64,000 bases of DNA from Pseudomonadales bacterium (lineage in GTDB: Bacteria; Pseudomonadota; Gammaproteobacteria; Pseudomonadales; Azotimanducaceae). Below are positions 1-64,000 of the stretch, piece after piece (within the stretch, counting starts at the first letter, position 1; every line of letters starts with the position of its first letter). A model generated the notes under the pieces. It had not been told where the DNA came from, did no database searches, and saw only the letters and a list, made by a program, of their open reading frames with translations. The DNA lies in assembly GCA_028285415.1 (NCBI GenBank), contig JANQPF010000003.1, positions 1 through 64,000 of the forward strand. Reading direction: 5' to 3'. Made by a program: the position numbers and the translations under genes.

Positions 1-441
1 GTCGATCAGCCGCATGGGCGGCTGGTCGACGCGATTCTCAGTCACGACGGTGAAGGCGTGTGGGCAACGCGCGACATTCGCCCCGATTCCCCATTTGTCG
101 GCGCACACGGATTGCGCGCCTGTTTCGGTCTCGAGCTCGTCGCCCAGGCCGCAGCGGCGCTCCTCACCCTGGTCAGCCAAGAAGCGGGACCGCCGCGACA
201 GGGCATGTTGATTGCGAGCCGCAGCTTCGAGAGCAACCTCTCGTACTATCCCTTGCACGCACGGTTGCTGATTCGTGCGCGGCTCGATTCGCCGCTGCCA
301 ACTGACGACCAGACCTCGTCTTTGGTAAAGTTTGCCGGGGAGATCCGGGTGTTCGAGCAATCCAGCGAGATACCGTCGCTGCTCGATGAGCTGGCGTCCA
401 CCGACATTGCGACCCGTGCCAGTTTATCCGTCTATCTATGA
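1..441 (+). CDS. 3-hydroxyacyl-ACP dehydratase, ApeP-like (5' end missing)
   Basis: The reading frame is open from base 1, so the start codon lies outside the window; 146 codons are visible. The sequence resembles the hotdog-fold dehydratases of aryl polyene clusters (ApeP type), with the typical 'PDSPFVGAHG' region followed by an 'LELVAQAAAAL' helix. It would dehydrate 3-hydroxyacyl-ACP during polyene chain extension in the cytoplasm. It overlaps the next gene by four bases (ATGA), and a ketoreductase and a ketosynthase follow at once, the ape P-Q-R order. The family call rests on similarity and context; catalytic residues were not assigned. Confidence 0.75.
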   Translation, partial: VDQPHGRLVDAILSHDGEGVWATRDIRPDSPFVGAHGLRACFGLELVAQAAAALLTLVSQEAGPPRQGMLIASRSFESNLSYYPLHARLLIRARLDSPLPTDDQTSSLVKFAGEIRVFEQSSEIPSLLDELASTDIATRASLSVYL

Positions 442-1190
442 GTGAAGCACAGAACACAGCTGACAGACTTGCCGTCCTTGTCACCGGCGCGAGCCGCGGT
501 ATCGGGCGCGCCGTTGCCCTGCAACTCGCCGCGGCGGGGTACACCGTTGTGGTCCATTACGGCCAGCGGGAAGACCTCGCTGACAGCTGCGTGAGCGAGA
601 TTGCAGAGGGCGGCGGGACGGCGCGGACGCTCGGCTTCGATATCAGCGACCGCGAAGCCTGCCGGGCGGCCATCGAAAGCGACATTGAACAACACGGCGC
701 GTACTACGGCGTAGTGTTGAACGCCGGCATCAGCCGGGATCAGGCGCTACCGATGATGACGGACGAGGACTGGGACAGCGTCGTGCACACGAACCTGGAC
801 GGTTTCTACAACGTCCTGAAGCCGGTGGTGATGCCAATGATCCGGCGTCGCGCCCCCGGACGGATTGTCGTGCTGTCTTCTGTTTCCGGCCTGATCGGCA
901 ACCGCGGGCAGACCAACTACGCAGCCTCCAAGGCGGGGCTCGTCGGTGCGACCAAATCACTGGCTCTGGAACTCGGGAAGCGGAACATTACCGTCAACGC
1001 AGTGGCGCCCGGGCTGATCGAGACGGACATGACCGAAGACCTGCCCGGGGAGATGGTGCGCGAGATGATCCCACTCCGGCGCACCGGCACGGTCGACGAA
1101 GTGGCCGCGCTCGTTGCGTTCCTGTGTTCTGACAAAGCAGCCTACATCACACGCCAGGTGATAGCGGTAGATGGGGGCCTGGCAGGCTAG
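438..1190 (+). CDS. fabG: 3-oxoacyl-ACP reductase, FabG/ApeQ-like SDR
   Basis: A 250-residue classical short-chain dehydrogenase. The nucleotide-binding TGASRGIG is at residues 16-23, NAG at 95-97, and the catalytic set is Ser148, Tyr161 and Lys165 (YAASK), with Asn119 supporting. It reduces 3-ketoacyl-ACP with NADPH. The start overlaps the upstream dehydratase stop (ATGA), and its own TAG overlaps the next GTG start by one base, so translation of the three genes is probably coupled. Because it sits between a dehydratase and a ketosynthase, a dedicated aryl polyene ketoreductase is more likely than the housekeeping FabG. Confidence 0.9.
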   Translation: MSEAQNTADRLAVLVTGASRGIGRAVALQLAAAGYTVVVHYGQREDLADSCVSEIAEGGGTARTLGFDISDREACRAAIESDIEQHGAYYGVVLNAGISRDQALPMMTDEDWDSVVHTNLDGFYNVLKPVVMPMIRRRAPGRIVVLSSVSGLIGNRGQTNYAASKAGLVGATKSLALELGKRNITVNAVAPGLIETDMTEDLPGEMVREMIPLRRTGTVDEVAALVAFLCSDKAAYITRQVIAVDGGLAG

Positions 1191-2428
1191 TGTCGACCTC
1201 GAGGGAGCGGGTTGTCATCACCGGCGCAGGCAATCTCACGGCGTTGGGTACGGACTGGCGCAGTTTCAGAGCGGCTCTGCAGGCAGGCACTTCCGCCGTG
1301 CGACGCATGGAAGACTGGCAGTCCGTCACCGGACTGCAGTGCCACATGGGTGCGCCGCTCGCCTTCGAGATGCCCGACCACTATTCGCGCAAAGCGCTGC
1401 GCAGCATGGGACGCGTTGCCCGCCTGGGGGTGCGCGCCACCGAGCTTGCGCTGATCGACGCCGGTTTGATCGGCGAAGCGGTGCTCAAAGACGGTCGCGC
1501 CGGCGTGGCCTACGGCTCCGCCACGGGCAGTCCGGACGCGCTGCTCGAGTTTGTCAGCACCCTGGAGCGTGCTGATGCGAGAGCACTGAAGGCAACAAGC
1601 TACCTGCGAGGAATGAGCCATACCGCGGCCGTCAATATCGGGGTGCACTTCGGATTGACCGGGCGTGTACTGACAACAAGCTCCGCGTGCACCGCATCAA
1701 GCCAGGCGATTGGCTTCGGCTTTGAGACCATTCGCAACGGCCACCAGGACATTGTCCTGGCCGGCGGCGCCGACGAGCTGACCGTTGCGCATTCGGCGGT
1801 TTTCGACGCGCTCTACGCAACCAGCACGGCCAACGACAACCCGGCTGATACTCCCCGACCCTTCGATCAAGCGCGTGACGGCCTGGTGCTGGGTGAGGGT
1901 GCAAGCACGGTCGTCCTGGAGTCTCTGCAGCACGCAGTGGATCGCCGCGCAACCATACTGGCGGAGGTTGTGGGATTCGCGACTAACTCGGATGGCGCCC
2001 ACATCACACAGCCGAACACCGAGACACAGGAACGGTGCATCAGAATGGCGCTCGATGACGCCGGTCTGCAGGCAGCTGACATCGGCTACGTCAACGCCCA
2101 CGGCACGGGTACCGCAAGCGGGGACGTTTCCGAAGCCAGAGCGACGGGCGCGGTGCTGCCCGAGGTTGCCGTGAGCTCTCTGAAGGGACATCTTGGGCAT
2201 ACGCTCGGCGCCTGCGGCGGCATTGAGGCATGGGCAACCATCATGATGCTGCGCGACGGCTGGTTTGCGCCAACGCTGAACCTGTCCAACGTGGATGCCC
2301 AGTGTACCGGCATCGACCACATCACGGCCGAGGGCCGCACCCTCGACGCCCGCTACGCCATGAGCAACAACTTTGCGTTTGGCGGCATCAATACTTCGCT
2401 CGTCTTCGGACCACCACCCACTGCCTGA
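1190..2428 (+). CDS. fabF: beta-ketoacyl-ACP synthase, FabF/ApeR-like
   Basis: A 412-residue thiolase-fold ketosynthase starting at GTG in the TAGTG overlap. The active-site cysteine is Cys167 (SSACTAS), the first histidine His304 (NAHGTGT), and the Lys332/His337 pair lies in SLKGHLGH. The full Cys-His-His set is present, so it should catalyse decarboxylative condensation of malonyl-ACP with an acyl chain. It is the last gene of the three-gene block, matching the place of ApeR in aryl polyene clusters; the rest of the cluster would lie to the left of the window. A role in ordinary type II fatty acid synthesis cannot be excluded. Confidence 0.9.
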   Translation: MSTSRERVVITGAGNLTALGTDWRSFRAALQAGTSAVRRMEDWQSVTGLQCHMGAPLAFEMPDHYSRKALRSMGRVARLGVRATELALIDAGLIGEAVLKDGRAGVAYGSATGSPDALLEFVSTLERADARALKATSYLRGMSHTAAVNIGVHFGLTGRVLTTSSACTASSQAIGFGFETIRNGHQDIVLAGGADELTVAHSAVFDALYATSTANDNPADTPRPFDQARDGLVLGEGASTVVLESLQHAVDRRATILAEVVGFATNSDGAHITQPNTETQERCIRMALDDAGLQAADIGYVNAHGTGTASGDVSEARATGAVLPEVAVSSLKGHLGHTLGACGGIEAWATIMMLRDGWFAPTLNLSNVDAQCTGIDHITAEGRTLDARYAMSNNFAFGGINTSLVFGPPPTA

Positions 2429-2492
2429 GCCCGGGCACTGTCCGATGCTGCTGACCTCATCGAGGCCGCCTGCAGACGAAGCTCTACGGCCT

Positions 2493-2669
2493 TCAGGCTT
2501 TGTGTCTTTGTTCGTACTTCAACATGTAGTCAGCCAGCGCCTCGGTAATGATCTGCTGGGTGGACTTATCCAGCTCAACGCCAAGACGCCGTAGACGCTT
2601 GTGCTCCTCCTTGCTCACGTAGGCAGTCACGGGTTTTTTACCAACTCGGCTGGGAGGCCGCTTATTCAC
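2493..2669 (-). CDS. small ribbon-helix-helix DNA-binding protein paired with ParA
   Basis: A 58-residue basic protein starting at GTG. A lysine/arginine-rich N-terminal arm is followed by a short strand (PVTAYVS, about residues 13-19) and two helices (EEHKRLRRLGVEL and STQQIITEALADYMLKYEQ), the ribbon-helix-helix pattern. Its start overlaps the ParA stop by four bases, so the two are translationally coupled. Small RHH proteins beside ParA ATPases (ParG, Omega types) bind the partition site and repress the operon; that role here is inferred. It is short and easily missed by gene callers. Confidence 0.8.
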   Translation of the reverse strand: MNKRPPSRVGKKPVTAYVSKEEHKRLRRLGVELDKSTQQIITEALADYMLKYEQRHKA

Positions 2670-3451
2670 CTGATTCTCCTGAACTGGTCCTCGAGGTAGT
2701 AACCCAGGTCTTCCAACTCCTCTTCACCGTTCGGCAGATCAACGCTGACCGGTCTGCCAATGGACACATCGATGAGCCTCGATGCAGGGGCCGTTGTCTC
2801 AGTTGGCACCGGCCGCGGTTCCTGTGCGATGAATACCGACTGCAGGAGCGCAAAAAGTTTCTCGACTTCTTCCGCCGCCGCGCCGCCGGGATTGAGTTCC
2901 GCAGCCGAGAGGCCTTTGTCGTCGCAGTACTCGAAATCAGCACGACGCGACAGATACTTGGAAAGCACCGCAACGTTGTATTCGCGCTGAATCTCAACCT
3001 GTTTGTTCCTAACCAGCCGAGGCGAGTTCGGCGGTACCTGGTTCATGAGGACATAGGCCGGTTTGTCGGCACGGTTGGCCTCGGCGAGCGTTGCCATGAC
3101 GGCGTCGAAGTCTTTCATCGACTGGATTTTGCAGGGGATCAGAATGAGGTCAGCTTCGGCGGCGGCAGCGCATGCCGTGCTGGTATCGTGACCGGGGGTA
3201 TCGATGAATACCCAATTCGTGGATTCAGAGCGCGCGGTGTCGAGAACGTCACCCATTGACTGAGGCAGAGTCTGCAGCACTTCCGGCTGCGCCGCTTCGC
3301 GGCGTTTTGACCAGTTCTTCAGCGTGCCTTGAGGGTCGAGTTCGACGATGAGGGTTTTTTGACCATGCTGTACTGCACAAACCGCCAAAGATTGGACGAC
3401 GGTAGACTTCCCAGCTCCTCCTTTCAGACTCAGCATGCAAATCGTGTGCAT
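2666..3451 (-). CDS. ParA-family ATPase
   Basis: 261 residues from the ATG at 3451; a longer upstream frame exists but lacks conserved sequence. The deviant Walker A KGGAGKST is at residues 10-17, ELDPQG near 37-42 matches the A' region, and FIDTPG is Walker B. ParA proteins dimerise on ATP and bind DNA non-specifically to move a cargo. The C-terminal ~50 residues are acidic and of no clear family. It forms a two-gene operon with the RHH protein downstream. No replication gene is visible, so this looks like a chromosomal orphan pair or the relic of an integrated element. Confidence 0.88.
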   Translation of the reverse strand: MHTICMLSLKGGAGKSTVVQSLAVCAVQHGQKTLIVELDPQGTLKNWSKRREAAQPEVLQTLPQSMGDVLDTARSESTNWVFIDTPGHDTSTACAAAAEADLILIPCKIQSMKDFDAVMATLAEANRADKPAYVLMNQVPPNSPRLVRNKQVEIQREYNVAVLSKYLSRRADFEYCDDKGLSAAELNPGGAAAEEVEKLFALLQSVFIAQEPRPVPTETTAPASRLIDVSIGRPVSVDLPNGEEELEDLGYYLEDQFRRIR

Positions 3452-3491
3452 CGCGTCTCCAGGTGATGAGTGGAATACGGCCAGATGCAAC

Positions 3492-3511
3492 CACGGCTGC
3501 ATGTAGCCGTG
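3492..3511. promoter_or_regulatory. 20-bp palindrome upstream of parA
   Basis: CACGGCTGCATGTAGCCGTG is a palindrome with a single mismatched pair, lying 41 bases before the parA start. A second near-palindrome, TAACACCGGCGTTA (3521-3534, one mismatched pair), follows 9 bases further upstream. Placed between the parA start and the end of the next gene, these are good candidates for the operator or partition site of the ParA/RHH pair. The function is inferred from position and symmetry only. Confidence 0.5.
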
Positions 3512-3571
3512 TAGACATGCTAACACCGGCGTTAAGACGGCCGATGTAGGACATTGTCTGAAATGGAGCGC

Positions 3572-3595
3572 GCAAGCGGCGCAACCGCCGCTTGC
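3572..3595. terminator. perfect 10-bp hairpin after the universal stress gene
   Basis: GCAAGCGGCG and its exact reverse complement are separated by the 4-base loop CAAC. It lies just past the stop of the minus-strand universal stress protein gene and upstream of parA. No T-run follows on either strand, so it is not a classical intrinsic terminator. It may protect the 3' end or act with Rho. Confidence 0.4.
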
Positions 3596-3617
3596 TGCAA
3601 TCTGTGAACGGAGCCGT

Positions 3618-4466
3618 TTAAGACTCGACAGGCAGGACCAGCACCTCGGTATCGACCTCATCGATCACCTTGCGTGCCGTCTTACCAACGTCAGTGGGAC
3701 TTTCCGGCCGGGCCACCCGCGCGATGACCAGCAGGTCACTGCCGTGCGCCGCGGCGGTTTCCGCGATGATCTTTTCCGGCGTGCCCTCATGGGCGGACAC
3801 CTGGTTGCGGGGCAGACCGCAGCGTTCCGCAAACCGCTGCGGATCGGGCCGGGTTGCAGCCGCCTCGTAACACGTGACCGCGTGCAAAGATGCGCCGAGA
3901 TCTTCCGCCAGGGTCTTGGCCGCCCCGAGAATGTTGTCGTTCGCCTTCTCGTACGTCTCGTCGTCCGGGCTGTGCTTGACCGCAACCAGCAGATTGCCCA
4001 TCTGGAACTTCCTGCCGGTTTTGACCAGCAGCATCGGGCAATGGCATTCGCGAATCAGCGTCCAGTCCGACGTTTCGCGTACCAACCGTACAAAGCGCGA
4101 ATGCTGCGTCATGTTCTTGACGAGAATCGAGGCGTTCTGACGGGCGGCAGCGGCTGGAATGGCGTGGCGCCAGTCGTCGTTCCACTCCACCTCGATTTCA
4201 ACTTCAATCCCTTCATTACGGGGCGCGAATGCCAGGCGCTCCAACCAACCCCTGACCCGGTCATGGGTGGCCTGCCGCGAGGCAGTCTCATCGTCGTCCG
4301 GAATCAGCGCTACCGAGTCGCCGTTAATGCAGCAGTAGAGGTGAAGTACCGCGTCCATGTTCCGCTGGTTCTTGTACGTGCGAACAATCTCTTCGCCGGC
4401 CTCGAGCGCTGCCTGCTCCATGTGGGTGGGATCCAGGACGACAAACACCTTGGTCGATTCGGTCAT
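3618..4466 (-). CDS. universal stress protein, tandem Usp domains (UspE-like)
   Basis: 282 residues with two Usp folds in a row: the first opens with VFVVLDPT, the second around residue 150 with NLLVAVKHS and ends in a DLLVIARV / VLVLPV pair typical of the family. Length and tandem layout match UspE. It is a cytoplasmic stress protein. I start it at ATG 4466, which has AGG eight bases upstream; a GTG three codons earlier is possible. A 104-base gap separates it from the gene upstream, so it may have its own promoter. Confidence 0.85.
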   Translation of the reverse strand: MTESTKVFVVLDPTHMEQAALEAGEEIVRTYKNQRNMDAVLHLYCCINGDSVALIPDDDETASRQATHDRVRGWLERLAFAPRNEGIEVEIEVEWNDDWRHAIPAAAARQNASILVKNMTQHSRFVRLVRETSDWTLIRECHCPMLLVKTGRKFQMGNLLVAVKHSPDDETYEKANDNILGAAKTLAEDLGASLHAVTCYEAAATRPDPQRFAERCGLPRNQVSAHEGTPEKIIAETAAAHGSDLLVIARVARPESPTDVGKTARKVIDEVDTEVLVLPVES

Positions 4467-4570
4467 TTTCAGCACCTGAAGCTTGTGGAATGAACCTCAG
4501 TCTACGCGCGGGCATTGCCGCAACTATCGTTACTTTCCCGTATATGACCCCGCAGGGCTCGCGACCCCGG

Positions 4571-5170
4571 TCAATCGATTCCCCGGCGTTCGAGTTCCTT
4601 CGGCATGCGTTTGGCATCAGCCTCCAGCAGCGGGCCGCGCTCGTCATCCGAGAGTTCACCCGCGGTGTCTTTGGCCATCTTGTCGCTGTCCAGCATGATC
4701 CACTTTTCCGGCACGATCTCGATGACAACTCTGAGCGGCGAGTTGAGCCGCTCGACGAAGCCTTCGGCCGCTGCCTTCTCCTCCTCGGTCATCTCGCCTT
4801 CCTTGCCGGCTCGCGTGTACGGGCCGTAAGCAAGCGCAGGATAGAACCAGGCCTTGGTCTCTTCGTCATCATGGATGATGGCGCGACCTTTGAAAGTGAT
4901 GGCGCCGTTGGGGCCATTTGGTGCTGCGACACCACTCACCACTACCGAACAGCGCGGGTCGCGGCGGATGGCCGATACCCGGTGGCGGTGCGCGCCGCAG
5001 GTGATCCAGCCACGCCCGTCGCGCCACACGAACGCATGTACAACCCCAACCGGCCAGCCGTCTTTCGTCGACCAGTTGAACACGCACTCGCCGGCTTTGC
5101 TCAGTAGCTCCTCGCGCTCGCTATCCGTAAACGGATAGATCGAAACAACTTCATGCTCTTCACTCGACAC
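4571..5170 (-). CDS. pyridoxamine 5'-phosphate oxidase-family protein
   Basis: A 199-residue FMN split-barrel-like protein. The part VGVVHAFVWRDGRGWITCGAHR, with later CSVVVSG and FKGRAIIHDD, fits the PPOX/F420-FMN fold, in which a strand pair is followed by a conserved basic residue for the flavin phosphate. The C-terminal third (EKAAAEGFVERLN to the end) is helical and charged. The substrate is unknown. It lies 18 bases after the carotenoid oxygenase stop on the same strand, so the two are probably co-transcribed. Flavin or another cofactor binding is inferred from family only. Confidence 0.75.
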   Translation of the reverse strand: MSSEEHEVVSIYPFTDSEREELLSKAGECVFNWSTKDGWPVGVVHAFVWRDGRGWITCGAHRHRVSAIRRDPRCSVVVSGVAAPNGPNGAITFKGRAIIHDDEETKAWFYPALAYGPYTRAGKEGEMTEEEKAAAEGFVERLNSPLRVVIEIVPEKWIMLDSDKMAKDTAGELSDDERGPLLEADAKRMPKELERRGID

Positions 5171-5188
5171 AACCCTTCCCCCCTGCGC

Positions 5189-6541
5189 TCAGTCGGCAAC
5201 CGAAGACGGAATCCAGCTGCCGTGGAAACCGCTGGGAATGCGCGGCAGCTCAACGGAAGCCACCGGCTCGTTGTCCATTGAAGCGGCGTCCATGATGACA
5301 AAACGGCTGGTATCCGACTCCGCGTCATGGAGGTAGGTCATCAGGTACCCGTCATCTTCGGATTGGCCATTGGCGGCCGGCGCAAACACCGGTTCACCAC
5401 AGGTCTGCCCTTTGCCGAACTCGATGTCCGTGCGCGTTCCGGTTTCGCGGTCGTACTTCAAGATGGCACCGCGCTGTTTCGTCTCATCATCGAAGATGCC
5501 GCGCTCTGCCATCGCCATCTCGTAACCGAAGCGGTGCTTGAGTCCCACCACGCTGTCGGCGACGCGCGGAAACTCACCGGGCCGGTCGTCTATCTGCTCT
5601 TCAGAGACACGGCCTGACTTCGTGTCGATCGTCCAACGCCACAGCACCGGCGGCGGGAAATCCATGGCCGAGTCACGCCAGATGTAATCGAAGCGGGCGA
5701 CGTCCAGAACGATATTGTCCCCGTCTTCGTAGGCGTTCATCGGGTGAAAGACGTAGCATGGATTGATGTCGTACCACGTGACGTCACCATCGCGGCCGTT
5801 GCGGGGCATGACGCCGAGGCGTGCCGGGTAGTCATCGTCCCAGCGGATCGGCATGTCGCCACTCATGGCCAGGTTCAGATCGAACACTGCGGGCAGATCC
5901 ATGAAGATCACGTAATTCCGCGTCACGTTGAAGTCATGCATCATCGTCGGCCCGCCGACGGTAATTTCTTCCGTTTGCGCGAGCGTGCCATCCGCGGAGA
6001 CCCGCAGATATCGCAGGTAAGGCGGCATGGCGGAGTAGCCGAATGCCAGCATCTCACCCGTGACCGGACAGATTTTCGGATGCGCGGTAAACGAGCCGGT
6101 GAGCACGCCGTCGTAGTCCACCGGTCCGACGGTGTCGAGGTTGCCGTCCACATGATACGGAAAGTGACCTTCCTCGAGCGCCAGGATCTTGCCCGCGTGG
6201 CCAACAACGTGGGTGTTCGCCTTGGAAGATCGCATGTCCATCATCACCGCAGGGTCGAGCACGTCCACATCCGGATTGGTGATGTATGGCGTCTTCACGT
6301 AGCGGTTATGGTACCACTCCGCCTTGCCGTCCCGCAGGCGAATGCCGTGCAGCATGCCGTCGCCGAAAAACGGGTGTGCGCTCGTTCCGCTCAGTGGGTT
6401 GGCGCCGTTGCGCACGTAGCGGCCGTTCAACTCCGGCGGGATGGTGCCGTGGACCTTCAAGTCGGTGAGGGTGCGCTCCTCCTGGATGGGACGACCGTTA
6501 CCTCGAAGGTGCTCGGGGGTTTCTTCCACAACTGCAGCCAT
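5189..6541 (-). CDS. carotenoid oxygenase (RPE65/CCD family)
   Basis: 450 residues from ATG 6541, preceded by GAGGGAGAG. A TTG 18 bases further up also opens the frame but has no ribosome site. The four iron-binding histidines of the seven-bladed propeller are visible: His154 (TAHPK), His202 (MMHDF), His266 (FHPMN) and His440 (GFHGSW). Such enzymes split carotenoid, apocarotenoid or stilbene double bonds with O2. The N-terminal GRYVRNGANP motif is also typical. The substrate cannot be read from sequence; relatives include lignostilbene dioxygenases. It probably shares an operon with the split-barrel gene downstream and the metallohydrolase upstream. Confidence 0.93.
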   Translation of the reverse strand: MAAVVEETPEHLRGNGRPIQEERTLTDLKVHGTIPPELNGRYVRNGANPLSGTSAHPFFGDGMLHGIRLRDGKAEWYHNRYVKTPYITNPDVDVLDPAVMMDMRSSKANTHVVGHAGKILALEEGHFPYHVDGNLDTVGPVDYDGVLTGSFTAHPKICPVTGEMLAFGYSAMPPYLRYLRVSADGTLAQTEEITVGGPTMMHDFNVTRNYVIFMDLPAVFDLNLAMSGDMPIRWDDDYPARLGVMPRNGRDGDVTWYDINPCYVFHPMNAYEDGDNIVLDVARFDYIWRDSAMDFPPPVLWRWTIDTKSGRVSEEQIDDRPGEFPRVADSVVGLKHRFGYEMAMAERGIFDDETKQRGAILKYDRETGTRTDIEFGKGQTCGEPVFAPAANGQSEDDGYLMTYLHDAESDTSRFVIMDAASMDNEPVASVELPRIPSGFHGSWIPSSVAD

Positions 6542-6629
6542 GCTTTCTCTCCCTCTCAAGTTTGCTTGTAAACCATGTTAGAGCGGCGGCTGCGACAGGT
6601 CCAGACGGGGCAGCCCGACCCGTGGGGGC

Positions 6630-8606
6630 TCATCGGGCGCTTTGCAGGAAGGGTTCACAGCCTCTCGCATACGTCGCGACGGCGGCTTCCCGATGCTCCG
6701 TCTTGTGGTAAGTCGCCTGCGTCTTCGCCCAGGTGACCGTGGTGCTGCAGATCTCCGCAAGAAACGCCGCGTCAGCCTGGGAGACACGCCGCCTGCCGTT
6801 CATCTCGAAATAGATAGGACTCGAGTGCGCCATCACGATCGAGCCCGAACCGGTGAGCTCCGCCTGGGTCGGCAGCGTTTCGTCGCCATAGGCGCGCGCC
6901 GCAATCCAGGCGCTTTCGGTAATCTCAACGTCTCCCTTCAGCGTCACCTCCCTTGCACCGGCGGCGTTGTCTTTGCTGAGCACCACCTCGCCATTGACGA
7001 CAATTTCCACCCGCGCGACCGGCAACCGCGACGCCACACGGACCTCCACCGGCAACGTCCCAGCAGCGGTGAGCTCAATCACATCGCCGAGCTTTGCAGA
7101 GCCCGCGGAGAAATCCAGCATGGCGCCGGTAGACACAAAGTTGCGGCCGCGCCTGATGCCTTCGACCCAGGCGTCGTAGCTGAACGGTGGATCAACGTTG
7201 ACGTAGGTGCGGACCGCGCCGGTCACCTGCGTATTCCACATTTTGTCGGTCCCGCCAACGGCGGGGAGGTTGTATCCGGTATTCAGCAAGGCATACCACA
7301 GCCTGATTGGACTCATGGGCTGGGGACTGTGCTCCCCTGCACGGAACCGCACGGGGTGAGGTACAAAAGGATTGCCGAATACAAAGGCCTCCACTGCATC
7401 GACTTTTCCAAGTGCCACCCCGATCGGCAGCTCCGCGTGCGGGTGCGGCAGATGTGCCCACGCAACCAGCGCACCCTGCGCATGTGCTTTGTCGGCCTGC
7501 AGGGCCATGGTCGGGTAGTCGCTGCCGCCATGCACACCCGTCAGCGGCGAGCCCCAGCCAAAGGGAAAGATGAACTCCTTCAGGTTCATCAAAACCGTGT
7601 GCCCGAGGTAGTCGTGCCGGGTTTCTTCCGAGACGTAGACGATGTGCCGATCGGTCGAGAGCACGCTGGGACCGCCCACAAAATGCGCCAGCTGCGTGGA
7701 AAGATTGCCTCCGGAGGATGCCAGCACGTTGACGACGTTGACGTCTTCGCCTTGCGCTTCGAGCATGCCGAAGTGTGGGTCCAGAAAGTGAGTATGCGTA
7801 TCGCCCGAGAACCATCCGCGTTCGGCCATATGTACCCAGCGCGACAACTCGACGGTCACGTCAGCACCTTCCTCCGTAACCGTGAAGGTTGTCCGTGCTG
7901 GCTCATACTCGAGGCCGCGCCGCGCTTCCAACACGTAGTCGCCGACTGGCAGAGATAACTTGAATTCCGGTTTGACGTACGCCCACGTCTGACCGGCAAC
8001 TTGCACAGCCCCGCCGACATCTGCGCGCCAACCCAGGGGAATGCGCTTGCGGTGGCCCTGCGGCGGCCAGTATTCACCGTTCGTATCGCGAACGCTTACA
8101 CGAGCGTGTACCGGCTCGTCAGTATCCGCATCTCGCAAGACAACGCGCACCTCCTGCACGTCGTGGTGCAGCATGTGATTCGGGATGGGCCACTCATCCG
8201 GCAACGGTGCCGGGTCGATCCGGGCAATGCGCCAGGCTTCACCTTCCTTGCGCAGACGGAGGCTCAGCCCGTAAGCGTTGTCGTGTTCACGATACGGCAC
8301 GTAGACGATGGGTTCGACCGTGGCGCTGTCGCCGTCTACCGCATAGGTGGCGTGTTTGAGATCAACGCGTGTGATCTGCACCATCTGCAGGGTGGCAAGA
8401 TAGGCCGATCTGGGTCTTCCCTGAAAAACGAAATCGTCGGTGGTAATGCGCGCCAGCGCCTCCCTGTCATGGCTCTGCGCCGCACTTGCCCACTCGGTTG
8501 CCACCAGCTTCAGAGGAATGAGCTCTTTACCAAGGTGCGCCGACGCAGAAGGCGCAAGGACCGCCAACAACAAACAACACCATCCACGACAAACCGCGTT
8601 TTTCAT
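6630..8606 (-). CDS. secreted CehA/McbA-family metallohydrolase with SnoaL-like N-terminus
   Basis: 658 residues starting with a signal peptide (MKNAVCRGWC to ASA near residue 23). Residues ~30-135 look like a SnoaL/NTF2-type domain, ~150-255 like a carboxypeptidase-regulatory beta sandwich, and from ~265 a PHP-like domain begins with SGDTHTHF (Asp269, His271, His273), the metal motif of CehA/McbA hydrolases. CehA and McbA split carbaryl, but the family is broad. The protein should be periplasmic or exported. It lies 88 bases upstream of the carotenoid oxygenase on the same strand. The substrate is unknown. Confidence 0.75.
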   Translation of the reverse strand: MKNAVCRGWCCLLLAVLAPSASAHLGKELIPLKLVATEWASAAQSHDREALARITTDDFVFQGRPRSAYLATLQMVQITRVDLKHATYAVDGDSATVEPIVYVPYREHDNAYGLSLRLRKEGEAWRIARIDPAPLPDEWPIPNHMLHHDVQEVRVVLRDADTDEPVHARVSVRDTNGEYWPPQGHRKRIPLGWRADVGGAVQVAGQTWAYVKPEFKLSLPVGDYVLEARRGLEYEPARTTFTVTEEGADVTVELSRWVHMAERGWFSGDTHTHFLDPHFGMLEAQGEDVNVVNVLASSGGNLSTQLAHFVGGPSVLSTDRHIVYVSEETRHDYLGHTVLMNLKEFIFPFGWGSPLTGVHGGSDYPTMALQADKAHAQGALVAWAHLPHPHAELPIGVALGKVDAVEAFVFGNPFVPHPVRFRAGEHSPQPMSPIRLWYALLNTGYNLPAVGGTDKMWNTQVTGAVRTYVNVDPPFSYDAWVEGIRRGRNFVSTGAMLDFSAGSAKLGDVIELTAAGTLPVEVRVASRLPVARVEIVVNGEVVLSKDNAAGAREVTLKGDVEITESAWIAARAYGDETLPTQAELTGSGSIVMAHSSPIYFEMNGRRRVSQADAAFLAEICSTTVTWAKTQATYHKTEHREAAVATYARGCEPFLQSAR

Positions 8607-8722
8607 CTGTCCCCCCCTTCGATCCCAATCATACACCCGTCCCGGTGAGCCGGTAGGGGTTACTCCTGATTCGTGCATTCGCCTGACAAGTGCTAGCTTG
8701 TACGGCTTCGAGGGGAGACCAA

Positions 8723-9355
8723 ATGACGTTCAAATCCTGGTTTTACGACCACTTCGTCGCCGCCCGCTACGACAAAACGCTGGCAGAGATTACCGACGAT
8801 TTCCGCCAGATCTGCATCGACCGGACCACCGTCAAAGCGGGCGACACCGTGCTCGATCTGGGCTGCGGTACCGGCTTGAATCAGCCTCACCTCGCAGCCC
8901 GCCTCCGGGCTGACGCTGGCGGTAAAATCATCGGCGTTGATGCCTCGGAAAACATGCTGGCGCAGGCGCGAGCACGGGCGCAGGCACAGGGCTATGCTGA
9001 TCGACTGCAGCTGATACAAGGCGACATCCGCAACCTTCGGCAGCTGGTCGAAGGCCCGGTAGACGTTGTCATCGCCACCCTGATCTTCAGCGTGGTACCC
9101 GACTGGCGCAACGTATTCGCCGCATCTTTCGAACTCCTGAAACCAGGCGGGCGCTACGGCACCATGGACAATTACTGGCCCAATCCGTCGCTCAGACTGT
9201 GGTTCCTGAGCTGGACGTTTGCCGCGGATGCAAAACGGCCCGGCTTCGAACCGCTGCAGCAGGCGGCTGCTGATTTTCAGCTCGAATATCATCCACCCGA
9301 CGCGGACGTGCAGTTTTACGTCGCATACGGTACGAAACCCGAACAACCTGAATAG
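8723..9355 (+). CDS. class I SAM-dependent methyltransferase
   Basis: 210 residues. Motif I is LDLGCGTG at residues 44-51, followed by GVDAS (acidic residue of motif II) and the motif IV region DVVIATLIFSVVPDW. The C-terminal half contains MDNYWPNPSLRLWFLSW, as in ubiquinone/menaquinone-type small-molecule methyltransferases. The ATG at 8723 follows GAGGGGAG; an earlier TTG in frame is less likely. It is divergent from the metallohydrolase and 15 bases before a hydrolase gene, with which it probably forms an operon. The substrate is unknown. Confidence 0.88.
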   Translation: MTFKSWFYDHFVAARYDKTLAEITDDFRQICIDRTTVKAGDTVLDLGCGTGLNQPHLAARLRADAGGKIIGVDASENMLAQARARAQAQGYADRLQLIQGDIRNLRQLVEGPVDVVIATLIFSVVPDWRNVFAASFELLKPGGRYGTMDNYWPNPSLRLWFLSWTFAADAKRPGFEPLQQAAADFQLEYHPPDADVQFYVAYGTKPEQPE

Positions 9356-9370
9356 GAAGGCAGGTCAGCC

Positions 9371-10141
9371 GTGTTCATCGAATCAGACGGTTATGCCATT
9401 CACGTGGAAGAGTGCGGCACCGGACCCGCGATGGTGCTGGTCCACGGCTGGGGTTCCGATTCCGCCCAAAACTGGCGCGACACCGGTTGGCTGGAAGCTC
9501 TATCACCGCGACGCCGCCTGATCTGCATCGACGTTCGCGGACACGGGAAAAGTGCCAAACCGCACACCCGCGTGCCCTACGGCTACGCGGCATTGGGCCG
9601 CGACGTGCTTGCCGTCATGGATGCGTTGGATATCGCACGTTGTGACTACCTCGGTTACTCCATGGGCGCGTTCATGGGCGCGCATCTCCTGGGACACCAG
9701 GCGCAGCGATTTACCTCAATGGTGCTGGGCGGGATCGGCAACGAAACTCCCGCGAGCGCGGCCCAGGGCACTGTCATCGCGGCAGCCCTGCGCGCGCCGG
9801 ACCCGGATGCGGTCAATGATCCTGTCGGGCGAGCCGTCCGTCGATTTGTCGAAGCAAATCCGAACAACGATCTGGAGGCGCTGGCCTGCTCGGCCGAGGA
9901 AATGTGGCCGCAGGGTTATCCGCTCGATCTTGCAGGCCCGGACATCGCACGGGCTGACCTGCCCGTGCTGATCGTCAACGGCACGGACGACCACCCCTAC
10001 GTCGATTCGGCGGACAAGTTTGCAGACGCGCTCCCCAACGCAAGACACGCCCGGGTGCAAGGCTGTGATCATCTGACCGCGGTTTCCGACCCCGCCACAA
10101 AACGCATCGTCCTGGAATTTCTCGACGCTGAGCAACCCTAA
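9371..10141 (+). CDS. alpha/beta hydrolase
   Basis: 256 residues, GTG start with AGGAAGG upstream. The oxyanion HGWG is at residues 25-28, the nucleophile elbow GYSMGA has Ser97, an acidic residue lies in VNGTDDHPYV and the histidine is His234 (GCDHLTA), giving a complete triad. It is a cytoplasmic serine hydrolase of the esterase/lipase type; the substrate is not deducible. It follows the methyltransferase by 15 bases on the same strand. Confidence 0.9.
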   Translation: MFIESDGYAIHVEECGTGPAMVLVHGWGSDSAQNWRDTGWLEALSPRRRLICIDVRGHGKSAKPHTRVPYGYAALGRDVLAVMDALDIARCDYLGYSMGAFMGAHLLGHQAQRFTSMVLGGIGNETPASAAQGTVIAAALRAPDPDAVNDPVGRAVRRFVEANPNNDLEALACSAEEMWPQGYPLDLAGPDIARADLPVLIVNGTDDHPYVDSADKFADALPNARHARVQGCDHLTAVSDPATKRIVLEFLDAEQP

Positions 10142-10210
10142 GTAAAACCCCTGGTTTCGGCGCGCGTCCTGCGGAGTAGGCTAATCAGGCTCGTTCGAGA
10201 GGAAACCGTC

Positions 10211-10375
10211 ATGTTTGAGAGCCTGGAGTCGGAAGGATTCGAAGTCGAGTTGCTGGGTGACGTCCTCACCGTTCGTCATCCCGAGCTGGGTGAGAAAAGT
10301 GCGCAGATCAGCGACACACCGGCTGAGGTCGTGGCGAAGCTGCTGGCTGACGAGCTGCGGAGCAGCGCTACCTGA
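10211..10375 (+). CDS. hypothetical small acidic protein, 54 residues
   Basis: A short frame starting ATG at 10211 with GAGAGG eight bases upstream. It reads MFESLESEGFEVELLG, then a helix ending TPAEVVAKLLADEL. Regular hydrophobic spacing, the good ribosome site and a position just after the hydrolase favour a real gene. I recognise no family. Confidence 0.55.
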   Translation: MFESLESEGFEVELLGDVLTVRHPELGEKSAQISDTPAEVVAKLLADELRSSAT

Positions 10376-10427
10376 AGCACACATCCGGCAACCAGACGCC
10401 CCTGCCGCTGGAAACTAGAGCTGGATA

Positions 10428-11753
10428 CTAGAAAAGATCGAACTTCTCATCGAAGCCGAGGATGAGAATCAGCACAACGGCCAGGGGCGCAAGAAAGCGC
10501 ATGGCATAGCGCCAGAATGCGAAGAGCCCCTGTCCCGTATTGTGCAACTCTTCGCGTATCGCGCTGAGCGGCGCTACCCAGCCGACAAACACCGCAATGA
10601 GCAGCCCACCCAGGGGCACAAACAGGCTGCCGCTTAGAAAATCCAGCCAGCCCGCAAGCCCGTCTACGGACACCGAAGCGGTGCCAATGATCCAGGCGGC
10701 AGCCCCGAAGAGGCACGCCGATACAGTACGACTCAAACCCATCTGCTCTTCACCCACGGTTGCGAGGGCGACCAGAATGGCAATCGACGTCGTCAGCGCC
10801 GCAATGAAGGCGAGGAAAAAGAAAAGCCCGCCGATGAAAGCGCCGCCCGGCATGTCGGCAAAGACGACAGGGATCGCCTCGAAGATGAGCCCTGCCCCGG
10901 ACGCCGGATCGAGCCCGAATGCAAAGACGATCGGGAATATCATCAAACCGGCAACCACCGCGACCAGCGTATCCGACCCGGCGATGATCGCAGCGTTCTT
11001 TCCGATGTTTTCCTCGCGGGAAAGAAAGGAGCCGTAGGTGATCATCAATCCGCCGCCGACGCCGAGCGAAAAGAACGCCTGGCCCAGGGCAGCGAGGAAC
11101 ACGCCAGGAGTGATTGCAGAAAAATCGGGTTCGAAAAGATAGGTAAATGCTTCTGCCGCTGCTCCGTTCACCAGCGAATATACGCAGAGCATCGCCAGCA
11201 TGACGAAAAACAAAGGCATCAACACAGTCACCACACGCTCAATGCCGGCTCGCAACCCCGCCGAAACCACGCCGATGGAAATGAGCATGAAGAGCGTGTG
11301 CCAGAGCACGGCGGAGGTTGCACCGTCATAGAGCGACGGCGAGCTTGCCACAGTCGAGCTGGCCGTACCCACGAATTCACCCGCAAACGACATCAGCGCG
11401 AAGGCAAGCACCTGGCCGGCGATGACGCTGTAGGTGGTCAAAACGGTAAACGCGCCGAAGAGGCAGATATAGGCAACGATCGACCAGCGCGCCGGTCGTC
11501 CGGCATCCAGCGCCATCTGACGAACGGATCCGATCGCAGATCGTCCGCGATGCCGACCGACGGCAAACTCGGACATGAGGATGGGATACGCCACGAGCGC
11601 AACGGCGGCAAGGTAGATCAGCACAAAGGCTGATCCGCCGTTTTGCCCGGTGTAGAAAGGAAACCGCCAGAGGTTGCCAAGCCCTACCGCGGATCCGATG
11701 GATGCCATCAGGAAAACGAAGCGCGAGGACCATTGTGTTGCCGGTGCGCTCAT
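10428..11753 (-). CDS. sodium-dependent transporter, NSS/SNF family
   Basis: 441 residues with about eleven to twelve membrane segments. The N-terminus has the NSS hallmark IGSAVGLGNLWRFPF (TM1, unwound at GNLWRF) and NGGSAFVLIYL. Bacterial members such as LeuT, MhsT and TnaT import amino acids with sodium in the inner membrane. Its ATG overlaps the stop of the upstream flavin oxidoreductase by one base (TGATG), so the two are translationally coupled. The transported compound may be the substrate, or feed into the pathway, of that oxidoreductase. Confidence 0.93.
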   Translation of the reverse strand: MSAPATQWSSRFVFLMASIGSAVGLGNLWRFPFYTGQNGGSAFVLIYLAAVALVAYPILMSEFAVGRHRGRSAIGSVRQMALDAGRPARWSIVAYICLFGAFTVLTTYSVIAGQVLAFALMSFAGEFVGTASSTVASSPSLYDGATSAVLWHTLFMLISIGVVSAGLRAGIERVVTVLMPLFFVMLAMLCVYSLVNGAAAEAFTYLFEPDFSAITPGVFLAALGQAFFSLGVGGGLMITYGSFLSREENIGKNAAIIAGSDTLVAVVAGLMIFPIVFAFGLDPASGAGLIFEAIPVVFADMPGGAFIGGLFFFLAFIAALTTSIAILVALATVGEEQMGLSRTVSACLFGAAAWIIGTASVSVDGLAGWLDFLSGSLFVPLGGLLIAVFVGWVAPLSAIREELHNTGQGLFAFWRYAMRFLAPLAVVLILILGFDEKFDLF

Positions 11754-13699
11754 CAGATGCGTCTCCCCAGTTCGTTACCCGCATGTATGGCAGACATGAT
11801 GCTGCTGCGACCGCGGACATCACCGATCATGTGCGCCTTCGGACCGTTACCCTGCAGGTAGTGCCAGAGGTCGCGGTTCGGCGCGTTGTACCCGACAAAC
11901 ACCACCGTCTTGGCAGGCACGTTGCGCACGCGTTCGGTGAAGAGCACGCCGATATCGACACTGTCTTCGTTGATCGCGCGAACGTAGTGGTTGCCGATGA
12001 ATTCGAAGTTACCGTTGTAGAGTCGTTCCCGCGCGGCTCCCGCGGTCACCGGCGGATAAGGCAGATTTGCACCCGGGCTGTCGCAGCGGGATATCATCGT
12101 GACGGCAATGCCACGCTCGAGCAGCACGTCAGCTACGGAGATGGCTTCGAAGGTGCCGGTATCATCGTAGACTACGGCGGGTCCTTCGAGGTGAGTGATT
12201 TCACCGAATCCAAAGAGATCCCACGACGAGTAGACGTGTGCCCGTTCGAATCCTGCAGTGCCGGAGCCTGGCGTCGACTGCTGCATGCCATCCTGGCGAG
12301 GCATCGTGCCGGTCGCAAGCACGACCTCGTCCGGTGCCATTCGCGCGATCGCCTCTTCATCGACATAAGAGTGCAGATGCACGGGAACCCCGAGAAGCTC
12401 CAGCTCCTCGGCCAGCCAGGTGACGATCCCGCCAATGTCCGCCCGATGCGGCGCGGATGCCGCCATCGTGACCTGCCCCCCCAGGGTCTTCATCGCCTCG
12501 TGCAGCTCGACCTGATGGCCACGCATGGCCGCGGTGCGCGCAAACTCGAGCCCTGCCGGGCCGCCACCGACCACAAGAATCTTTTTCGGCTGCGCCACGC
12601 GATCTTGCGGTTCGAACGAGAGGACGTCCTCGCGCGCGGCGGACGCGTTGACCACGCAGCTGATCCGGCCGTTGGACATCAGCTGACCTACGCAGCCCAT
12701 GTTGGAACCGATGCAGGGTCTGATTTTGTGCTCGTCGCGATTTCTCGCCTTGTTGACGAGCTCCGGATCGGCAATCAGGGCACGCACCATGGACACCATG
12801 TCAGCCTCGCCGCTTGCGACGATGGCGCTGGCATGATCCAGCGTCATGATGCGGCCGGTGACGATAGTAGGCTTGGTAATGACCGGACGGATGACTTTGT
12901 TGGCTTCCATCTCCACGCCCAGCGGGTCATCCGCCGGCGCAATGAGCTTGTGGAAACGCCAGTAGGCGCCCATGTGCAGGGAGACGTAATGCACGCGCGG
13001 ATCGCAGGCGGCGGCAATCTCCGCATTTGCCTCAGCCGTCAACCCGCCGGGGACATAGTCTTCGTTAGGCAGGCGCACGCCAACAACAATATCGTCACCG
13101 ACTGCCGCCATGACGGCGTCGATCACCTCCATCATGAAGCGCATGCGGTTTTCGAGGCTGCCGCCATATTCGTCGGTGCGCTGGTTCAGTGCGGGAGACA
13201 GAAACTCGTGCAGGAGATAGCCGCTGGAGGCGTGTATGTCGACGCCGTCCAGGCCGCTGTCGCGTATGCGCTCGGCCGCTTCAACAAAACTCTGCACGAC
13301 ATCATCAATCTGCGTTTTGGTCATTTCCATGGGGATCATGCCGCCCATGGGATTCGGAATCGCGCTCGCCGACCAGCTTTCCGGTGCCGCCGGATAGCTG
13401 GCACCCGGGTGGTACAGCTGGATGAAGAGCTTCATGTCGTGAGGACGCACACGATCCGCGATTTCCGTCAGGAAGGGTCTGCAATCGTCGGAGAAGAGTG
13501 GAATTCCTGTCGGAGCGCCGGGATGCACCCCTGTTGCCTGGATGGTGGACATCCCAACGCCGCCACGGGCGCGCGCTTCGTGATAGGCGATGAGCGCCTC
13601 ACCGGCAAGGCCTGTCCCATGAGGCGATCGAACGATGCGGTTTTTGATCTCCGTGTTGCCGACGCGGACGGGTTCAAACAAGTTGTCGTACAGCGCCAT
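11753..13699 (-). CDS. NADH:flavin oxidoreductase, 2,4-dienoyl-CoA reductase type, with altered Fe-S motif
   Basis: 648 residues from ATG 13699, preceded by GGGGAGAAC. Residues 1-~330 form an old-yellow-enzyme FMN barrel, and ~370-648 an NAD(P)/FAD domain with VVGGGPAG at 377-383. In FadH and trimethylamine dehydrogenase relatives a 4Fe-4S cluster is held by four cysteines between these domains. Here three are visible (Cys329, Cys336, Cys348), but the position of the second ligand is Ser332 (TCC). The cluster may be serine-ligated, altered or absent. It is the first gene of an operon with the sodium-dependent transporter, and is divergent from a luciferase-like gene. Confidence 0.9.
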   Translation of the reverse strand: MALYDNLFEPVRVGNTEIKNRIVRSPHGTGLAGEALIAYHEARARGGVGMSTIQATGVHPGAPTGIPLFSDDCRPFLTEIADRVRPHDMKLFIQLYHPGASYPAAPESWSASAIPNPMGGMIPMEMTKTQIDDVVQSFVEAAERIRDSGLDGVDIHASSGYLLHEFLSPALNQRTDEYGGSLENRMRFMMEVIDAVMAAVGDDIVVGVRLPNEDYVPGGLTAEANAEIAAACDPRVHYVSLHMGAYWRFHKLIAPADDPLGVEMEANKVIRPVITKPTIVTGRIMTLDHASAIVASGEADMVSMVRALIADPELVNKARNRDEHKIRPCIGSNMGCVGQLMSNGRISCVVNASAAREDVLSFEPQDRVAQPKKILVVGGGPAGLEFARTAAMRGHQVELHEAMKTLGGQVTMAASAPHRADIGGIVTWLAEELELLGVPVHLHSYVDEEAIARMAPDEVVLATGTMPRQDGMQQSTPGSGTAGFERAHVYSSWDLFGFGEITHLEGPAVVYDDTGTFEAISVADVLLERGIAVTMISRCDSPGANLPYPPVTAGAARERLYNGNFEFIGNHYVRAINEDSVDIGVLFTERVRNVPAKTVVFVGYNAPNRDLWHYLQGNGPKAHMIGDVRGRSSIMSAIHAGNELGRRI

Positions 13700-13783
13700 C
13701 GTTCTCCCCAGTTCGATGCCAGCTTCACGGGCATTGTACGGGGCTGATAGGATGCTCACCAGAAGCACACACCGGGGAACACC

Positions 13784-14653
13784 ATGAAAGTAGGTCTCGC
13801 ATTCGCAAGCAGCGTCGGCATCGACGGCGCTACGGCTCTGGACATCTGTAAGCGCGCCGAAGACGCCGGTTTCGAATCGGTGTGGGGCGGCGAACATGTG
13901 ATCATGCCGGACTCCATCCTCTCGAAGTACCCGTACACGCCGGACGGCAAAATTCCCGCCGAGCCGGATACCCCGATTCCCGATCCGCTCATCTGGTTGG
14001 GATTCGCCGCCGCCGCGGCGCCGTCACTGAAACTCGGCACCTGCATTCTCATCGTTCCTCAGCGCAATCCGCTGATCCTGGCAAAAGAGCTCGCCACGCT
14101 GGATCAGCTCTCCGGCGGTCGCGTCGAGCTGGGCCTGGGCGTCGGCTGGATGCAGGAGGAGTTCGACGCGCTGGGTGTGCCGTGGGAACGACGCGGCGCG
14201 CGCAACGACGAGTACATTGCCGCCATGCGTGCGCTGTGGGCAGCACCGCACGCCGAGTTTCACGGTGAGTTTGTCGACTTCGAGCCCGTCACCTGCAGCC
14301 CACGTCCCGTCAACGGCAACATTCCCGTCCTCGTGGGCGGGGATACGGATGCCGCCATCCGCCGCGCGGTAAAGCTCGCAGACGGCTATTTCCCCGGTGA
14401 GGGCGACGTCAATCGCCTGGAGGAACTGCTCGGCAGGGTACGCGGCGCCGCTGAGGCTGCGGACCGAGATCCCGACAGCATCGAAATCAACGCCATGTTC
14501 GGGGCGCAAATGGCGGATCCTGTGCGCGGTGCTGAAGAGCTTGCCGGTCTCGGCGTCGGGCGCATCATGATTCCGGCGTTTTTCTTTGCCGGGCCGGACG
14601 GGCTGGATCGTTTGAGCCAGTTCGGCGAGAACGTGGTCAGCCAGCTCAAGTAA
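13784..14653 (+). CDS. LLM-class flavin/F420-dependent oxidoreductase
   Basis: 289 residues with the luciferase-like barrel: AEDAGFESVWGGEHV near residue 25-40, then ELATLDQLSGGRVELGLGVGWMQEEF, PVLVGGDTDAAIRRAVKLADGYFPG and a C-terminal IMIPAFF. This arrangement fits the TIGR03619-type subgroup usually labelled F420-dependent. The ATG at 13784 follows GGGGAAC. It is divergent from the flavin oxidoreductase across 84 bases. Most Gammaproteobacteria do not make F420, so FMN supplied by a reductase is a reasonable alternative. The substrate is unknown. Confidence 0.88.
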   Translation: MKVGLAFASSVGIDGATALDICKRAEDAGFESVWGGEHVIMPDSILSKYPYTPDGKIPAEPDTPIPDPLIWLGFAAAAAPSLKLGTCILIVPQRNPLILAKELATLDQLSGGRVELGLGVGWMQEEFDALGVPWERRGARNDEYIAAMRALWAAPHAEFHGEFVDFEPVTCSPRPVNGNIPVLVGGDTDAAIRRAVKLADGYFPGEGDVNRLEELLGRVRGAAEAADRDPDSIEINAMFGAQMADPVRGAEELAGLGVGRIMIPAFFFAGPDGLDRLSQFGENVVSQLK

Positions 14654-14659
14654 CCTTCA

Positions 14660-14674
14660 CGCGGTTTTGCCGCG
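14660..14674. terminator. hairpin after the luciferase-like gene
   Basis: CGCGG and CCGCG pair around a TTTTG loop, seven bases past the TAA stop. There is no T-run, so termination is uncertain. Confidence 0.3.
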
Positions 14675-14715
14675 AACGTGCTAACGTCGGCCTCACCACA
14701 CTCGAGGAGCAACTC

Positions 14716-15240
14716 ATGACTCAGCGACTCCTGTCTTTCGCCGCCTGCCTGCTGTTTGCCTCAGCAGTTCATGCAGCACCCCAAGTCGGCGATCCGGCCC
14801 CTGACTGGACCCTGCGGGGCTCAGACGGCAACCTGCACAGCCTGGCGGACCTTCGCGGTCAGCACGTGGTCATCGCGTTCTTTCCAAAAGCCTTTACCAG
14901 CGGCTGAACCATCGAATGCAAAGCGCTGCGTGACAGTGACAAAGAAATTCGCAACTACAACGTCGTCTACTTCATGGCGAGCGTTGACTCTGTCGAAGAC
15001 AACACGGGCTTCGCCAGGAAAAACAAAGCGACGTTTCCCATTCTGGCCGACCCCACCAAGGAAACGGCCCGCGCTTACGGCGTGCTCGGCGGTCACGGCT
15101 TCGCCAACCGCTGGACGTTTTACATCGATCCGGAAGGGCTCATCGCACGCATCGACAAGTCGGTGAATCCGATGTCCGCGGGTGACGATCTCGTGGCCAA
15201 CCTGGAGGAGCTCGGCGTCCCAGTCGCGGGCGCGGACTGA
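14716..15240 (+). CDS. exported peroxiredoxin with in-frame TGA at the peroxidatic position (probable selenoprotein)
   Basis: Read through one TGA, the frame gives 174 residues. A signal peptide (MTQRLLSFAACLLFASAVHA) leads into a thioredoxin-fold AhpC/TSA peroxiredoxin: GDPAPDWTL, VVIAFFPKAFTSG, then TGA at 14905-14907 as residue 64, TIECKALRD, FPILADPTKETARAYGV and RWTFYIDPEGLI. The stop sits exactly where this family has its peroxidatic Cys/Sec. Both halves are well conserved in the same frame, and a SECIS-like hairpin follows. The resolving residue is probably Cys68. A ribosome site GAGGAG precedes the ATG. The alternatives are a TGC-to-TGA nonsense change or a sequencing error. Ordinary gene callers would cut it at codon 64. 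Confidence 0.85.
14924..14938 (+). promoter_or_regulatory. SECIS-like hairpin downstream of the TGA
   Basis: CGCTG and CAGTG form a five-pair stem (one G-T pair) around the loop CGTGA. The loop begins 22 bases after the TGA and has G at its second position, matching the loose bacterial SECIS rule (G in the first two loop bases, loop about 16-37 bases downstream). A competing stem (14916-14920 with 14927-14931) starts a little closer. The hairpin is short, so this supports selenocysteine but does not prove it. Confidence 0.45.
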
Positions 15241-15249
15241 CCACCGGGA

Positions 15250-15281
15250 GCTGAAGCGCGCGTCATGGACCGCGCTTCAGC
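15250..15281. terminator. 11-bp inverted repeat between convergent genes
   Basis: GCTGAAGCGCG and its exact reverse complement flank a 10-base loop. It begins ten bases after the peroxiredoxin stop, and the loop holds the stop codon of the minus-strand phosphotransferase. It probably serves as a two-way transcription end, although no strong T-run follows on either side. Confidence 0.55.
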
Positions 15282-16204
15282 AATTCATCCGTCTTCCGCA
15301 CGAGCCAGGCAAGCTCGTCCTGCTCGCCGGTGCGCAGATACCAGCCGAAATGCGACGCGGCAATCTGCACCTGGTAACAGTAGTGCCGTAAAGCGGCGTC
15401 GGCGAGGTCCCGCGCATCGAGATCGTCCGCGGCGAGCACCCGTTCGAACATGTCTGCCGCAGCCAGTGCGGGGTAGCGCGCTCCCCAGAAAGAACACCAC
15501 GCGACGTCATACAGAAAATCGCCTTGCAAAGAACACTTCCAGGAGAAGAGCCCGGTCATTGCCGTTGCATCCTCCGTCACCAGAACGTTGCGATGTAAAA
15601 GGTCGCCATGGATGAGGTCGCGCCGCTCCGGACACACAGGCAGCAGCTCTTCAATCTGTCGACGGCAGGCCGTAAAGAGTCTCGTCAGATCCGGATGCCG
15701 CTCCAGCTCACCCCGCCACCGCGCTCCGGGGCGATCCTCGAGACCGGCGCGCAGGAGCTCATGCCAGTCAGCAGGACCTTCACCGGCGGCTTCACTCCAG
15801 TAGACCGCATCGCTGCCGGTTGCGACACGACGTATCTTGGCTAGCAGTCCGGCCAGCGTGCGCGCCAGCGGTTCGGCAAGCTCCACCGGCGTGTCTTCCA
15901 GAATCATGCCGTGGTGACGACGCGTAATCGCATAGTGACCGCCAAAAGCATCACCCCGGTCCAGCATTTCGGGAACGGGTAGATGCGGTGCGAACGCAGC
16001 TGCGTCGGCATCCATGGCGAAACCCTCCACGCCGTCACTGAGGCGCAGGACCAGCGCGGTCTCATTCACGCGATACGCAAACGCGCTGGACCAGTATCCA
16101 CCCGACAGTGGTTCGAGATCCTCGATCTTCCCGCCGTGTTTCGCCTCAAGCCAGCCACCAATTCGTGCCGGTGGCAGGTGGTCAAACGGTTTGGTTCGGC
16201 TCAT
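15263..16204 (-). CDS. APH-type phosphotransferase family protein with altered Mg motif
   Basis: 313 residues. The N-lobe has EPLSGGYWSSAF, and the Brenner motif HGDLLHRN at 199-206 provides the catalytic Asp and Asn. The following metal motif, normally IDW before the GD..YD block, reads LFSW (Ser221) in GLFSWKCSLQGDFLYDVAW, so the second magnesium aspartate is missing. The protein may be inactive, or bind ATP differently. Its ATG overlaps the serine hydrolase stop (ATGA), making it the third gene of the P450 operon. The substrate is unknown; antibiotic resistance should not be assumed. Confidence 0.85.
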   Translation of the reverse strand: MSRTKPFDHLPPARIGGWLEAKHGGKIEDLEPLSGGYWSSAFAYRVNETALVLRLSDGVEGFAMDADAAAFAPHLPVPEMLDRGDAFGGHYAITRRHHGMILEDTPVELAEPLARTLAGLLAKIRRVATGSDAVYWSEAAGEGPADWHELLRAGLEDRPGARWRGELERHPDLTRLFTACRRQIEELLPVCPERRDLIHGDLLHRNVLVTEDATAMTGLFSWKCSLQGDFLYDVAWCSFWGARYPALAAADMFERVLAADDLDARDLADAALRHYCYQVQIAASHFGWYLRTGEQDELAWLVRKTDELLKRGP

Positions 16205-17310
16205 GGCAGCAGTGCTGCGAGACGCTGCACGAGCGCCGGCAGATCAACCTTGCCGTCGCGATTGGTCTGCACGGCGACAGAGGTTCCGGACGGGAGGTGA
16301 TGGAGCACGCGCGAGCGGTACCCGGGCCAACGCCCGCCGTGCGAGATCGTTTCCCCGTCCGCAGTGACAAACAGGCCAAATCCGTAGTGATAGCCGGGCT
16401 CAGCAGGATCCTTGTATCCGCCGTTTACCATTGCGGTAAACGTTGCCGGCTGGACGACACGCCCTTCCGCGAGCGCTGCGTAGAAACGCACCAGCATGGT
16501 TGGGGTGGTATTCAGCCCGCCGCCGGTCCATTCCGTTGCGGGGTCGAGTTTCATTCTACCTTTGGCGTCGAGATTCCGTGACAAACCAAACCAGCCGCCG
16601 TCGAGGTAGCCGGGCGGCACACCCGCCGGATTGGAGGTAACAACCGGAACAACGTGCTCAAGGGACAGCGGTTGCAGTATCCGCTCATTGAGCAACTCGT
16701 GGTACGAGCCGCCGGTAGCGGCTTCCAGCAGCCGACCCAGCACCAGATAACCCGTATCGGAGTAGGCAAACCCGTGCCCGGCTTCGAACAGCGCCCGACG
16801 GTCCAGCGTAAAATCGATGAGCTCTTCAGGCGTGAAGTAGCTGCTGCCGCGGCGCAGAGCGCGCCAGGCGTGCGCAACCTGAAACCCCATCGTATCGGAA
16901 TAGTCTCTGATGCCGCTCGAATGGGATAGCAGATCCCTCACCCGCATGCTGTCGGCGTTGGGTAGTCGCGCGTACCAGCCTGTCTCTCCAAGCCACGTTG
17001 CTGCCCTGTCGTCTAACGACAGCGTGCCGTCTTCCACCAGCAGGCAGACCAGCGCAGCCACGAACGTTTTGCCGGTGCTGCCGCCGGGCATCGGCGTGGT
17101 ATCGTCCAGCGCAATCTCCGCTTCGATATCGGCAAAGCCAACCGCTGCCCGCACTTCCTCGCCATCGGCAAAGCGAACCGCCGCGCGTAAGCCCGGCATG
17201 TTGTGCGCCGCGCGCTCGGTTTCGAGAAATTCGACGAGCGCCGGACGATCCAGGGCAACCGCCGACACCGTCACGCTCATCAGCAGCAGAACCAGGAGGC
17301 TATGGCGCAT
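16201..17310 (-). CDS. serine hydrolase, beta-lactamase class C/CubicO-like, exported
   Basis: 369 residues from ATG 17310, with a signal peptide (MRHSLLVLLLMSVTVSAVA). The SxxK motif is Ser78-Thr-Gly-Lys81, the YxN-equivalent is Tyr-Ser-Asp in FAYSDTGY, and a late HGG (HGGRWPG) replaces KTG. This is the pattern of D-aminopeptidases, esterases and PBP4*-like proteins rather than true beta-lactamases. It should act in the periplasm. The start overlaps the P450 stop by one base (TGATG) and its end overlaps the phosphotransferase. Confidence 0.88.
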   Translation of the reverse strand: MRHSLLVLLLMSVTVSAVALDRPALVEFLETERAAHNMPGLRAAVRFADGEEVRAAVGFADIEAEIALDDTTPMPGGSTGKTFVAALVCLLVEDGTLSLDDRAATWLGETGWYARLPNADSMRVRDLLSHSSGIRDYSDTMGFQVAHAWRALRRGSSYFTPEELIDFTLDRRALFEAGHGFAYSDTGYLVLGRLLEAATGGSYHELLNERILQPLSLEHVVPVVTSNPAGVPPGYLDGGWFGLSRNLDAKGRMKLDPATEWTGGGLNTTPTMLVRFYAALAEGRVVQPATFTAMVNGGYKDPAEPGYHYGFGLFVTADGETISHGGRWPGYRSRVLHHLPSGTSVAVQTNRDGKVDLPALVQRLAALLP

Positions 17311-18545
17311 CAACGCGGGCGCACCGCAATCCGCAGCCGCTCGAGTCCCCGCTCCGTGATACCACGCTTGTAGATCGGCTCCGTTTCCAGGCATTGGATG
17401 TCCTCCGTTCGCGCCAGGAGCAGCGTCAGAAAAATCTCCATGTCGAGGCGCGAGAGATTATTGCCAAGACACAGGTGCGCGCCGCGCCCGAACGCCAGAT
17501 GGCGGTTGGGCCTGCGGTCGACGCGCAGGCGCTCCGGATCCACAAACGCTTCAGGGTCGCGATTGGCCGCGCCATAAAGGAGCCCGAACTTCGTGCCTTT
17601 GGCATAAGTTTTTCCGCCGATCTCCACTGGCTCAGCGGCGTAGCGATGAAAGTAGGGTAACGGAGACTCGAAGCGGAACATCTCGTGCACGGCCGTCGAC
17701 ATCAACGCCGGCTCCCGCCTCAGCCTGTCGAATTCCTGCGGGTGGAGCAGGAGCGCGTGGAGACCGGTGCCCAGCGCATCAATGGTCGAACCATGCCCGG
17801 CCATGAGGACGAGCATGCATGTGGATATGAGCTCCGTCTCGTTCAGCTGGCGAGCTTCCTTCGCCGCGATCAGGAGAGACAGCAAATCGTCGCTCTGCGT
17901 CTGCCGGTGATTCGCAACGAGCGCTTTGAGATAGTCGGCAAACTCAGCCGTGTTTGCTTCCGCCAGGGCCGCGTGCTCCGCCGTACGACCCGCGTCGAAG
18001 AATTGCACGATGTTTTCCGACCAGAGCTTGAGCTGCGGGCGATCAGCGGGCGGCACGCCCAGCACGTGTCCGATAATCCAGCCCGGCACATGCGCCGCCA
18101 GATCGGCGACAAAGTCGAACTCACCCTGCTCCAGACACCCGTCAAGCAAATGGTTGAGGTGCGACATGATGATCGGAGTGAAACGCTCGACCGCACGCTT
18201 GGCGAACTGCCCGAGCAGGAGCTTGCGCAGCCGGCGGTGCACCGTACCGTCACTGTCGAGGAGACTGAACTGCACATAGCGGAAATGATTCGGCATCGCT
18301 GCCGCGGCGGCGGCGTGCTCCGCCGCGAGCGTTTCGGGTTCGAGGAATGCCTCCCGGGTGCGCACCATCAGCGGGTTGCGCGCAGCGGCATCGACGTCCG
18401 CGTAACGGGACAAGAGGTGCACATCGAGCCCGCTGTGATAAAGCGGCTCCGCCGCCTCGCGGAGAGTCGCGTAAACCGCATACGGGTCGGCAGCGAAGTC
18501 CGCTGAGAGTGGGTCGAAGCGGTCCTGCGTGCTTGCCGGGCTCAT
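17310..18545 (-). CDS. cytochrome P450
   Basis: 411 residues. The haem loop FGRGAHLCLG is at 352-361 with Cys359 as thiolate ligand, the I-helix AGHGST is at 249-254, and the ExxR pair is Glu288/Arg291. It is soluble with no membrane anchor, as in other bacterial P450s that need separate ferredoxin or flavodoxin partners. No ferredoxin lies next to it, but a flavodoxin-like gene starts only 25 bases away in the divergent direction. First gene of a three-gene operon. The start at 18545 lacks a clear ribosome site; an ATG six codons upstream is possible. The substrate is unknown. Confidence 0.93.
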   Translation of the reverse strand: MSPASTQDRFDPLSADFAADPYAVYATLREAAEPLYHSGLDVHLLSRYADVDAAARNPLMVRTREAFLEPETLAAEHAAAAAAMPNHFRYVQFSLLDSDGTVHRRLRKLLLGQFAKRAVERFTPIIMSHLNHLLDGCLEQGEFDFVADLAAHVPGWIIGHVLGVPPADRPQLKLWSENIVQFFDAGRTAEHAALAEANTAEFADYLKALVANHRQTQSDDLLSLLIAAKEARQLNETELISTCMLVLMAGHGSTIDALGTGLHALLLHPQEFDRLRREPALMSTAVHEMFRFESPLPYFHRYAAEPVEIGGKTYAKGTKFGLLYGAANRDPEAFVDPERLRVDRRPNRHLAFGRGAHLCLGNNLSRLDMEIFLTLLLARTEDIQCLETEPIYKRGITERGLERLRIAVRPR

Positions 18546-18570
18546 ACGCGCACATGTTAGCATCGAACGC

Positions 18571-19122
18571 ATGGCAACCATCGGCATCATCTATTTCAGC
18601 GGCACGGGCACGACCCGGGCGGTCGCGGACTACGTCGAATCCGGCGTCGTTGAAGCCGGTGCGACTCCTGAGGTTTTTGCCATAGCGGGCAGCGACATCA
18701 GCGAAGGGCGCTGGGCAAATGACGCGGTAGCGCAGACGCTCGACGACTGTGATGCGATCATTTTCGGGTCGCCGACCTACATGGGTAGCGTCTCAGCACA
18801 GATGAAAGCATTCTTCGACGCGATGGCACCGCGTTGGTATACCCAGACCTGGAACGGCAAGCTGGCCGCGGCGTTTACCGCATCCTCTCTAGCGGCAGGC
18901 GACAAGCTGAACTGTCTGCAGGACATACACACCTTTGCCATGCAGATGGGCATGATCTGGGTGGGTACTGGCGCAAGCTTTTCAGCGAAACTCAATCCAA
19001 ACGGGTTCTATCTGGGAGCCGGGGTCACCGCCAGCGCGCCCGACCAGATTTCTGAGATGGATGGAGCAACCGCAGCGTTTCTAGGCAAACGCGTGAGTGA
19101 GCTTGCTAACCGTCTCAGCTAG
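18571..19122 (+). CDS. flavodoxin/NAD(P)H dehydrogenase (WrbA-like) family protein
   Basis: 183 residues. The FMN phosphate loop is SGTGTT (about residues 9-14) and the isoalloxazine region GSPTYMGSVSAQMKAFFD follows at ~70. It resembles WrbA-type flavoproteins, which reduce quinones or act as single-electron carriers. It is divergent from the P450 with only 25 bases between starts, so the two share control sequence. A role as redox partner of the P450 is an inference from position. Confidence 0.88.
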   Translation: MATIGIIYFSGTGTTRAVADYVESGVVEAGATPEVFAIAGSDISEGRWANDAVAQTLDDCDAIIFGSPTYMGSVSAQMKAFFDAMAPRWYTQTWNGKLAAAFTASSLAAGDKLNCLQDIHTFAMQMGMIWVGTGASFSAKLNPNGFYLGAGVTASAPDQISEMDGATAAFLGKRVSELANRLS

Positions 19123-19125
19123 AAA

Positions 19126-20094
19126 TCAGGCGCTCGCGGTCAAAGGCGCATCTTCCGGACGCACCGCTTTGCGCAGCACGTCGACGTAACCGAGCGAAAG
19201 GCAATCGCGCGACGCAAAGAATCCGCGTTCCTTCAGCAGCTTGTGCAGCGCGGGCAGGTGGTAACACGGCACCGCCGCGCTCAGGTGATGCTCGAGGTGG
19301 AAGTTCACGAAGTTTGGACCAACAAACAAGCGCTCCCACCAGCTCAGGACGGTTGTGGAAGTATTTTCTCTGGCATCAGGGCTCAGGCGGTCGATCGCAA
19401 CGCCATGCTCACCGATGAAACGCAGGCGCAGGATGACCTGATAGACCACCAGATGCGCAACCCACCAGAGCGCATACGCCCAGGCAATCCCTGCCGCCCA
19501 GAGCGCGCCGATGAGCAGCACATGTGACAGAAGAAACGGGGCGTTGCGCTTCACGCGCACGCGCTTCAGCTGCCCCCAGACGACTTTGATACCGGTCTGG
19601 CCCGTCAGGTCACGCACGAACTTGCGCTTGAGGCTCGCTTTGCTGGCCGGATAGGTCAGCGCCAGCTTCATGTCAGGGTCGTCCATGGTGCCGGCGAAGC
19701 GATGGTGCTTGAGGTGGTAATTCCGATAGGCGTACATCGAGGTATTCAGGAGCCCCCCTGCAAACCAGTGACCGATGACTTCGTTGAGCCAGCGGGTGCG
19801 GAAGAACACGCTGTGCGAGCAGTCGTGGTAGATCACCGCCAGACCGAGCTGCCGGCCGCCGAGGAGCAGAATCGCCAGCACTACCGTCAGCGGGTTCAGC
19901 CACAGCGCGGGCAGGGCAAACGCCGCAGCCATGATCACAATGTCACCCGACACAACCCACCAGGCGCGCAGATCCGAGCGCCGCGTGAACGGCTTGATCT
20001 CGTCGCTCGTCAGTACGTCAGACAGCTTGACCGCAGCGCCAACGCTGGCGTCGACAAAATCGATTGGCGGTTCGGCGGTTGTTTCATGACTCAT
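19126..20094 (-). CDS. membrane fatty acid desaturase
   Basis: 322 residues with several membrane segments and the three histidine boxes: HDCSH (His90-His94), HLKHH (His127-His131) and HLEHH near 265. This is a di-iron acyl desaturase/hydroxylase of the FA_desaturase family in the inner membrane. I start it at ATG 20094. It is divergent from a PaaX-like regulator across 83 bases that include AT-rich sequence, so that regulator may control it. Acyl substrate and double-bond position cannot be told from sequence. Confidence 0.92.
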   Translation of the reverse strand: MSHETTAEPPIDFVDASVGAAVKLSDVLTSDEIKPFTRRSDLRAWWVVSGDIVIMAAAFALPALWLNPLTVVLAILLLGGRQLGLAVIYHDCSHSVFFRTRWLNEVIGHWFAGGLLNTSMYAYRNYHLKHHRFAGTMDDPDMKLALTYPASKASLKRKFVRDLTGQTGIKVVWGQLKRVRVKRNAPFLLSHVLLIGALWAAGIAWAYALWWVAHLVVYQVILRLRFIGEHGVAIDRLSPDARENTSTTVLSWWERLFVGPNFVNFHLEHHLSAAVPCYHLPALHKLLKERGFFASRDCLSLGYVDVLRKAVRPEDAPLTASA

Positions 20095-20177
20095 CAAACA
20101 CTCCAGGATGTAAAGCACCTGCAGGATCAAATGTAACTCATTTTTCCACTAATCGTCAAATCGTGTAATATAGGTAA

Positions 20178-20972
20178 ATGCCGGAACAAACCCTGTCCGC
20201 CCGCGAGCTCATTCTGACGCTGATGGATTCCGCCACCGGCGGCGCCCTGCCCGCCAGCTACCTGGTGGCGGCTGGCCGACTGTTCGATATGGACTCCGGC
20301 AGCATTCGCGTTGCGCTTGCGCGCCTGGTGAAAGACGGATCTCTGACCACGGAGGCTCGCGGCGAATATCGGCTCGGCACCCGGGCAGGACAGCTGCACC
20401 ACCTGCTACGCAATTGGGCGCAGGTGGAAACCTCCGTCAAACCCTGGCGCGGCGACTGGCTGGGCGTCATGACGGCGCACCTCAAGCGCGCCAATAAAAC
20501 CATGCTGCGCGGCCGTGAGCGCGCGCTGAATCTGTACGGCTTTGCCGAGCTGCACAGCGGATTGTGGGTACGACCGGACAACCTCGCCGAGTCGCTTACG
20601 GGATTGCACGGTTCACTTGTGGCGTTGGGCCTCGATGCCGACGCCAACGCGTTCGTCATGAGTCGGCCGGTAAGCGCGCCGGAGCCGGCCACGCTCTGGA
20701 ACATCCGTGAGCTCGAGGCCGGCTACCGCAGCCGCCTCCAGGCGCTGGCGGCAAGCAGCGCCCGCCTGCCGGAACTCAGCCAGATTGAGGCGGCAAAAGA
20801 AACGCTGCTGCTGGGGCGTGCGGTCACCCGCGAAATTCTCCTTGATCCCCTGCTACCCGACGAGCTCGTCGACACGCAGCTGCGCGGCGAGATGGTTGCC
20901 GCCATGCGTCGCTACGACCGCGACGGCAAGGCACTCTGGCGCAACTACTACCGCAGTCACATCAAAGCTTGA
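20178..20972 (+). CDS. PaaX-family transcriptional regulator
   Basis: 264 residues. The N-terminal winged helix contains ELILTLMDSATGGALPASYLVAAGRLF and IRVALARLVKDGSL, then the PaaX central domain (WRGDWLGVM) and a C-terminal helical domain follow. PaaX represses phenylacetate genes until phenylacetyl-CoA binds, but no paa genes are seen here. It is divergent from the desaturase, its likely target, with a TAATAT -10-like box just before it. Its 3' end overlaps the convergent reductase gene by 11 bases. Confidence 0.85.
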   Translation: MPEQTLSARELILTLMDSATGGALPASYLVAAGRLFDMDSGSIRVALARLVKDGSLTTEARGEYRLGTRAGQLHHLLRNWAQVETSVKPWRGDWLGVMTAHLKRANKTMLRGRERALNLYGFAELHSGLWVRPDNLAESLTGLHGSLVALGLDADANAFVMSRPVSAPEPATLWNIRELEAGYRSRLQALAASSARLPELSQIEAAKETLLLGRAVTREILLDPLLPDELVDTQLRGEMVAAMRRYDRDGKALWRNYYRSHIKA

Positions 20973-21963
20973 GCAGCTGTTTGCCGAAATTCTTGCCGCT
21001 GAAAAGCCTGAGTAGGGTCGTGGGGATGTTGTCGAAACCTTCCTGGATGTCTTCTTTGTAGACGAGCTCACCCGAGCGAATCCATTCGGTCAGGCGTCTG
21101 CGCGCTTCGGGATACTCGCGTTCGTAACCGCTCAGCAGAAAACCCTGCATCGTCGCCTGCCGAAAGACGATGTTGAAGTAGTTGGCCGGCCCCGGCGGCA
21201 GCGTTTCCTGTTCGTAGCGCGATATACCGCCGCAGATCACGACGCGCGCAAAAGGCGCAATCCGGGTGAGCGCCGCGTTGAGCGCCTCACCCCCCACGTT
21301 GTCGAAAAAGACGTTGATCCCTTCAGGACAGAGGGCTTTCAAACGTGCCTTGATGTCGTCGTTTTTGTAGTCGATCGCCGCATCGTAGCCAACCTCGTCG
21401 ACGAGCCAGGCGCACTTTTCGCTACCACCCGCAATGCCCACCGTGCGGCAACCGGCAATGCGCGCAATCTGCCCCGTGACTGAGCCCACCGCGCCGGCAG
21501 CGCCCGTTACCACCACAACGTCTCCCGGCTCGGGTTTACCGATACGGAGGAGGCCAAAATAGGCCGTCAAACCCGTGCCGCCGAGCGGGCCCAGATGCGC
21601 GAGCAGAAGATCGTCATCGGCGAGCACTTCCACGGCGCGGGCATCGAGATCGGCGTATTCCTGCCAGCCCACCATGCCGGCCACCTTGGCACCCACGGTA
21701 ACGTTCGGGTCGTGGCTTTCGACAACCTCCCCGATCCCTCGCGCACCCATGACGTCACCCGCAGCCGCACCCCTGGAGTAGCCGGCAATGTTCTCCATCT
21801 GACCCTTCTGCGAAGGGTCGAAGCCGAGATACTCGACTTTGACCCGCACCTGCCCGGGCCCCAGGCGGGCGAGCTCAGCGTCATGCAAGGTGAAGTCATC
21901 GAGTGACAGCGCCCGGCCGCGCGGGTTGCCGTTGATTAACCACTGGCGATTCACGTGTGTCAT
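20962..21963 (-). CDS. NADP-dependent oxidoreductase, MDR/CurA-like
   Basis: 333 residues of the zinc-free medium-chain reductase family (leukotriene B4 dehydrogenase, CurA). The N-terminal NRQWLINGNPRG, then DVVVVTGAAGAVGS for the NADP fold and IPTTLLRLFSGKNFGKQLLKL at the end are typical. Zinc ligands are absent as expected. It reduces double bonds of enones with NADPH. ATG 21963 follows GGAGGGG. It converges on the PaaX-like gene with an 11-base overlap. Confidence 0.92.
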   Translation of the reverse strand: MTHVNRQWLINGNPRGRALSLDDFTLHDAELARLGPGQVRVKVEYLGFDPSQKGQMENIAGYSRGAAAGDVMGARGIGEVVESHDPNVTVGAKVAGMVGWQEYADLDARAVEVLADDDLLLAHLGPLGGTGLTAYFGLLRIGKPEPGDVVVVTGAAGAVGSVTGQIARIAGCRTVGIAGGSEKCAWLVDEVGYDAAIDYKNDDIKARLKALCPEGINVFFDNVGGEALNAALTRIAPFARVVICGGISRYEQETLPPGPANYFNIVFRQATMQGFLLSGYEREYPEARRRLTEWIRSGELVYKEDIQEGFDNIPTTLLRLFSGKNFGKQLLKL

Positions 21964-22057
21964 ATTCCCCTCCGTAAAAACTTTTTCCCAGGCTGCATCC
22001 AAATAGACACTTTATGCACCTCTATGAGCAAGACATACAATCACCAGGAGGTGAGTT

Positions 22058-22501
22058 ATGGAACATCTGGGCAACACCGCCGGCTACGCGGCCCTGGGTT
22101 TCTGGATTTTCATTGCGGTTGTCGTCGCTTCGGGCGTCTGGGACGGCATCCGTAAACGCGAATCCCAGCACGAGACGCTCCGCCGCATCATCGAGAGCGG
22201 GCAGTCCATTGACGATGAGCTCGTCAACAAGCTGATAGAGCTCACCGGGGGCAACAAGGACACGGAGCGAGACTTCCGCATCGCCGCAACCATCCTCATC
22301 TTCATCGCGCCGGGTCTTGCCGTATTCGGCTGGGTCATGGGCATCTTTCTGGCTGAGCAGCTGACCTGGGTCATGCTGGCCGTGGCCGCGCTCCTGGTCT
22401 TTGTCGCCGCGGGCCTCTATGGGGCGGCGCTCCTGGCAAAACGCTGGCAGACGACCGGCGCGAACTTCGATCGCACCAGCTCGGAAGGCAGCAGGCTGTA
22501 G
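22058..22501 (+). CDS. two-pass inner-membrane protein (DUF6249-like)
   Basis: 147 residues with membrane segments at ~10-29, ~75-97 and ~99-122, and a charged linker EELVNKLIELTGG between the first two. The ATG has a strong AGGAGGTGAG upstream. It resembles the DUF6249 proteins found beside ECF sigma genes, and the next gene is an ECF sigma factor three bases on. It may sense an envelope signal for that sigma factor, but no function is established. Confidence 0.7.
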   Translation: MEHLGNTAGYAALGFWIFIAVVVASGVWDGIRKRESQHETLRRIIESGQSIDDELVNKLIELTGGNKDTERDFRIAATILIFIAPGLAVFGWVMGIFLAEQLTWVMLAVAALLVFVAAGLYGAALLAKRWQTTGANFDRTSSEGSRL

Positions 22502-22504
22502 CAC

Positions 22505-23068
22505 GTGTCCACGCCGGACTACGCCGAGAGGCCTGAAGCGCTGGTTGCGGCGCTGGCCCGTACCGGCGACCGTACCGCCTTTGCCGCGCTGGTGAAAAAA
22601 CGCCAGTCCTGGATACGTGACCTCATGCGCCGCTGCTGCGGCGATCCGGTGCTCGCGGACGATCTCGCCCAGCAGACGTTTCTGCAGGCGTGGCGAGACA
22701 TTGCAAAGCTGCGCGAGCCCGAAAAATTTGGTGCCTGGCTGAAACGCATCGCCATCAACGTCTGGCGCCAGCACGCGCGGAAAAACGATCCGCTGTTCGC
22801 ATCGGACGAGCTGACCGCTGACACCGGTGCTGCGTCCGGAAAAGGAGCGCGGCCGGGGCTCGCGCGCGACCTCGATCACGCGCTGCAATCCCTGTCCGGC
22901 GTGGTGCGTCTGTGCATCGTGCTGAACTATCACGAAGGCATGACGCACGCGGAAGTAGCGGCCCTCACGGGGCTGCCGCTTGGCACCGTCAAGTCGCACG
23001 TCAAGCGGGGGAGTGAACAACTCAGGCGACTGTTGTCAGCCTACGAACCACAAGGAGATACCATCTGA
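22505..23068 (+). CDS. RNA polymerase ECF sigma factor
   Basis: 187 residues from GTG. Region 2 is ALVKKRQSWIRDLMRRC to DLAQQTFLQAWRDI, and region 4 is HEGMTHAEVAALTGLPLGTVKSHVKRG with its helix-turn-helix. The linker lacks region 3, as in ECF sigmas. It lies between a membrane protein and a small membrane protein that overlaps its stop (TGATG), a layout that suggests sigma plus membrane-bound control. Target promoters are unknown. Confidence 0.92.
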   Translation: MSTPDYAERPEALVAALARTGDRTAFAALVKKRQSWIRDLMRRCCGDPVLADDLAQQTFLQAWRDIAKLREPEKFGAWLKRIAINVWRQHARKNDPLFASDELTADTGAASGKGARPGLARDLDHALQSLSGVVRLCIVLNYHEGMTHAEVAALTGLPLGTVKSHVKRGSEQLRRLLSAYEPQGDTI

Positions 23069-23406
23069 TGGATGACGACAGCAAAGATCAAGATCTGCAG
23101 GCCTGGTTCGACGAAGTCACCGAACCCGCACAGGAAGCTGTATTTACCCAATCCGTCATGCAGGAGGTCGATCGGGCACGGCGATGGAAAATCGCCCGGC
23201 GTGTCGCATTGGCCCTGGCGCTTGCTTTGCTATCTGTGCCGGCTCAGGACATCGGTCTGCTCATTGCGGAAGCGTTCGTGGCGCAGCTCATCGACGTTCC
23301 GAATCAGGCTGTTGCGGTTGTGCTCGCGCCGATCAACTCCGTCGGCGGGGTTCTCTCCATGGTCCTCCTGCTCATCCGAGCCATACACCGGCGCCTCTTC
23401 AACTGA
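23068..23406 (+). CDS. small membrane protein, putative anti-sigma partner
   Basis: 112 residues. A cytoplasmic acidic N-terminus (DLQAWFDEVTEP, EAVFTQSVMQEV) is followed by membrane segments at ~44-65 and ~80-103. Size, topology and a one-base overlap with the ECF sigma gene fit a membrane anti-sigma factor. No recognised zinc motif is seen, so the role is inferred. Confidence 0.65.
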   Translation: MDDDSKDQDLQAWFDEVTEPAQEAVFTQSVMQEVDRARRWKIARRVALALALALLSVPAQDIGLLIAEAFVAQLIDVPNQAVAVVLAPINSVGGVLSMVLLLIRAIHRRLFN

Positions 23407-23477
23407 TTGCAGGGCCCGATCGGGCGTCAGTGATCCAATAGACAGAAACTGTCAGTGGTTTCTGCCAGAATGGACGC

Positions 23478-23936
23478 ATGAAGCTTTTTTACCTGCTCAT
23501 CACGTTAGTGCTCATTGGCGCAGTTGGCGCACCGTTCTTCCTGAAGGGTCCAACCGGCCAACCCTTGATGAGCGTTGATCAGGTCATCGATGACACGGTG
23601 CCGAGCATGCCAACCAAGGTGTACCGGTGGAAAGACAAGCACGGCGTGTGGCAGTTCGGGGAATCCCCCCCGGCAGGCGCTGCCGCTGAGCCGGTCGACG
23701 TCAGCGAAAACTTCACGCCCTTTGAAGCCGAATGGGCGGCGGAGTGGGAGGCGCGTCATCCCGATGACAACGTCGACCACAGCGTGAACATTCCGAGCGG
23801 GTCGCCCTCTCTGCCGGACCTCGGCAACATCTATGATGGCGCGGCCATCGAGAAAGCAGAGGCGGCCGCCGAGGCGATGGAGGAGCGTATTCAGGATCTG
23901 CAGGGCGTGATGGAGGACATCACGGGATCCAGGTAA
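23478..23936 (+). CDS. membrane-anchored DUF4124-like protein
   Basis: 152 residues. An N-terminal hydrophobic segment (FYLLITLVLIGAVGAPFFL) precedes KVYRWKDKHGVWQFGESPP, the DUF4124 pattern (Y-[KR]-W-x-D-x-x-G-x-x-x-[FY]). The C-terminal third is an acidic helix ending EERIQDLQGVMEDI. Such proteins are common periplasmic or envelope proteins of Gammaproteobacteria with no known function. Confidence 0.75.
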   Translation: MKLFYLLITLVLIGAVGAPFFLKGPTGQPLMSVDQVIDDTVPSMPTKVYRWKDKHGVWQFGESPPAGAAAEPVDVSENFTPFEAEWAAEWEARHPDDNVDHSVNIPSGSPSLPDLGNIYDGAAIEKAEAAAEAMEERIQDLQGVMEDITGSR

Positions 23937-23941
23937 GCCGA

Positions 23942-24151
23942 TCAGCGACGCTTGTCAGCCAGTGCTTCCTGCACGCACCAGATCAGACACCGCTCAGCCA
24001 CGTGCAGCGGATCATCATCCCTGCCCACCGGCGCTCTCACGAGCCATGCTTCGCGACTGACTTCAACGATGCGTCCCCAGCTGCCATCTTCCCAGGTATC
24101 CCAGCTGCCTTTGTAGTGTTTGCCGTCTACGGCAACAACAAGCTCTCTCAT
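23942..24151 (-). CDS. hypothetical protein, 69 residues
   Basis: It starts at ATG 24151, one base after the stop of the VOC gene, so the two are probably translated together. The sequence MRELVVAVDGKHYKGSWDTWEDGSW to CLIWCVQEALADKRR has a strand-rich start and a C-terminal helix with two cysteines. No family recognised. Confidence 0.6.
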   Translation of the reverse strand: MRELVVAVDGKHYKGSWDTWEDGSWGRIVEVSREAWLVRAPVGRDDDPLHVAERCLIWCVQEALADKRR

Positions 24152-24152
24152 A

Positions 24153-24524
24153 TCAGCGGTGCTGATCGACGAGGATGGGATTGCCGTCAGGATCAATCAC
24201 CATGAAGCTCGCCGGCCCTTCACCGCTTTCATCCGCTTCGGATGCCAGCGCCACGCCCTGCGCCTTCAGCGCCTTCTGCAGATCGCGCACGTCGGTAAAG
24301 GCGTCGAGCTCGCCGGTGTCCTGGTCCCAACCCGGGTTGAAGGTCATGACGTTGCGATCGAACATGCCTTGAAAGAGGCCGATCACGTGGGGCCCGTTCT
24401 TCATGATCAACCAGTTCTGCTCGGCCTCACCGCCGATGACGGTGAATCCAAGTTTTTCGTAGAAAGCCCGCGACACAGCAAGATCCTGCACCGCCAGGCT
24501 CATGGAAAACGCACCAAGCTCCAT
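24153..24524 (-). CDS. VOC-fold (glyoxalase/bleomycin resistance-like) protein
   Basis: 123 residues: [27 protein letters not shown], then [17 protein letters not shown] and a C-terminal [17 protein letters not shown]. It is one VOC module pair, of DUF-type closer to PhnB/glyoxalase-like lyases; metal ligands are not obvious. Its ribosome site GGAGGTG is the last unit of a 12-bp tandem repeat, and TAA of an in-frame upstream reading frame directly abuts the ATG. It forms a probable two-gene unit with the 69-residue protein. Confidence 0.82.
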
Positions 24525-24527
24525 TTA

Positions 24528-24623
24528 CACCTCCATCTGCACCTCTATCTGCACCTCTATCTGAACCTCTATCTGAACCTCTATCTGAACCTCTATCTGA
24601 ACCTCTATCTGAACCTTTATCTG
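24528..24623. repeat. eight 12-bp tandem repeats before the VOC gene
   Basis: Eight consecutive 12-base units follow the plus-strand pattern [CA]ACCTCTATCTG, four of them identical, with a partial unit to 24631. On the minus strand each unit reads CAGATAGAGGT[TG] and contains an AGAGGT Shine-Dalgarno-like core. The unit nearest the VOC start carries the true-looking GGAGGTG. Because units are 12 bases, the frame VQIEVQIEV stays open across the array and stops at TAA immediately before the VOC ATG. Such arrays change length by slippage. Confidence 0.9.
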
Positions 24624-24715
24624 AACCTCCACCCCTCTCTCATTGGGGGATTTCCCTGAGAGACGCGTTAAACCATGCAGGGCACAATGCCCGAAAGCAA
24701 GTCGCAGCGAGCACC

Positions 24716-25729
24716 ATGCAGGCGCAAACACAGGCCGAAGCGGACGTTGATCCCAGCTGGCGGGACGTCATGCTGGGGATTCCCGGCGTTGCGCCCGCGC
24801 GCTGGCACCGGCTGCACCCGCTCAAACGCTGGCTCATTGCCAGTCGGGCAATGGTGCTGCCGCTCACCCTCTTTGCCGTGACGTTTGCAGTATGCATCGC
24901 TCCGCCTCCGAGTATCAGCGGGTGGCTGCTGGCGGGCGCCGTTCTGGTTGCCCTGCTGCTCGCTCATGCCACTAACAATTTGCTCAACGACTACGTCGAC
25001 CACGGCGCGGGGCTGGACCGGGGTAACTACGCCCGCGCGCAGTATGGCGTGCACGTGCTCGAAAGCGGCCTCATGAGCAAAGCAGCGTTGCGCCGGTACA
25101 TCCTCTGGACTGGCATACCGGCGCTCCTGCTGGCGTTGTTCATCTGTTGGATCAGCGCCGTCGAAGCGAGCATCTACGCCGGTGCCGGCGCACTGCTCGT
25201 GCTCTTCTATACCTATCCCCTCAAACGGATGGCACTTGGCGATCTCGCCGTATTTGCCGCCTGGGGGCCGCTCATGATCGCGGGCACCGCAGTTGTGGTT
25301 ACCGGCAGCGCCGATATGTCAATTGCCGCCGCTGGCGCTGTGTACGGTCTCGGTCCAACGCTTGTCATCTGCGCCAAGCACCGCGACAAGCTGGAGGATG
25401 ACCGCACGCGGGACGTGTATACCGTGCCGGTGCTGCTCGGCGATCGCCACACCGGATCGCTGTTGACCGCGCTCGCTCTGTTGCAGGTTGCCGGCGTTAT
25501 CTGGCTTGCGGTCGACAGCCGTCTCTACGGCCTGCTGCTCAGCCTCGCTGCGTTACCGCAGCTCTTCAGGGTCATTGCCGTCTATCGGGCTGGTACGCCG
25601 CCGGAAAAGCCGGCCGACTTCCCCGCAGCCGCATGGCCGCTCTGGTTCACCAGCCATTCTTTTCTCTACGCCAGAAACACCGGGCTCTTGATGACCGCCG
25701 GCGTGTGCGGGCAACGTTTGCTGTTCTGA
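24716..25729 (+). CDS. UbiA-family prenyltransferase
   Basis: 337 residues with about eight membrane helices. The first aspartate motif NDYVD is at 91-95 with another Asp at 101, and the second, DKLEDDRTRD, is near 220-230. It transfers a prenyl diphosphate to an acceptor in the membrane; MenA-like 1,4-dihydroxy-2-naphthoate prenyltransferases are the closest in layout. No menaquinone genes are adjacent, so the acceptor is uncertain. The start is chosen at the first ATG; the ribosome site is weak. Confidence 0.85.
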   Translation: MQAQTQAEADVDPSWRDVMLGIPGVAPARWHRLHPLKRWLIASRAMVLPLTLFAVTFAVCIAPPPSISGWLLAGAVLVALLLAHATNNLLNDYVDHGAGLDRGNYARAQYGVHVLESGLMSKAALRRYILWTGIPALLLALFICWISAVEASIYAGAGALLVLFYTYPLKRMALGDLAVFAAWGPLMIAGTAVVVTGSADMSIAAAGAVYGLGPTLVICAKHRDKLEDDRTRDVYTVPVLLGDRHTGSLLTALALLQVAGVIWLAVDSRLYGLLLSLAALPQLFRVIAVYRAGTPPEKPADFPAAAWPLWFTSHSFLYARNTGLLMTAGVCGQRLLF

Positions 25730-25780
25730 GCGCAGTCAGGAAAAAGCGTACCCATGCCGATTGGCCGAGAGGTCAGCTGA

Positions 25781-26563
25781 TCAACGGTCACCGAACATAT
25801 CGCCGAGCCCGCCAAGCACTGAACCCTCACCTTTGGAGCCCCCGGGTGAGGCGGCCTGCATGATGCGTCCCGCGAGGCGGGAAAAAGGCAGGCTCTGCAG
25901 GTACACGGTACCCGTTCCCTTCAAGGTGGCGAGAAACAGACCTTCACCGCCGAAGATCATCGACTTCAGCCCACCGGCACGCTCGATGTCGTAGTCGATG
26001 CCCGGCGTGAAGGCGGCGATACAGCCGGTATCAACCCGCAGGGTCTCGTTGTTGAGCTCACGCTTGATGACCGTGCCACCGACGTGGATGAACGCTTTAC
26101 CGTCACCTTTCAGACGCTGCAGGATGAAACCTTCGCCACCAAAGAAACCTGCACCCAGACGGCGGTGGAAGTCGATGTTCAGACTCGTGCCGAAAGCCGC
26201 GCAGAGAAAAGCATCCTTCTGACAAACAAGCTCACCACCAATTTCCGCCATGTCGACGGGAATGATCTTGCCAGGGTACGGCGCGGCAAAGGCAACACGT
26301 TTCTTGCCCGCTCCACGGTTGGAAAAGTGTGTCATGAAGATGGATTCGCCGGTCAGCACACGTTTGCCGACGTTGAAAATGGAATCGAGCACGCCGCCGT
26401 CGGGATTGGATCCGTCCCCCATCTTGGTTTCGAACGCAATTCCGTCTTCCATGTAGTTCATGGCGCCTGCCTCGGCGATGACAACTTCTTCGGGGTCGAG
26501 CTCCACTTCGACGATCTGCATGTCGTCGCCAAAGATCTCGTAGTCCACCTCGTGACAGATCAT
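25781..26563 (-). CDS. AIM24/TIGR00266 family protein
   Basis: 260 residues from ATG 26563, with AAGGA upstream. The sequence has the repeated beta structure of the family: [74 protein letters not shown]. Close relatives share the TRAP-like fold of AIM24. The biochemical role is unknown. It stands alone between convergent and divergent neighbours. Confidence 0.88.
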
Positions 26564-26662
26564 GATCGTTCCTTGTGTTGTGTTTTCTGCATTGTGGACA
26601 GCTCTGCAATCTCTGCCAAGGCACAGTTGCCGCAACGGCAGCTATTCGCCTAATCTCCCGCC

Positions 26663-27283
26663 ATGCCTGAACTCATCCCCAGCCGCGACGTGACCCACGC
26701 CGCTGGATCTTTCAGCGTGTGGCTCGAGCAGCAGCAGACCGCCAGAGGCAGCGACGTGCCCTGCGGATCCTGCACCGCCTGCTGCGAATCCGGCTATTTT
26801 GTCCACATCACGCCTGAGGACGGCGACGCGCTTACCCACATTCCCGAAGCGCTGCTGTTCAAAGCGCCGGCGCGCCCTGCCGGCCACTACGTCATGGGCT
26901 TCGACGCGCGCGGCCGCTGCCCGATGCTGGAAGACGGGCAATGCGCCATCTATGAACATCGACCGCAAACCTGCCGGGATTTCGACTGTCGAGTATTTGC
27001 CGCGACGGGGATTGCTGCGGGCGGCGACGACAAAATCCGCGTCAACGCCCGGGCCGGGCAATGGCAGTTCTCATTGACCGACGCCGAGCAGATAGAGCTC
27101 AGTCAGATGCAGCGGGTCGGCGCCTGGCTCCTGGCTCAACCCGACGCGCCCAGCAACGGCACCCAGCTTGCGCTCCTGAGCCTCGAACTCTGGGGTGATC
27201 TCGTCGACGCCGGGGACTTCAGTACGGAGGTGCTGCGCGCAGCACTGACGCGGCGCATCCAGCAGCGTGGATCACGCCCTTAA
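26663..27283 (+). CDS. YkgJ-family cysteine cluster protein
   Basis: 206 residues. CGSCTACC begins near residue 34, followed by CPMLEDGQCAIYEHRPQTCRDFDCR, giving the eight-cysteine pattern of the YkgJ/UPF0153 family thought to bind zinc or an Fe-S cluster. The C-terminal half is helical. Function unknown. Its 3' end overlaps the convergent HEAT-repeat gene by 12 bases. Confidence 0.88.
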   Translation: MPELIPSRDVTHAAGSFSVWLEQQQTARGSDVPCGSCTACCESGYFVHITPEDGDALTHIPEALLFKAPARPAGHYVMGFDARGRCPMLEDGQCAIYEHRPQTCRDFDCRVFAATGIAAGGDDKIRVNARAGQWQFSLTDAEQIELSQMQRVGAWLLAQPDAPSNGTQLALLSLELWGDLVDAGDFSTEVLRAALTRRIQQRGSRP

Positions 27284-28405
27284 CTCGAACGACCGTTTGC
27301 CGCGGCTGACGCCGTTGACGACCAGCTCCACATAATGAGTGCCGGGATAGAGCACGCGCGTTGTCATGGGTTTGAACCTGATGCGCTTGCTGATTGCGAG
27401 CTCCTCACCTGGGCCAAGCTCGGCGTCTTTGACTTTGAAGACTTTAGCCGCGTGACGGCCGTTGGCCTTGAGGAACCCAACCTTCAAAGCGACTTTGAGT
27501 TTCTGTGACTTTGCCGACGTCAGCGTCGACTGCCAGGTCAGCGCATCACCCACCTTCACCTCCGTGCTCACCTCAATGTCACGCAGTCGAAACTTCGGGT
27601 CGAGCGGATAACCAACGAGCTCGAGAGCGGCAGGGTCGTCCGCGCTCAAGAGCGTCCTGAGCGCATGGCGGGTCATCCATTCGAGCTCCTGCTCGTCCTG
27701 GCGGCCTTGTTCCGCCCAGCCTTGCAGCGTCTTCAGAACGGCGCCCGGTTCAATTCTCGTCAGGTCATTCAGATTATTCGCGACAGACCGGGTTACGTAA
27801 CGCGTTGGATCCGCATGCAGATTATCGAGCACGGCAAGGACGTCGGCTGCCGGGAGCACCACCCGCGCGGCCCACGGCAGGAAAGGCCTGATACCCTCTG
27901 ATGCCAGACGCCGTACGTGGTAGTTGTCATCGCGCGACCATTCACGGACCCGCGCCATCGTCTCATCGGGAAAGGACAACAGGAACGGCCTGATGGCGCT
28001 TTCCGAGGAAAAGCGCTTGGTCGCCTCCCGCAGAAAATCCAGCGACGCGGCGAGCTGTTCCGCGTTGCAGCCATACCTCGCGACGTACTCACCCGGAACC
28101 ACCCAGATGAAACGGCCAAAATCGTCATCATTCAACGTGGGATCGAGCGGCGCGGGCAGAGCTGTCTGCCAGATTTCCCGGGCCGCATCCAATTCTGGCG
28201 GCAGGTGCCGGTGGGCGGTCTCCACCATCCAATTGATGCGTTCCTTGAGCTCCAGATCGGGAAAGGCGGCCAGCACCTCTCGCTCGAAATCCTGCCGTGC
28301 AAACGCCGGATACGCTGAATTCAGCGCGGCACCAAGCTCGGCCACGGTCTGCGGATTGAAAAGATCGTCCTTCAGCGAAAAGGACGTTTCTGCCTTGATG
28401 CTCAT
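27272..28405 (-). CDS. DNA alkylation repair (AlkD-like HEAT-repeat) protein
   Basis: 377 residues from ATG 28405 behind GGAGGG. Helical HEAT-like repeats fill residues ~20-250 (REWSRDDNYHVRRLASEGIRPFLPW; RYVTRSVANNLNDLTRIEP), as in AlkC/AlkD DNA glycosylase relatives. The last ~110 residues look like a beta-sandwich (AELGPGEELAISKRIRFKPMTTR) seen in some members. A role in removing alkylated bases is inferred from the family; catalytic residues were not checked. It is only four bases from the upstream peroxidase gene. Confidence 0.75.
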   Translation of the reverse strand: MSIKAETSFSLKDDLFNPQTVAELGAALNSAYPAFARQDFEREVLAAFPDLELKERINWMVETAHRHLPPELDAAREIWQTALPAPLDPTLNDDDFGRFIWVVPGEYVARYGCNAEQLAASLDFLREATKRFSSESAIRPFLLSFPDETMARVREWSRDDNYHVRRLASEGIRPFLPWAARVVLPAADVLAVLDNLHADPTRYVTRSVANNLNDLTRIEPGAVLKTLQGWAEQGRQDEQELEWMTRHALRTLLSADDPAALELVGYPLDPKFRLRDIEVSTEVKVGDALTWQSTLTSAKSQKLKVALKVGFLKANGRHAAKVFKVKDAELGPGEELAISKRIRFKPMTTRVLYPGTHYVELVVNGVSRGKRSFELRA

Positions 28406-28409
28406 GTGT

Positions 28410-29609
28410 TCACCCTCCGTGCGTGGTGTCGCCAATCTGCACCGAGCGCGCGTCCGCCGCCAGCGCGGCGACGTTGTCGCCATTGAGCGCAGCCAGAAAC
28501 CCGAGCAGCGCCCGTCTTTCCTGCTCGTCCATATCGAGCGGCAATATCCAGGCGTCGAGCTGCGGGTCTGCAGACCCGCCACGTTCGTAGTAGTCGATGA
28601 CCGCGGCCAGCGTCGGCAGCGAGCCGTCGTGCATATACGGCGCGGTGAGCGCAACGTTGCGCAGGCTCGGCACCCGATAACGCCAGCGATCACGGTCGCG
28701 CCCCGTGCGCTCCGCGAGGCCATCATCGCTCTCCCGCTCTACCTCAACCGGTTCAGCAAGTGGAATGGTGACGCCAGGTGCAATCTGCATCGACCGGGTA
28801 CGTTCGCGATTGGCAGCCTGATACCCGATGCCCGTATTGTAGTAACCATGGTCGGTGAAGAGGGCGGCCTCGCGACCCACCGCATGGCATGCTGCGCAGC
28901 CCTGCTCACGAAACACTCTGAAGCCCTGCTGCTCGAGTTCGTTCAGCGCATTCGCCTCACCGCCGAAAAACCAGCGGTCAAAGCGTGAGTTGCCGGAAAC
29001 CAGTGCCCGCTGATAGCTGGCAAGCGCATCGCCCAGATTGTCTGCGGTCAGCCCGTCGGCGTAGACCTCGGCAAACGCGTCAGCATAACCGCGTATGCCG
29101 GCCAGCCTTCTGACAACCGAACCCTGATCCGGATTTGCCATCTCGTTGATCGCGAGCAGCGGCGCCCAGATCTGCTGCTCGAGGGATGTTTCCCGTCCAT
29201 CGAAAAAAAGCTCCGGCAGATACACGACGTTGTAGAGCGCCGGTGCGTTGCGCTTGACCGAGCGGCCTTCCACGCCGACGGGCGTCGCCAACTCGTTCTG
29301 CGTAAACCCCTGTTCGGGGATGTGGCACATACCACATGACACCGTGCCGTTTACCGAAAGACGCCGGTCGAAAAACAGTTCGCGACCGAGCGCCAGCGCT
29401 TTTTCATCGATTGAATGGACAGACGGCGGCAGCCCCAGCGGCGTCGCCCGGTCGGTGAGCTGTATGGGGATTCCCGGGGTCAGGTCCAGCGCTTCGCTAC
29501 GGGTCTCGAAATCTTTGCGATCATAACCTTCCCGATAGTCGCCGCTGCCGACAGCTCCGGCCAGCAGCCACAGAAGAAGATGGGTATGGATGACGCGGAG
29601 TGTTAGCAT
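28410..29609 (-). CDS. MauG/cytochrome c peroxidase-like dihaem protein
   Basis: 399 residues with an N-terminal signal (MLTLRVIHTHLLLWLLAGAVGSG). Two haem c sites are visible: CGMCH at 92-96 and CAACH at 238-242. The RVPSLRNVALTAPYMHDGSL region is typical of the bacterial CCP/MauG family. It acts in the periplasm, where MauG-type proteins oxidise a partner during cofactor maturation. It is divergent from the methanethiol oxidase gene, with 38 bases between starts. A mauG-like gene beside mtoX and senC is the known mto arrangement, so it may help mature MtoX. Confidence 0.92.
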   Translation of the reverse strand: MLTLRVIHTHLLLWLLAGAVGSGDYREGYDRKDFETRSEALDLTPGIPIQLTDRATPLGLPPSVHSIDEKALALGRELFFDRRLSVNGTVSCGMCHIPEQGFTQNELATPVGVEGRSVKRNAPALYNVVYLPELFFDGRETSLEQQIWAPLLAINEMANPDQGSVVRRLAGIRGYADAFAEVYADGLTADNLGDALASYQRALVSGNSRFDRWFFGGEANALNELEQQGFRVFREQGCAACHAVGREAALFTDHGYYNTGIGYQAANRERTRSMQIAPGVTIPLAEPVEVERESDDGLAERTGRDRDRWRYRVPSLRNVALTAPYMHDGSLPTLAAVIDYYERGGSADPQLDAWILPLDMDEQERRALLGFLAALNGDNVAALAADARSVQIGDTTHGG

Positions 29610-29647
29610 CGGGGCACGGCTGGATTCAATCTCAAGGGGATAGAGAC

Positions 29648-31006
29648 ATGATGATACCGCGCCTGACTCGGGCTGCAGCCCTTTCCGCGCTCGCTCTGAT
29701 TCTGTTTGCGCCAAACGCGCTCGCCGACGAAACCTGCATGTCGCCGTATATGGCGAAGATTGTTGGCCAGGAAGACTACATCTACATCTGGACACTCGGC
29801 ATCGAGGGGGTGGGTGACGGCGAGGACAAGCTGGTGACAGTCGACGTCAATCCGGACTCCGAGAGCTACGCGCAGGTTGTCCACAGCGTGTCGGTTGGCG
29901 GGAGAAACGAAGCACACCACTCGGGTCTTTCCGACGACCGGCGCTATCTGTGGGCGTCAGGCCTCGACACCAGCAAAATTTTCATTTTTGACGTACATAC
30001 CGATCCCGGCAAACCGCGCCTGCACAAGACCATCGACGACTTCGTGGCGAAATCGGGGGGCATCGTCGGGCCGCATACGAACTACGCGCTGCCAGGACGC
30101 ATGCTGCTCACGGGTCTGTCTAACAACCGCGACCACGGGGGCCGAACGGGCATGGTGGAGTACACCAACGCCGGCGAGTACATCACCACCCACTGGATGC
30201 CGACCGACGACAACCTGCAGGGTGCCGTCAAGTCCGGCAGCTACGCTGACGGCTACGGCTACGACGCACGCGCGCTGCCGCGCCGTAACGTGCTGGTGAC
30301 CTCCTCGTTCACGGGGTGGAACAACTACATGATGAACCTCGGCAAGATGATGGCGGACGCGGAAGCCATGAAGCGCTTCGGCAACACCGTCGTCATCTGG
30401 GATCTGCATACGCGCAAGCCGAAGAAGATTCTGGACGTCCCCGGAGCGCCGCTGGAGATTCGCTGTGCCTGGGGTTCGCGCAGCAATTACTGCTTCACCT
30501 CAACGGCGCTGACTTCGAAGATCTGGCTGATATACGAAGACGACACGGGCGACTGGCACGCCAAGGCCGTCGCTGACATCGGCGACGCCAGCAAAATCCC
30601 GCTGCCGGTGGACATTTCCATTTCTGCAGACGACAACCATCTGTGGGTCAACACCTGGAACGATGGCAAGGTCCGGCTTTACGACACGACCAACCCACAC
30701 GCGCCCACGCAGGTCTTCGAGCACCAGATTGGCGAGCAGGTCAACATGGTTTCCCAGAGCTGGGACGGAGAGCGCGTCTATTTCACCTCCTCGCTCCTCG
30801 CCAACTGGGATAAAACCGAAAGCACCGGTGGAGATCTACAATATTTCAAGCTCTACGGCTGGGACGGAGAGAAGCTGTCACCCCGCTTCCATCTCGACTT
30901 CATCGAGCTCGGGCTCGGCGCGCCGCATCAGATGCGTTTTGGCGCATACGCGCTCTACGGCCTGACGCCACCCGCGCGCGACGCTGCCGCTGCTGATGCC
31001 CGATAG
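29648..31006 (+). CDS. mtoX: methanethiol oxidase (SBP56/selenium-binding protein family)
   Basis: 452 residues from ATG 29648 (AAGGGG upstream), with a signal peptide ending near ALADE. The mature part begins TCMSPYMAKIVG and shows the propeller repeats of SBP56: DYIYIWTLGIEGVG, NEAHHSGLSDDRRYLW, VGPHTNYALPGRML, GLGAPHQMRFG. In Hyphomicrobium, MtoX is a periplasmic copper enzyme that oxidises methanethiol to formaldehyde, H2S and H2O2. The downstream SCO gene (overlapping 11 bases) and the divergent dihaem gene match that cluster. 'Selenium-binding' is a family name only. Confidence 0.92.
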   Translation: MMIPRLTRAAALSALALILFAPNALADETCMSPYMAKIVGQEDYIYIWTLGIEGVGDGEDKLVTVDVNPDSESYAQVVHSVSVGGRNEAHHSGLSDDRRYLWASGLDTSKIFIFDVHTDPGKPRLHKTIDDFVAKSGGIVGPHTNYALPGRMLLTGLSNNRDHGGRTGMVEYTNAGEYITTHWMPTDDNLQGAVKSGSYADGYGYDARALPRRNVLVTSSFTGWNNYMMNLGKMMADAEAMKRFGNTVVIWDLHTRKPKKILDVPGAPLEIRCAWGSRSNYCFTSTALTSKIWLIYEDDTGDWHAKAVADIGDASKIPLPVDISISADDNHLWVNTWNDGKVRLYDTTNPHAPTQVFEHQIGEQVNMVSQSWDGERVYFTSSLLANWDKTESTGGDLQYFKLYGWDGEKLSPRFHLDFIELGLGAPHQMRFGAYALYGLTPPARDAAAADAR

Positions 31007-31685
31007 GCGGCTGATACTGTGCGGCCTGGTGCTCATGAGCACCGTCCTCCAGGCCGCACCCCATGACCACCCGGAGCCGGTGGTGCTCGCGCCCGGTTAC
31101 TCGGCGCTCGAGTTCGTTCCACCGCAGCCCGGTACCTACCAGCTGCCACCGCTGGGCAGCGCCGCGGACGGCGAGGTCCTCGACAGCAGCGGGCAATCGC
31201 GCCGCCTGCACGACTATCTGGGTGACAAAATCACCGTGCTCAGCTTCATTTTCACGCGCTGCAACGACGTTAACGGGTGTCCGCTGGCAACCTTCGTCAT
31301 GAAAGGGGTACAGCAGACCGTCATGGCGGTTCCAGCGCTCAAGAACAACGTGCGCGTCGTGAGCTTCAGCTTCGATCCTGCCTACGATACACCCGAGGTA
31401 CTGCGATCCTACGGCGAACACTTCAGGGATCCCGGTTTCGACTGGCAGTTCCTCACCACGGCGGGCGACGCTGAGCTTGCAGCCATTCTTGATGCGTACG
31501 GGCAATGGGTCATCAAGGACTATGACAGCGAAGGCAACTTCCTCGGCACCATGTCCCACGTGCTACGCGTCTACCTGATCGATCGCGACAAACGCATCCG
31601 CAATATCTACAGCACGTCGTATCTACACGCTGACACCCTTCGCAGCGACATCGCCACGCTTCTCCAGGAGACCGGCAAGCCTTAG
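30996..31685 (+). CDS. SCO1/SenC-family copper chaperone
   Basis: 229 residues, signal peptide at the N-terminus (LILCGLVLMSTVLQA). The thioredoxin-like fold has Cys89 and Cys95 in RCNDVNGCPL, a CxxxxxC spacing instead of the CxxxC of classic Sco1, and a copper histidine at His188 (MSHVLRVYLID). It should deliver copper or reduce thiols in the periplasm. The gene overlaps mtoX by 11 bases, so the likely client is MtoX rather than cytochrome oxidase. Confidence 0.9.
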   Translation: MPDRRLILCGLVLMSTVLQAAPHDHPEPVVLAPGYSALEFVPPQPGTYQLPPLGSAADGEVLDSSGQSRRLHDYLGDKITVLSFIFTRCNDVNGCPLATFVMKGVQQTVMAVPALKNNVRVVSFSFDPAYDTPEVLRSYGEHFRDPGFDWQFLTTAGDAELAAILDAYGQWVIKDYDSEGNFLGTMSHVLRVYLIDRDKRIRNIYSTSYLHADTLRSDIATLLQETGKP

Positions 31686-31713
31686 ACTCGAAAAACGACG
31701 ACAAGAGGTCAAT

Positions 31714-33858
31714 GTGCAGGGTCCATTCCCGGCCTATCGAGGTGACGCGCCCTACGTATTCGTGTGCTATGCACACGAGGACAGCACAACCGTGTACGCC
31801 GACATGGCGTGGCTTGAGGAAGAAGGCGTCAATCTCTGGTACGACGAAGGCATTACCGCCGGCAGCGAGTGGACCGAGGACATTGCCGGCGCAATCAACA
31901 ACTGCACCCATGTGCTGTACTTCGTTTCCGCGTCGTCGGTCCGCTCGCGCCATTGCCGTAACGAAGTTCAGTACGCAATCGAGCATGACAAAGCGGTGCT
32001 TTGCGTGTACCTCGAGCCGACCGATCTGCCCGACGGTCTGCAACTGTCCATTGGACTGTCCCAGGCACTCGCACGATACGACCTGAGCGATGCAGATTAC
32101 CGAGGCAAGGTATTCGCCGGGCTCGCCAGACCGGGAGCAACGGCGCTCAAACCGCGCGCACGACGGCAACGATGGCTTGCGCCCTCGGCGGTGCTGGCGT
32201 GCGTTGTGGCGATTGTCGTCGCCATGGGCTTCTGGCGCGAGCCTGACAACGCCCCGGATCCCAACTCGATCGGCGTGTTGCCCCTCGAGTATCGCGGGCC
32301 CGACTCCTCTGACGATTACTTTGCCGACGGCCTGACCGATGAGCTCATCATTGCGCTCGCACGCAATCCCGAGCTACGCGTGGCGCCGCGGTTGTCTTCG
32401 TTCTACTTCAAAGACCGCAGCGCCAGCCTTGACGAGATCGGCCGCTCGCTGCAGGTGCGCTATCTGCTGGAAGGCAACGTATTGCGCACGTCCGGGGACT
32501 TCCGCATCAGCCTGCGGCTGATTGACGTGAAGAACGGCTCGTCGGTCTGGCAGGAAACCTACAGCCGCGACGCCCAGGCAATCTTTGCCGTGCAGAACGA
32601 CATCGCCGGGGCGGTCACGCGCTCTGTGCTGCCTGACGCCGTTGCTCCCGCCGACAGCGGCATTTCCACGCGTTCCACGGTGGCATTCGACCACTATCTG
32701 AAAGGGCGCGCGCTGTTGCGCACCGGTCGGTCGGCAGCAGCCTACCAGGCGGCGCTCGAGGAGTTCGACACGGCGATCCGGATTGATGCAAACTTTGCGG
32801 AAGCATACGCCGCACGCTGTAAAACCTATCTGTCGAGGTATCGGCGGTTGCACGACGACGCCGATTTTACTGAAGCGGAAGCGGCCTGCTTCCGCGCGCT
32901 GACCCTGCAGGACCGGTCACACCCGACCTGGCAGGTGCACGCCGCGCTTGGCGAGCTTTACCGGGTAGCCGGCCGTCAGGACAAGGCCATCGCGGAGCTC
33001 AGCATGGCCAATACCATCCATCCCAATTCACCGGAGGTTCTGCGATACCTCGGCGCTGCCCTCGCTGCGTCCGGTGACGTCGACGGCGCAGAAACGACCC
33101 TGCGTCACGCCATTGCAATAGATCCCTCGGACTGGGAGACACGCACGGCGCTTGCTGCCGTCTACTACGACCAACATCGCTACGAGGAATCCGCCGCCGT
33201 TCATCAGCAGGTGCTCGACGTCGCCCCGGAGTACACGAACGCCCTCCTCGGCATCGGCTCAGCCAGGTACATGCTTGGCGATCGGGAAGGTGCCAGCGAG
33301 GCGTGGATCAAAGTGGAGCAGTCCAACCTGCCCATCGCAAAAACGACGCTCGCCACGCTGCACAGCAATCTGGGGACCAGCTATTACTACGACGGGGATT
33401 TCGAAAGCGCCGTCGAAAGCCAGACCCGTGCAACGCAGCTGGCCCCGAACGCCCACGAGTTCTGGGGGCGTCTCGCCGAGTCTCAACGGGGCGCGGGACA
33501 TCCCGACGAGGAGAAAGCGGCCTACGAGCGCGCCATCGCCATTGCGCAGCAGACGTTGCTGGTAAATCCGAACGATTGGGAGACGCAGGGGCTGCTGGCG
33601 ATTTACCTGGCCTTCAGCGGCCTCGACGGCGCTACCGATCATGCTGAGCGTATGCTTGCGATCGACCCGGACAACCCAACCGCACACTATTTTGCGGCGC
33701 TGGTGAGCTACGCTCTGCACAACTACGATGCGGCGCTCGCTTCGCTCAACCAGGCGGTAAGCCTCGGCTTCAGCATGGAGATGATCAGGCAGGATCCCGA
33801 CCTCAAAGATCTGGCAGCGCAGCTGCCGGAGCAGTTTGCGGCGATTTTTCAGGACTGA
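31714..33858 (+). CDS. TIR-membrane-TolB-like-TPR protein
   Basis: 714 residues, GTG start with GAGG upstream. Residues ~10-135 form a TIR domain (YVFVCYAHEDS, LWYDEGITAGSEWTEDIAGAI, HCRNEVQYA with Glu84 at the NADase position). A single membrane helix spans ~154-174. A TolB-like/adenylyl-cyclase-associated region (SIGVLPLEYRG to NDIAGAVTRSVL) covers ~184-305, and TPR repeats fill ~330-700. This layout is known for bacterial signalling proteins of unknown output. It ends 23 bases before a convergent winged-helix regulator with the same TolB-like segment. Confidence 0.88.
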   Translation: MQGPFPAYRGDAPYVFVCYAHEDSTTVYADMAWLEEEGVNLWYDEGITAGSEWTEDIAGAINNCTHVLYFVSASSVRSRHCRNEVQYAIEHDKAVLCVYLEPTDLPDGLQLSIGLSQALARYDLSDADYRGKVFAGLARPGATALKPRARRQRWLAPSAVLACVVAIVVAMGFWREPDNAPDPNSIGVLPLEYRGPDSSDDYFADGLTDELIIALARNPELRVAPRLSSFYFKDRSASLDEIGRSLQVRYLLEGNVLRTSGDFRISLRLIDVKNGSSVWQETYSRDAQAIFAVQNDIAGAVTRSVLPDAVAPADSGISTRSTVAFDHYLKGRALLRTGRSAAAYQAALEEFDTAIRIDANFAEAYAARCKTYLSRYRRLHDDADFTEAEAACFRALTLQDRSHPTWQVHAALGELYRVAGRQDKAIAELSMANTIHPNSPEVLRYLGAALAASGDVDGAETTLRHAIAIDPSDWETRTALAAVYYDQHRYEESAAVHQQVLDVAPEYTNALLGIGSARYMLGDREGASEAWIKVEQSNLPIAKTTLATLHSNLGTSYYYDGDFESAVESQTRATQLAPNAHEFWGRLAESQRGAGHPDEEKAAYERAIAIAQQTLLVNPNDWETQGLLAIYLAFSGLDGATDHAERMLAIDPDNPTAHYFAALVSYALHNYDAALASLNQAVSLGFSMEMIRQDPDLKDLAAQLPEQFAAIFQD

Positions 33859-33881
33859 TCGGGTGCGCCCGTCCTCCCGTC

Positions 33882-34697
33882 TCAGGTGGCGCGGCGCTGC
33901 AACTCCCGCTCGTCCCGCAGGCTTGTGAGACTGACCCGTTGAATGGACGACGCGCGCGGACCTTTGCGTCCACCCATCTTGTCAAAGAGCCCAGTGACGA
34001 TGGCTACGGCCAGCTGAGTGTGCAGCTCGAATATCTGCGTCTCCTGCATATCAAACTTGGATGACCACAGCTGCCGCTCCGTCTCCACGTCACACAGCAC
34101 GGTTGTTATCCGCACGCGTCCATCCGCCACCATGAGCGAACCGGAAAGTACCGTTCGCGCGCCTACCCGGCCGCCTACTTCGAGATCGGTAAAACCGCTG
34201 CGCTGCACCCGGGCAGCGCGGTCGAGGCTGACCACCTGAGCACCGGACTGCATGAGATGGTGGCAAATCTCGAAGCTCAGTCCGTCGATCACGTAGGCAT
34301 CGTTGCCGCCGTCTGAATAATCGCGAAACGGCAGGACCGCAATCGGACTGATCTCTTCACTGTAATCGCTCGAATCCTTCAAGGGTGTCACCGGCGCAAT
34401 GAACTGGTAACCGAGCTTCGGCAACGTCTGGATGTAGATGGGGTTGCGGGCGTTGTCGCCAAGGACCCGTCGCAGGCGCCCGATGGATTGATGCAACGCG
34501 TTGTCGCCGACAACCTTACTGCGCCATGCCCGTCGCATGAGCGCCCGGGTTGTCACGAGATTCGGCGCACTGTCCACAAGATGTCTGAGCACCGCGTAAT
34601 CGCGCGGTTCAAGCCGATACAGTTCCCCATCCCGCACCACGCCATGCCGCCCGACATCGAGCTGGCATTCGCCGATTTTCATCAAGCGCGCTTCCAT
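33882..34697 (-). CDS. winged-helix (CadC/OmpR-type) regulator with TolB-like domain
   Basis: 271 residues from ATG 34697, GGAGG six bases upstream. The N-terminal ~100 residues are a Trans_reg_C winged helix (YRLEPRDYAVLRHLVDSAPNLVTTRALMRRAW, ALHQSIGRLRRVLGD). Residues ~115-230 resemble the TolB-like segment of the facing TIR protein (SPIAVLPFRDYSDGGNDAYVIDGL). There is no membrane helix, unlike CadC. It may sense through that domain and control neighbouring genes; an inverted repeat lies in its promoter region. Confidence 0.88.
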   Translation of the reverse strand: MEARLMKIGECQLDVGRHGVVRDGELYRLEPRDYAVLRHLVDSAPNLVTTRALMRRAWRSKVVGDNALHQSIGRLRRVLGDNARNPIYIQTLPKLGYQFIAPVTPLKDSSDYSEEISPIAVLPFRDYSDGGNDAYVIDGLSFEICHHLMQSGAQVVSLDRAARVQRSGFTDLEVGGRVGARTVLSGSLMVADGRVRITTVLCDVETERQLWSSKFDMQETQIFELHTQLAVAIVTGLFDKMGGRKGPRASSIQRVSLTSLRDERELQRRAT

Positions 34698-34745
34698 ATC
34701 CGTCCTCCCAACGTGTCGGATTGCGCCCTGGCAATCCGACGGCAA

Positions 34746-35220
34746 CGTCTTTTGTTTTTCTGATGCGACGCACCTTCTGACGTCAGTCTTATATAGCAGC
34801 GAAAGAGGCGGAAGGACAAGTCGCAGATATCAGCCCGCCTGGCGGGCGTGGCTTGCCAGTTCTCCGGAGGCACCAACATTCTTTCAATTTTTCAACCACT
34901 TAAGGCCACCGTCGGGGTATGGGTGGACGCAACCGCTGCCGACCTTCGACCGCAAGTCCGACTACTAATCTGTCATGAAAGCCCGGCATTCATCAGAAAA
35001 ACAAAAGAACTTTGGAAGGACTTCAGAAGGGACCGGGACGGATATTGAAGGTTCAGGCACGACGCGGTGTGCCGGGAATCAGACAAGGAGGCGGACATGT
35101 GGTACATCGGTTAAAGACAGTCATCTAGATTCTGGTGCGAGTGGGTCGATCCTTTCCGCCGCACCATGCAATGGCGTCGTCCAGGAATGGACGGCGCCTT
35201 TTTTTGTGCTCAGTTTTTTC
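34746..35220. other. 475-base intergenic stretch without a convincing gene
   Basis: On the minus side it holds the promoter region of the winged-helix gene: a TATATAAG -10-like box (34788-34795) directly next to the palindrome CTGACGTCAG (34777-34786). In the middle I see no coding frame with good codon pattern. On the plus side an AAGGAGG ribosome site precedes the tiny frame MWYIG-stop (35097-35114), and a strong intrinsic terminator follows. A small RNA or attenuated leader could be encoded here. Confidence 0.5.
35173..35205 (+). terminator. intrinsic terminator
   Basis: GGCGTCGTCCA pairs with TGGACGGCGCC (eleven pairs, one G-T) around a GGAA loop, followed by seven T. It is a textbook plus-strand terminator, although no normal gene ends there on that strand; it lies just past the end of the minus-strand enoyl-CoA hydratase gene. 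Confidence 0.85.
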
Positions 35221-36048
35221 TCAGCGCCCTCTGAACTCGGGCTTGCGCTTCTCGGCAAACGCGCGAATGGCTTCCCCGGCATCCTCCGTCTGAAAGCTCA
35301 TCACCATGTGTTCCGCCTCCATGGCAAGCGATTCTCTGAGCCCCTGCAGCGCGCCCCGGTTGAGGTTGCGTTTCATGCGCGACAGCGCGACGCCGGGGCC
35401 TTGTGCAAGCCTGCGGGCGTAGCTAAACGCTTCCTGGCGAAACGCATCGTCGGCAAACACCTTGTTGACGAGACCAATCCGCTCGCACTCCTCGGCTGAT
35501 ACCCGCTCTGAGAGGTACATGAGCTCTTTTGCTTTCGCCTGGCCGATCAGTCGGTTGAGAAACCAGCTGGCACCATAGTCGCCAGACAGGCCAATATTGG
35601 CGAAAGCGGTGACCATGAACGCACTGCGGCTGGCCACCCTGAGATCACACGCCAGCGCAATCGAGAATCCCGCACCGGCTGCCGCACCGGGTAAGGCTGC
35701 CACAGTCGGGACTGCAAGCTCATACAGCCTGAGGGTCAACGCTTCCTGTTTGCGTATGAGCTCTGCAACCCGTTCGTCTATGGTTTTTTTCCTGACAGGT
35801 TCATCCGCGTTTGCCGCGCCGCCGCCCATTCCGCTCACGTCTCCACCGGAGCAGAAGGCGTCACCAGTGCCCGTGAGCATGACACAACCCACATCGGGAT
35901 GACTCTCGAGTTCCAGCAGCACTTCGCGCAGGGCGGGCGTCAACGCATCGCTCAAAGAGTTTTTCTTGTGCGGTCGATTGAGGGTCACGGTTGCCACCCG
36001 ATCCTCAACTTCGCACAGCAGTTCCTCGGTGCCGGTATCAATCTGCAT
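35221..36048 (-). CDS. enoyl-CoA hydratase/isomerase family protein
   Basis: 275 residues of the crotonase fold: EVEDRVATVTLNRPHKKNSLSDAL, FCSGGDVSGMGGG for the oxyanion hole, and AAGAGFSIALACDLRVAS. At the catalytic region the sequence is NIGLSGDYGASWFLNRLIG, with Asp rather than the second Glu of true hydratases, like PaaG-type isomerases. Reaction and substrate are uncertain. ATG 36048; no operon partner on its 5' side. Confidence 0.9.
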   Translation of the reverse strand: MQIDTGTEELLCEVEDRVATVTLNRPHKKNSLSDALTPALREVLLELESHPDVGCVMLTGTGDAFCSGGDVSGMGGGAANADEPVRKKTIDERVAELIRKQEALTLRLYELAVPTVAALPGAAAGAGFSIALACDLRVASRSAFMVTAFANIGLSGDYGASWFLNRLIGQAKAKELMYLSERVSAEECERIGLVNKVFADDAFRQEAFSYARRLAQGPGVALSRMKRNLNRGALQGLRESLAMEAEHMVMSFQTEDAGEAIRAFAEKRKPEFRGR

Positions 36049-36298
36049 GGTCTAGCTCCTCCGGAAATATCGGCCAGAGTTTACGCGTCCGCCAATCCGC
36101 GCACAGCGTGCTGCACGCACAAGCCGGTGCACCATTACACTCGCTGGTTGCACTTGTCCGCGACCACCGCCCGTGCGCCAGGACTGTGCGCCGATCCGCT
36201 CGGCAGCGCCTTCGAGACATTCAATTTCGAGGTTTTCACGCAGGCTCAGATTGAGCGCCTCTCCAGCATCATTGGGTCAGGATCGATGCCGGTTACGC
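36049..36298. other. 250-base gap with no supported gene
   Basis: The plus-strand frame running to 36318 encodes a stretch (SAFETFNFEVFTQAQIERL) that looks protein-like but has no start with a ribosome site and runs into the convergent gene. It may be a gene remnant or chance. Nothing else is seen. Confidence 0.3.
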
Positions 36299-36994
36299 TC
36301 AGGCGTGCACAAATCTGATTTTGTCCGGATGCGCTTCGGCAACTCGACCGGGTTTGCCGTCTGCTTCATAGCGGAAGTCGCATTGATGGGCACCGAGCGC
36401 AATGGTGCCGGTGCGTCTCAACCCCTCACCGCGCAGGTCACTCATGACGTCATCGCTCGCGCACATGTACGGCACCAGATCCATGGCGTCGTGTTTGCCG
36501 TACAGGTGGCAAATTGCGCAGGACTTGATGTTGTAGCCATAGTCGAACGCGCCTTCGGATCGGTCGACAACTTCCACTTCAAACTCCCCCGGATGCGTAC
36601 CGGGGCCCTGGAAATCGGCCGCCAGCTCTTCGTCGGTTCGCCCGGGCAGGGGTGAAAGCTCGAGGCGGGCGAGCTGCTCGAGCATCGCTTTGCCGTACGT
36701 ATGGGCATCCACGCCGTGCGTTCTGACTGCCAGATAGGCCGCCAGGTGGAAGGTACAGAAAAAGAGCGCACTCGCCAGCGGGCTTTGCGGCGCGTCGAGA
36801 TAAGCGCTGTCCGGCGCCAACGCTTCGAGCTCCGCGCGTGAGGCGGCGTAGGCGGCGTCAGCGTCGTCGACAACGTCAGCAAGCAGCTCGCGCATGGCAG
36901 CGCGCTGCCCATCGAACATATCGAGTACAACCTGCACCCCTTGTTCTTTCTCTTGTTCTTTCTCTTGTTCTTTCCCTTGTTTTTTGCCTCGCAT
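36299..36994 (-). CDS. L-2-amino-thiazoline-4-carboxylic acid hydrolase-like protein
   Basis: 231 residues. The core resembles the ATC hydrolase family: ADFQGPGTHPGEFEVEVVDR, YNIKSCAICHLYGKHDAMDLVPYMCASDD and GTIALGAHQCDFRYE at the C-terminus. Known members open thiazoline rings to cysteine derivatives, but many relatives are uncharacterised. The N-terminus (MRGKKQGKEQEKEQEKEQ) is a charged low-complexity tract made by a DNA repeat. ATG 36994 has GAGG eight bases upstream, so the tract is probably translated. It lies ten bases after the stop of a VOC gene on the same strand. Confidence 0.75.
   Translation of the reverse strand: MRGKKQGKEQEKEQEKEQGVQVVLDMFDGQRAAMRELLADVVDDADAAYAASRAELEALAPDSAYLDAPQSPLASALFFCTFHLAAYLAVRTHGVDAHTYGKAMLEQLARLELSPLPGRTDEELAADFQGPGTHPGEFEVEVVDRSEGAFDYGYNIKSCAICHLYGKHDAMDLVPYMCASDDVMSDLRGEGLRRTGTIALGAHQCDFRYEADGKPGRVAEAHPDKIRFVHA
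36941..36973. repeat. 12-bp tandem repeat coding KEQE
   Basis: On the minus strand AAAGAACAAGAG occurs 2.75 times without a mismatch, with degenerate flanks (36938-36982). It encodes the KEQEKEQEKEQ tract near the N-terminus of the ATC hydrolase-like protein. Copy-number change in 12-base steps would keep the frame and only alter the tail length. Confidence 0.85.
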
Positions 36995-37004
36995 GATCTT
37001 TACC

Positions 37005-37547
37005 TCAGGCTGAACCCTGCAGTATCAGCTCCTCCAGCGGATCGCCGTTCTCGTACCGGGCGAGCAGTTTCTCGGGATCAAAATCTACGCCGATGGGGTT
37101 CGCCGCGAAAGCCTCGGAGCGCATGAACGCCTGCAGCGCTTCCTTGGTCTCGAGATTTTCGACCTGAAACTCCACGCGGTTGCCATCCGGGTCAGCGTAG
37201 TAGAGCGACGTGGTGAGGCCATGGTTGATTGGCCACACCGGCAGAATGTCGAGCGCCTTCAACCTTTTGTAGGTGGCAAGGAGATCCCCGAGCGACTCGA
37301 GGGTATAGGCAACGTGATCGAGTCCCGGCGCGCCGTCTACCTTTTCCACCGGAGGCACCTGCACCAGCGCCAGGCGATGGTGCTCATCGTCATAGGTCAT
37401 GAAGGCAATCATGTCGTTACCGTGGACAACCTCCATGCCGAGCACCGCGCTGTACCACGCGACCGACGCGTCTTTGTCCGAACAACGCAGGACAAAGTGG
37501 GCAAACTTGGCGGGTTTGACGAGGTCCGGTTCTACCGTTCGCGTCAT
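37005..37547 (-). CDS. VOC-family ring-cleavage/lyase-like protein
   Basis: 180 residues from ATG 37547 behind GAGGGAGAG. The pattern KFAHFVLRCSDKDASVAWYSAVLGMEVVH, GLDHVAYTLESLGDLLATYKRL and DPDGNRVEFQVENLE gives the His, His and Glu metal ligands of extradiol-type VOC proteins. It may be an Fe or Mn dioxygenase or lyase. The ATC hydrolase-like gene follows ten bases downstream, so they may act on related heterocycles. Confidence 0.87.
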   Translation of the reverse strand: MTRTVEPDLVKPAKFAHFVLRCSDKDASVAWYSAVLGMEVVHGNDMIAFMTYDDEHHRLALVQVPPVEKVDGAPGLDHVAYTLESLGDLLATYKRLKALDILPVWPINHGLTTSLYYADPDGNRVEFQVENLETKEALQAFMRSEAFAANPIGVDFDPEKLLARYENGDPLEELILQGSA

Positions 37548-37657
37548 GGCTCTCTCCCTCTGCTCGATTGCCGTCATCTAAGACCCTATTCAAGCAATTT
37601 GCAATCGCGCTTCCGCCCGCCTTTTCGCTAGGATGGGCGGCAGAGGAGGAATACATC

Positions 37658-38431
37658 ATGTCCAAGTTCATCGATTTGTCGGTTGCCATTGAAAACAACG
37701 AGCACACCGATCACCCGGGTGGGAGCCCGCAGGTCACCTACCGCAATCATCAGGAGACCGCCGGTGGATTGGCGCATTTTTTCCCGGGTCTCGAGCCCGG
37801 AGACCTGCCGGACAGCGAAGGCTGGGCCGTCGAGACGATCACGCTCTCGACCCACAACGGCACGCACATGGACGCGCCCTGGCATTTCCACAGCACCACC
37901 AACCATGGCGCGGAGCGGGCGCCCTGCATTGACGAGACGCCCCTGGAATATTGCTTCCAGCCCGGCGTCAAACTCGACTTCCGGCACTTCGAAGACGGCT
38001 ACCTGGTCAGCGCCGCCGACATTGAGGCGGAGCTCGAACGCATCGGTCACGACCTTCAGCCGCTGGACATCGTGCTGGTCAACACCCGGGCGGGCAGCGT
38101 CTACGGTCAGCCCGGCTATGTCGACGCCGGCTGCGGCATGGGTAGAGAAGCCACACTCTATCTGACGGAGCGGGGTGTCAGAGTCGTCGGCACAGATGGC
38201 TGGTCGTGGGATGCGCCGTTCAACCACACGGCCAAGCGCTGGGCTGAGAATCCAGATCCGAGCATGATCTGGGAGGGTCACAAAGCCGGCCGGGAAATTC
38301 CCTACTGGCAGATGGAGAAGCTGCACAACCTCGAGGCGCTGCCGCCTGACGGCTTCACCGTGGCCTGCTTTCCGGTGAAGGTCAAAGGGGCCTCGGCAGG
38401 ATGGACCCGCTGCGTGGCTATCCTGGACTAG
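37658..38431 (+). CDS. cyclase-family (kynurenine formamidase-like) metallohydrolase
   Basis: 257 residues from ATG 37658, AGAGGAGGA upstream. The zinc/manganese signature STHNGTHMDAPWHF is at about residue 65-78, with FIDLSVAIENN at the N-terminus, matching PF04199 cyclases. Family members hydrolyse N-formylkynurenine, isatin or polyketide substrates. The actual substrate is unknown. It is divergent from the VOC/ATC hydrolase pair. Confidence 0.9.
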   Translation: MSKFIDLSVAIENNEHTDHPGGSPQVTYRNHQETAGGLAHFFPGLEPGDLPDSEGWAVETITLSTHNGTHMDAPWHFHSTTNHGAERAPCIDETPLEYCFQPGVKLDFRHFEDGYLVSAADIEAELERIGHDLQPLDIVLVNTRAGSVYGQPGYVDAGCGMGREATLYLTERGVRVVGTDGWSWDAPFNHTAKRWAENPDPSMIWEGHKAGREIPYWQMEKLHNLEALPPDGFTVACFPVKVKGASAGWTRCVAILD

Positions 38432-38432
38432 C

Positions 38433-39035
38433 CTAGTCGACGACGTTGTCACCGCCATCGTCGAGCTGCCCGGGACGCTGCCAGTAGCGAAACTGCGGCG
38501 TCCACTCGCCGTCGCCGAGACCCGCCATGGCAAGCAGGTTCCATGCTGAGCAGTAGATATCGCCCGGCCCGAACACGCACGCGTTCTTGCGTCTGATGAC
38601 GTCACCTTCGCGCGTATAGACCACGGCGCCCGGCATGTTTCCGGCTCCGGCCTGGACGGTCTGCTCCGTGATGTAGCGACCGCCACCGTGAGATGCCAGA
38701 CGGAATCGCCAGCCACGACTGAGCGCAAACCGGCGCTGAACCTCCGGCGCATCTTTCGAGACCAACACCACTGACATGGCTGCTTCGAGATGTGGCAGGA
38801 AGCCGTTGAAGCCATCCGCCCAGAGCGTGCAATAGCGGCAACCTTGTCCCATGTTGTGGATGACAAGCAGCGTGTCACGATCGCCAAAGAGGTCGAGCAG
38901 CGTGGTATCACCCGCTAGGCTTTTCAGAGCAAAGTTGGGAATCTCATCGCCCGGCTCTGCCTGACGCAGCGCATTGAGCTTTGCGGTCAGCTCGAAGATC
39001 TGCGCCTCGAGCACCTGGATTTCCGCATTCGCCAT
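38433..39035 (-). CDS. DUF899-like thioredoxin-fold protein
   Basis: 200 residues. After a short coiled segment (EAQIFELTAKLNAL) comes a peroxiredoxin-like fold: DTLLVIHNMGQGCRYCTLWADGFNG with a CRYC redox pair, VVLVSKDAPEVQRRFALSRGWRF and DIYCSAWNLLAMAGLGDGEW at the end, the DUF899 pattern. It is probably a cytoplasmic thiol protein; no reaction is known. It converges on the cyclase-like gene with one base between stops. Confidence 0.85.
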   Translation of the reverse strand: MANAEIQVLEAQIFELTAKLNALRQAEPGDEIPNFALKSLAGDTTLLDLFGDRDTLLVIHNMGQGCRYCTLWADGFNGFLPHLEAAMSVVLVSKDAPEVQRRFALSRGWRFRLASHGGGRYITEQTVQAGAGNMPGAVVYTREGDVIRRKNACVFGPGDIYCSAWNLLAMAGLGDGEWTPQFRYWQRPGQLDDGGDNVVD

Positions 39036-39143
39036 GGCCCCCCCAAAAAAGGACTCCGGAACGTCCAGCCAATGTATACAAATCAGCATGACGGAGCAAA
39101 AGCGCGGTCTGTTAAGCTGGACGTTTCGTCGACGTAGAGCGCA

Positions 39144-39725
39144 ATGACAAAAGAGTGGCCGGAGCTCGGCAGCCGGGTGTCCCGGCGCGGCAACCGCTTC
39201 ACGCAATGGGTCGGCCGCACCGTTATCCGCACCATGGGTTGGCGGCTGGACGGCGAGTTTCCAGACCGGGCCAAACTGATTGTTGCCGTTGCACCCCACA
39301 CGTCCAACATCGACTTTGTGCTTGCGGCCGCCGTCATCTGGGGCTATCGCCTGAACGCCCGGTTCCTCGCCAAACATACCCTGTTCAAGTTCCCGCTCGG
39401 CAGCATCATGCGGCTGTTCGGCGGCATTCCGGTCGACCGACGCAGCAACCAGGGGCTGGTTGCGCAAATGGCGGCTCACTTCGACGCGAGCGACGGCCTC
39501 ATTCTCGGCATCACCCCGGAGGGAACGCGCAGCCGGGTAAGGGAGTGGCGCAAGGGATTCGCGCAGATCGCCGCCGCCGCCAACGCCTCGGTTGTGCCGA
39601 CCATCGTCAACTATGAGACCCGGGTGGTGAGCTTCGCGCCCGTCATCGACGCGGTTGACGACCCCGACGCAACCCTTGCCGCGGTTAAGGCCGCTGCTGC
39701 AATCGGCGTGGGACGCGCTGGCTAG
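39144..39725 (+). CDS. 1-acyl-sn-glycerol-3-phosphate acyltransferase-like protein
   Basis: 193 residues of the PlsC fold. HTSNID (motif I, HxxxxD) is near residue 53, GGIPVDR is motif II and PEGTRS motif III. It lacks a strong membrane anchor and is shorter than PlsC, so it belongs with the small lysophospholipid acyltransferase-like group. It is likely peripheral on the inner membrane. The next gene starts 52 bases on. Confidence 0.88.
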   Translation: MTKEWPELGSRVSRRGNRFTQWVGRTVIRTMGWRLDGEFPDRAKLIVAVAPHTSNIDFVLAAAVIWGYRLNARFLAKHTLFKFPLGSIMRLFGGIPVDRRSNQGLVAQMAAHFDASDGLILGITPEGTRSRVREWRKGFAQIAAAANASVVPTIVNYETRVVSFAPVIDAVDDPDATLAAVKAAAAIGVGRAG

Positions 39726-39777
39726 ACATCACCCGGCAAATCACGCATGTTGTGCAGCCCCGTACAGGCTCCGCTGA

Positions 39778-41013
39778 ATGGACTCCAAACGCCACGCGCT
39801 CACCTTCGTTACCGTGACGGTCTTCATCGACACCGTTGGATTCGGCGTCATCATGCCGGTGCTGCCGGAATTCCTGATGGAGCTGACCAACCAGGACTTG
39901 TCGTCGACATCGGCCATCGCCGGCTATCTGGTTGCGTTTTATGCCGCTCTGCAATTCCTGTTTGCCCCGGTCATCGGTAACCTCAGCGACCGCTTCGGAC
40001 GCCGCAAGGTACTGCTCGTCTCGCTTGCGGCCTATAGCATCAACTATCTGATCGCGGGGCTGGCGACAGTCCTCTGGGTCCTGTTCCTCGGACGCATTCT
40101 CACCGGCATCACGAGCGCTACCTACGCCACCGCCAACGCCCTCATTGCAGATGTCTCTCCACCGGAGGAACGCGCGCAGAATTTTGGCCTTCTCGGCATG
40201 GCCTTCGGGCTCGGCTTCATCTTCGGCCCCAGCATCGGCGGCGTGCTCGGCGAGTGGGACATTCGCGCGCCGTTTTTCGCCGCCGCCGGGCTTGCGGCGC
40301 TGAACACCCTGTACGGCTTTTTTGTACTCAAGGAGACGTTGCCGGAAAACCAGCGCCGGCCGTTTAACTGGCGCCGTGCCAATCCGCTGGGGATGCTGCT
40401 CCAGGTGCGCCGTTACCCGATCCTCCTGGGCCTGATCGTTGCGATGTTCATCTACAACATCGGCCACCACGTTTACCCGTCGAACTGGAACTTCTACACG
40501 ATCGAAAAGTTCGGCTGGTCGCCGCTCGACGTGGGCCTCTCGATGGGACTGGTCGGTATCCTGATGGCAATCAATCAGGGTTGGCTCATACGCGTGGTGA
40601 TCCCCAGATGGGGCGCGCCGAAAACCGCCTTCGTCGGTTTCCTGGCGGCGTCCGTTGCGTACGTCGGTATCGCCTTTGCGCCGAACTCCATTGCCGTCTA
40701 TCTCTGGTGCATCGTGTCCGCATTTGCCGGTCTGGCCGGGCCGGCGGTCGCCGGTATCATGTCCAACCAGGTGCCCCAGAATGAGCAGGGTGAGCTGCAA
40801 GGTATCAACGCCAGCGTCGGCAGTATCGGCGCCATCATCGGTCCGCTGCTCATGACGCAGAGCTTTACGCTGTTCACATCGGACAACGCACCCGTCTATT
40901 TCCCCGGTATCGCCTTCCTGCTCGCCGCCGGTTTGACGGTCGTTGCGGTCCTGATATTTGCTTACAACGTGCGGGTTCTGGACGTGTCCGATACCGCTGA
41001 TCAGAAAGGCTGA
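39778..41013 (+). CDS. MFS transporter, TetA/DHA1-like
   Basis: 411 residues with twelve membrane segments. Motif A between TM2 and TM3 is [14 protein letters not shown], and the N-terminus [27 protein letters not shown] is like TetA class proteins. It is probably a proton-driven exporter in the inner membrane; a drug substrate is not implied. Gene order with the methyltransferase five bases downstream suggests an operon. Confidence 0.92.
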
Positions 41014-41018
41014 CCGCA

Positions 41019-41807
41019 ATGTCGGATATCGTCACCCTCAATCGGGAAGCATGGAACAATCAATCCCGGGATGCCACGAGCCCCTGGGTGCAGCCGGTGA
41101 GCGCAGCCGTCATCGCCCGGGCACGTGCGGGTGACTGGGAGGTCATTCTTACGCCAACGCTACCCGTGCCGGCAGCCTGGTTTGGCGACGTGGCGGACAA
41201 GTCGCTGCTTGGGCTCGCTTCCGGAGGCGGTCAGCAGATGCCGGTGCTTGCCGCAGCGGGCGCCCGCGTGACGAGCTTCGACAATTCACCTGAGCAGCTC
41301 TCCCGCGACCGAGACGTGGCTGAGCGCGAGGGGCTGGAGATGCGTTTCGAGCAGGGCGATATGGCAGATCTTTCACGGTTTCCGGACAACAGCTTCGATC
41401 TGATCTTTCATCCCGTGTCGAACGTCTTTTGCGAAGACATCCTGCCGGTATGGCAGGGTTGCTATCGCGTACTGCGTCCGGGCGGTCGCCTGCTGAGCGG
41501 CTTCATGAATCCCTGCTTTTACCTCTTCGATCACGAGGCGATGGAAGCCGGCGCAGCCATGGAGGTGCGCTTCCCGCTGCCGTACAGCGATCCGGAGCAC
41601 CTGAGCACCGAGCAGATCCAGGCGCGCATTGCCGACGGCGAAGCAATCGAATTCAGCCACAGCCTGGATACCCAGATTGGCGGGCAGCTCGAGGCCGGAT
41701 TTACGCTGAACGGGTTCTACGAAGACCGCTGGGACGACGAGGCTACGCCGCTCAACGGTTTCATGCCTACCTCAATGGCGACGCTTGCCGTCAAACCCCC
41801 CGCATGA
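41019..41807 (+). CDS. class I SAM-dependent methyltransferase
   Basis: 262 residues. Motif I is LLGLASGGGQQ (GxGxG-like), then TSFDNSPEQL, MRFEQGDMADLSRFPDNSFDLIFHPVSNVF for motif IV, and YRVLRPGGRLLSGF. It starts with VTLNREAWNNQS, common in small-molecule methyltransferases with an N-terminal cap. The stop overlaps the next ATG (ATGA), so it is coupled to the RidA-like gene. Confidence 0.9.
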   Translation: MSDIVTLNREAWNNQSRDATSPWVQPVSAAVIARARAGDWEVILTPTLPVPAAWFGDVADKSLLGLASGGGQQMPVLAAAGARVTSFDNSPEQLSRDRDVAEREGLEMRFEQGDMADLSRFPDNSFDLIFHPVSNVFCEDILPVWQGCYRVLRPGGRLLSGFMNPCFYLFDHEAMEAGAAMEVRFPLPYSDPEHLSTEQIQARIADGEAIEFSHSLDTQIGGQLEAGFTLNGFYEDRWDDEATPLNGFMPTSMATLAVKPPA

Positions 41808-42187
41808 CCCGGCAGAACTTCACCAGCGGCTCAAGCTTCGAGTCGACCATCGGCTACAGCCGCGCGGTCCGCCATGGCGACATGGTGTTCGTCTCCGGCA
41901 CGACCGGCTACGACTATGCGAGCATGACCATCTCCGACGACGTCATCGAGCAGGCGGAACAGGCGATGCGCAATATCGGCGCGGCGCTGACCGAGGCGGG
42001 TGCCGCGTTCGAAGACGTTGTGTTCGTACGCTACATATTCCCGAGACGCGAGGACTTCGAGCCCTGCTGGCCCGTCTTCCAAAGCTATCTCGGCGACGTC
42101 GGTCCCGCGGCAACGATGATGGTTGCGGGTTTGTTCGAAGAAGACATGCGGCTGGAAATTGAGGTTGTGGCCCGCATCACGCCCTAG
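41804..42187 (+). CDS. RidA/YjgF-family protein lacking the usual arginine
   Basis: 127 residues of the YjgF/Rid fold: GYSRAVRHGDMVFVSGTTGY, QAEQAMRNIGAALTEAGAAFEDVVFVRYIF and PAATMMVAGLFEEDMRLEIEVVARI. RidA proteins that hydrolyse 2-aminoacrylate need an arginine in the PAR segment; here it is PAA, so imine deaminase activity is unlikely. It belongs to one of the Rid groups of unknown function. It starts in the ATGA overlap with the methyltransferase. Confidence 0.85.
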   Translation: MTRQNFTSGSSFESTIGYSRAVRHGDMVFVSGTTGYDYASMTISDDVIEQAEQAMRNIGAALTEAGAAFEDVVFVRYIFPRREDFEPCWPVFQSYLGDVGPAATMMVAGLFEEDMRLEIEVVARITP

Positions 42188-43131
42188 TCTGCCGCGCGGA
42201 ATACCTCCGTGTCCGGGTGGAAGGCATACCAGGCGAACCAATATGCCTGGGTAGCCGCAAGCGGTTCGCCGTCGACGCGAGCTGACGCGGTCTGATGATC
42301 CGGATCCCACTCGAGCACAACCGGCGTATTGCCAACATGATCCGTAAACCTCTTCTGCCCGTGTTTGTCGAGCTCGACGAACGGATAGGCTTTCTTCGCC
42401 GCACCAATCATCACGCCGAGCACCCAGTCCTTGGGATGAAACTCCTTCGGCGCTTCGTGTTCCACCGCGAAATACAGGCGCCGGCTTCTGGCATAGCCGG
42501 GATAGGGATGGACACGGTACGCCGCGCGGAACTTCGGGTGACCCGTCATGACCAGCGAGTGTGGATGCTGCTCCCGCCAGGCAGACCAGCTCGTATGGCT
42601 GAGCGGCAGGCGCGGCAGCGCGGTCCCAACGAGCGGCCCGGCTATGGCGGTTGCCGACATCTGCGACCAGAGCGACTCCGTGTTGCGGTCATACATGAGC
42701 AGGTCGCTGTTGTAGAGCAATCCTGATACGCCGAAGTTGAGGTGGACGCCCGTGCGGACGTTGGTGGCGAACGCCACCCCGCTGCCGCACAGGGGGCAGT
42801 ATGTGACCGTATAGAATTGCTCTCCTTCGCGGTCGTTGACAATTTCGTGCACAGTCAGGTAGCGCACCGGATACGCTCTCGCTGAGCCGTTTACGATCAG
42901 CCCGAGCACCCGCGCGTCATCCTGCAGGCGGGCGTCTTCAGCGTTGACCATACGCGGTCCCGTCAGGGCGACGATACCGTCACGCGGCGGACCGCCGCGC
43001 TCGATTTTGTCGAGCGGCACGCTCGCGTTGTCGAGCGCAAAACCGTTCATGCTGGCGGCAACGGCCGCCCCGTTGCCGGTCACCAGCACGGTCGCAAGCA
43101 GGAGGCGAAACAGGCGCGTGGCTCTACTCAT
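42184..43131 (-). CDS. exported DUF3179 protein
   Basis: 315 residues from ATG 43131, with a signal peptide (RLFRLLLATVLVTGNGAAVAA). The DUF3179 core has VHEIVNDREGEQFYTVTYCPLCGSGVAF, NFGVSGLLYNSDLLMYDRNTESLWSQ and YDLDKHG-like segments. The CPLC pair suggests metal or haem binding, but no function is known. It should be periplasmic. Its end overlaps the convergent RidA-like gene by four bases. Confidence 0.87.
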   Translation of the reverse strand: MSRATRLFRLLLATVLVTGNGAAVAASMNGFALDNASVPLDKIERGGPPRDGIVALTGPRMVNAEDARLQDDARVLGLIVNGSARAYPVRYLTVHEIVNDREGEQFYTVTYCPLCGSGVAFATNVRTGVHLNFGVSGLLYNSDLLMYDRNTESLWSQMSATAIAGPLVGTALPRLPLSHTSWSAWREQHPHSLVMTGHPKFRAAYRVHPYPGYARSRRLYFAVEHEAPKEFHPKDWVLGVMIGAAKKAYPFVELDKHGQKRFTDHVGNTPVVLEWDPDHQTASARVDGEPLAATQAYWFAWYAFHPDTEVFRAAD

Positions 43132-43266
43132 GGGCTCATTGACCGGAATCACGCCGGGAAGTTCGGCATATAAATTCCCATTTTGTTGACGCATTTCCTG
43201 ATCTATAGTGCAGACGGGTCTAGCATGCTTCCCAGCACTTCCGACCATAGCAACACGAGGTCAGCC

Positions 43267-43767
43267 ATGTTCGACAAACGCAAAGAAACCCCCGAGCCCC
43301 CGCCCGAGCCCGCTGCAGTGGCGCCCAGCACCCCGAAGGAATTTACCAGCAGGAGTAGCGCAGTGATTGGCAAGACCATCAACATCAAAGGCACCATCAG
43401 CGGTGATGAGAACTTGATCATCGAAGGCACGGTGGATGGTTCCGTCGACCTGCCCCAGCACGATCTGACGATCGGCGAATCTGGCAAGGTGACTGCCGAT
43501 CTGGACGCCAAAGTGGTGAAAATCGACGGCGAGGTCACCGGCGACATCAGCGGCGGCGAGAAAGTTATCGTCTCCAAGTCCGGCAGCGTACGCGGCAACA
43601 TCGTTGCACCGCGCGTTACCCTGGAAGACGGCGCCAAGTTCAAGGGCAGCATCGATATGGACCCCAGCGACAGCAAGTCCACTGCGAGCACGCCCAAGCC
43701 GACGCTGACGTCTTCTACCAGCGCCGAGCCGAAGGGAACGAAGGACCTGGATAAAGCCGCAGGCTGA
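43267..43767 (+). CDS. bactofilin
   Basis: 166 residues. A proline-rich head (ETPEPPPEPAAVAPSTP) precedes the right-handed beta-helix core of ~100 residues (SAVIGKTINIKGTISGDENLIIEGTVDGSV repeated in pattern), then a Ser/Thr/Lys tail. Bactofilins polymerise without nucleotide and scaffold cell shape or envelope sites. ATG 43267 follows GAGG. No peptidase or stalk genes are adjacent. Confidence 0.92.
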   Translation: MFDKRKETPEPPPEPAAVAPSTPKEFTSRSSAVIGKTINIKGTISGDENLIIEGTVDGSVDLPQHDLTIGESGKVTADLDAKVVKIDGEVTGDISGGEKVIVSKSGSVRGNIVAPRVTLEDGAKFKGSIDMDPSDSKSTASTPKPTLTSSTSAEPKGTKDLDKAAG

Positions 43768-43790
43768 CCTATCACGCGGGGAGGAGGAAT

Positions 43791-44384
43791 GTGAGCGAAG
43801 CACAAGGGCAAGGCCCTGGCCTCGTTTACAGCCGCCTCCTGCCTGAACTCTTCGCCGGCTATGAAGACGGCGAACCTTTGACCGTTCTGGATCTCGGCAC
43901 GGGTTCCTCCAGCACGGTTGCGTTCCTCAGCCGCTTCAAGGTGAGGATTTTCTTCGCCGATCTGCTCGAGCATCCGACGTCGTTACGTCCGGGTGACGAC
44001 CCGAATCCACTGGGCCTGCAGCACGCCATCGCGCGCCAGCTCGCGCTGCCCGAAGACGCCATGCTCGATGTCGTGCTGCTCTGGGATTACCTGCACTACA
44101 TCGAGCTCGAAACCATCGAAGCCCTGTCGGCGGTGCTCCTGCCGCGCCTGCACAGAAACAGCCGCGGCTACGGATTCGGTGCGCTGCACGGCCGTAAACC
44201 CGCGGACGCGAACCGCTACGGGATCGCCGACCGTGACCACCTGCTTGCGCAGCCGACCGACCAGGAACCGCAGTACTACGCCCATTCCCAGCAGCGTCTG
44301 AGTGAGCACTTTGCGGCACTGCGCATCGCCCGCGGTACGCTGCTGCGCGAAGGGCGGCTGGAGCTGTTGTTCGACTCCCCCTGA
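43791..44384 (+). CDS. putative methyltransferase-fold protein
   Basis: 197 residues from GTG behind GGGGAGGAGG. LTVLDLGTGSSSTVAFL looks like motif I and MLDVVLLWDYLHYIELETI like motif IV of a SAM-dependent methyltransferase, but the other motifs are weak. It follows the bactofilin gene by 23 bases, so it may be co-transcribed. Substrate and activity unknown. Confidence 0.65.
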   Translation: MSEAQGQGPGLVYSRLLPELFAGYEDGEPLTVLDLGTGSSSTVAFLSRFKVRIFFADLLEHPTSLRPGDDPNPLGLQHAIARQLALPEDAMLDVVLLWDYLHYIELETIEALSAVLLPRLHRNSRGYGFGALHGRKPADANRYGIADRDHLLAQPTDQEPQYYAHSQQRLSEHFAALRIARGTLLREGRLELLFDSP

Positions 44385-44422
44385 AGGCCGGCTGAAGAGC
44401 TGCCAAATACGTTGTCAGGCGT

Positions 44423-44451
44423 TATACTTTCTGCAGCAACTCGTGGGTTGC
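44423..44451 (+). promoter_or_regulatory. putative promoter and operator of the ArsR-type gene
   Basis: A TATACT -10-like box at 44423-44428 is followed by an inverted repeat GCAAC (44436-44440) and GTTGC (44447-44451) with TGCA on both outer sides. This places a dyad over the expected transcription start, 34 bases before the ArsR-type gene start, as in autoregulated ArsR operons. The -35 is weak. Confidence 0.4.
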
Positions 44452-44484
44452 ACTGCACTGGGGGGTGCTTTGAGGTAAGTCAAC

Positions 44485-44832
44485 ATGTCTACCGTTGCCG
44501 TCGATCTGGTTTTCACCGCCCTGGCTGACGCTACCCGCCGCCAGCTGCTCGAGCGCCTTGCGACCGGGGGTTCCGCAAGCGCCAGCACCATCGCCGACGA
44601 GCTACCCATTACACGCCAGGCCATTGCCAAGCATCTTCTGGTGCTGGAGAGCGCGGGCCTCGTGTCCCGGGTGCGACACGGCAAGTCCATCTGTTTTCAC
44701 GCTGAACCCCACCAGCTCGCAGCCACCGGACGCTGGCTGCAACGCATGGCCGGGCGCTGGGAAGAGGCCGGAGATTTGCCCTCAGGAGACCATGCTGCTA
44801 CGGAAATTGACCAGATGCGCCACGCGGTCTAG
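44485..44832 (+). CDS. ArsR-family transcriptional regulator
   Basis: 115 residues with a winged helix: VFTALADATRRQLLERLATG, TIADELPITRQAIAKHLLVLESAGLVSR as recognition helix, RHGKSICFHAEP as wing. No metal cysteine motif is seen, so it belongs to the non-metal group (SdpR/YdfF-like). Its last 51 bases overlap the convergent histidine kinase gene. Confidence 0.9.
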   Translation: MSTVAVDLVFTALADATRRQLLERLATGGSASASTIADELPITRQAIAKHLLVLESAGLVSRVRHGKSICFHAEPHQLAATGRWLQRMAGRWEEAGDLPSGDHAATEIDQMRHAV

Positions 44833-46452
44833 CAGCTCCTTGCGCCGGAACGGCTTGGCGAGGAACTTGATCCGCCCACCCGTATCTTTCCATTCACCGA
44901 GCTCGGTGTCCGAGTAACCGGAAATGAAGAGAATCGGCACTTCACTCGACGCATCCCTGAGGCGGCGCGCGAGTTCGGTGCCGCGCCCATCTGGCATCAT
45001 GATGTCGGTAATCAACAAATCCGGAAGTCCTGCCTGCAGATGTTGCCAGGCGCTTTCGACATCGTTTTTGATCGTCACGCTGTAGCCGGCTTTGAGCAGG
45101 CTGCGGGCAATCAGATCGGCAACCAGCCCATCGTCTTCGACAACCAGCACGTTGCCCGTGCCACGCATGACGGCCACAGTTTCGGCCGGTTGCCGAACCG
45201 CCTCAACGGCGTCACACCGCGGCAGCTCTACCAGCACTTCCGTGCCTTTGCCGACGGTTGTCGTCAACTGCACGCGCCCGCCGACCTGCTCGACCAGGCC
45301 TTTGACGCTGGCCAGACCCAGACCCGTGCCACCACCTCGGGACTTGGTCGTAAAGAACGGATCAAACGCCTTGGCCTGCGTCTGGCGGTCCATACCCGGG
45401 CCATTATCGCGCACCCGGATGTGCACCCGCCGCGCACCAAAATCGTCACGATAGCCTTCGACCATCAGCGACACGACGCCGCCATCTGCGAGTGCTTCGC
45501 GGCAGTTGGTGATGAGATTGAGCAGAATCTGGCTGAGCTGAGGCGTCCCCAGCGGCGCCCACAGGTCTTTTTCCACCGTTACGGTCAGCCGTACGCCCGG
45601 ACCCAGGATGCTCGCCAGGACGGTTTCCATGCTCAGCGCCAGAGCGCTCACATCTTCCGCCTCACCTTCCATTGCCTTGTTACTACCGAACGCCAACAGG
45701 CGTTGAACCAGCACCGCCGCCGCATCTGACGCATCGAGAACGTTGTTGCGTGCTTCGCTTTCCTCGAGAATTTCCGCAAACCCGGTAATCACGGTCAGCA
45801 TATTGTTGAAGTCGTGAGCAATACCGGCGGAAAGCACGCCCAGGCCTTCGAGGCGCTGCTCCTGCACCAGCGCTTCCCGCGCTTCACGCTCTCTGGTCGC
45901 GTCGTACGCGGCAAGCGTAAAGCACTGCACCCCGTCCAACTCCCGGCGGTTGGCGGCAAAGACTCGAGACCAGACCCAGCGCCCGCTTTTGTGTCGCAGC
46001 CGCACCTCCAGCGCCTCACTATGGTTAGATCCTTGCAACCACGACGTGACCGTCGTGAGGTCTTCCGGATGAATGAATTCCTTGAGAAACCGCCCCTGCA
46101 TCTCCGCCGGATGATAGCCCGTCAGCATTTCCTGCCGGGGGGCGACGTAGACTATCTTGTCACCGCTGGTTTCGATGAGAGAGGGAAAAACCTCTTCGAC
46201 CAGGGCCTGCAAACGCTGGCGTTCGTCTTCAGTGTGGGCTGGGACGGTTTTCTGGCCAGCATCAGCAAACCACCGGTGCTGAACGTAGTAGGCGGCACCG
46301 CCGAGGAGGACCGCCAGTCCGGACAGGACACCGGCAATCCAGTTGAGCACGAGTCCAACCAGAAACGTCACCAGCGTCGCGAGACCGGCACCGATCAGCG
46401 CCATGCGACGACGTTCGCTGACCTGTGGCTGGTCTTCCTCTGATCGGATCAC
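44782..46452 (-). CDS. hybrid sensor histidine kinase (PAS-HK-REC)
   Basis: 556 residues from GTG. Two membrane segments lie at ~18-56. A PAS domain covers ~88-185 (IVYVAPRQEMLTGYHPAEM; HKSGRWVWSRVF). HisKA has the phospho-acceptor His213 (IAHDFNNML), HATPase_c has Asn316 and DNGPGM (349-354), and a C-terminal receiver has Asp483 (ITDIMMPDG). The HDFNN form is typical of hybrid kinases related to the NtrB group. No separate response regulator is adjacent. The 3' end overlaps the ArsR-type gene by 51 bases. Confidence 0.9.
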   Translation of the reverse strand: MIRSEEDQPQVSERRRMALIGAGLATLVTFLVGLVLNWIAGVLSGLAVLLGGAAYYVQHRWFADAGQKTVPAHTEDERQRLQALVEEVFPSLIETSGDKIVYVAPRQEMLTGYHPAEMQGRFLKEFIHPEDLTTVTSWLQGSNHSEALEVRLRHKSGRWVWSRVFAANRRELDGVQCFTLAAYDATREREAREALVQEQRLEGLGVLSAGIAHDFNNMLTVITGFAEILEESEARNNVLDASDAAAVLVQRLLAFGSNKAMEGEAEDVSALALSMETVLASILGPGVRLTVTVEKDLWAPLGTPQLSQILLNLITNCREALADGGVVSLMVEGYRDDFGARRVHIRVRDNGPGMDRQTQAKAFDPFFTTKSRGGGTGLGLASVKGLVEQVGGRVQLTTTVGKGTEVLVELPRCDAVEAVRQPAETVAVMRGTGNVLVVEDDGLVADLIARSLLKAGYSVTIKNDVESAWQHLQAGLPDLLITDIMMPDGRGTELARRLRDASSEVPILFISGYSDTELGEWKDTGGRIKFLAKPFRRKELLDRVAHLVNFRSSMVS

Positions 46453-46456
46453 GTGC

Positions 46457-47332
46457 TCATCCCCGTGGTGGCATCAGCACCAGTGCGGGCGTGCTGCGTT
46501 TGTAAGCCTGGTATTCCGGATCTTCTCCCCAGGCTTTGTCGGCGCGCCGCTCGAGCAGGCGCACGCCGCTGATAAAGGTCAGCAGCACGACAACGAAGAT
46601 CGGCGATATGAGGGTCGCATACTGCCACCCGCTCAGCGCGGGTGCTGCCATCAGGGCAACGCCACACCAGAGCACAATCTCGCCGAAGTAGTTCGGGTGC
46701 CGGGACCATGCCCACAGCCCCGTATTGATGAATCTCGACTGGTTGGCCGGGTCCGCGCGGAACGCCGTCTTCTGCCGATCGGCAACCACCTCAACGGCGA
46801 AGCCGAACACCCAGAGACCAAGTCCCGCCCAGAAAAGTCCACCAAGGGGTACGGCGACCGGCGAGACAATGGCAGCAAGCGCGCAGCTTGCCGTGACGAA
46901 TACCCAGGTACCCTGCAGCGTCCAGGTCATCAGGTACATCGGAAAAGACGTTTTCAAGCTGCGGAAGCGACGGTCTTCTCCGGCCGCACGCGTGCGCTTG
47001 AAGAGGAAAGGCCCCAATCTGAGGGCCCAAACCACAATGAGCGCCGCGAGGATGAGTGCACCCGGGTCGCTGGTCCCGGCGAGGGCCACAGCCGCCAGCA
47101 CCATGACAATGTAGGTAATGCTGCCGGTAAGGTCGTAGTAGAGTTCGGTCTGATTGACCCAGGCGTGCACAAAAACAATCCACTGCACCAGGTAAGCGAA
47201 CACGCCGCACAGCAGAAAAACCGGCCAACCGGCGAAGCTCACGCTATACGTACTGCCGGCCCAGGCAAGGAAAATTGCCACGGTCAGGCCGCCGACGATC
47301 CCGCTGATACCTGTTGTCCAATCACTGTTCAT
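46457..47332 (-). CDS. DUF1295 / steroid 5-alpha-reductase-like membrane protein
   Basis: 291 residues with about seven membrane helices. The C-terminal block (GLWAWSRHPNYFGEIVLWCG, GEDPEYQAYKRSTPALV) is the signature of the family, where the RHPNYFGE region binds NADP or SAM-like cofactors. ATG 47332. The histidine kinase starts four bases after its stop on the same strand. The reaction is unknown. Confidence 0.88.
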   Translation of the reverse strand: MNSDWTTGISGIVGGLTVAIFLAWAGSTYSVSFAGWPVFLLCGVFAYLVQWIVFVHAWVNQTELYYDLTGSITYIVMVLAAVALAGTSDPGALILAALIVVWALRLGPFLFKRTRAAGEDRRFRSLKTSFPMYLMTWTLQGTWVFVTASCALAAIVSPVAVPLGGLFWAGLGLWVFGFAVEVVADRQKTAFRADPANQSRFINTGLWAWSRHPNYFGEIVLWCGVALMAAPALSGWQYATLISPIFVVVLLTFISGVRLLERRADKAWGEDPEYQAYKRSTPALVLMPPRG

Positions 47333-47550
47333 TGCTATCCACCTTGCATCATTTGACTGCCATTCGATCGCGGCATGGTCCTTGCCGGGCGGTGAATGCA
47401 ACGTCAATGCCGCACCCTCAGATGCAAAGCTCTCCCTCTAAGTAAGCGCTATACTAAACTCGGTGGGCACAAATTGCGCCCCCACACTTGAGCCGTACGG
47501 GGCGGCTCGACATACTGCCTCTCGCGTCTCAAGGATGTTTTCCACCCCAG

Positions 47551-48519
47551 ATGGCCTTTCTACTGCTTGCCCTAGGTGTCGGCATGTTGCTACTCGGCGG
47601 CACGCTGCTCGTGCGCGGCGCTTCCGGTATTGCCCGCTCATTCAACGTCTCTACGATGATCATCGGTCTGACGGTGGTGGCGTTCGGTACAAGCACGCCT
47701 GAGCTGGTGGTCAACGTCACCGGCGTGCTGCAGGGGCAAACGGATCTGGCTTTCGGTAACGCCGTGGGCTCAAACCTTGCGAACTTCGGTCTTGTGCTCG
47801 GCTTTGCAGCGGTGCTGTCACCCATCTATCTACAGGGTCAGGTTGTCCGACGCGAGGTGCCTTTTCTGCTGCTGGTCACCGCCATTCTCATGGTGATGGC
47901 CGCCGACGATTCGCTGTCGGGCACCGCGCCCACGCTGGACCGGGGCGACGCCATCATTCTTTTCCTCCTCTTTACCGTCTTCGTCTACATGATGGTGCGC
48001 GACGTCATGCAGGAGACCGGCGATCCAATTCTGGTGGAAGCCCAGCACTTCCCGGTCTCACCGTCGCGCTCGAATCTATTCATCAACTCCATCATTGCGA
48101 TTGGCGGCATGGTGCTTCTGGTCTACGGCGGCGACATGACCATCCAGCAGGGAGCCGTCATCGCCGAGCTCCTCGAAGTGCCGGAGGTGGTGATCGGGAT
48201 ATTCATCGTCGCCGTCGGCACCAGCCTGCCGGAGCTCGTCACCTCCGGCATTGCCGCGTTCAAGAACGAAACCGACCTCGCCCTCGGCAACATCGTGGGC
48301 TCCAACATCTTCAATTCGCTGGTGGTGCTGCCCGTGGCTGGAATCATCCGGCCCCTGCCAATTCCTGACGGTGGCGATCTGGATCTGGCGGTCGGCTTTT
48401 TCTTCGTATTGGTGGTGATTCCTCTATTCGTATTCAGCAACGCACGCCTGGGCCGCCGCGCAGGGGCAGCCCTGCTGACGTCGTACTTCCTCTACATGGT
48501 TTACCGCTTTACGTTCTGA
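47551..48519 (+). CDS. calcium/sodium antiporter, YrbG-like
   Basis: 322 residues of the CaCA family with about ten membrane helices. Both alpha repeats are present: GLTVVAFGTSTPELVVNVTG with GNAVGSNLANFGLV, and VAVGTSLPELVTS with GNIVGSNIFNSLVV. It exchanges cation across the inner membrane. I start it at ATG 47551. Divergent from the DUF1295 gene. Confidence 0.93.
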   Translation: MAFLLLALGVGMLLLGGTLLVRGASGIARSFNVSTMIIGLTVVAFGTSTPELVVNVTGVLQGQTDLAFGNAVGSNLANFGLVLGFAAVLSPIYLQGQVVRREVPFLLLVTAILMVMAADDSLSGTAPTLDRGDAIILFLLFTVFVYMMVRDVMQETGDPILVEAQHFPVSPSRSNLFINSIIAIGGMVLLVYGGDMTIQQGAVIAELLEVPEVVIGIFIVAVGTSLPELVTSGIAAFKNETDLALGNIVGSNIFNSLVVLPVAGIIRPLPIPDGGDLDLAVGFFFVLVVIPLFVFSNARLGRRAGAALLTSYFLYMVYRFTF

Positions 48520-48528
48520 TCACCCGGA

Positions 48529-49980
48529 CTAGGGAAAGTCTGGCGGCGGTTGAAAGCCACCGAACTCCACGCCCATCAGGCGCGCAAACTCTATCGTCGT
48601 GTAGTCGTTGAACTCGGCGCCCACCGCCTGCAATCCAATGGGTAGCCCGTCGCTGGAAAGGCCCGTTGGGAAGACGGTGCTCGGCAGATGCGCCACCGTA
48701 ATCGTGCCCGCCCAGAACAGCTGCTGCCAGTAGGGTTGCTCGACGTTGTCGACCATGAGCGTGCGTTCGGTCATCGGCTGGCTGTGATCGTGTGGGAACG
48801 CCGGCGTTGCCGTCTGCGGGCAGATGAGAATGTCGTAGTCCGCAAAAAAAGTGCGCCACGCCTCGCGCAGGTAGTAGCGTTGGTTGTGTGACTTCAACCA
48901 CGTGCCATGATCCTGCACGGCGCCGCGCATCATCATCGCATTCATGGACGTATCGTCGGACGGCAGCGACGCTACCGCCTCGATCAGCTGCTCACGCTCC
49001 TCGCCGACGACACCTTCCGCCATGACACCCTGCAAGAGGCCAATGTAGACATCCTGACTCTCCTTGAAGTTGATGTCGGGCCGCGCATCGAAATGGACGT
49101 CCGCGCCGAGGGTTTTGAGATTACCCGCAACTTCCTCTACCCGCGCCGCCACCTCAGCCGCCACGGGGGCCAGCTCATGCGTCGGCCAGACCGCAACTCT
49201 GAAGTCGGCCAGGCGGGTTTTGGTCGGTGCGGGTAGATTGAGCTGCCAGCCGGCGGCGTTATCGACGTCCGCCCCGGCCACCAGCTGCATGGAGAGCGCA
49301 AGGTCCTCAGCACTGCGGGCCATGGGACCGATGACCGCAATGTCGGGTGGCTTGCGGTCGCCGGGCAGGCTGTGACCCTGGGGCGGTACGACACCCCAGG
49401 TCGGCTTGTGTCCGTAGATGCCGCAAAAGTGCGCGGGATTGCGAATCGAGCCGCCGATATCGGAACCCGCTTCGAGTCCCGTCAGCCCCGCTGCAAGGGC
49501 TGCCGAGGAGCCGCCGGAGGAACCCCCTGGCGTGCGGGTGGTATCCCAGGGATTACCGGTCTGCCCGTAGACGTCGTTGTAGCTCTGGAAGTCCGCGAGG
49601 TTAAGCGGCACGTTGGTTTTACCCAGAAGGTGCGCACCGGCTTCCTTCAGCCGGGTGACGTAGGCGGCGTCGGCGGTGGCGATGTTCTTGGCCAGCAGCG
49701 GGATACCCCAGGTCGTCGGCATGCCTGTTACGTCGTACGCTTCTTTGACCGTCATGGGCAGACCGTGCAGCGGCCCCGGTTTTTCCCCGCGGGCGAGCTG
49801 AGCATCCGCCTCGTCCGCGGCGGTGAGCGCGCCCTCGAAGTCGCGCACCACAACCGCGTTGACGGCGCCATCGTAGCGCTCGATGCGATCGATGTAGTGT
49901 TCGGTGAGTTCGCGAGAGCTGATTGCTCCCGAGGTGATGTCCGCCACCAGCTCAGTGGCCGACTTGTATCCAATGTCCAC
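48529..49980 (-). CDS. amidase-signature family hydrolase
   Basis: 483 residues from GTG with GGGGAG upstream. The Ser-Ser-Lys triad is visible: Lys79 (TVKEA), cis-Ser155 (GGSSGGSS) and nucleophile Ser178 (GSDIGGSIR). The family hydrolyses amides and some esters in the cytoplasm; the substrate is not known. It converges on the antiporter gene. Confidence 0.93.
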   Translation of the reverse strand: MDIGYKSATELVADITSGAISSRELTEHYIDRIERYDGAVNAVVVRDFEGALTAADEADAQLARGEKPGPLHGLPMTVKEAYDVTGMPTTWGIPLLAKNIATADAAYVTRLKEAGAHLLGKTNVPLNLADFQSYNDVYGQTGNPWDTTRTPGGSSGGSSAALAAGLTGLEAGSDIGGSIRNPAHFCGIYGHKPTWGVVPPQGHSLPGDRKPPDIAVIGPMARSAEDLALSMQLVAGADVDNAAGWQLNLPAPTKTRLADFRVAVWPTHELAPVAAEVAARVEEVAGNLKTLGADVHFDARPDINFKESQDVYIGLLQGVMAEGVVGEEREQLIEAVASLPSDDTSMNAMMMRGAVQDHGTWLKSHNQRYYLREAWRTFFADYDILICPQTATPAFPHDHSQPMTERTLMVDNVEQPYWQQLFWAGTITVAHLPSTVFPTGLSSDGLPIGLQAVGAEFNDYTTIEFARLMGVEFGGFQPPPDFP

Positions 49981-50100
49981 GACGTTCTCCCCTCCGCGTG
50001 CAATCTGATTTCGACACTACCACAAAGAGCGGGGTATGATCGGACGCTCGAGGAAGAGAATTCGTTACACAAAGTACTCATACCATAGGAAGGAGATCTC

Positions 50101-50571
50101 ATGTTCCGACGCAGCATCGTCCTGTTATCTATTGCAGCTTCTGCAGCTTCGGCAGCTTTCGTGCCGGCAATCGCCGTCGCTGACGAGCACATTCAGAGGG
50201 CCGTTGAGACGCGCCAGGGTTTACTCAAAGTTGTTGGTTTCTATATGGGCCCGATCGTCGGGATGGCCCGTGAGCAGATTCCTTATGACGCTGACCGCAT
50301 CAAGGCAAATGCTGAGCGGATTGCCGAGCTTGCACCCATGATTCCGGACGTATTCCGCAGCGACACGCGCGGATCGGACGTACCGACCGAAGCGCTCGAC
50401 AAAATCTGGGACAACAGCGCCGACTTTGCCGACAAGGCGGCAACGGTTGCGGCTCGCGCGGCTGATCTGGCCGCGGCCACCGCCAACGGCAAGGGCGCAA
50501 CGATGCAGGCGTTCGGGGCGATGGGCGGCGCGTGCAAAGCCTGTCACGACGACTACCGCCAGCAGGAGTAA
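50101..50571 (+). CDS. class II cytochrome c (cytochrome c')
   Basis: 156 residues with a signal peptide ending near AIAVADE. The haem site CKACH is at 145-149 near the C-terminus, and the rest is a four-helix bundle (RQGLLKVVGFYMGPIVGMAR; MQAFGAMGGACKACHDDYR). It is periplasmic and may bind NO or carry electrons. A strong AAGGAGA site precedes the ATG. A b561-type gene starts five bases after its stop, which suggests the pair passes electrons. Confidence 0.92.
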   Translation: MFRRSIVLLSIAASAASAAFVPAIAVADEHIQRAVETRQGLLKVVGFYMGPIVGMAREQIPYDADRIKANAERIAELAPMIPDVFRSDTRGSDVPTEALDKIWDNSADFADKAATVAARAADLAAATANGKGATMQAFGAMGGACKACHDDYRQQE

Positions 50572-50575
50572 CTCG

Positions 50576-51268
50576 TTGCACGAGCGCGGGTCCCTGGTCT
50601 GGGATCTGCCTTCACGGCTGTTCCACTGGACCCTCTTATGCTGCCTGGCCGGATCCTGGATCACGGCCGAGGCAGGATTCGAGTGGACCGAGTGGCACTT
50701 CCGGCTGGGCTACGCCAGCCTCACGTTGATCGCGTTTCGCGTCATCTGGGGGCTGGTAGGCACCCGCCATGCACGCTTTGCAGACTTCCTGCGCGGTCCG
50801 GGTCCTACGCTTGCGAACGCCAAAGGCCTCTTCACCCGCACCCCTTCGAACTACGCCGGTCATACGCCCATTGGCGGGTGGTCGGTGATGCTCATGCTGA
50901 CCCTGGTTGCCGTGCAGGCGGGTACGGGACTGTTCCTGACCGACGACATTTTTTACGCCGGTCCGTACAACGGGGTCGTGTCGAGTGCAACCGCCGGCAC
51001 GCTTGCTCAGATTCACCACCTCAACTTCAATCTGCTGCAGGCAGTCGTTGTGCTGCACGTAGCCGCGGTGGCCTGGTACCGGTGGGGCAAGGGCACACAT
51101 CTCGTCGCGCCGATGCTGCACGGACGCAAATTGGACGTGGATCCGGCTGAGGCCATCGACTCGTCAAAGCTCACGCGCGCGTTCCTGGTCCTGGTGCTGG
51201 CCGCAGGCGCCGTCACCGCGCTCGTACAGCTTGCACCACCACCGTCTACCGACTTCTACGACTTCTGA
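50576..51268 (+). CDS. cytochrome b561-type membrane protein
   Basis: 230 residues read from TTG 50576, seven bases after GGAG; no ATG or GTG fits better. Four main membrane helices hold the haem histidines of the b561/Ni-Fe-hydrogenase-b group: LPSRLFHWTLL, WHFRLGYASL, AQIHHLNFNLLQAVVVLHVAAVAWYRW. It takes electrons from the quinone pool or a periplasmic donor and is directly downstream of the cytochrome c' gene. Confidence 0.88.
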   Translation: MHERGSLVWDLPSRLFHWTLLCCLAGSWITAEAGFEWTEWHFRLGYASLTLIAFRVIWGLVGTRHARFADFLRGPGPTLANAKGLFTRTPSNYAGHTPIGGWSVMLMLTLVAVQAGTGLFLTDDIFYAGPYNGVVSSATAGTLAQIHHLNFNLLQAVVVLHVAAVAWYRWGKGTHLVAPMLHGRKLDVDPAEAIDSSKLTRAFLVLVLAAGAVTALVQLAPPPSTDFYDF

Positions 51269-51278
51269 CCTGCTCCTC

Positions 51279-51905
51279 TCAGTAGAGCGTGCGGCGCATG
51301 TATTCGGGATAACCTTCGTCGTAGGTTGCGCCGTCGAACGACTGATCGATCGCTTCGAGCATCTGTCCTCCGGTTGGCACGTCTTCCCGGGCAGCATGAC
51401 TCGACTCGAGCCAGAGGCCGCTTCTGGCAATGGCTTTCTGGCACTGGAAATACACGCGCTGCACACGAATGACGAGCACGCTGACGGGCGCTTTACCCTT
51501 GACGACAAATTCGTCGAGGAGCGCAGGGTCCGTGACCACCTGCGCCGTGCCGATAACGCGCAGCGTTTCACCGATGCCGGGGATCAGAAAGAGAAGCGAC
51601 ACGCGCCCGTCCTCGACGATATTGCTCAGTGTGTCGACGCGGTTGTTGCCCCGCCGGTCGGGCAGCAGCAGCGTGCGGGGATCCGCAACCTTCACAAACC
51701 CTGGCGCATCGCCCCGCGGTGATATATCCACCCCGCGCGGGCCGACGCTCGCCAGTGCGGCAAACGGTGCCGCCTCGATGAACTTCTGATAGGTGGGCGC
51801 AACGTGATCAATTTCTTTGATGAGCGCGCGCTCCACGGGCTCGCCGTAAAGTTCACGCAGCGCTGCTGCATCCGCGATGACCGCTTCAGGTTTGACGTCT
51901 ACCAC
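51279..51905 (-). CDS. FMN split-barrel (pyridoxamine oxidase-like, MSMEG_1061 type) protein
   Basis: 208 residues. FIEAAPFAALASVGPRGVDISPRGDAPGFV, LLLPDRRGNNRVDTLSNIVEDGRVSLLFLIPG and RVQRVYFQCQKAIARSGLW follow the pattern of the MSMEG_1061 subfamily. Probably an FMN-dependent oxidoreductase of unknown substrate. Its start overlaps the HAD gene end by 20 bases on the same strand. Confidence 0.87.
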   Translation of the reverse strand: MVDVKPEAVIADAAALRELYGEPVERALIKEIDHVAPTYQKFIEAAPFAALASVGPRGVDISPRGDAPGFVKVADPRTLLLPDRRGNNRVDTLSNIVEDGRVSLLFLIPGIGETLRVIGTAQVVTDPALLDEFVVKGKAPVSVLVIRVQRVYFQCQKAIARSGLWLESSHAAREDVPTGGQMLEAIDQSFDGATYDEGYPEYMRRTLY

Positions 51906-52533
51906 CCAAAATCTCCTCGAGAGCCGCCAGGTTTTCTATCTGATACCGCGCGCCAGTAAAATCCTGACCCGCGGTGAAAGCCGAATGTACCACGGCACAG
52001 TCGAGCCCTGCAGCCGACGCGGCGGCAAGTCCCCGGGCTGAATCTTCCACCACCAGCGCCTCCCCTGGCGTTACACCGAAACGCCTAAGCGCGGTGAGAT
52101 AGGGTTCTGGATCCGGCTTGCTACGTTCGTAGTCTTCCCTGCATAGCACAAACTCCATGAACGGGACGATGCCTCGATGGCGATGGATCAGCTCGAAGTC
52201 CTCCCGTCTCGACGTTGTCACGATGCACATCTTCACCACCCCCGCCAGCGCCTCGAGCGTGTCCAGCACGCCGTCGATTTCGATGCGTCGGCTGCGCAGC
52301 AGGCGCTGATAGGTTGCGTTACGCGCGCTACGTGCCTGATCGACGTACCTCTTGAGTGCCGGGGCCACCAGTTCCCAGGCGTTGCAACCACGAACCTGCA
52401 GCGCGAGAAACTGCTCATGCTCAAGTTCAACACCCAGACGGGCCAGGTGCTGCTGCGTCGCGGCGAAGTAGAGCGGCTCCGTGTCGACGAGTACGCCGTC
52501 GTGATCAAACAGTACGTGCGTGTAGCAAGGCAC
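51886..52533 (-). CDS. HAD-superfamily hydrolase, subfamily IA (phosphoglucomutase/phosphatase-like)
   Basis: 215 residues from GTG 52533, two bases after the stop of the oxygenase gene. HAD motif I is FDHDGVLVDTE, motif II VTTSR, Lys in KPDPEPYL and motif IV VVEDSARGLAAA. It is a phosphatase or mutase of the beta-phosphoglucomutase group. The frame is open far upstream, but conserved sequence starts here. Operon with neighbours on both sides. Confidence 0.88.
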   Translation of the reverse strand: MPCYTHVLFDHDGVLVDTEPLYFAATQQHLARLGVELEHEQFLALQVRGCNAWELVAPALKRYVDQARSARNATYQRLLRSRRIEIDGVLDTLEALAGVVKMCIVTTSRREDFELIHRHRGIVPFMEFVLCREDYERSKPDPEPYLTALRRFGVTPGEALVVEDSARGLAAASAAGLDCAVVHSAFTAGQDFTGARYQIENLAALEEILGGRRQT

Positions 52534-52535
52534 CG

Positions 52536-53528
52536 TCAGGCAACGCGGTAACGGCTGATCTGGATATCCTCGACGCCGTAGTCGGCAAAATTGTCGCTCA
52601 CCCGCCCATGGATGTAGTCGCGCCACGAGAACGGCCGGTAGAGCGGTGCTTCCCCGCTTTCCGTCCACGGCACGACGGTGGCGTCTATGCGCGGCTGAAA
52701 AAAGAACGGCACGCTGAAACGTCCGCCGCTGTCTGCGTCGACCGGGACAACTCGATGCATGCCGGCAACGCAGCGGTCGTTGGTCCACACCTGCAGAATG
52801 TCGCCGACGTTCACCACAATGGTGCCCGGCTCGGGAACAACGTCGATCCAGCCGTAGCGTTTCGAGCGGGCCTGCAGACCGCCGTGATTGTCCTGCAGGA
52901 GCAGGGTAACCGCTCCCGGATCGGTATGGTGGTGCAGCGCCATGTCTCCCGGCGCGGTCACATCGACGCGCTCAGCCGCGGGCACTGGATCAGCCGGGGG
53001 ATAAAAGTTGAGCCGTGCGGCGCTGGAATGCCGTTCACCGAAACTCTGCTTCATCGTTGCGTCGATGACCGCAGCCGGCATACCCAATGCCGCAAACGTC
53101 AGCGCCATCGTCTGTTCCGAAAGCGCGGTAAACGTCGTGAAAAATTGCGTCAACGTATCGCGAAAACCCGGCGGATCCACCGGCCACCGCGTGCGTTTGG
53201 CGGGATTCTTCGAGAGATGGCCCCCGGCTTTGAAATCGAAAACTTCTTTGAGATCCCGTCTCTGCTTGGTCAGCTCGCGATCGTAGTAGCCAAGCGGATT
53301 CTCCGCGTCACGCACCACGGCAAGCTTGTCAGCGCGCGGCAGACTGAAGAAGGACCGTGCCTGATCAAACACCTCAGCAATCAGCGCATCCTCGCCATGA
53401 CCGCTCAGCAGGAAAAAGCCGTGGTCTTCGCACGCCGCCGCAAGCTGCGCGTACATTGCCTGTCGCTCAGCGACAGGCAGGGCGTCGCCGAGCGCCTGAG
53501 CCAGATTGACGTTGGGAATATCATGCAT
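52536..53528 (-). CDS. 2-oxoglutarate/Fe(II) oxygenase, isopenicillin N synthase-like
   Basis: 330 residues from ATG 53528. Iron ligands are His and Asp in HHHTDPGAVTLLLQD and a distal His in GMHRVVP; RFSVPFF gives the Arg-x-Ser that binds 2-oxoglutarate. The N-terminal CEDHGFFLLSGHG is typical of the DIOX_N domain. Substrate unknown. It overlaps the upstream methyltransferase by eight bases. Confidence 0.9.
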   Translation of the reverse strand: MHDIPNVNLAQALGDALPVAERQAMYAQLAAACEDHGFFLLSGHGEDALIAEVFDQARSFFSLPRADKLAVVRDAENPLGYYDRELTKQRRDLKEVFDFKAGGHLSKNPAKRTRWPVDPPGFRDTLTQFFTTFTALSEQTMALTFAALGMPAAVIDATMKQSFGERHSSAARLNFYPPADPVPAAERVDVTAPGDMALHHHTDPGAVTLLLQDNHGGLQARSKRYGWIDVVPEPGTIVVNVGDILQVWTNDRCVAGMHRVVPVDADSGGRFSVPFFFQPRIDATVVPWTESGEAPLYRPFSWRDYIHGRVSDNFADYGVEDIQISRYRVA

Positions 53529-54123
53529 CTCGGTTTTCGCCTCCCAGAGGTTTTTGCACCGTAATTCTTGCAACCGCGCTCTGCTCACCGTCCGGGTCCA
53601 AAACCAGTCCTTCGAAGCTCTCCAGCACGGGCATGCCCGCAAGGCTCGCGGCAAGCGCACCGGGAGCAACGCGAAAGCGGTTGCCGCGCGGACCTGCTAC
53701 CTGATCGTCGGTCTGCAGGTGCTCCTCCACCACCAGAAATCCTCCCGGGCGCAGATGCGCTGGCAGGGTATTCAAGAGCTCAGGCGCAACGAAGCGGAAC
53801 AGTATGATCAGTTGATAGTCGGAGCGCGGCAGGTTCGGATCTTCGAGCAGATCCTGCTCGATCCAGTTCACCGTAACGCCCTCTGCATCAGCCTGCGCCC
53901 GCGCGCGCTCGAGGCCAACGGAAGATATGTCTATGGCGTCAACGTCAAAGCCGCACGCCGCCAGGTAGCGGGCGTTACGCCCCGCACCGCAGGCAAGATC
54001 GAGCGCCGGACCGGGCTCGATCCCGGCCACGCGGCTTACGAGGTATTCTCCGGGGTACGTACGTCCCGCATAAGCGCCCTCAGCATAACGTGCGTTCCAT
54101 TTCTGCCGGTCGGCCTCGCTCAT
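53521..54123 (-). CDS. class I methyltransferase, TehB/thiopurine-like
   Basis: 200 residues. It starts DRQKWNARYAEGAY, with motif I PALDLACGAGRNARYL, VDAIDISSVGLERARAQ and YQLIILFRFV. This small-molecule methyltransferase type (TehB, UbiE-like) methylates metalloids or thiols. It is the first gene of a minus-strand run of four genes (methyltransferase, oxygenase, HAD, FMN protein). Confidence 0.88.
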   Translation of the reverse strand: MSEADRQKWNARYAEGAYAGRTYPGEYLVSRVAGIEPGPALDLACGAGRNARYLAACGFDVDAIDISSVGLERARAQADAEGVTVNWIEQDLLEDPNLPRSDYQLIILFRFVAPELLNTLPAHLRPGGFLVVEEHLQTDDQVAGPRGNRFRVAPGALAASLAGMPVLESFEGLVLDPDGEQSAVARITVQKPLGGENRDA

Positions 54124-54232
54124 CCCTCGGCTCTGTGTAGTTGCGTCCAGTCCATGCAGGCGCTAGTGTCGCATCCCTTGCAAATGCGCCGCAATCCAGC
54201 GCGCGCTGCAAAGACAGCAAACCACAACAAAG

Positions 54233-54616
54233 ATGAACCACGGTAAGCCCAACGACATGCTGGATCGCAGCGCGATTGCGCTGTCCGGATTGTGCCTGCT
54301 GCATTGCCTGGCCTTGCCTTTTGCGCTGCTTCTGGGCCCATTGCTGGGCACGTGGCTCAGCGAATCTGAAACGCAGGTCCACTGGGTGCTACTGGGCCTT
54401 GCCATCCCCATCAGCGGCGTCGCTTTGTGGCGCGGTTTCGCACGCCATCGCAACATGCTGACGATGCTCCTTGGAACCGGCGGGCTCGTGCTCATGTTTC
54501 TCGGCGCATCCCACCTGCTGGGTGAATCGCTGGAGATCGGTTTGACCGTGACAGGTGTCAGCATCCTGCTCATCGCTCACGTGCGTAACATGATGGGACA
54601 CGCAAAGCATGCCTGA
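54233..54616 (+). CDS. MerC-domain membrane protein
   Basis: 127 residues with four membrane helices. AIALSGLCLLHCLALPFALLL has the Cys-Leu-Leu-His-Cys core of the MerC family, and HVRNMMGHAKHA is a His-rich tail. MerC carries mercury in mer operons; without other mer genes here a transport role is unproved. It overlaps the next gene by eight bases. Confidence 0.85.
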   Translation: MNHGKPNDMLDRSAIALSGLCLLHCLALPFALLLGPLLGTWLSESETQVHWVLLGLAIPISGVALWRGFARHRNMLTMLLGTGGLVLMFLGASHLLGESLEIGLTVTGVSILLIAHVRNMMGHAKHA

Positions 54617-54965
54617 GATGCGCGCAACGCTTACCCTGGCCGCGATCGCGGCCCTGAGCTTTGCAGCGACGGCGCAGGCCGCTGACGAGCTCATGAACGC
54701 AAGCCAGGAGCGTCTGCTGAACGCTGTTGAGGAAACGCTGCTCGCGCGGGAGATCAGCGTGCTCGAACGAGCCCAGACCGATCGTTTTGTACTGATTTAC
54801 GCCGCCGAGACCGACGGTAGTCACGTCACCATCAGCGTGCGCCAGCTGCCTGCGGATCCCGACCGGGCCCGCATCAGCATCACGAGTGACAGCCCGCCCA
54901 ATCCGAATCTGGATCGGGCGCTGCTCAACGCCCTCGGCGACGCCATCGAAGCGGGGCCGGAATAG
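54609..54965 (+). CDS. exported hypothetical protein, 118 residues
   Basis: A signal peptide (LTLAAIAALSFAATAQAA) is followed by an acidic ~95-residue domain with VISVLERAQTDRF, HVTISVRQLPAD and a DRALLNALGDAIE helix. It overlaps the MerC-like gene by eight bases. No family recognised. Confidence 0.65.
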   Translation: MPEMRATLTLAAIAALSFAATAQAADELMNASQERLLNAVEETLLAREISVLERAQTDRFVLIYAAETDGSHVTISVRQLPADPDRARISITSDSPPNPNLDRALLNALGDAIEAGPE

Positions 54966-54969
54966 GGCG

Positions 54970-55683
54970 CTAAACGCTTTCTTCCAGCAGGCCGTCCAGA
55001 TCATGGACCACAATGCTGCCGCGCTTGAGGCTGACGTAACCCTGCTTCTGCCAACCCTGCAGACACCCGTTTACGAGCTGCCGTGACGCGTTGAGGAAGG
55101 TGGCAAGCTCACCTTGAGAGATCTTGATGGTGACGGGTAATGCCCCCGCGCCGGTGTTGGCCAGGGCCACGAGCTGCCGCCCCAGCCGCTGCGGCAGCGT
55201 GAGAAAGGCAGCTTCTTCCACCTGCTGATGTGCGTGACGCACCCGCTCGCAAAGCAGCTCGATCATATGCAGCGCAATGTCCGGTTGGCGCCGCATCAGC
55301 TGGGCAAACGGCTCTCGCGGCACGACAAAAACCTGAGTGGGTTCCGTTGCGCGGCCGGTGGCCGTGCGCACGCCACCGTCAAGCACTGCGATTTCGCCGA
55401 TGATGTCGCCCGGGCCCATGGTATTCAGCGCAAGCTCGCGCCCGTCCGGCGAATGGATGGCCACCCGGATGCTCCCGGCAATGACGCCAAACAGGTAATC
55501 GCCCGGCTCGTCACGCTGGAAGATCGTTTCCCCCACGGCGTAGTTGCGGGTGACGCTCAATGCTGCAATCTCACGCAGCAGCTCGTCCGCGATGCCGCGA
55601 AACCAGTTGCTGTTCTTGAGCACCGTCAGGGTGGCCAGATTCACCCGCGTCTGACCACCTGCTGTTGAAGACTTATCCCCCAT
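54970..55683 (-). CDS. Crp/Fnr-family transcriptional regulator
   Basis: 237 residues. The cyclic-nucleotide-like barrel spans ~20-140 (GETIFQRDEPGDYLFGVIAGSIRVAI; GDIIGEIAVLDGG), then a dimer helix and a winged helix ISQGELATFLNASRQLVNGCLQGWQKQGYVSL. There are no FNR-type cysteines. It is divergent from cysK with 100 bases between. Confidence 0.92.
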   Translation of the reverse strand: MGDKSSTAGGQTRVNLATLTVLKNSNWFRGIADELLREIAALSVTRNYAVGETIFQRDEPGDYLFGVIAGSIRVAIHSPDGRELALNTMGPGDIIGEIAVLDGGVRTATGRATEPTQVFVVPREPFAQLMRRQPDIALHMIELLCERVRHAHQQVEEAAFLTLPQRLGRQLVALANTGAGALPVTIKISQGELATFLNASRQLVNGCLQGWQKQGYVSLKRGSIVVHDLDGLLEESV

Positions 55684-55783
55684 GGCTTTATTGTGGCGGC
55701 TGGCGTCTCACGGTACAACGTGAGTCCAGAGGACACACAACGCGAGACCGTATGGTCAAACAAGGAGAAATCGAGGAGCGCAC

Positions 55784-56737
55784 ATGAAATACGACAACAT
55801 TCTGCAGACCATCGGTGACACGCCGGTCGTCAAACTCAACCGCATCGCCCCCGATCACGTCGACATGTACGTCAAAGTCGAAGCGTTCAACCCGCTGTCG
55901 TCGGTCAAGGACCGATTGGCGTATGCCATCGTCAAGGACGCCCGGGATAGCGGCGCCCTGCAGCCAGGGCAGACCGTCGTCGAGGCAACGTCAGGCAATA
56001 CCGGCATTGCGCTCGCAATGGTCTGCGCTGTAATGGGTCATCCATTCGTCGCCACGATGGTGGAAACCTTCTCCATCGAGCGGCGCAAGATCATGCGCGC
56101 GCTGGGTGCCAAGGTCATCCTCACACCGGCCGCCGAGCGCGGCTCGGGCATGGTGCGCCGTGCCGAAGAACTGGCTGAGCAACACGGCTGGTTCCTGGCA
56201 CGCCAGTTTCAGAATCCCGCGAACCCCGCCTACCACGCGAGCACCACCGGCCCGGAGATTCTGCGCGATTTTGCCGGCGAACGGCTCGACTACTGGGTAA
56301 CCGGCTGGGGCACCGGCGGCACCCTGAGCGGCGCAGGCAAGGTCATGAAAACGGCACGTCCGGAACTCAAAGTCATCGCCACGGAGCCGGAGCAGGCAGC
56401 GCTCCTCTCGGGCGGGGAATGGTCACCCCACAAAATACAGGGCTGGACGCCAGACTTCATTCCGGAAGTGCTCGACCGTGAGGTGGCCGACGAAGTGGTG
56501 CAGGTCAACGAGGACGAATCCATGGCCACGGCCCTGCGCCTGGCCAGAGAAGAGGGCATCTTCGTCGGCATCTCCGCCGGCGGCACGCTGAGCGCTGCAC
56601 TCAAGGTGGCCGAGCAGGCGGACCCGGGAAGCGTCATCCTCGCCATGCTGCCGGATACCGCCGAGCGTTACATGTCGACACCGCTGTTCGAAAGCATTGC
56701 CGAAGGCTCCGACGACGAGTGGCTGGCGTCACTGTAA
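55784..56737 (+). CDS. cysK: cysteine synthase (O-acetylserine sulfhydrylase)
   Basis: 317 residues of the PLP fold II family. Lys42 in SSVKDR binds PLP, TSGNTGIALA (residues ~69-78) holds the substrate loop, and GTGGTLSGAG binds the phosphate. It makes cysteine from O-acetylserine and sulfide. CysK and CysM are hard to separate by eye. A hairpin follows the stop. Confidence 0.92.
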   Translation: MKYDNILQTIGDTPVVKLNRIAPDHVDMYVKVEAFNPLSSVKDRLAYAIVKDARDSGALQPGQTVVEATSGNTGIALAMVCAVMGHPFVATMVETFSIERRKIMRALGAKVILTPAAERGSGMVRRAEELAEQHGWFLARQFQNPANPAYHASTTGPEILRDFAGERLDYWVTGWGTGGTLSGAGKVMKTARPELKVIATEPEQAALLSGGEWSPHKIQGWTPDFIPEVLDREVADEVVQVNEDESMATALRLAREEGIFVGISAGGTLSAALKVAEQADPGSVILAMLPDTAERYMSTPLFESIAEGSDDEWLASL

Positions 56738-56783
56738 CGATCGCGTGGAATCTCAAAAGAAGAAGCGCGGGAACTGAGCCGCC

Positions 56784-56813
56784 GGGGTGCCTCGTCGCAA
56801 CGGCGAGGCCCCC
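56784..56813. terminator. hairpin after cysK
   Basis: GGGG-T-GCCTCG pairs with CGAGGC-CCCC (ten pairs, one bulged T) around a 9-base loop. There is no T-run, so termination strength is uncertain. It also lies just beyond the end of the minus-strand small protein gene. Confidence 0.45.
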
Positions 56814-56818
56814 TGAGC

Positions 56819-56977
56819 TCACATGCTGGACAGGACGGTCAATCCAACGTTGAGACCGATGCCGATGACGATCAGCACAAACCAGTGCGCGCGATTGCGC
56901 GCCGGTGCGCTGCGTTGTTTATCGGCAGCCTCATGAACCCACCGCCAACCTTGTTGACCCGCTTTATGCTTGCTCAT
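56819..56977 (-). CDS. small membrane protein, 52 residues
   Basis: It starts MSKHKAGQQGWRW with a basic cytoplasmic head and ends in one hydrophobic helix (HWFVLIVIGIGLNVGLTVLSS). An AGG lies five bases before the ATG; longer starts upstream are possible. No family recognised. Confidence 0.55.
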   Translation of the reverse strand: MSKHKAGQQGWRWVHEAADKQRSAPARNRAHWFVLIVIGIGLNVGLTVLSSM

Positions 56978-57201
56978 CCGTGCCTGCATGCTCACCCGTC
57001 CTGGTGTGCCCGTCGCCATCCTGGCGGGCTATGAGGGTCCACGTCCCTGTGGTGGTGTGTCCATGGGGTGCATATTGCGTGAGCCCCGGATCAATGTATG
57101 TCAGGTAGGTGACACAACCCCGCAATCAGGCAGATTTAGTGCACTCAAACCTGGGGCAATGTCCGCCAGGCAGGGCCCGCCGCCCGGGCTAATCTCGCGT
57201 C

Positions 57202-57660
57202 ATGTCGAAACTCACGATCCCCATCACGGCAGCCTGCATGGCAACGCTCCTCGGCGGCCAGGCAGCTGGTGCCGTATTCACCTGCCTCGACGCCAACGGG
57301 CATCGCACCTTTACCGACCTCGGTTGTCCACGCCATACCACCCCGGAGCGCAGCGCTCCGCCGCCGCCGGCAACACAGTTTCTGCCGTTCGCACCACTCG
57401 ATGAGGCGGAATCAGCGCGCCTGGCGGCCCTGCAGAAGCGACTGCAGGAGCGTGCGAAGCAACACCGCCGGACCCAGGCGGCACGCCGGTCCGATCGAGC
57501 CCGGGACCAGGCCCGACGTGGGCAGCGGTGCGACGCTGTCAAGGCATCACTTCGCGCGCTGCAGCAACGACGACGCAAAGGTTACAGTCTGGCGGAAGCG
57601 TCCGCGCTCGATGCGGAGGATGCGGCTTTGCGCGCCGAACGCGCCACCGTCTGCCCTTAG
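57202..57660 (+). CDS. exported DUF4124-like protein with arginine-rich helix
   Basis: 152 residues. A signal peptide (ITAACMATLLGGQAAGA) leads to VFTCLDANGHRTFTDLGCP, the DUF4124 signature with two cysteines. Residues ~70-140 form a charged Arg/Gln helix (QKRLQERAKQHRRTQAARRSDRARDQARRG), probably coiled. Function unknown. Confidence 0.7.
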   Translation: MSKLTIPITAACMATLLGGQAAGAVFTCLDANGHRTFTDLGCPRHTTPERSAPPPPATQFLPFAPLDEAESARLAALQKRLQERAKQHRRTQAARRSDRARDQARRGQRCDAVKASLRALQQRRRKGYSLAEASALDAEDAALRAERATVCP

Positions 57661-58640
57661 CGGTCAACGTCAGCGTGGGCGACGCGGTCGAGGATCTCTT
57701 CGAGGCGGTAGGCGCCCGGCGCCAGTTGCTGCTGGATCATCTCCCGCGCGATCTCGACGACGGTATCGTTCGCCGGCGTGGGCACCCCGTGCAGTCGTCC
57801 GAGCAGACAGACCTCACCGTTGAGATAGGCCGTTTCCAGATCCCCGCTGCCGCGGGCCAGGCTCTGCCAGGTGGAGCCCCCGGTGCGTGGATAGGCATCA
57901 ATCTCGGCCATCTGGAGGTCGCGACGCCGCGTACGCATTTCCGCCGACGAGGCGCAGTCGATGCCGGCTGCGGCATAACAGGCCAGCGCCTCACCGCGCA
58001 GGCGCTCACGCAGCTCGCGGGGTGCAGCGGCATCGGTCAGGGCCGCCTGCAGCACGTTGAAGAGGTTAGTCAGAAGTTTTGCATATTTCAGGCGCATGAC
58101 CGCGGGATCAGGACGCGCGCTGAAACCGGCGCGCGTGAGGTCTGCGGTAATCCGCTCGGCCCGCGCATCGATTCCCTGGGGATAACAGCCCGTATCGAGC
58201 ACCCCGCCGCAGCCGCGCGCGTGGGTCACAACCTCACCCGGCTCGAGAAAGAGCGCGGGAAGGATGACCACCGACGCATAGGTATGCGCAAAGTAACGCA
58301 ACGCCTGGCGCTCGTTGGCAACCCCGTTCTGCACGCAGACAACCGCGGTGCTCGCGGGCGCTACCTCGGCCAGATCGACCAGCGCCGCTGCCGTGTGATG
58401 TGACTTCATACAGAGGAGCACAACCGTATCGTCTGCGAAGGAGATCTCACGCGGATGGCCGACAACGGGAAGTTGCAGTGTCTCAGCCGCGTCCGGCGCC
58501 ACCAGCGTCAGGCCTTTTTGTGCAAGCGCACGGGCGTGCTCACCGCGCGCTATCAGCGTGACGGTCAGACCCGCCTGCTGCAGGCGGGCGCCGATCACAC
58601 AGCCTACTCCGCCCGCACCGTATACGACGTAATGTGTCAC
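57657..58640 (-). CDS. 2-dehydropantoate 2-reductase (ApbA/PanE family)
   Basis: 327 residues from GTG 58640, GAGG eight bases upstream. The NADP fold VVYGAGGVGCVIGARL and the later LKYAKLLTNLFN with YLNGEV match ApbA/PanE. It may reduce ketopantoate to pantoate, but many relatives act on other keto acids. It starts ten bases after the dehydrogenase gene, so they are probably one operon. Confidence 0.88.
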   Translation of the reverse strand: MTHYVVYGAGGVGCVIGARLQQAGLTVTLIARGEHARALAQKGLTLVAPDAAETLQLPVVGHPREISFADDTVVLLCMKSHHTAAALVDLAEVAPASTAVVCVQNGVANERQALRYFAHTYASVVILPALFLEPGEVVTHARGCGGVLDTGCYPQGIDARAERITADLTRAGFSARPDPAVMRLKYAKLLTNLFNVLQAALTDAAAPRELRERLRGEALACYAAAGIDCASSAEMRTRRRDLQMAEIDAYPRTGGSTWQSLARGSGDLETAYLNGEVCLLGRLHGVPTPANDTVVEIAREMIQQQLAPGAYRLEEILDRVAHADVDR

Positions 58641-58650
58641 CAGCGAATCC

Positions 58651-59799
58651 TCAACGCAGCAGCAGCGGGTAGTCCAGCTCGATGTCCCAATATACCTGCG
58701 CGACGCTTGCGTACCGCGACTCGTTGGCAAACCCGTGATGCCGCAGCGTCTCCAGATCTCGGCCCATACGCTCGAGCGGATTCTCTCTGGCTGTGGCGCT
58801 GGAGCCGGCCGCGTCCGCAACGTGACGAAAGGCCGTCGCGCTCGACTGCATGGCGTGGGTGCCGGCCAGATAAAGGTCTGCCCGCGCCCTGGCGTCGAAG
58901 GTCTTACCCTCGATGGCCGCCTGCCAGACGTTCTCCAGCGCTGCAAAAAAATATTCCCTCGCAGCGCGATACGTGGCGAGCGCCTTGCCGAAATGACTCT
59001 GCGCAAGCCCCCGCGCGGCGAGCTTGGCATCACTCGCGTAAGGCACCTTGTTACCCGCAAGCTCCGTCAGAACGTCCAGCGCGCCGCGTGCAAGTTCCAT
59101 CGCCACCGGCACGTAGGTGGCAAAGACGACGCGGGACGGACAGCGATAGAGGGTATCCGTGTAAAACTCGTTCAACGCCGGCTCACCTTCCGCCGGGGCA
59201 GCGAGCTCAGCTGGCACGCGCACGGCATCAACCACAACGTCGTTGCTGCCTGTGCCGCGCATCCCGAGCGTGTCCCAGTTGTCGACAATCTCACAGGACG
59301 ACATGGGCACAACGACGAAGTAAGGCGTACCATCGATCAGCATTGGTGACATCATGGACTCTGCGTGGTGACAGCCGCTGACGAAGCGCTGACGCCCATG
59401 CACGACCAACTCATCCCCCGCACGCTCGCCGGTCAGCGGCGTATGGCCGCTGGCAGCAATCAATGTGTCCGGGTTCTCGCCCCAGATCCGACGGACGAGT
59501 CCGGCAGGCCAGCGCGCCGCCATCAGCCGCGCCGCGTTGAAAACCATGACGTACCATGCCGCTGACGGATCACCCCGGGTCAGAATCTCCGTAACCCGCG
59601 CGCAGGTCATGGGATCAACGGCATAGCCTCCCAGCTGCCGCGGCAGATACAGACGCGGCACACCTGCCTGCACCAACGCTGCAAAGGCATCGTCGTGCAG
59701 GCGTCCGTGGCGTTCCCCCCAGTCCGAGTGCGCGGCGAGTACCGGCACGGCCGCCTCTGCCGCCGCCACAATCTCCGCCGTCGGCGTCTCATCGTACAT
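58651..59799 (-). CDS. acyl-CoA dehydrogenase-family flavoprotein
   Basis: 382 residues. I start at the second ATG, six bases after AAGGA. The central flavin region has IAASGHTPLTGERAGDELVVHGRQRFVSG and DTLGMRGTGSNDVVVD; the last part fits the type-2 C-terminal domain of HsaA/DszC-like flavin monooxygenases rather than a classical acyl-CoA dehydrogenase, since no catalytic glutamate is clear. Substrate unknown. Confidence 0.85.
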   Translation of the reverse strand: MYDETPTAEIVAAAEAAVPVLAAHSDWGERHGRLHDDAFAALVQAGVPRLYLPRQLGGYAVDPMTCARVTEILTRGDPSAAWYVMVFNAARLMAARWPAGLVRRIWGENPDTLIAASGHTPLTGERAGDELVVHGRQRFVSGCHHAESMMSPMLIDGTPYFVVVPMSSCEIVDNWDTLGMRGTGSNDVVVDAVRVPAELAAPAEGEPALNEFYTDTLYRCPSRVVFATYVPVAMELARGALDVLTELAGNKVPYASDAKLAARGLAQSHFGKALATYRAAREYFFAALENVWQAAIEGKTFDARARADLYLAGTHAMQSSATAFRHVADAAGSSATARENPLERMGRDLETLRHHGFANESRYASVAQVYWDIELDYPLLLR

Positions 59800-59973
59800 C
59801 GTCATTCCTTGTCACCACGACGAAAACATAACAGAGCCTGCCCGCCATACCAGTCTTGCCTCGCTTTTACATTTTGAGGGGAAAAAAATTGACAAACCTG
59901 CGGTAGGGCGCACAAAGAGGGTGCAGGGATTCGTCTATATTGAAGGTGTCATTGAGTTTTCTGGCCCATATCC

Positions 59974-60372
59974 ATGCCCTGCGGCTACCACCTGAATCAA
60001 GAAGACGGCCTGGTGACGATCACAGGCTCCGGCGAAGTCTCACTCAGCGAAGCGATCAGCATCGGTCGCGAACTGCTGGACGACCCCGTGTTTGACCCCC
60101 AGCTGCCACATCTGATCGACCTGCGCGGTGTCGAAGTCGAGCACAGCCACGATGATTCGATGGAATTTCGAGAGTTTGTGCTGCAGGCGTATCGGCCGGG
60201 CGTCGACGCCAGCATTGCGGTTGTCATCGATCACTCGCTGGATCAGGCGGCCGTCGCCAATCTCTTTCATCTGTCGTGCGCGATGGAGCAGACTGAGCTC
60301 TTCGACCAATACGATCAGGCCCTGAAGTGGCTGATGCGTCGCGAGTTCGTGCAGACCGCTGTCCCGCGCTGA
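59974..60372 (+). CDS. hypothetical protein, SpoIIAA/STAS-like
   Basis: 132 residues with alternating strand and helix: GLVTITGSGEVSLSEAISIGRELL, LPHLIDLRGVEVEHSHDDSMEFREFVL, ASIAVVIDHSLDQAAVANLFH. The layout resembles the SpoIIAA-like/STAS fold. No motif assigned. It stands apart, with a 174-base upstream gap that holds a TTGACA. Confidence 0.6.
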   Translation: MPCGYHLNQEDGLVTITGSGEVSLSEAISIGRELLDDPVFDPQLPHLIDLRGVEVEHSHDDSMEFREFVLQAYRPGVDASIAVVIDHSLDQAAVANLFHLSCAMEQTELFDQYDQALKWLMRREFVQTAVPR

Positions 60373-60380
60373 AGCTCGAG

Positions 60381-60545
60381 CTACTGCAGCATCAAGATAC
60401 CGGCGCTGAGGGCGACGACGGTCACCCAGAAAATGTAAGGGCTGGAATAGGCGACCAGCCGCGAAATGGACTCGTTCACCTCAAAATCACCGGTAACGGC
60501 AATGTCACCGGACGCCTCTGCGGCGCGCTCGTTGTATTGGTCCAC
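60381..60545 (-). CDS. small tail-anchored membrane protein, 54 residues
   Basis: GTG 60545 lies six bases after GGGAG. The sequence has an acidic first part (DQYNERAAEASGD) and one C-terminal membrane helix (YIFWVTVVALSAGILML). Convergent with the STAS-like gene. No family recognised. Confidence 0.55.
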   Translation of the reverse strand: MDQYNERAAEASGDIAVTGDFEVNESISRLVAYSSPYIFWVTVVALSAGILMLQ

Positions 60546-60814
60546 GTACGTCTCCCACTGCGGACACTGTCTCTCGAGCCTGCTGAGCAGCTGTGAGGCT
60601 TAGTCTAATTCCTTGTATCTAAACGTTTTTCTGGCTGCTTGCCGAATCGTCGTTTGACGACACGGAGGGCTCACGCTAGCGCGGGCGCTGGTCGTTCGCC
60701 CGCAAAGGACCGCTCATCGATCCGCACCACCCAACCTGGTGCTGGCTGGCAGTGTGGCGCATACCGGAGCTGGGAGGCAAATTCTGAAGGCGATTTAATG
60801 TACTCGGTTTGTAA

Positions 60815-60836
60815 ACGTCTTTTACGTCTGGGACGT
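60815..60836. repeat. three ACGT units at 9-base spacing (left cluster)
   Basis: ACGT occurs at 60815, 60824 and 60833, exactly 9 bases apart. A 16-base segment here (60824-60839) matches the reverse complement of 61173-61188 at 15 of 16 positions. Confidence 0.6.
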
Positions 60837-60983
60837 GCGTTCGAGACGCGCGTTCGGAGGGGCCGAGTCCCCTGCAACCGCCGGAGCGGCGCTAAAAGTG
60901 AAGGAATTATGGATTCGCTCGGGCTAACGCATTGAACTGAAAAGAGATTTCGATTGGCCCCTCAACACGCCGCTGAGAAGCCC

Positions 60984-60991
60984 TTTTTTTT
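60984..60991 (+). terminator. T8 run with weak upstream hairpin
   Basis: Eight T follow AGCCC, which can pair with GGGCT at 60921-60925 around a long internal segment. The hairpin is weak, so this is only a possible terminator of a transcript from the left. Confidence 0.3.
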
Positions 60992-61017
60992 GCCGCGTTT
61001 TTCTGTATCCTAGCAAC

Positions 61018-61101
61018 CCTCACTAGCCGGAGCTGTATGTTCATACAGTGTTATTCTCCTCGGCAGGGCGATTACACAACGTACAGCCCGGCTAGTTGAG
61101 G
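61018..61101. ncRNA. 84-base structured element with 20-base stem
   Basis: The arm 61018-61037 (CCTCACTAGCCGGAGCTGTA) pairs with 61082-61101 as nearly 20 pairs with one bulge on each strand. Inside, 61033-61048 is a perfect palindrome CTGTATGTTCATACAG that can form its own hairpin or be a protein site. No known RNA family was recognised. Strand and transcription are unknown. Confidence 0.5.
61033..61048. promoter_or_regulatory. LexA-like box
   Basis: CTGTATGTTCATACAG has the CTG-N10-CAG form with a symmetric TAT/ATA, differing from the E. coli recA box only in two central bases. In a Gammaproteobacterium this is a good SOS-box candidate. The nearest genes are not SOS genes, so the target is unclear. 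Confidence 0.45.
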
Positions 61102-61175
61102 CCAAACCCGCCAGCCCCCGCTTCCCACCCGAAATTTCCAAACGACCAGCACGCCTTCACCCGGCAGATGATCGC

Positions 61176-61197
61176 ACGTTCCAGACGTTTTTTACGT
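61176..61197. repeat. three ACGT units at 9-base spacing (right cluster)
   Basis: ACGT occurs at 61176, 61185 and 61194, the same 9-base spacing as the left cluster. The cluster lies just past the end of cysQ. Confidence 0.6.
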
Positions 61198-61225
61198 GTG
61201 TTTACTCGTCAAAACGTGCGCGTCG

Positions 61226-62065
61226 CTAAACCTCGTGTCCACCCGGCGGCAGCGCAGGGAGTACCGAAAACCAGTCGTAGGTTGCATCTGCAACCGCAAC
61301 AAATTCCGGATTCAGCAAACTCTCTTTGCTGTTGTAAGGCAGCGTCGAACCGTCGAATTGGTACACCTCGCCACCCGCAGCGCGCAGCACCGCATGTGCG
61401 GCGGCGATGTCCCACTCACTCGTCGGACCCAGGCGCGGATAGCAGTCAGCCTCGCCGGCAGCAAGCACACAGAGTTTGAGGGAGCTGCCGACCGGCGTGC
61501 GTGAGAGGCCGCTGAACCGGATCTGAAGCTCGTCCAGATAAGATTCGAGACGCTCACCGCCGTGACTGCGGCTGGCCACGACCACCAGTTCCGATTGTCC
61601 GTCTTGCAGGGCGCGGCCGCGGATCGTGCGCTGTTCCCCGTCAGGTTCGCGACACCAGGCCTGACCGCTTGTCGTGTCACCCACGTAAACCCTGCCCTGC
61701 ACCGGAACGCCTACCACTCCGAAGGTGGCGGTGCCGTCTTCGATCAGCGCAATGTTCACGGTGAACTCGCCGTTCCTGTTGATGAACTCCTTCGTCCCAT
61801 CAAGCGGATCGACCAGCCAGTAACGCGACCAGCCGCTGCGCTCAGCGTACGCAGGCGGTGAGCCTTCTTCCGAAAGAATGGGGATATCCGGAGTGATGGC
61901 CTGCAGCCCCTCCACGATCAAGGCGTGGGCAGCAAGATCAGCCTGCGTGAGCGGGGACTCATCCGCTTTGTTCTCTACGTCGAAGTCGGTCTCGTAAATC
62001 TCGAGTATCGCGGACCCGGCGCGATCGATGATGGCGACAAGCTCGTCGATGGGTATGTTCTGCAT
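61226..62065 (-). CDS. cysQ: 3'(2'),5'-bisphosphate nucleotidase (CysQ)
   Basis: 279 residues from ATG 62065, AGGA upstream. The inositol monophosphatase fold has the metal motif DPLDGTKEF with an upstream Glu in ILSEEG, and the C-terminal TSEWDIAAAHAVLRAAGG. It removes phosphate from PAP made in sulfate assimilation. Divergent from yrfG. Confidence 0.93.
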   Translation of the reverse strand: MQNIPIDELVAIIDRAGSAILEIYETDFDVENKADESPLTQADLAAHALIVEGLQAITPDIPILSEEGSPPAYAERSGWSRYWLVDPLDGTKEFINRNGEFTVNIALIEDGTATFGVVGVPVQGRVYVGDTTSGQAWCREPDGEQRTIRGRALQDGQSELVVVASRSHGGERLESYLDELQIRFSGLSRTPVGSSLKLCVLAAGEADCYPRLGPTSEWDIAAAHAVLRAAGGEVYQFDGSTLPYNSKESLLNPEFVAVADATYDWFSVLPALPPGGHEV

Positions 62066-62193
62066 GTATTTTCCTGGTCTATTTTTCTGGTCTTCCTGGT
62101 CGGACGTTACCGCCTGCAAGGCTTCACACCTGGAGCCTGACCCTCGTGTACTATGATGCCGACAGTTTACAGCTAACACATTTCGAAAGACGT

Positions 62194-62895
62194 ATGCAGC
62201 ATAACATTCCTGCCAACGCCAGCGCCGGGATCCGACAGCTCTCCTGGAATGATATTGACTGGGTGCTGCTCGACATGGATGGCACCGTGCTGGATCTGAA
62301 TTACGACAACCGGGTATGGAACGAGCTTGTGCCGCTTGCCTACGCTGAAGTCAGAAACATCAGCCGGCACGCAGCGACGGCAGAGCTCCTCGCCCACATG
62401 CGCGAAATTCACGGCACCATCGAGTTTTACTCTTTCGATTACTGGAGTGAGTACACCGGGATTGATCTGGTTGCCGTGCATCGCCGCGCAACCACCCTCA
62501 TCGACTTCCGTCCCGGTGCGAAGGACTTCCTCAGCTGGCTGCGCAACACCGACCGCAGAGTGATACTGGCCACCAACGCGCACCGCGACTCCGTGGCGGT
62601 CAAGGACGAGTTCACCGATATCTGCAACGCCGTCGATGCGGTGGCTTCGAGCCACGACTATGGCGCACCCAAGGAATCGGCCGCGTACTGGCGCTCGCTT
62701 CGAGCCGAGTTCGGCTACGACCCGTCGCGCAGTCTCTTCGTTGATGACAACGAGCCCGTGCTGGACGCCGCTCACGCCAGCGGGATCCGTCACAACTTCT
62801 GCGTGCACACGCCCGATTCCAGCAAACCGCCGCGAACTGAGTTACGCTACCCGAGCTTTGATCACTTTGCCGAAATCTGTGCACACATCCGCTGA
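62194..62895 (+). CDS. yrfG: GMP/IMP nucleotidase YrfG (HAD family)
   Basis: 233 residues from ATG 62194; a GTG at 62146 is an alternative. HAD motif I is LLDMDGTVLDL, motif II ATNAHRD, Lys in GAPKESAAYW and motif IV FVDDNEPVLDAA. It is the first gene of the yrfG-hslR-hslO order known in enterics and many other Gammaproteobacteria. Confidence 0.9.
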   Translation: MQHNIPANASAGIRQLSWNDIDWVLLDMDGTVLDLNYDNRVWNELVPLAYAEVRNISRHAATAELLAHMREIHGTIEFYSFDYWSEYTGIDLVAVHRRATTLIDFRPGAKDFLSWLRNTDRRVILATNAHRDSVAVKDEFTDICNAVDAVASSHDYGAPKESAAYWRSLRAEFGYDPSRSLFVDDNEPVLDAAHASGIRHNFCVHTPDSSKPPRTELRYPSFDHFAEICAHIR

Positions 62896-62907
62896 GGCGC
62901 GTCAGCC

Positions 62908-63327
62908 TTGACGAGCGACGCCAAGGCAACGTCTGAGGTCCGCATTGACCGCTGGCTGTGGGCGGCGCGTTTTTTCAAGACGCGCAGTCTCGCCAAACAG
63001 GCAGTGGACGGCGGCAAAGTCCAGCTCGACGGGAAGCGCGTGAAGCCGGCCAAGCCGGTGCACGTCGGCCAGACGCTCGAGGTCAACCGCGGCGGCACAA
63101 CGCAGACCATTGTCGTGCGCGCGCTCAGCGAGCAACGCGGCCCCGCGAGGATTGCGCAGATGCTGTACGAGGAAACGCCCGAAAGCATCGAGACGCGTGA
63201 GGCGGCGCGTGCCCGGCGCGCGATGGAGCGTGCAGGCCTCAAAGTGCCCAGCGCCAAACCTTCCAAGAAAGAGCGGCGGGATCGCAGCAAACTGAAAGCT
63301 CTGGACGGTGAGTGGACGCCGAACTAG
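62908..63327 (+). CDS. hslR: ribosome-associated heat shock protein Hsp15
   Basis: 139 residues from TTG, GAGG ten bases upstream. The S4 RNA-binding domain RIDRWLWAARFFKTRSLAKQAVDGGKVQLDGKRVKPAKPV is at the N-terminus, followed by a lysine-rich C-terminus, as in HslR, which binds stalled 50S subunits with nascent chains. The stop overlaps the next GTG start by one base (TAGTG). Confidence 0.92.
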   Translation: MTSDAKATSEVRIDRWLWAARFFKTRSLAKQAVDGGKVQLDGKRVKPAKPVHVGQTLEVNRGGTTQTIVVRALSEQRGPARIAQMLYEETPESIETREAARARRAMERAGLKVPSAKPSKKERRDRSKLKALDGEWTPN

Positions 63328-64000
63328 TGGCAGCCGCGGACAACGACAAGCTGTATCGGTTTACGTTCGAGGGCTTCCCGGTGCGAGGCCAGTGGGTCAG
63401 GCTCAGTCGCACCATTGCCGATGCACAGGCGGTGCGAGCCTACCCGGCCGCCATCGCCGATCTGCTCAACGAGATGTTCGCCGCCGTGGCCATGTTCGCC
63501 GACAATCTGAAGTTCGAAGGCGCCGTTGCCCTGCAGTCGCGCGGCAACGGCGGCGCGCTCATCCGTTCTCTGGCAGAGTGTCGCAATCAGCAACATCTGC
63601 GCGGCATTGCGCACCTCGAGGAGGACATCGCGCTGCATCCGAACGCGCAGGATTTGAGCGTCTGGCTCGGCGACGGCCAGCTGGCACTCTCGCTGATACC
63701 GCCCCCGGACACACAACAGACGCCCTACCAGGGACTCGTCGCGCTGACTGAGCCGACGCTGGCCGCCAATCTCGAACACTATCTCGAGGTCTCCGAGCAG
63801 CTCCCTTCGCGGCTCTTCCTGACGAGCGCTCGCGACAGCGTCACGGGTTTACTGCTCCAGCGCCTGCCGAGTGCCGATCAGGCGACGGAAATATCGGCCG
63901 CCGACGACGATGAGGCCTGGTCGACCATCACAACGCTGGCTGATACCGTGACCGTCGAGGAACTGCAGACCCTCCCGGCCGAGGTGATGCTGCGCCGGCT
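63327..64000 (+). CDS. hslO: Hsp33 redox-regulated chaperone (3' end missing)
   Basis: About 225 codons are visible from GTG 63327 before the window ends. DKLYRFTFEGFPVRGQWVRLS, LKFEGAVALQSRGNGGALIRSL, QGLVALTEPTLAANLEHYLEVSEQLPSRLFL and VEELQTLPAEVMLRRL match Hsp33. The C-terminal zinc domain with its redox cysteines lies outside. It is oxidised and active as a holdase in stress. A GTG at 63312 in frame is a longer alternative. Confidence 0.93.
   Translation, partial: MAAADNDKLYRFTFEGFPVRGQWVRLSRTIADAQAVRAYPAAIADLLNEMFAAVAMFADNLKFEGAVALQSRGNGGALIRSLAECRNQQHLRGIAHLEEDIALHPNAQDLSVWLGDGQLALSLIPPPDTQQTPYQGLVALTEPTLAANLEHYLEVSEQLPSRLFLTSARDSVTGLLLQRLPSADQATEISAADDDEAWSTITTLADTVTVEELQTLPAEVMLRR

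Follow-up and report, generated by a model that had tools for sequence, protein, structure and literature searches.

A predicted selenocysteine-containing and probably exported peroxiredoxin of a Pseudomonadales bacterium, with a candidate resolving cysteine four residues from the catalytic position

Introduction

Sec-peroxiredoxin with a TxxU motif is an established selenoprotein family. It is frequent in marine samples, with 43 members in the Sargasso Sea set (PMC1088965) and 253 genes in the GOS data (PMC2398784), as given in the available text of these two reports, and reviews, in their accessible parts, class the family under COG1225 or pfam00578. The signature of the PrxQ group of peroxiredoxins, according to the available text of PMC5302317, is P(K/A/R)(D/A)xTxGC, with a Gly before the catalytic residue. 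Characterised PrxQ proteins have a resolving Cys at +5 in the accessible part of PMC5811025. That of PMC8945050 gives the motif as PKxxTPGCTxEAC, again with the resolving Cys at +5, and records that BCPs without a resolving Cys exist. The bacterial SECIS model, as set out in the available text of PMC13188914, has an apical loop of 3–9 nt with a G at loop position 1–2 and a stem of 4–16 bp, lies 16–37 nt from the UGA and has a minimum free energy of at most −7.5 kcal/mol.

Here we describe a gene in a 64,000-nucleotide stretch of DNA from a Pseudomonadales bacterium (the window) that very probably places Sec at the catalytic position of an exported peroxide-destroying enzyme. In this family a second, invariant Cys lies at +4 from the catalytic residue, and the TGA form of the gene is accompanied by a conserved hairpin.

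Results

The gene and its reading frame

The features of the gene are as follows.

14704 to 14709, plus strand: likely ribosome-binding site GAGGAG, read from the sequence, 6 bases 5' of the ATG at 14716
14716 to 15240, plus strand: predicted Sec peroxiredoxin gene, 174 residues with Sec at 64, from the sequence, the Pfam AhpC-TSA match and relatives
14905 to 14907, plus strand: TGA codon 64, predicted Sec at the peroxidatic position, from the alignment of homologues
15238 to 15240, plus strand: TGA terminator of the gene, read from the sequence

An earlier note on this DNA had placed a TGA at the catalytic position of a peroxiredoxin (AFTSG-TGA-TIEC), with the frame intact on both sides, and direct reading of the sequence bears out both points. 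The active-site string around codon 64 is PKAFTSG-TGA-TIEC. This is the single in-frame TGA within ORF 14716–15240 and the frame is unbroken from codon 64 to the stop. In the ORF list, made without read-through, the product stops at residue 63. The read-through product matches Pfam AhpC-TSA at 108.5 bits (cut-off 26; E 2.7e-31) over residues 24–145, a match that spans the TGA and covers both halves, and it also matches Redoxin. A scan for promoters and terminators detected none. Purifying selection is apparent in both halves in eight chosen pairs with TGA-bearing relatives. Downstream of the TGA, these pairs gave dN of 0.12–0.23 against dS of 0.71–2.12, the larger dS values being near saturation.

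Codon 64 in the family

Genomes of the organism's own taxonomic family, 206 in all, were searched and the protein was found at E <= 1e-25 in 157. Loci were taken, among the matches listed, from 149 of these 157 genomes (76 TGA genomes and 73 Cys genomes). A further 13 loci came from GTDB contigs scanned with six short peptide patterns; their contig titles assign 11 to Gammaproteobacteria/Pseudomonadales/Pseudomonadaceae and two to Verrucomicrobiales, and some of these contig loci come from the same organisms as genome loci. Four paralogues in the window's own genome, all with Cys, were excluded from the resulting 163 family loci with an alignable codon 64. The earlier note had proposed aligning homologues with Cys or Sec at residue 64. 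In that alignment codon 64 is TGA in 88 loci, a Cys codon (TGC or TGT) in 75 and anything else in none. When a 108 nt cut around the codon is compared, 150 of the 163 are unique (78 TGA and 72 Cys); TGA is therefore present in 77 unique sequences besides that of the window, although these are not counts of independent events because the TGA sequences are related to one another. Across the phylum, a match at E <= 1e-30 was found in only one of 299 genomes, the window's own, which indicates that the close relatives are concentrated in its own family.

One TGA homologue (L134, genome G006) has an eroded motif, FVGR-TGA-SLQC, with Val in place of Thr. It sits on a long branch, its SECIS motif is intact and it is perhaps a decaying copy.

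A SECIS-like hairpin follows the TGA

The following element lies downstream of codon 64.

14924 to 14938, plus strand: putative SECIS hairpin, stem CGCTG/CAGTG, loop CGTGA (14929 to 14933), 21 nt past the TGA

With a 5 nt loop (CGUGA, G second), a 5 bp stem and a spacing of 21 nt, the hairpin agrees in loop, stem, position of the G and spacing with the bacterial SECIS model in the available text of PMC13188914. The motif CTGCGTGACAG is found at a fixed offset in 77 of the 78 unique TGA sequences as against none of the 72 Cys sequences. The lone exception (L069) reads CTCCGTGAGAG, a compensatory change from G-C to C-G that keeps the hairpin. The loop CGTGA is present in all 78 TGA sequences, and the five core pairs are formed in 74 of them compared with 0 of 72 Cys sequences. 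Within the window the motif (14926–14936) occurs once, against 0.06 occurrences expected.

Synonymous codon identity was scored on the 147 sequences without N (76 TGA and 71 Cys). At codons +7, +8 and +9 it is 0.97, 1.00 and 1.00 in the TGA set compared with 0.27, 0.33 and 0.50 in the Cys set, and at +6 it is 0.89 compared with 0.30; elsewhere it ranges from 0.27 to 0.70 in both sets. The protein over the motif is mostly LRDS, and the single Cys sequence with LRDS is without the motif. Conservation of LRDS cannot by itself explain the motif, because the protein leaves the synonymous bases free. The median fold z against synonymous shuffles is −1.97 for the TGA set and +0.34 for the Cys set.

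The window's own 66 nt stretch folds at −7.8 kcal/mol against a dinucleotide shuffle mean of −11.3 (z +1.43), 187 of 200 shuffles fold at least as well, and the core hairpin alone gives −4.8 kcal/mol. Because the window's own 66 nt fold worse than the shuffle mean, the SECIS assignment rests on comparison and not on stability. An Rfam search of the region gave no SECIS match and one chance-level match, to RAGATH-25. Judged by this comparison of sequences, the CTGCGTGACAG element of the TGA genes is a bacterial SECIS element.

The genome contains the Sec machinery

The earlier note had named selA, selB, selC (tRNA-Sec) and selD as the genes to look for, and had taken the absence of all of them to speak against its reading. 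All four are in the assembly (5.97 Mb in 34 contigs, 99.0% complete, 3.2% contamination): tRNA-Sec at 73.6 bits with anticodon tca, selA at 523 bits, selB at 409 bits and selD at 271 bits. The genes for tRNA-Sec, SelA and SelB are side by side on a 14.5 kb contig (C4), and selD is on contig C21. The ORFs of C4, named by eye, include a sigma factor and gltA-, sdhC- and sdhA-like genes, and the contig looks chromosomal. It has a GC content of 59.1% compared with 61.6%. Its tetranucleotide profile correlates with that of the window at 0.965, compared with 0.977–0.984 for 14.4 kb pieces of the window against the rest. Because of its gene content, GC content and tetranucleotide correlation, C4 is unlikely to be contamination.

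A phage-type integrase ORF (Pfam; L191 2229–3659, contig C4) adjoins the tRNA-Sec gene, and selC may therefore be an integration site. The selD gene lies within a 720-aa ORF (L192 2016–4178, contig C21) with an NADH-dehydrogenase-like first part, which by eye looks like an Ndh-SelD fusion. Such fusions are described in the available text of PMC2398784. The SelD part has CGGCGAKL, hence Cys rather than Sec (by eye).

Three other ORFs of the genome, all of the Trx-fold, are Sec candidates. The first has an in-frame TGA in SVDW-TGA-PFC and a signal-peptide-like start (L016 1633–1635, contig C2, near 414004). Its hairpin, at a spacing of 20 nt, has the same CGUGA loop as the Sec peroxiredoxin gene, as would be expected if one SelB reads both. 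The second, with RGHW-TGA-PAC (L013 1624–1626, contig C34, near 111162), is SelL-related or Prx-like by its best NCBIfam match, which is below cut-off, and its hairpin has 8 bp, a GGT loop and a spacing of 21 nt. The third is a ResA-like WAxxUGC protein with an in-frame TGA (L015 1600–1602, contig C23, near 18290), which scores 250.9 bits against NF041054 (cut-off 300) and has a hairpin at 17 nt.

Exchange of Sec and Cys and linkage to selAB in relatives

On a phylogeny built from 148 proteins, 76 with U and 72 with C, the letter at codon 64 needs 4 changes compared with 49 in shuffles. For tree building, codon 64 was entered as C in all rows, which kept the letter itself from influencing the topology. 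Within the mainly Sec clade there are 18 Cys rows. The exact SECIS motif is present in none of the 18 and is mostly kept in several, one of which (L088) retains GTGCGTGACAG, most of the motif. From their sequences, these rows look like reversions from Sec to Cys accompanied by decay of the SECIS element. The direction of the change is something we infer, because the tree is midpoint-rooted and has many weak branches; its starred branches force one change only. Two Verrucomicrobiales contigs with the TGA form (L069 and L070) stand beside the main Cys clade of this midpoint-rooted tree, so that transfer or a separate origin is possible.

In 21 of the 76 TGA genomes, among the matches listed, the Sec peroxiredoxin gene follows selB on one contig and in the same orientation; in the same set the gap between the two genes is 53–1199 nt in 15 genomes, 7.6–7.9 kb in five and 16.4 kb in one. 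Among the matches listed for the 73 Cys genomes, inspected by eye, none has the gene within 20 kb of selA or selB, which is a weak negative as these assemblies are mostly in many contigs. The gene is unlinked in the window's own genome, where it lies on contig C24 and selAB on C4.

Searches with strict E-value limits, in genomes many of which are fragmentary, found all three of selA, selB and tRNA-Sec in 46 of the 76 TGA genomes, two in 18, one in four and none in eight. The corresponding numbers for the 73 Cys genomes are 58, 5, 1 and 9. TGA and Cys genomes cannot be told apart by whether they have the machinery, since all three components also occur together in 58 of the 73 Cys genomes. A looser search for selA in the 12 TGA genomes with one component or none found it in three: G083, where it was already known, and, in fragmentary form, G052 and G070. 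The eight without selA, selB and tRNA-Sec were still negative in this search. The machinery-less TGA genomes include G115 (96% complete, 520 contigs) and G112 (90% complete), which are the hardest to explain; assembly gaps are a possible cause.

The N-terminus resembles a signal peptide

The N-terminal feature is the following.

14716 to 14775, plus strand: signal-peptide-like segment MTQRLLSFAACLLFASAVHA and, judged by eye, a VHA cleavage site after residue 20, followed by APQVGD

Of the earlier note's suggestion that the protein is a periplasmic selenoprotein with a signal peptide, the signal-peptide-like N-terminus stands and the periplasmic location is what we infer from it. A hydrophobicity heuristic, run with no control set, classed 144 of the 160 homologues with an N-terminus as signal-peptide-like, three fragments being left out of this count. 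Several of the 16 negative homologues look like wrong choices of start. For the window protein, the first cut allowed by the heuristic is after residue 15, compared with residue 20 by eye.

The active site and Cys68

The following residues are conserved in the family.

14884 to 14886, plus strand: Pro57 in the active-site motif Pxxx(T)xxU, conserved as Pro in all 150 unique loci
14896 to 14898, plus strand: Thr61 in the same motif, with Thr in all but one of the 150 unique loci and Val in the remaining one
14917 to 14919, plus strand: Cys68, candidate resolving Cys at +4, present without exception in the 150 unique loci
15109 to 15111, plus strand: Arg132, invariant column R112 of alignment A1 with 90 rows (model numbering plus 20)

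We take Arg132 to be the conserved active-site Arg of peroxiredoxins. The protein thus has the features of a peroxiredoxin: an AhpC-TSA/Redoxin domain, the Pxxx(T/S)xxC/U motif and the Arg. An AF2 model of the mature protein, built with an alignment of 90 sequences, has a pLDDT of 96.1. One predicted helix (model residues 42–53) carries Sec64 close to its beginning and Cys68 as well. The top Foldseek matches in the PDB are Bcp4, BCP, Bcp1 and AhpE, and the best profile matches are Bcp and AhpE chains. Membership in the NCBIfam thiol peroxidase family NF006960 (80.3 bits, cut-off 140) or in NF040737 (47.1 bits, cut-off 270) was rejected, as both scores are under the curated cut-off. A Cys at +5 from codon 64 occurs in none of the 150 unique loci, and two of the paralogues in the same genome have one there (L011, GCTKEAC; L010, VCTAETC).

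Discussion

The selenoprotein reading put forward in the earlier note is supported by the SECIS signature, the exchange of Sec and Cys at codon 64, the linkage to selAB in relatives and the machinery in the assembly. We put the probability at roughly 0.93 that the gene encodes an exported peroxiredoxin in which Sec64 is inserted by means of tRNA-Sec, SelB and the hairpin; in this reading Cys68 would be the resolving residue and a thiol the reductant. Translation would proceed with SelB recognizing the hairpin 21 nt on (CGCUG/CAGUG, loop CGUGA) and delivering tRNA-Sec, which would decode the TGA at codon 64, and the N-terminal signal peptide would direct export. The selenolate of Sec64 would attack the hydroperoxide, giving a selenenic acid. 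Cys68, one helical turn on, would attack this in turn to form a Sec-Cys bond, and a periplasmic thiol reductant would then re-reduce that bond. The predictions in this scheme are that Sec is incorporated, that the protein is exported and acts as a peroxidase, that a Sec-Cys bond forms during turnover and that a thiol re-reduces it.

The alternative that survives best keeps the selenoprotein and gives Cys68 no resolving role: the enzyme would be a 1-Sec peroxiredoxin, like AhpE, whose selenenic acid is reduced directly by an external thiol. The close folds include AhpE, which is 1-Cys by its entry title, Sec and Cys68 share one helix in the model, and position +4 differs from the resolving position in the available text of PMC5811025 and PMC8945050. 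Against these points, Cys68 is invariant in all 150 unique sequences, in the Sec and Cys forms alike. We regard a 1-Sec mechanism as a real possibility, though not the probable one.

It is improbable that the protein is a thiol-disulfide oxidoreductase, or some other Trx-fold redox protein, and not a peroxidase. The other three Sec candidates of the genome do resemble thiol oxidoreductases, thiol peroxidases or SelL-related proteins in their model matches, none of which reaches its cut-off, but the present protein has the full Pxxx(T)xxU motif with the invariant Arg and its closest solved relatives are peroxiredoxins.

The frame is open after the TGA, as it would also be if the codon were read by a near-cognate tRNA or under a reassigned code to give Trp or another residue. 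Reassignment was rejected because the gene itself stops at TGA; moreover, the exchange at residue 64 is with Cys only, tRNA-Sec and selB are present, and a reassigned code accounts for neither the hairpin nor the linkage to selAB. We consider this route very unlikely. Finally, a sequencing error or a lone TGC to TGA nonsense mutation in a Cys peroxiredoxin, now a pseudogene, would fit the Cys codon at this position in 75 of the 163 loci but was rejected as next to impossible, given TGA in 78 unique sequences, a SECIS motif confined to those, purifying selection past the TGA and the full Sec machinery in the assembly.

The reading of the gene as an exported Sec peroxiredoxin has several consequences. 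The enzyme has probably been missed or truncated in the annotation of many relatives, because the ORF list stops at residue 63 and all NCBIfam models score under their cut-offs. With 76 TGA and 73 Cys genomes, the family offers a large natural comparison of one enzyme with either residue at its catalytic position, with apparent loss of the SECIS element after reversion. The protein would also be a selenoperoxidase that seems to be exported and whose candidate resolving residue is displaced; its chemistry is directly testable. We also suggest, tentatively and at slightly less than even odds, that it represents a separate and largely lineage-bound exported class: one with U/C-x3-C in one helix, in which Sec is the main catalytic residue with several later Cys reversions and SECIS decay, so closely bound to the use of selenium that the gene follows selAB in many relatives, and belonging to a selenium-based redox system of the envelope together with the other exported-looking Trx-fold selenoproteins of the genome.

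Comparison with known systems

Established knowledge is not overturned by these results. The gene does not define a new selenoprotein class, because Sec-peroxiredoxins with TxxU have long been known, and it is the form with the unusually placed partner Cys that may be undescribed. We take NF040737 (233 positions) to be the model of PrxU from Eubacterium acidaminophilum. The window protein shares with PrxU the Sec residue and the AhpC/TSA superfamily, to the extent of 47.1 bits, and differs in not being a member of that model, whose cut-off is 270 bits.

The peroxiredoxins of the Sargasso and GOS sets are like the present protein in having Sec as the peroxidatic residue, the TxxU motif and a bacterial SECIS element after the UGA (available text of PMC1088965 and PMC2398784). 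They differ in that the same text mentions no export, +4 Cys or selAB linkage; 'signal peptide' is absent from the two main texts, and PMC2398784 uses the word 'secreted' of serine proteases. Some of these genes may belong to the same subfamily. Among the titles and abstract openings listed from the open-licence literature there was no exported Sec-peroxiredoxin, and no paper in that literature was found to mention peroxiredoxin, CxxxC and a resolving cysteine together.

AhpE of M. tuberculosis (1xxu) has a close fold, with 34% identity over 151 columns. The AhpE core motif PxAF(T/S)xxC, as given in the available text of PMC5302317, fits 94 of the 150 unique loci and the PKAFTSGU of the window. 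AhpE differs in having Val/Ile before its Cys in the same text, where the present family has Gly, and in being 1-Cys by the title of its structure entry, where the present family has a second invariant Cys. With PrxQ/BCP, the protein shares the fold and the placing of two redox residues in one helix. Allowing Sec, the PrxQ signature P(K/A/R)(D/A)xTxGC fits 143 of the 150 unique loci, including PKAFTSGU of the window, and the Gly before codon 64 that marks PrxQ is present in 149 of 150 (available text of PMC5302317). The second Cys stands at +4 throughout the 150 unique loci, in contrast with +5 in the characterised PrxQ in the accessible part of PMC5811025, and a further difference is that the present protein is predicted to carry Sec and is probably exported. 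It therefore lacks both the +5 Cys of 2-Cys PrxQ and the two marks of AhpE, the Val/Ile and the single Cys. The protein is PrxQ-like, and it may work as an atypical 2-Cys peroxiredoxin.
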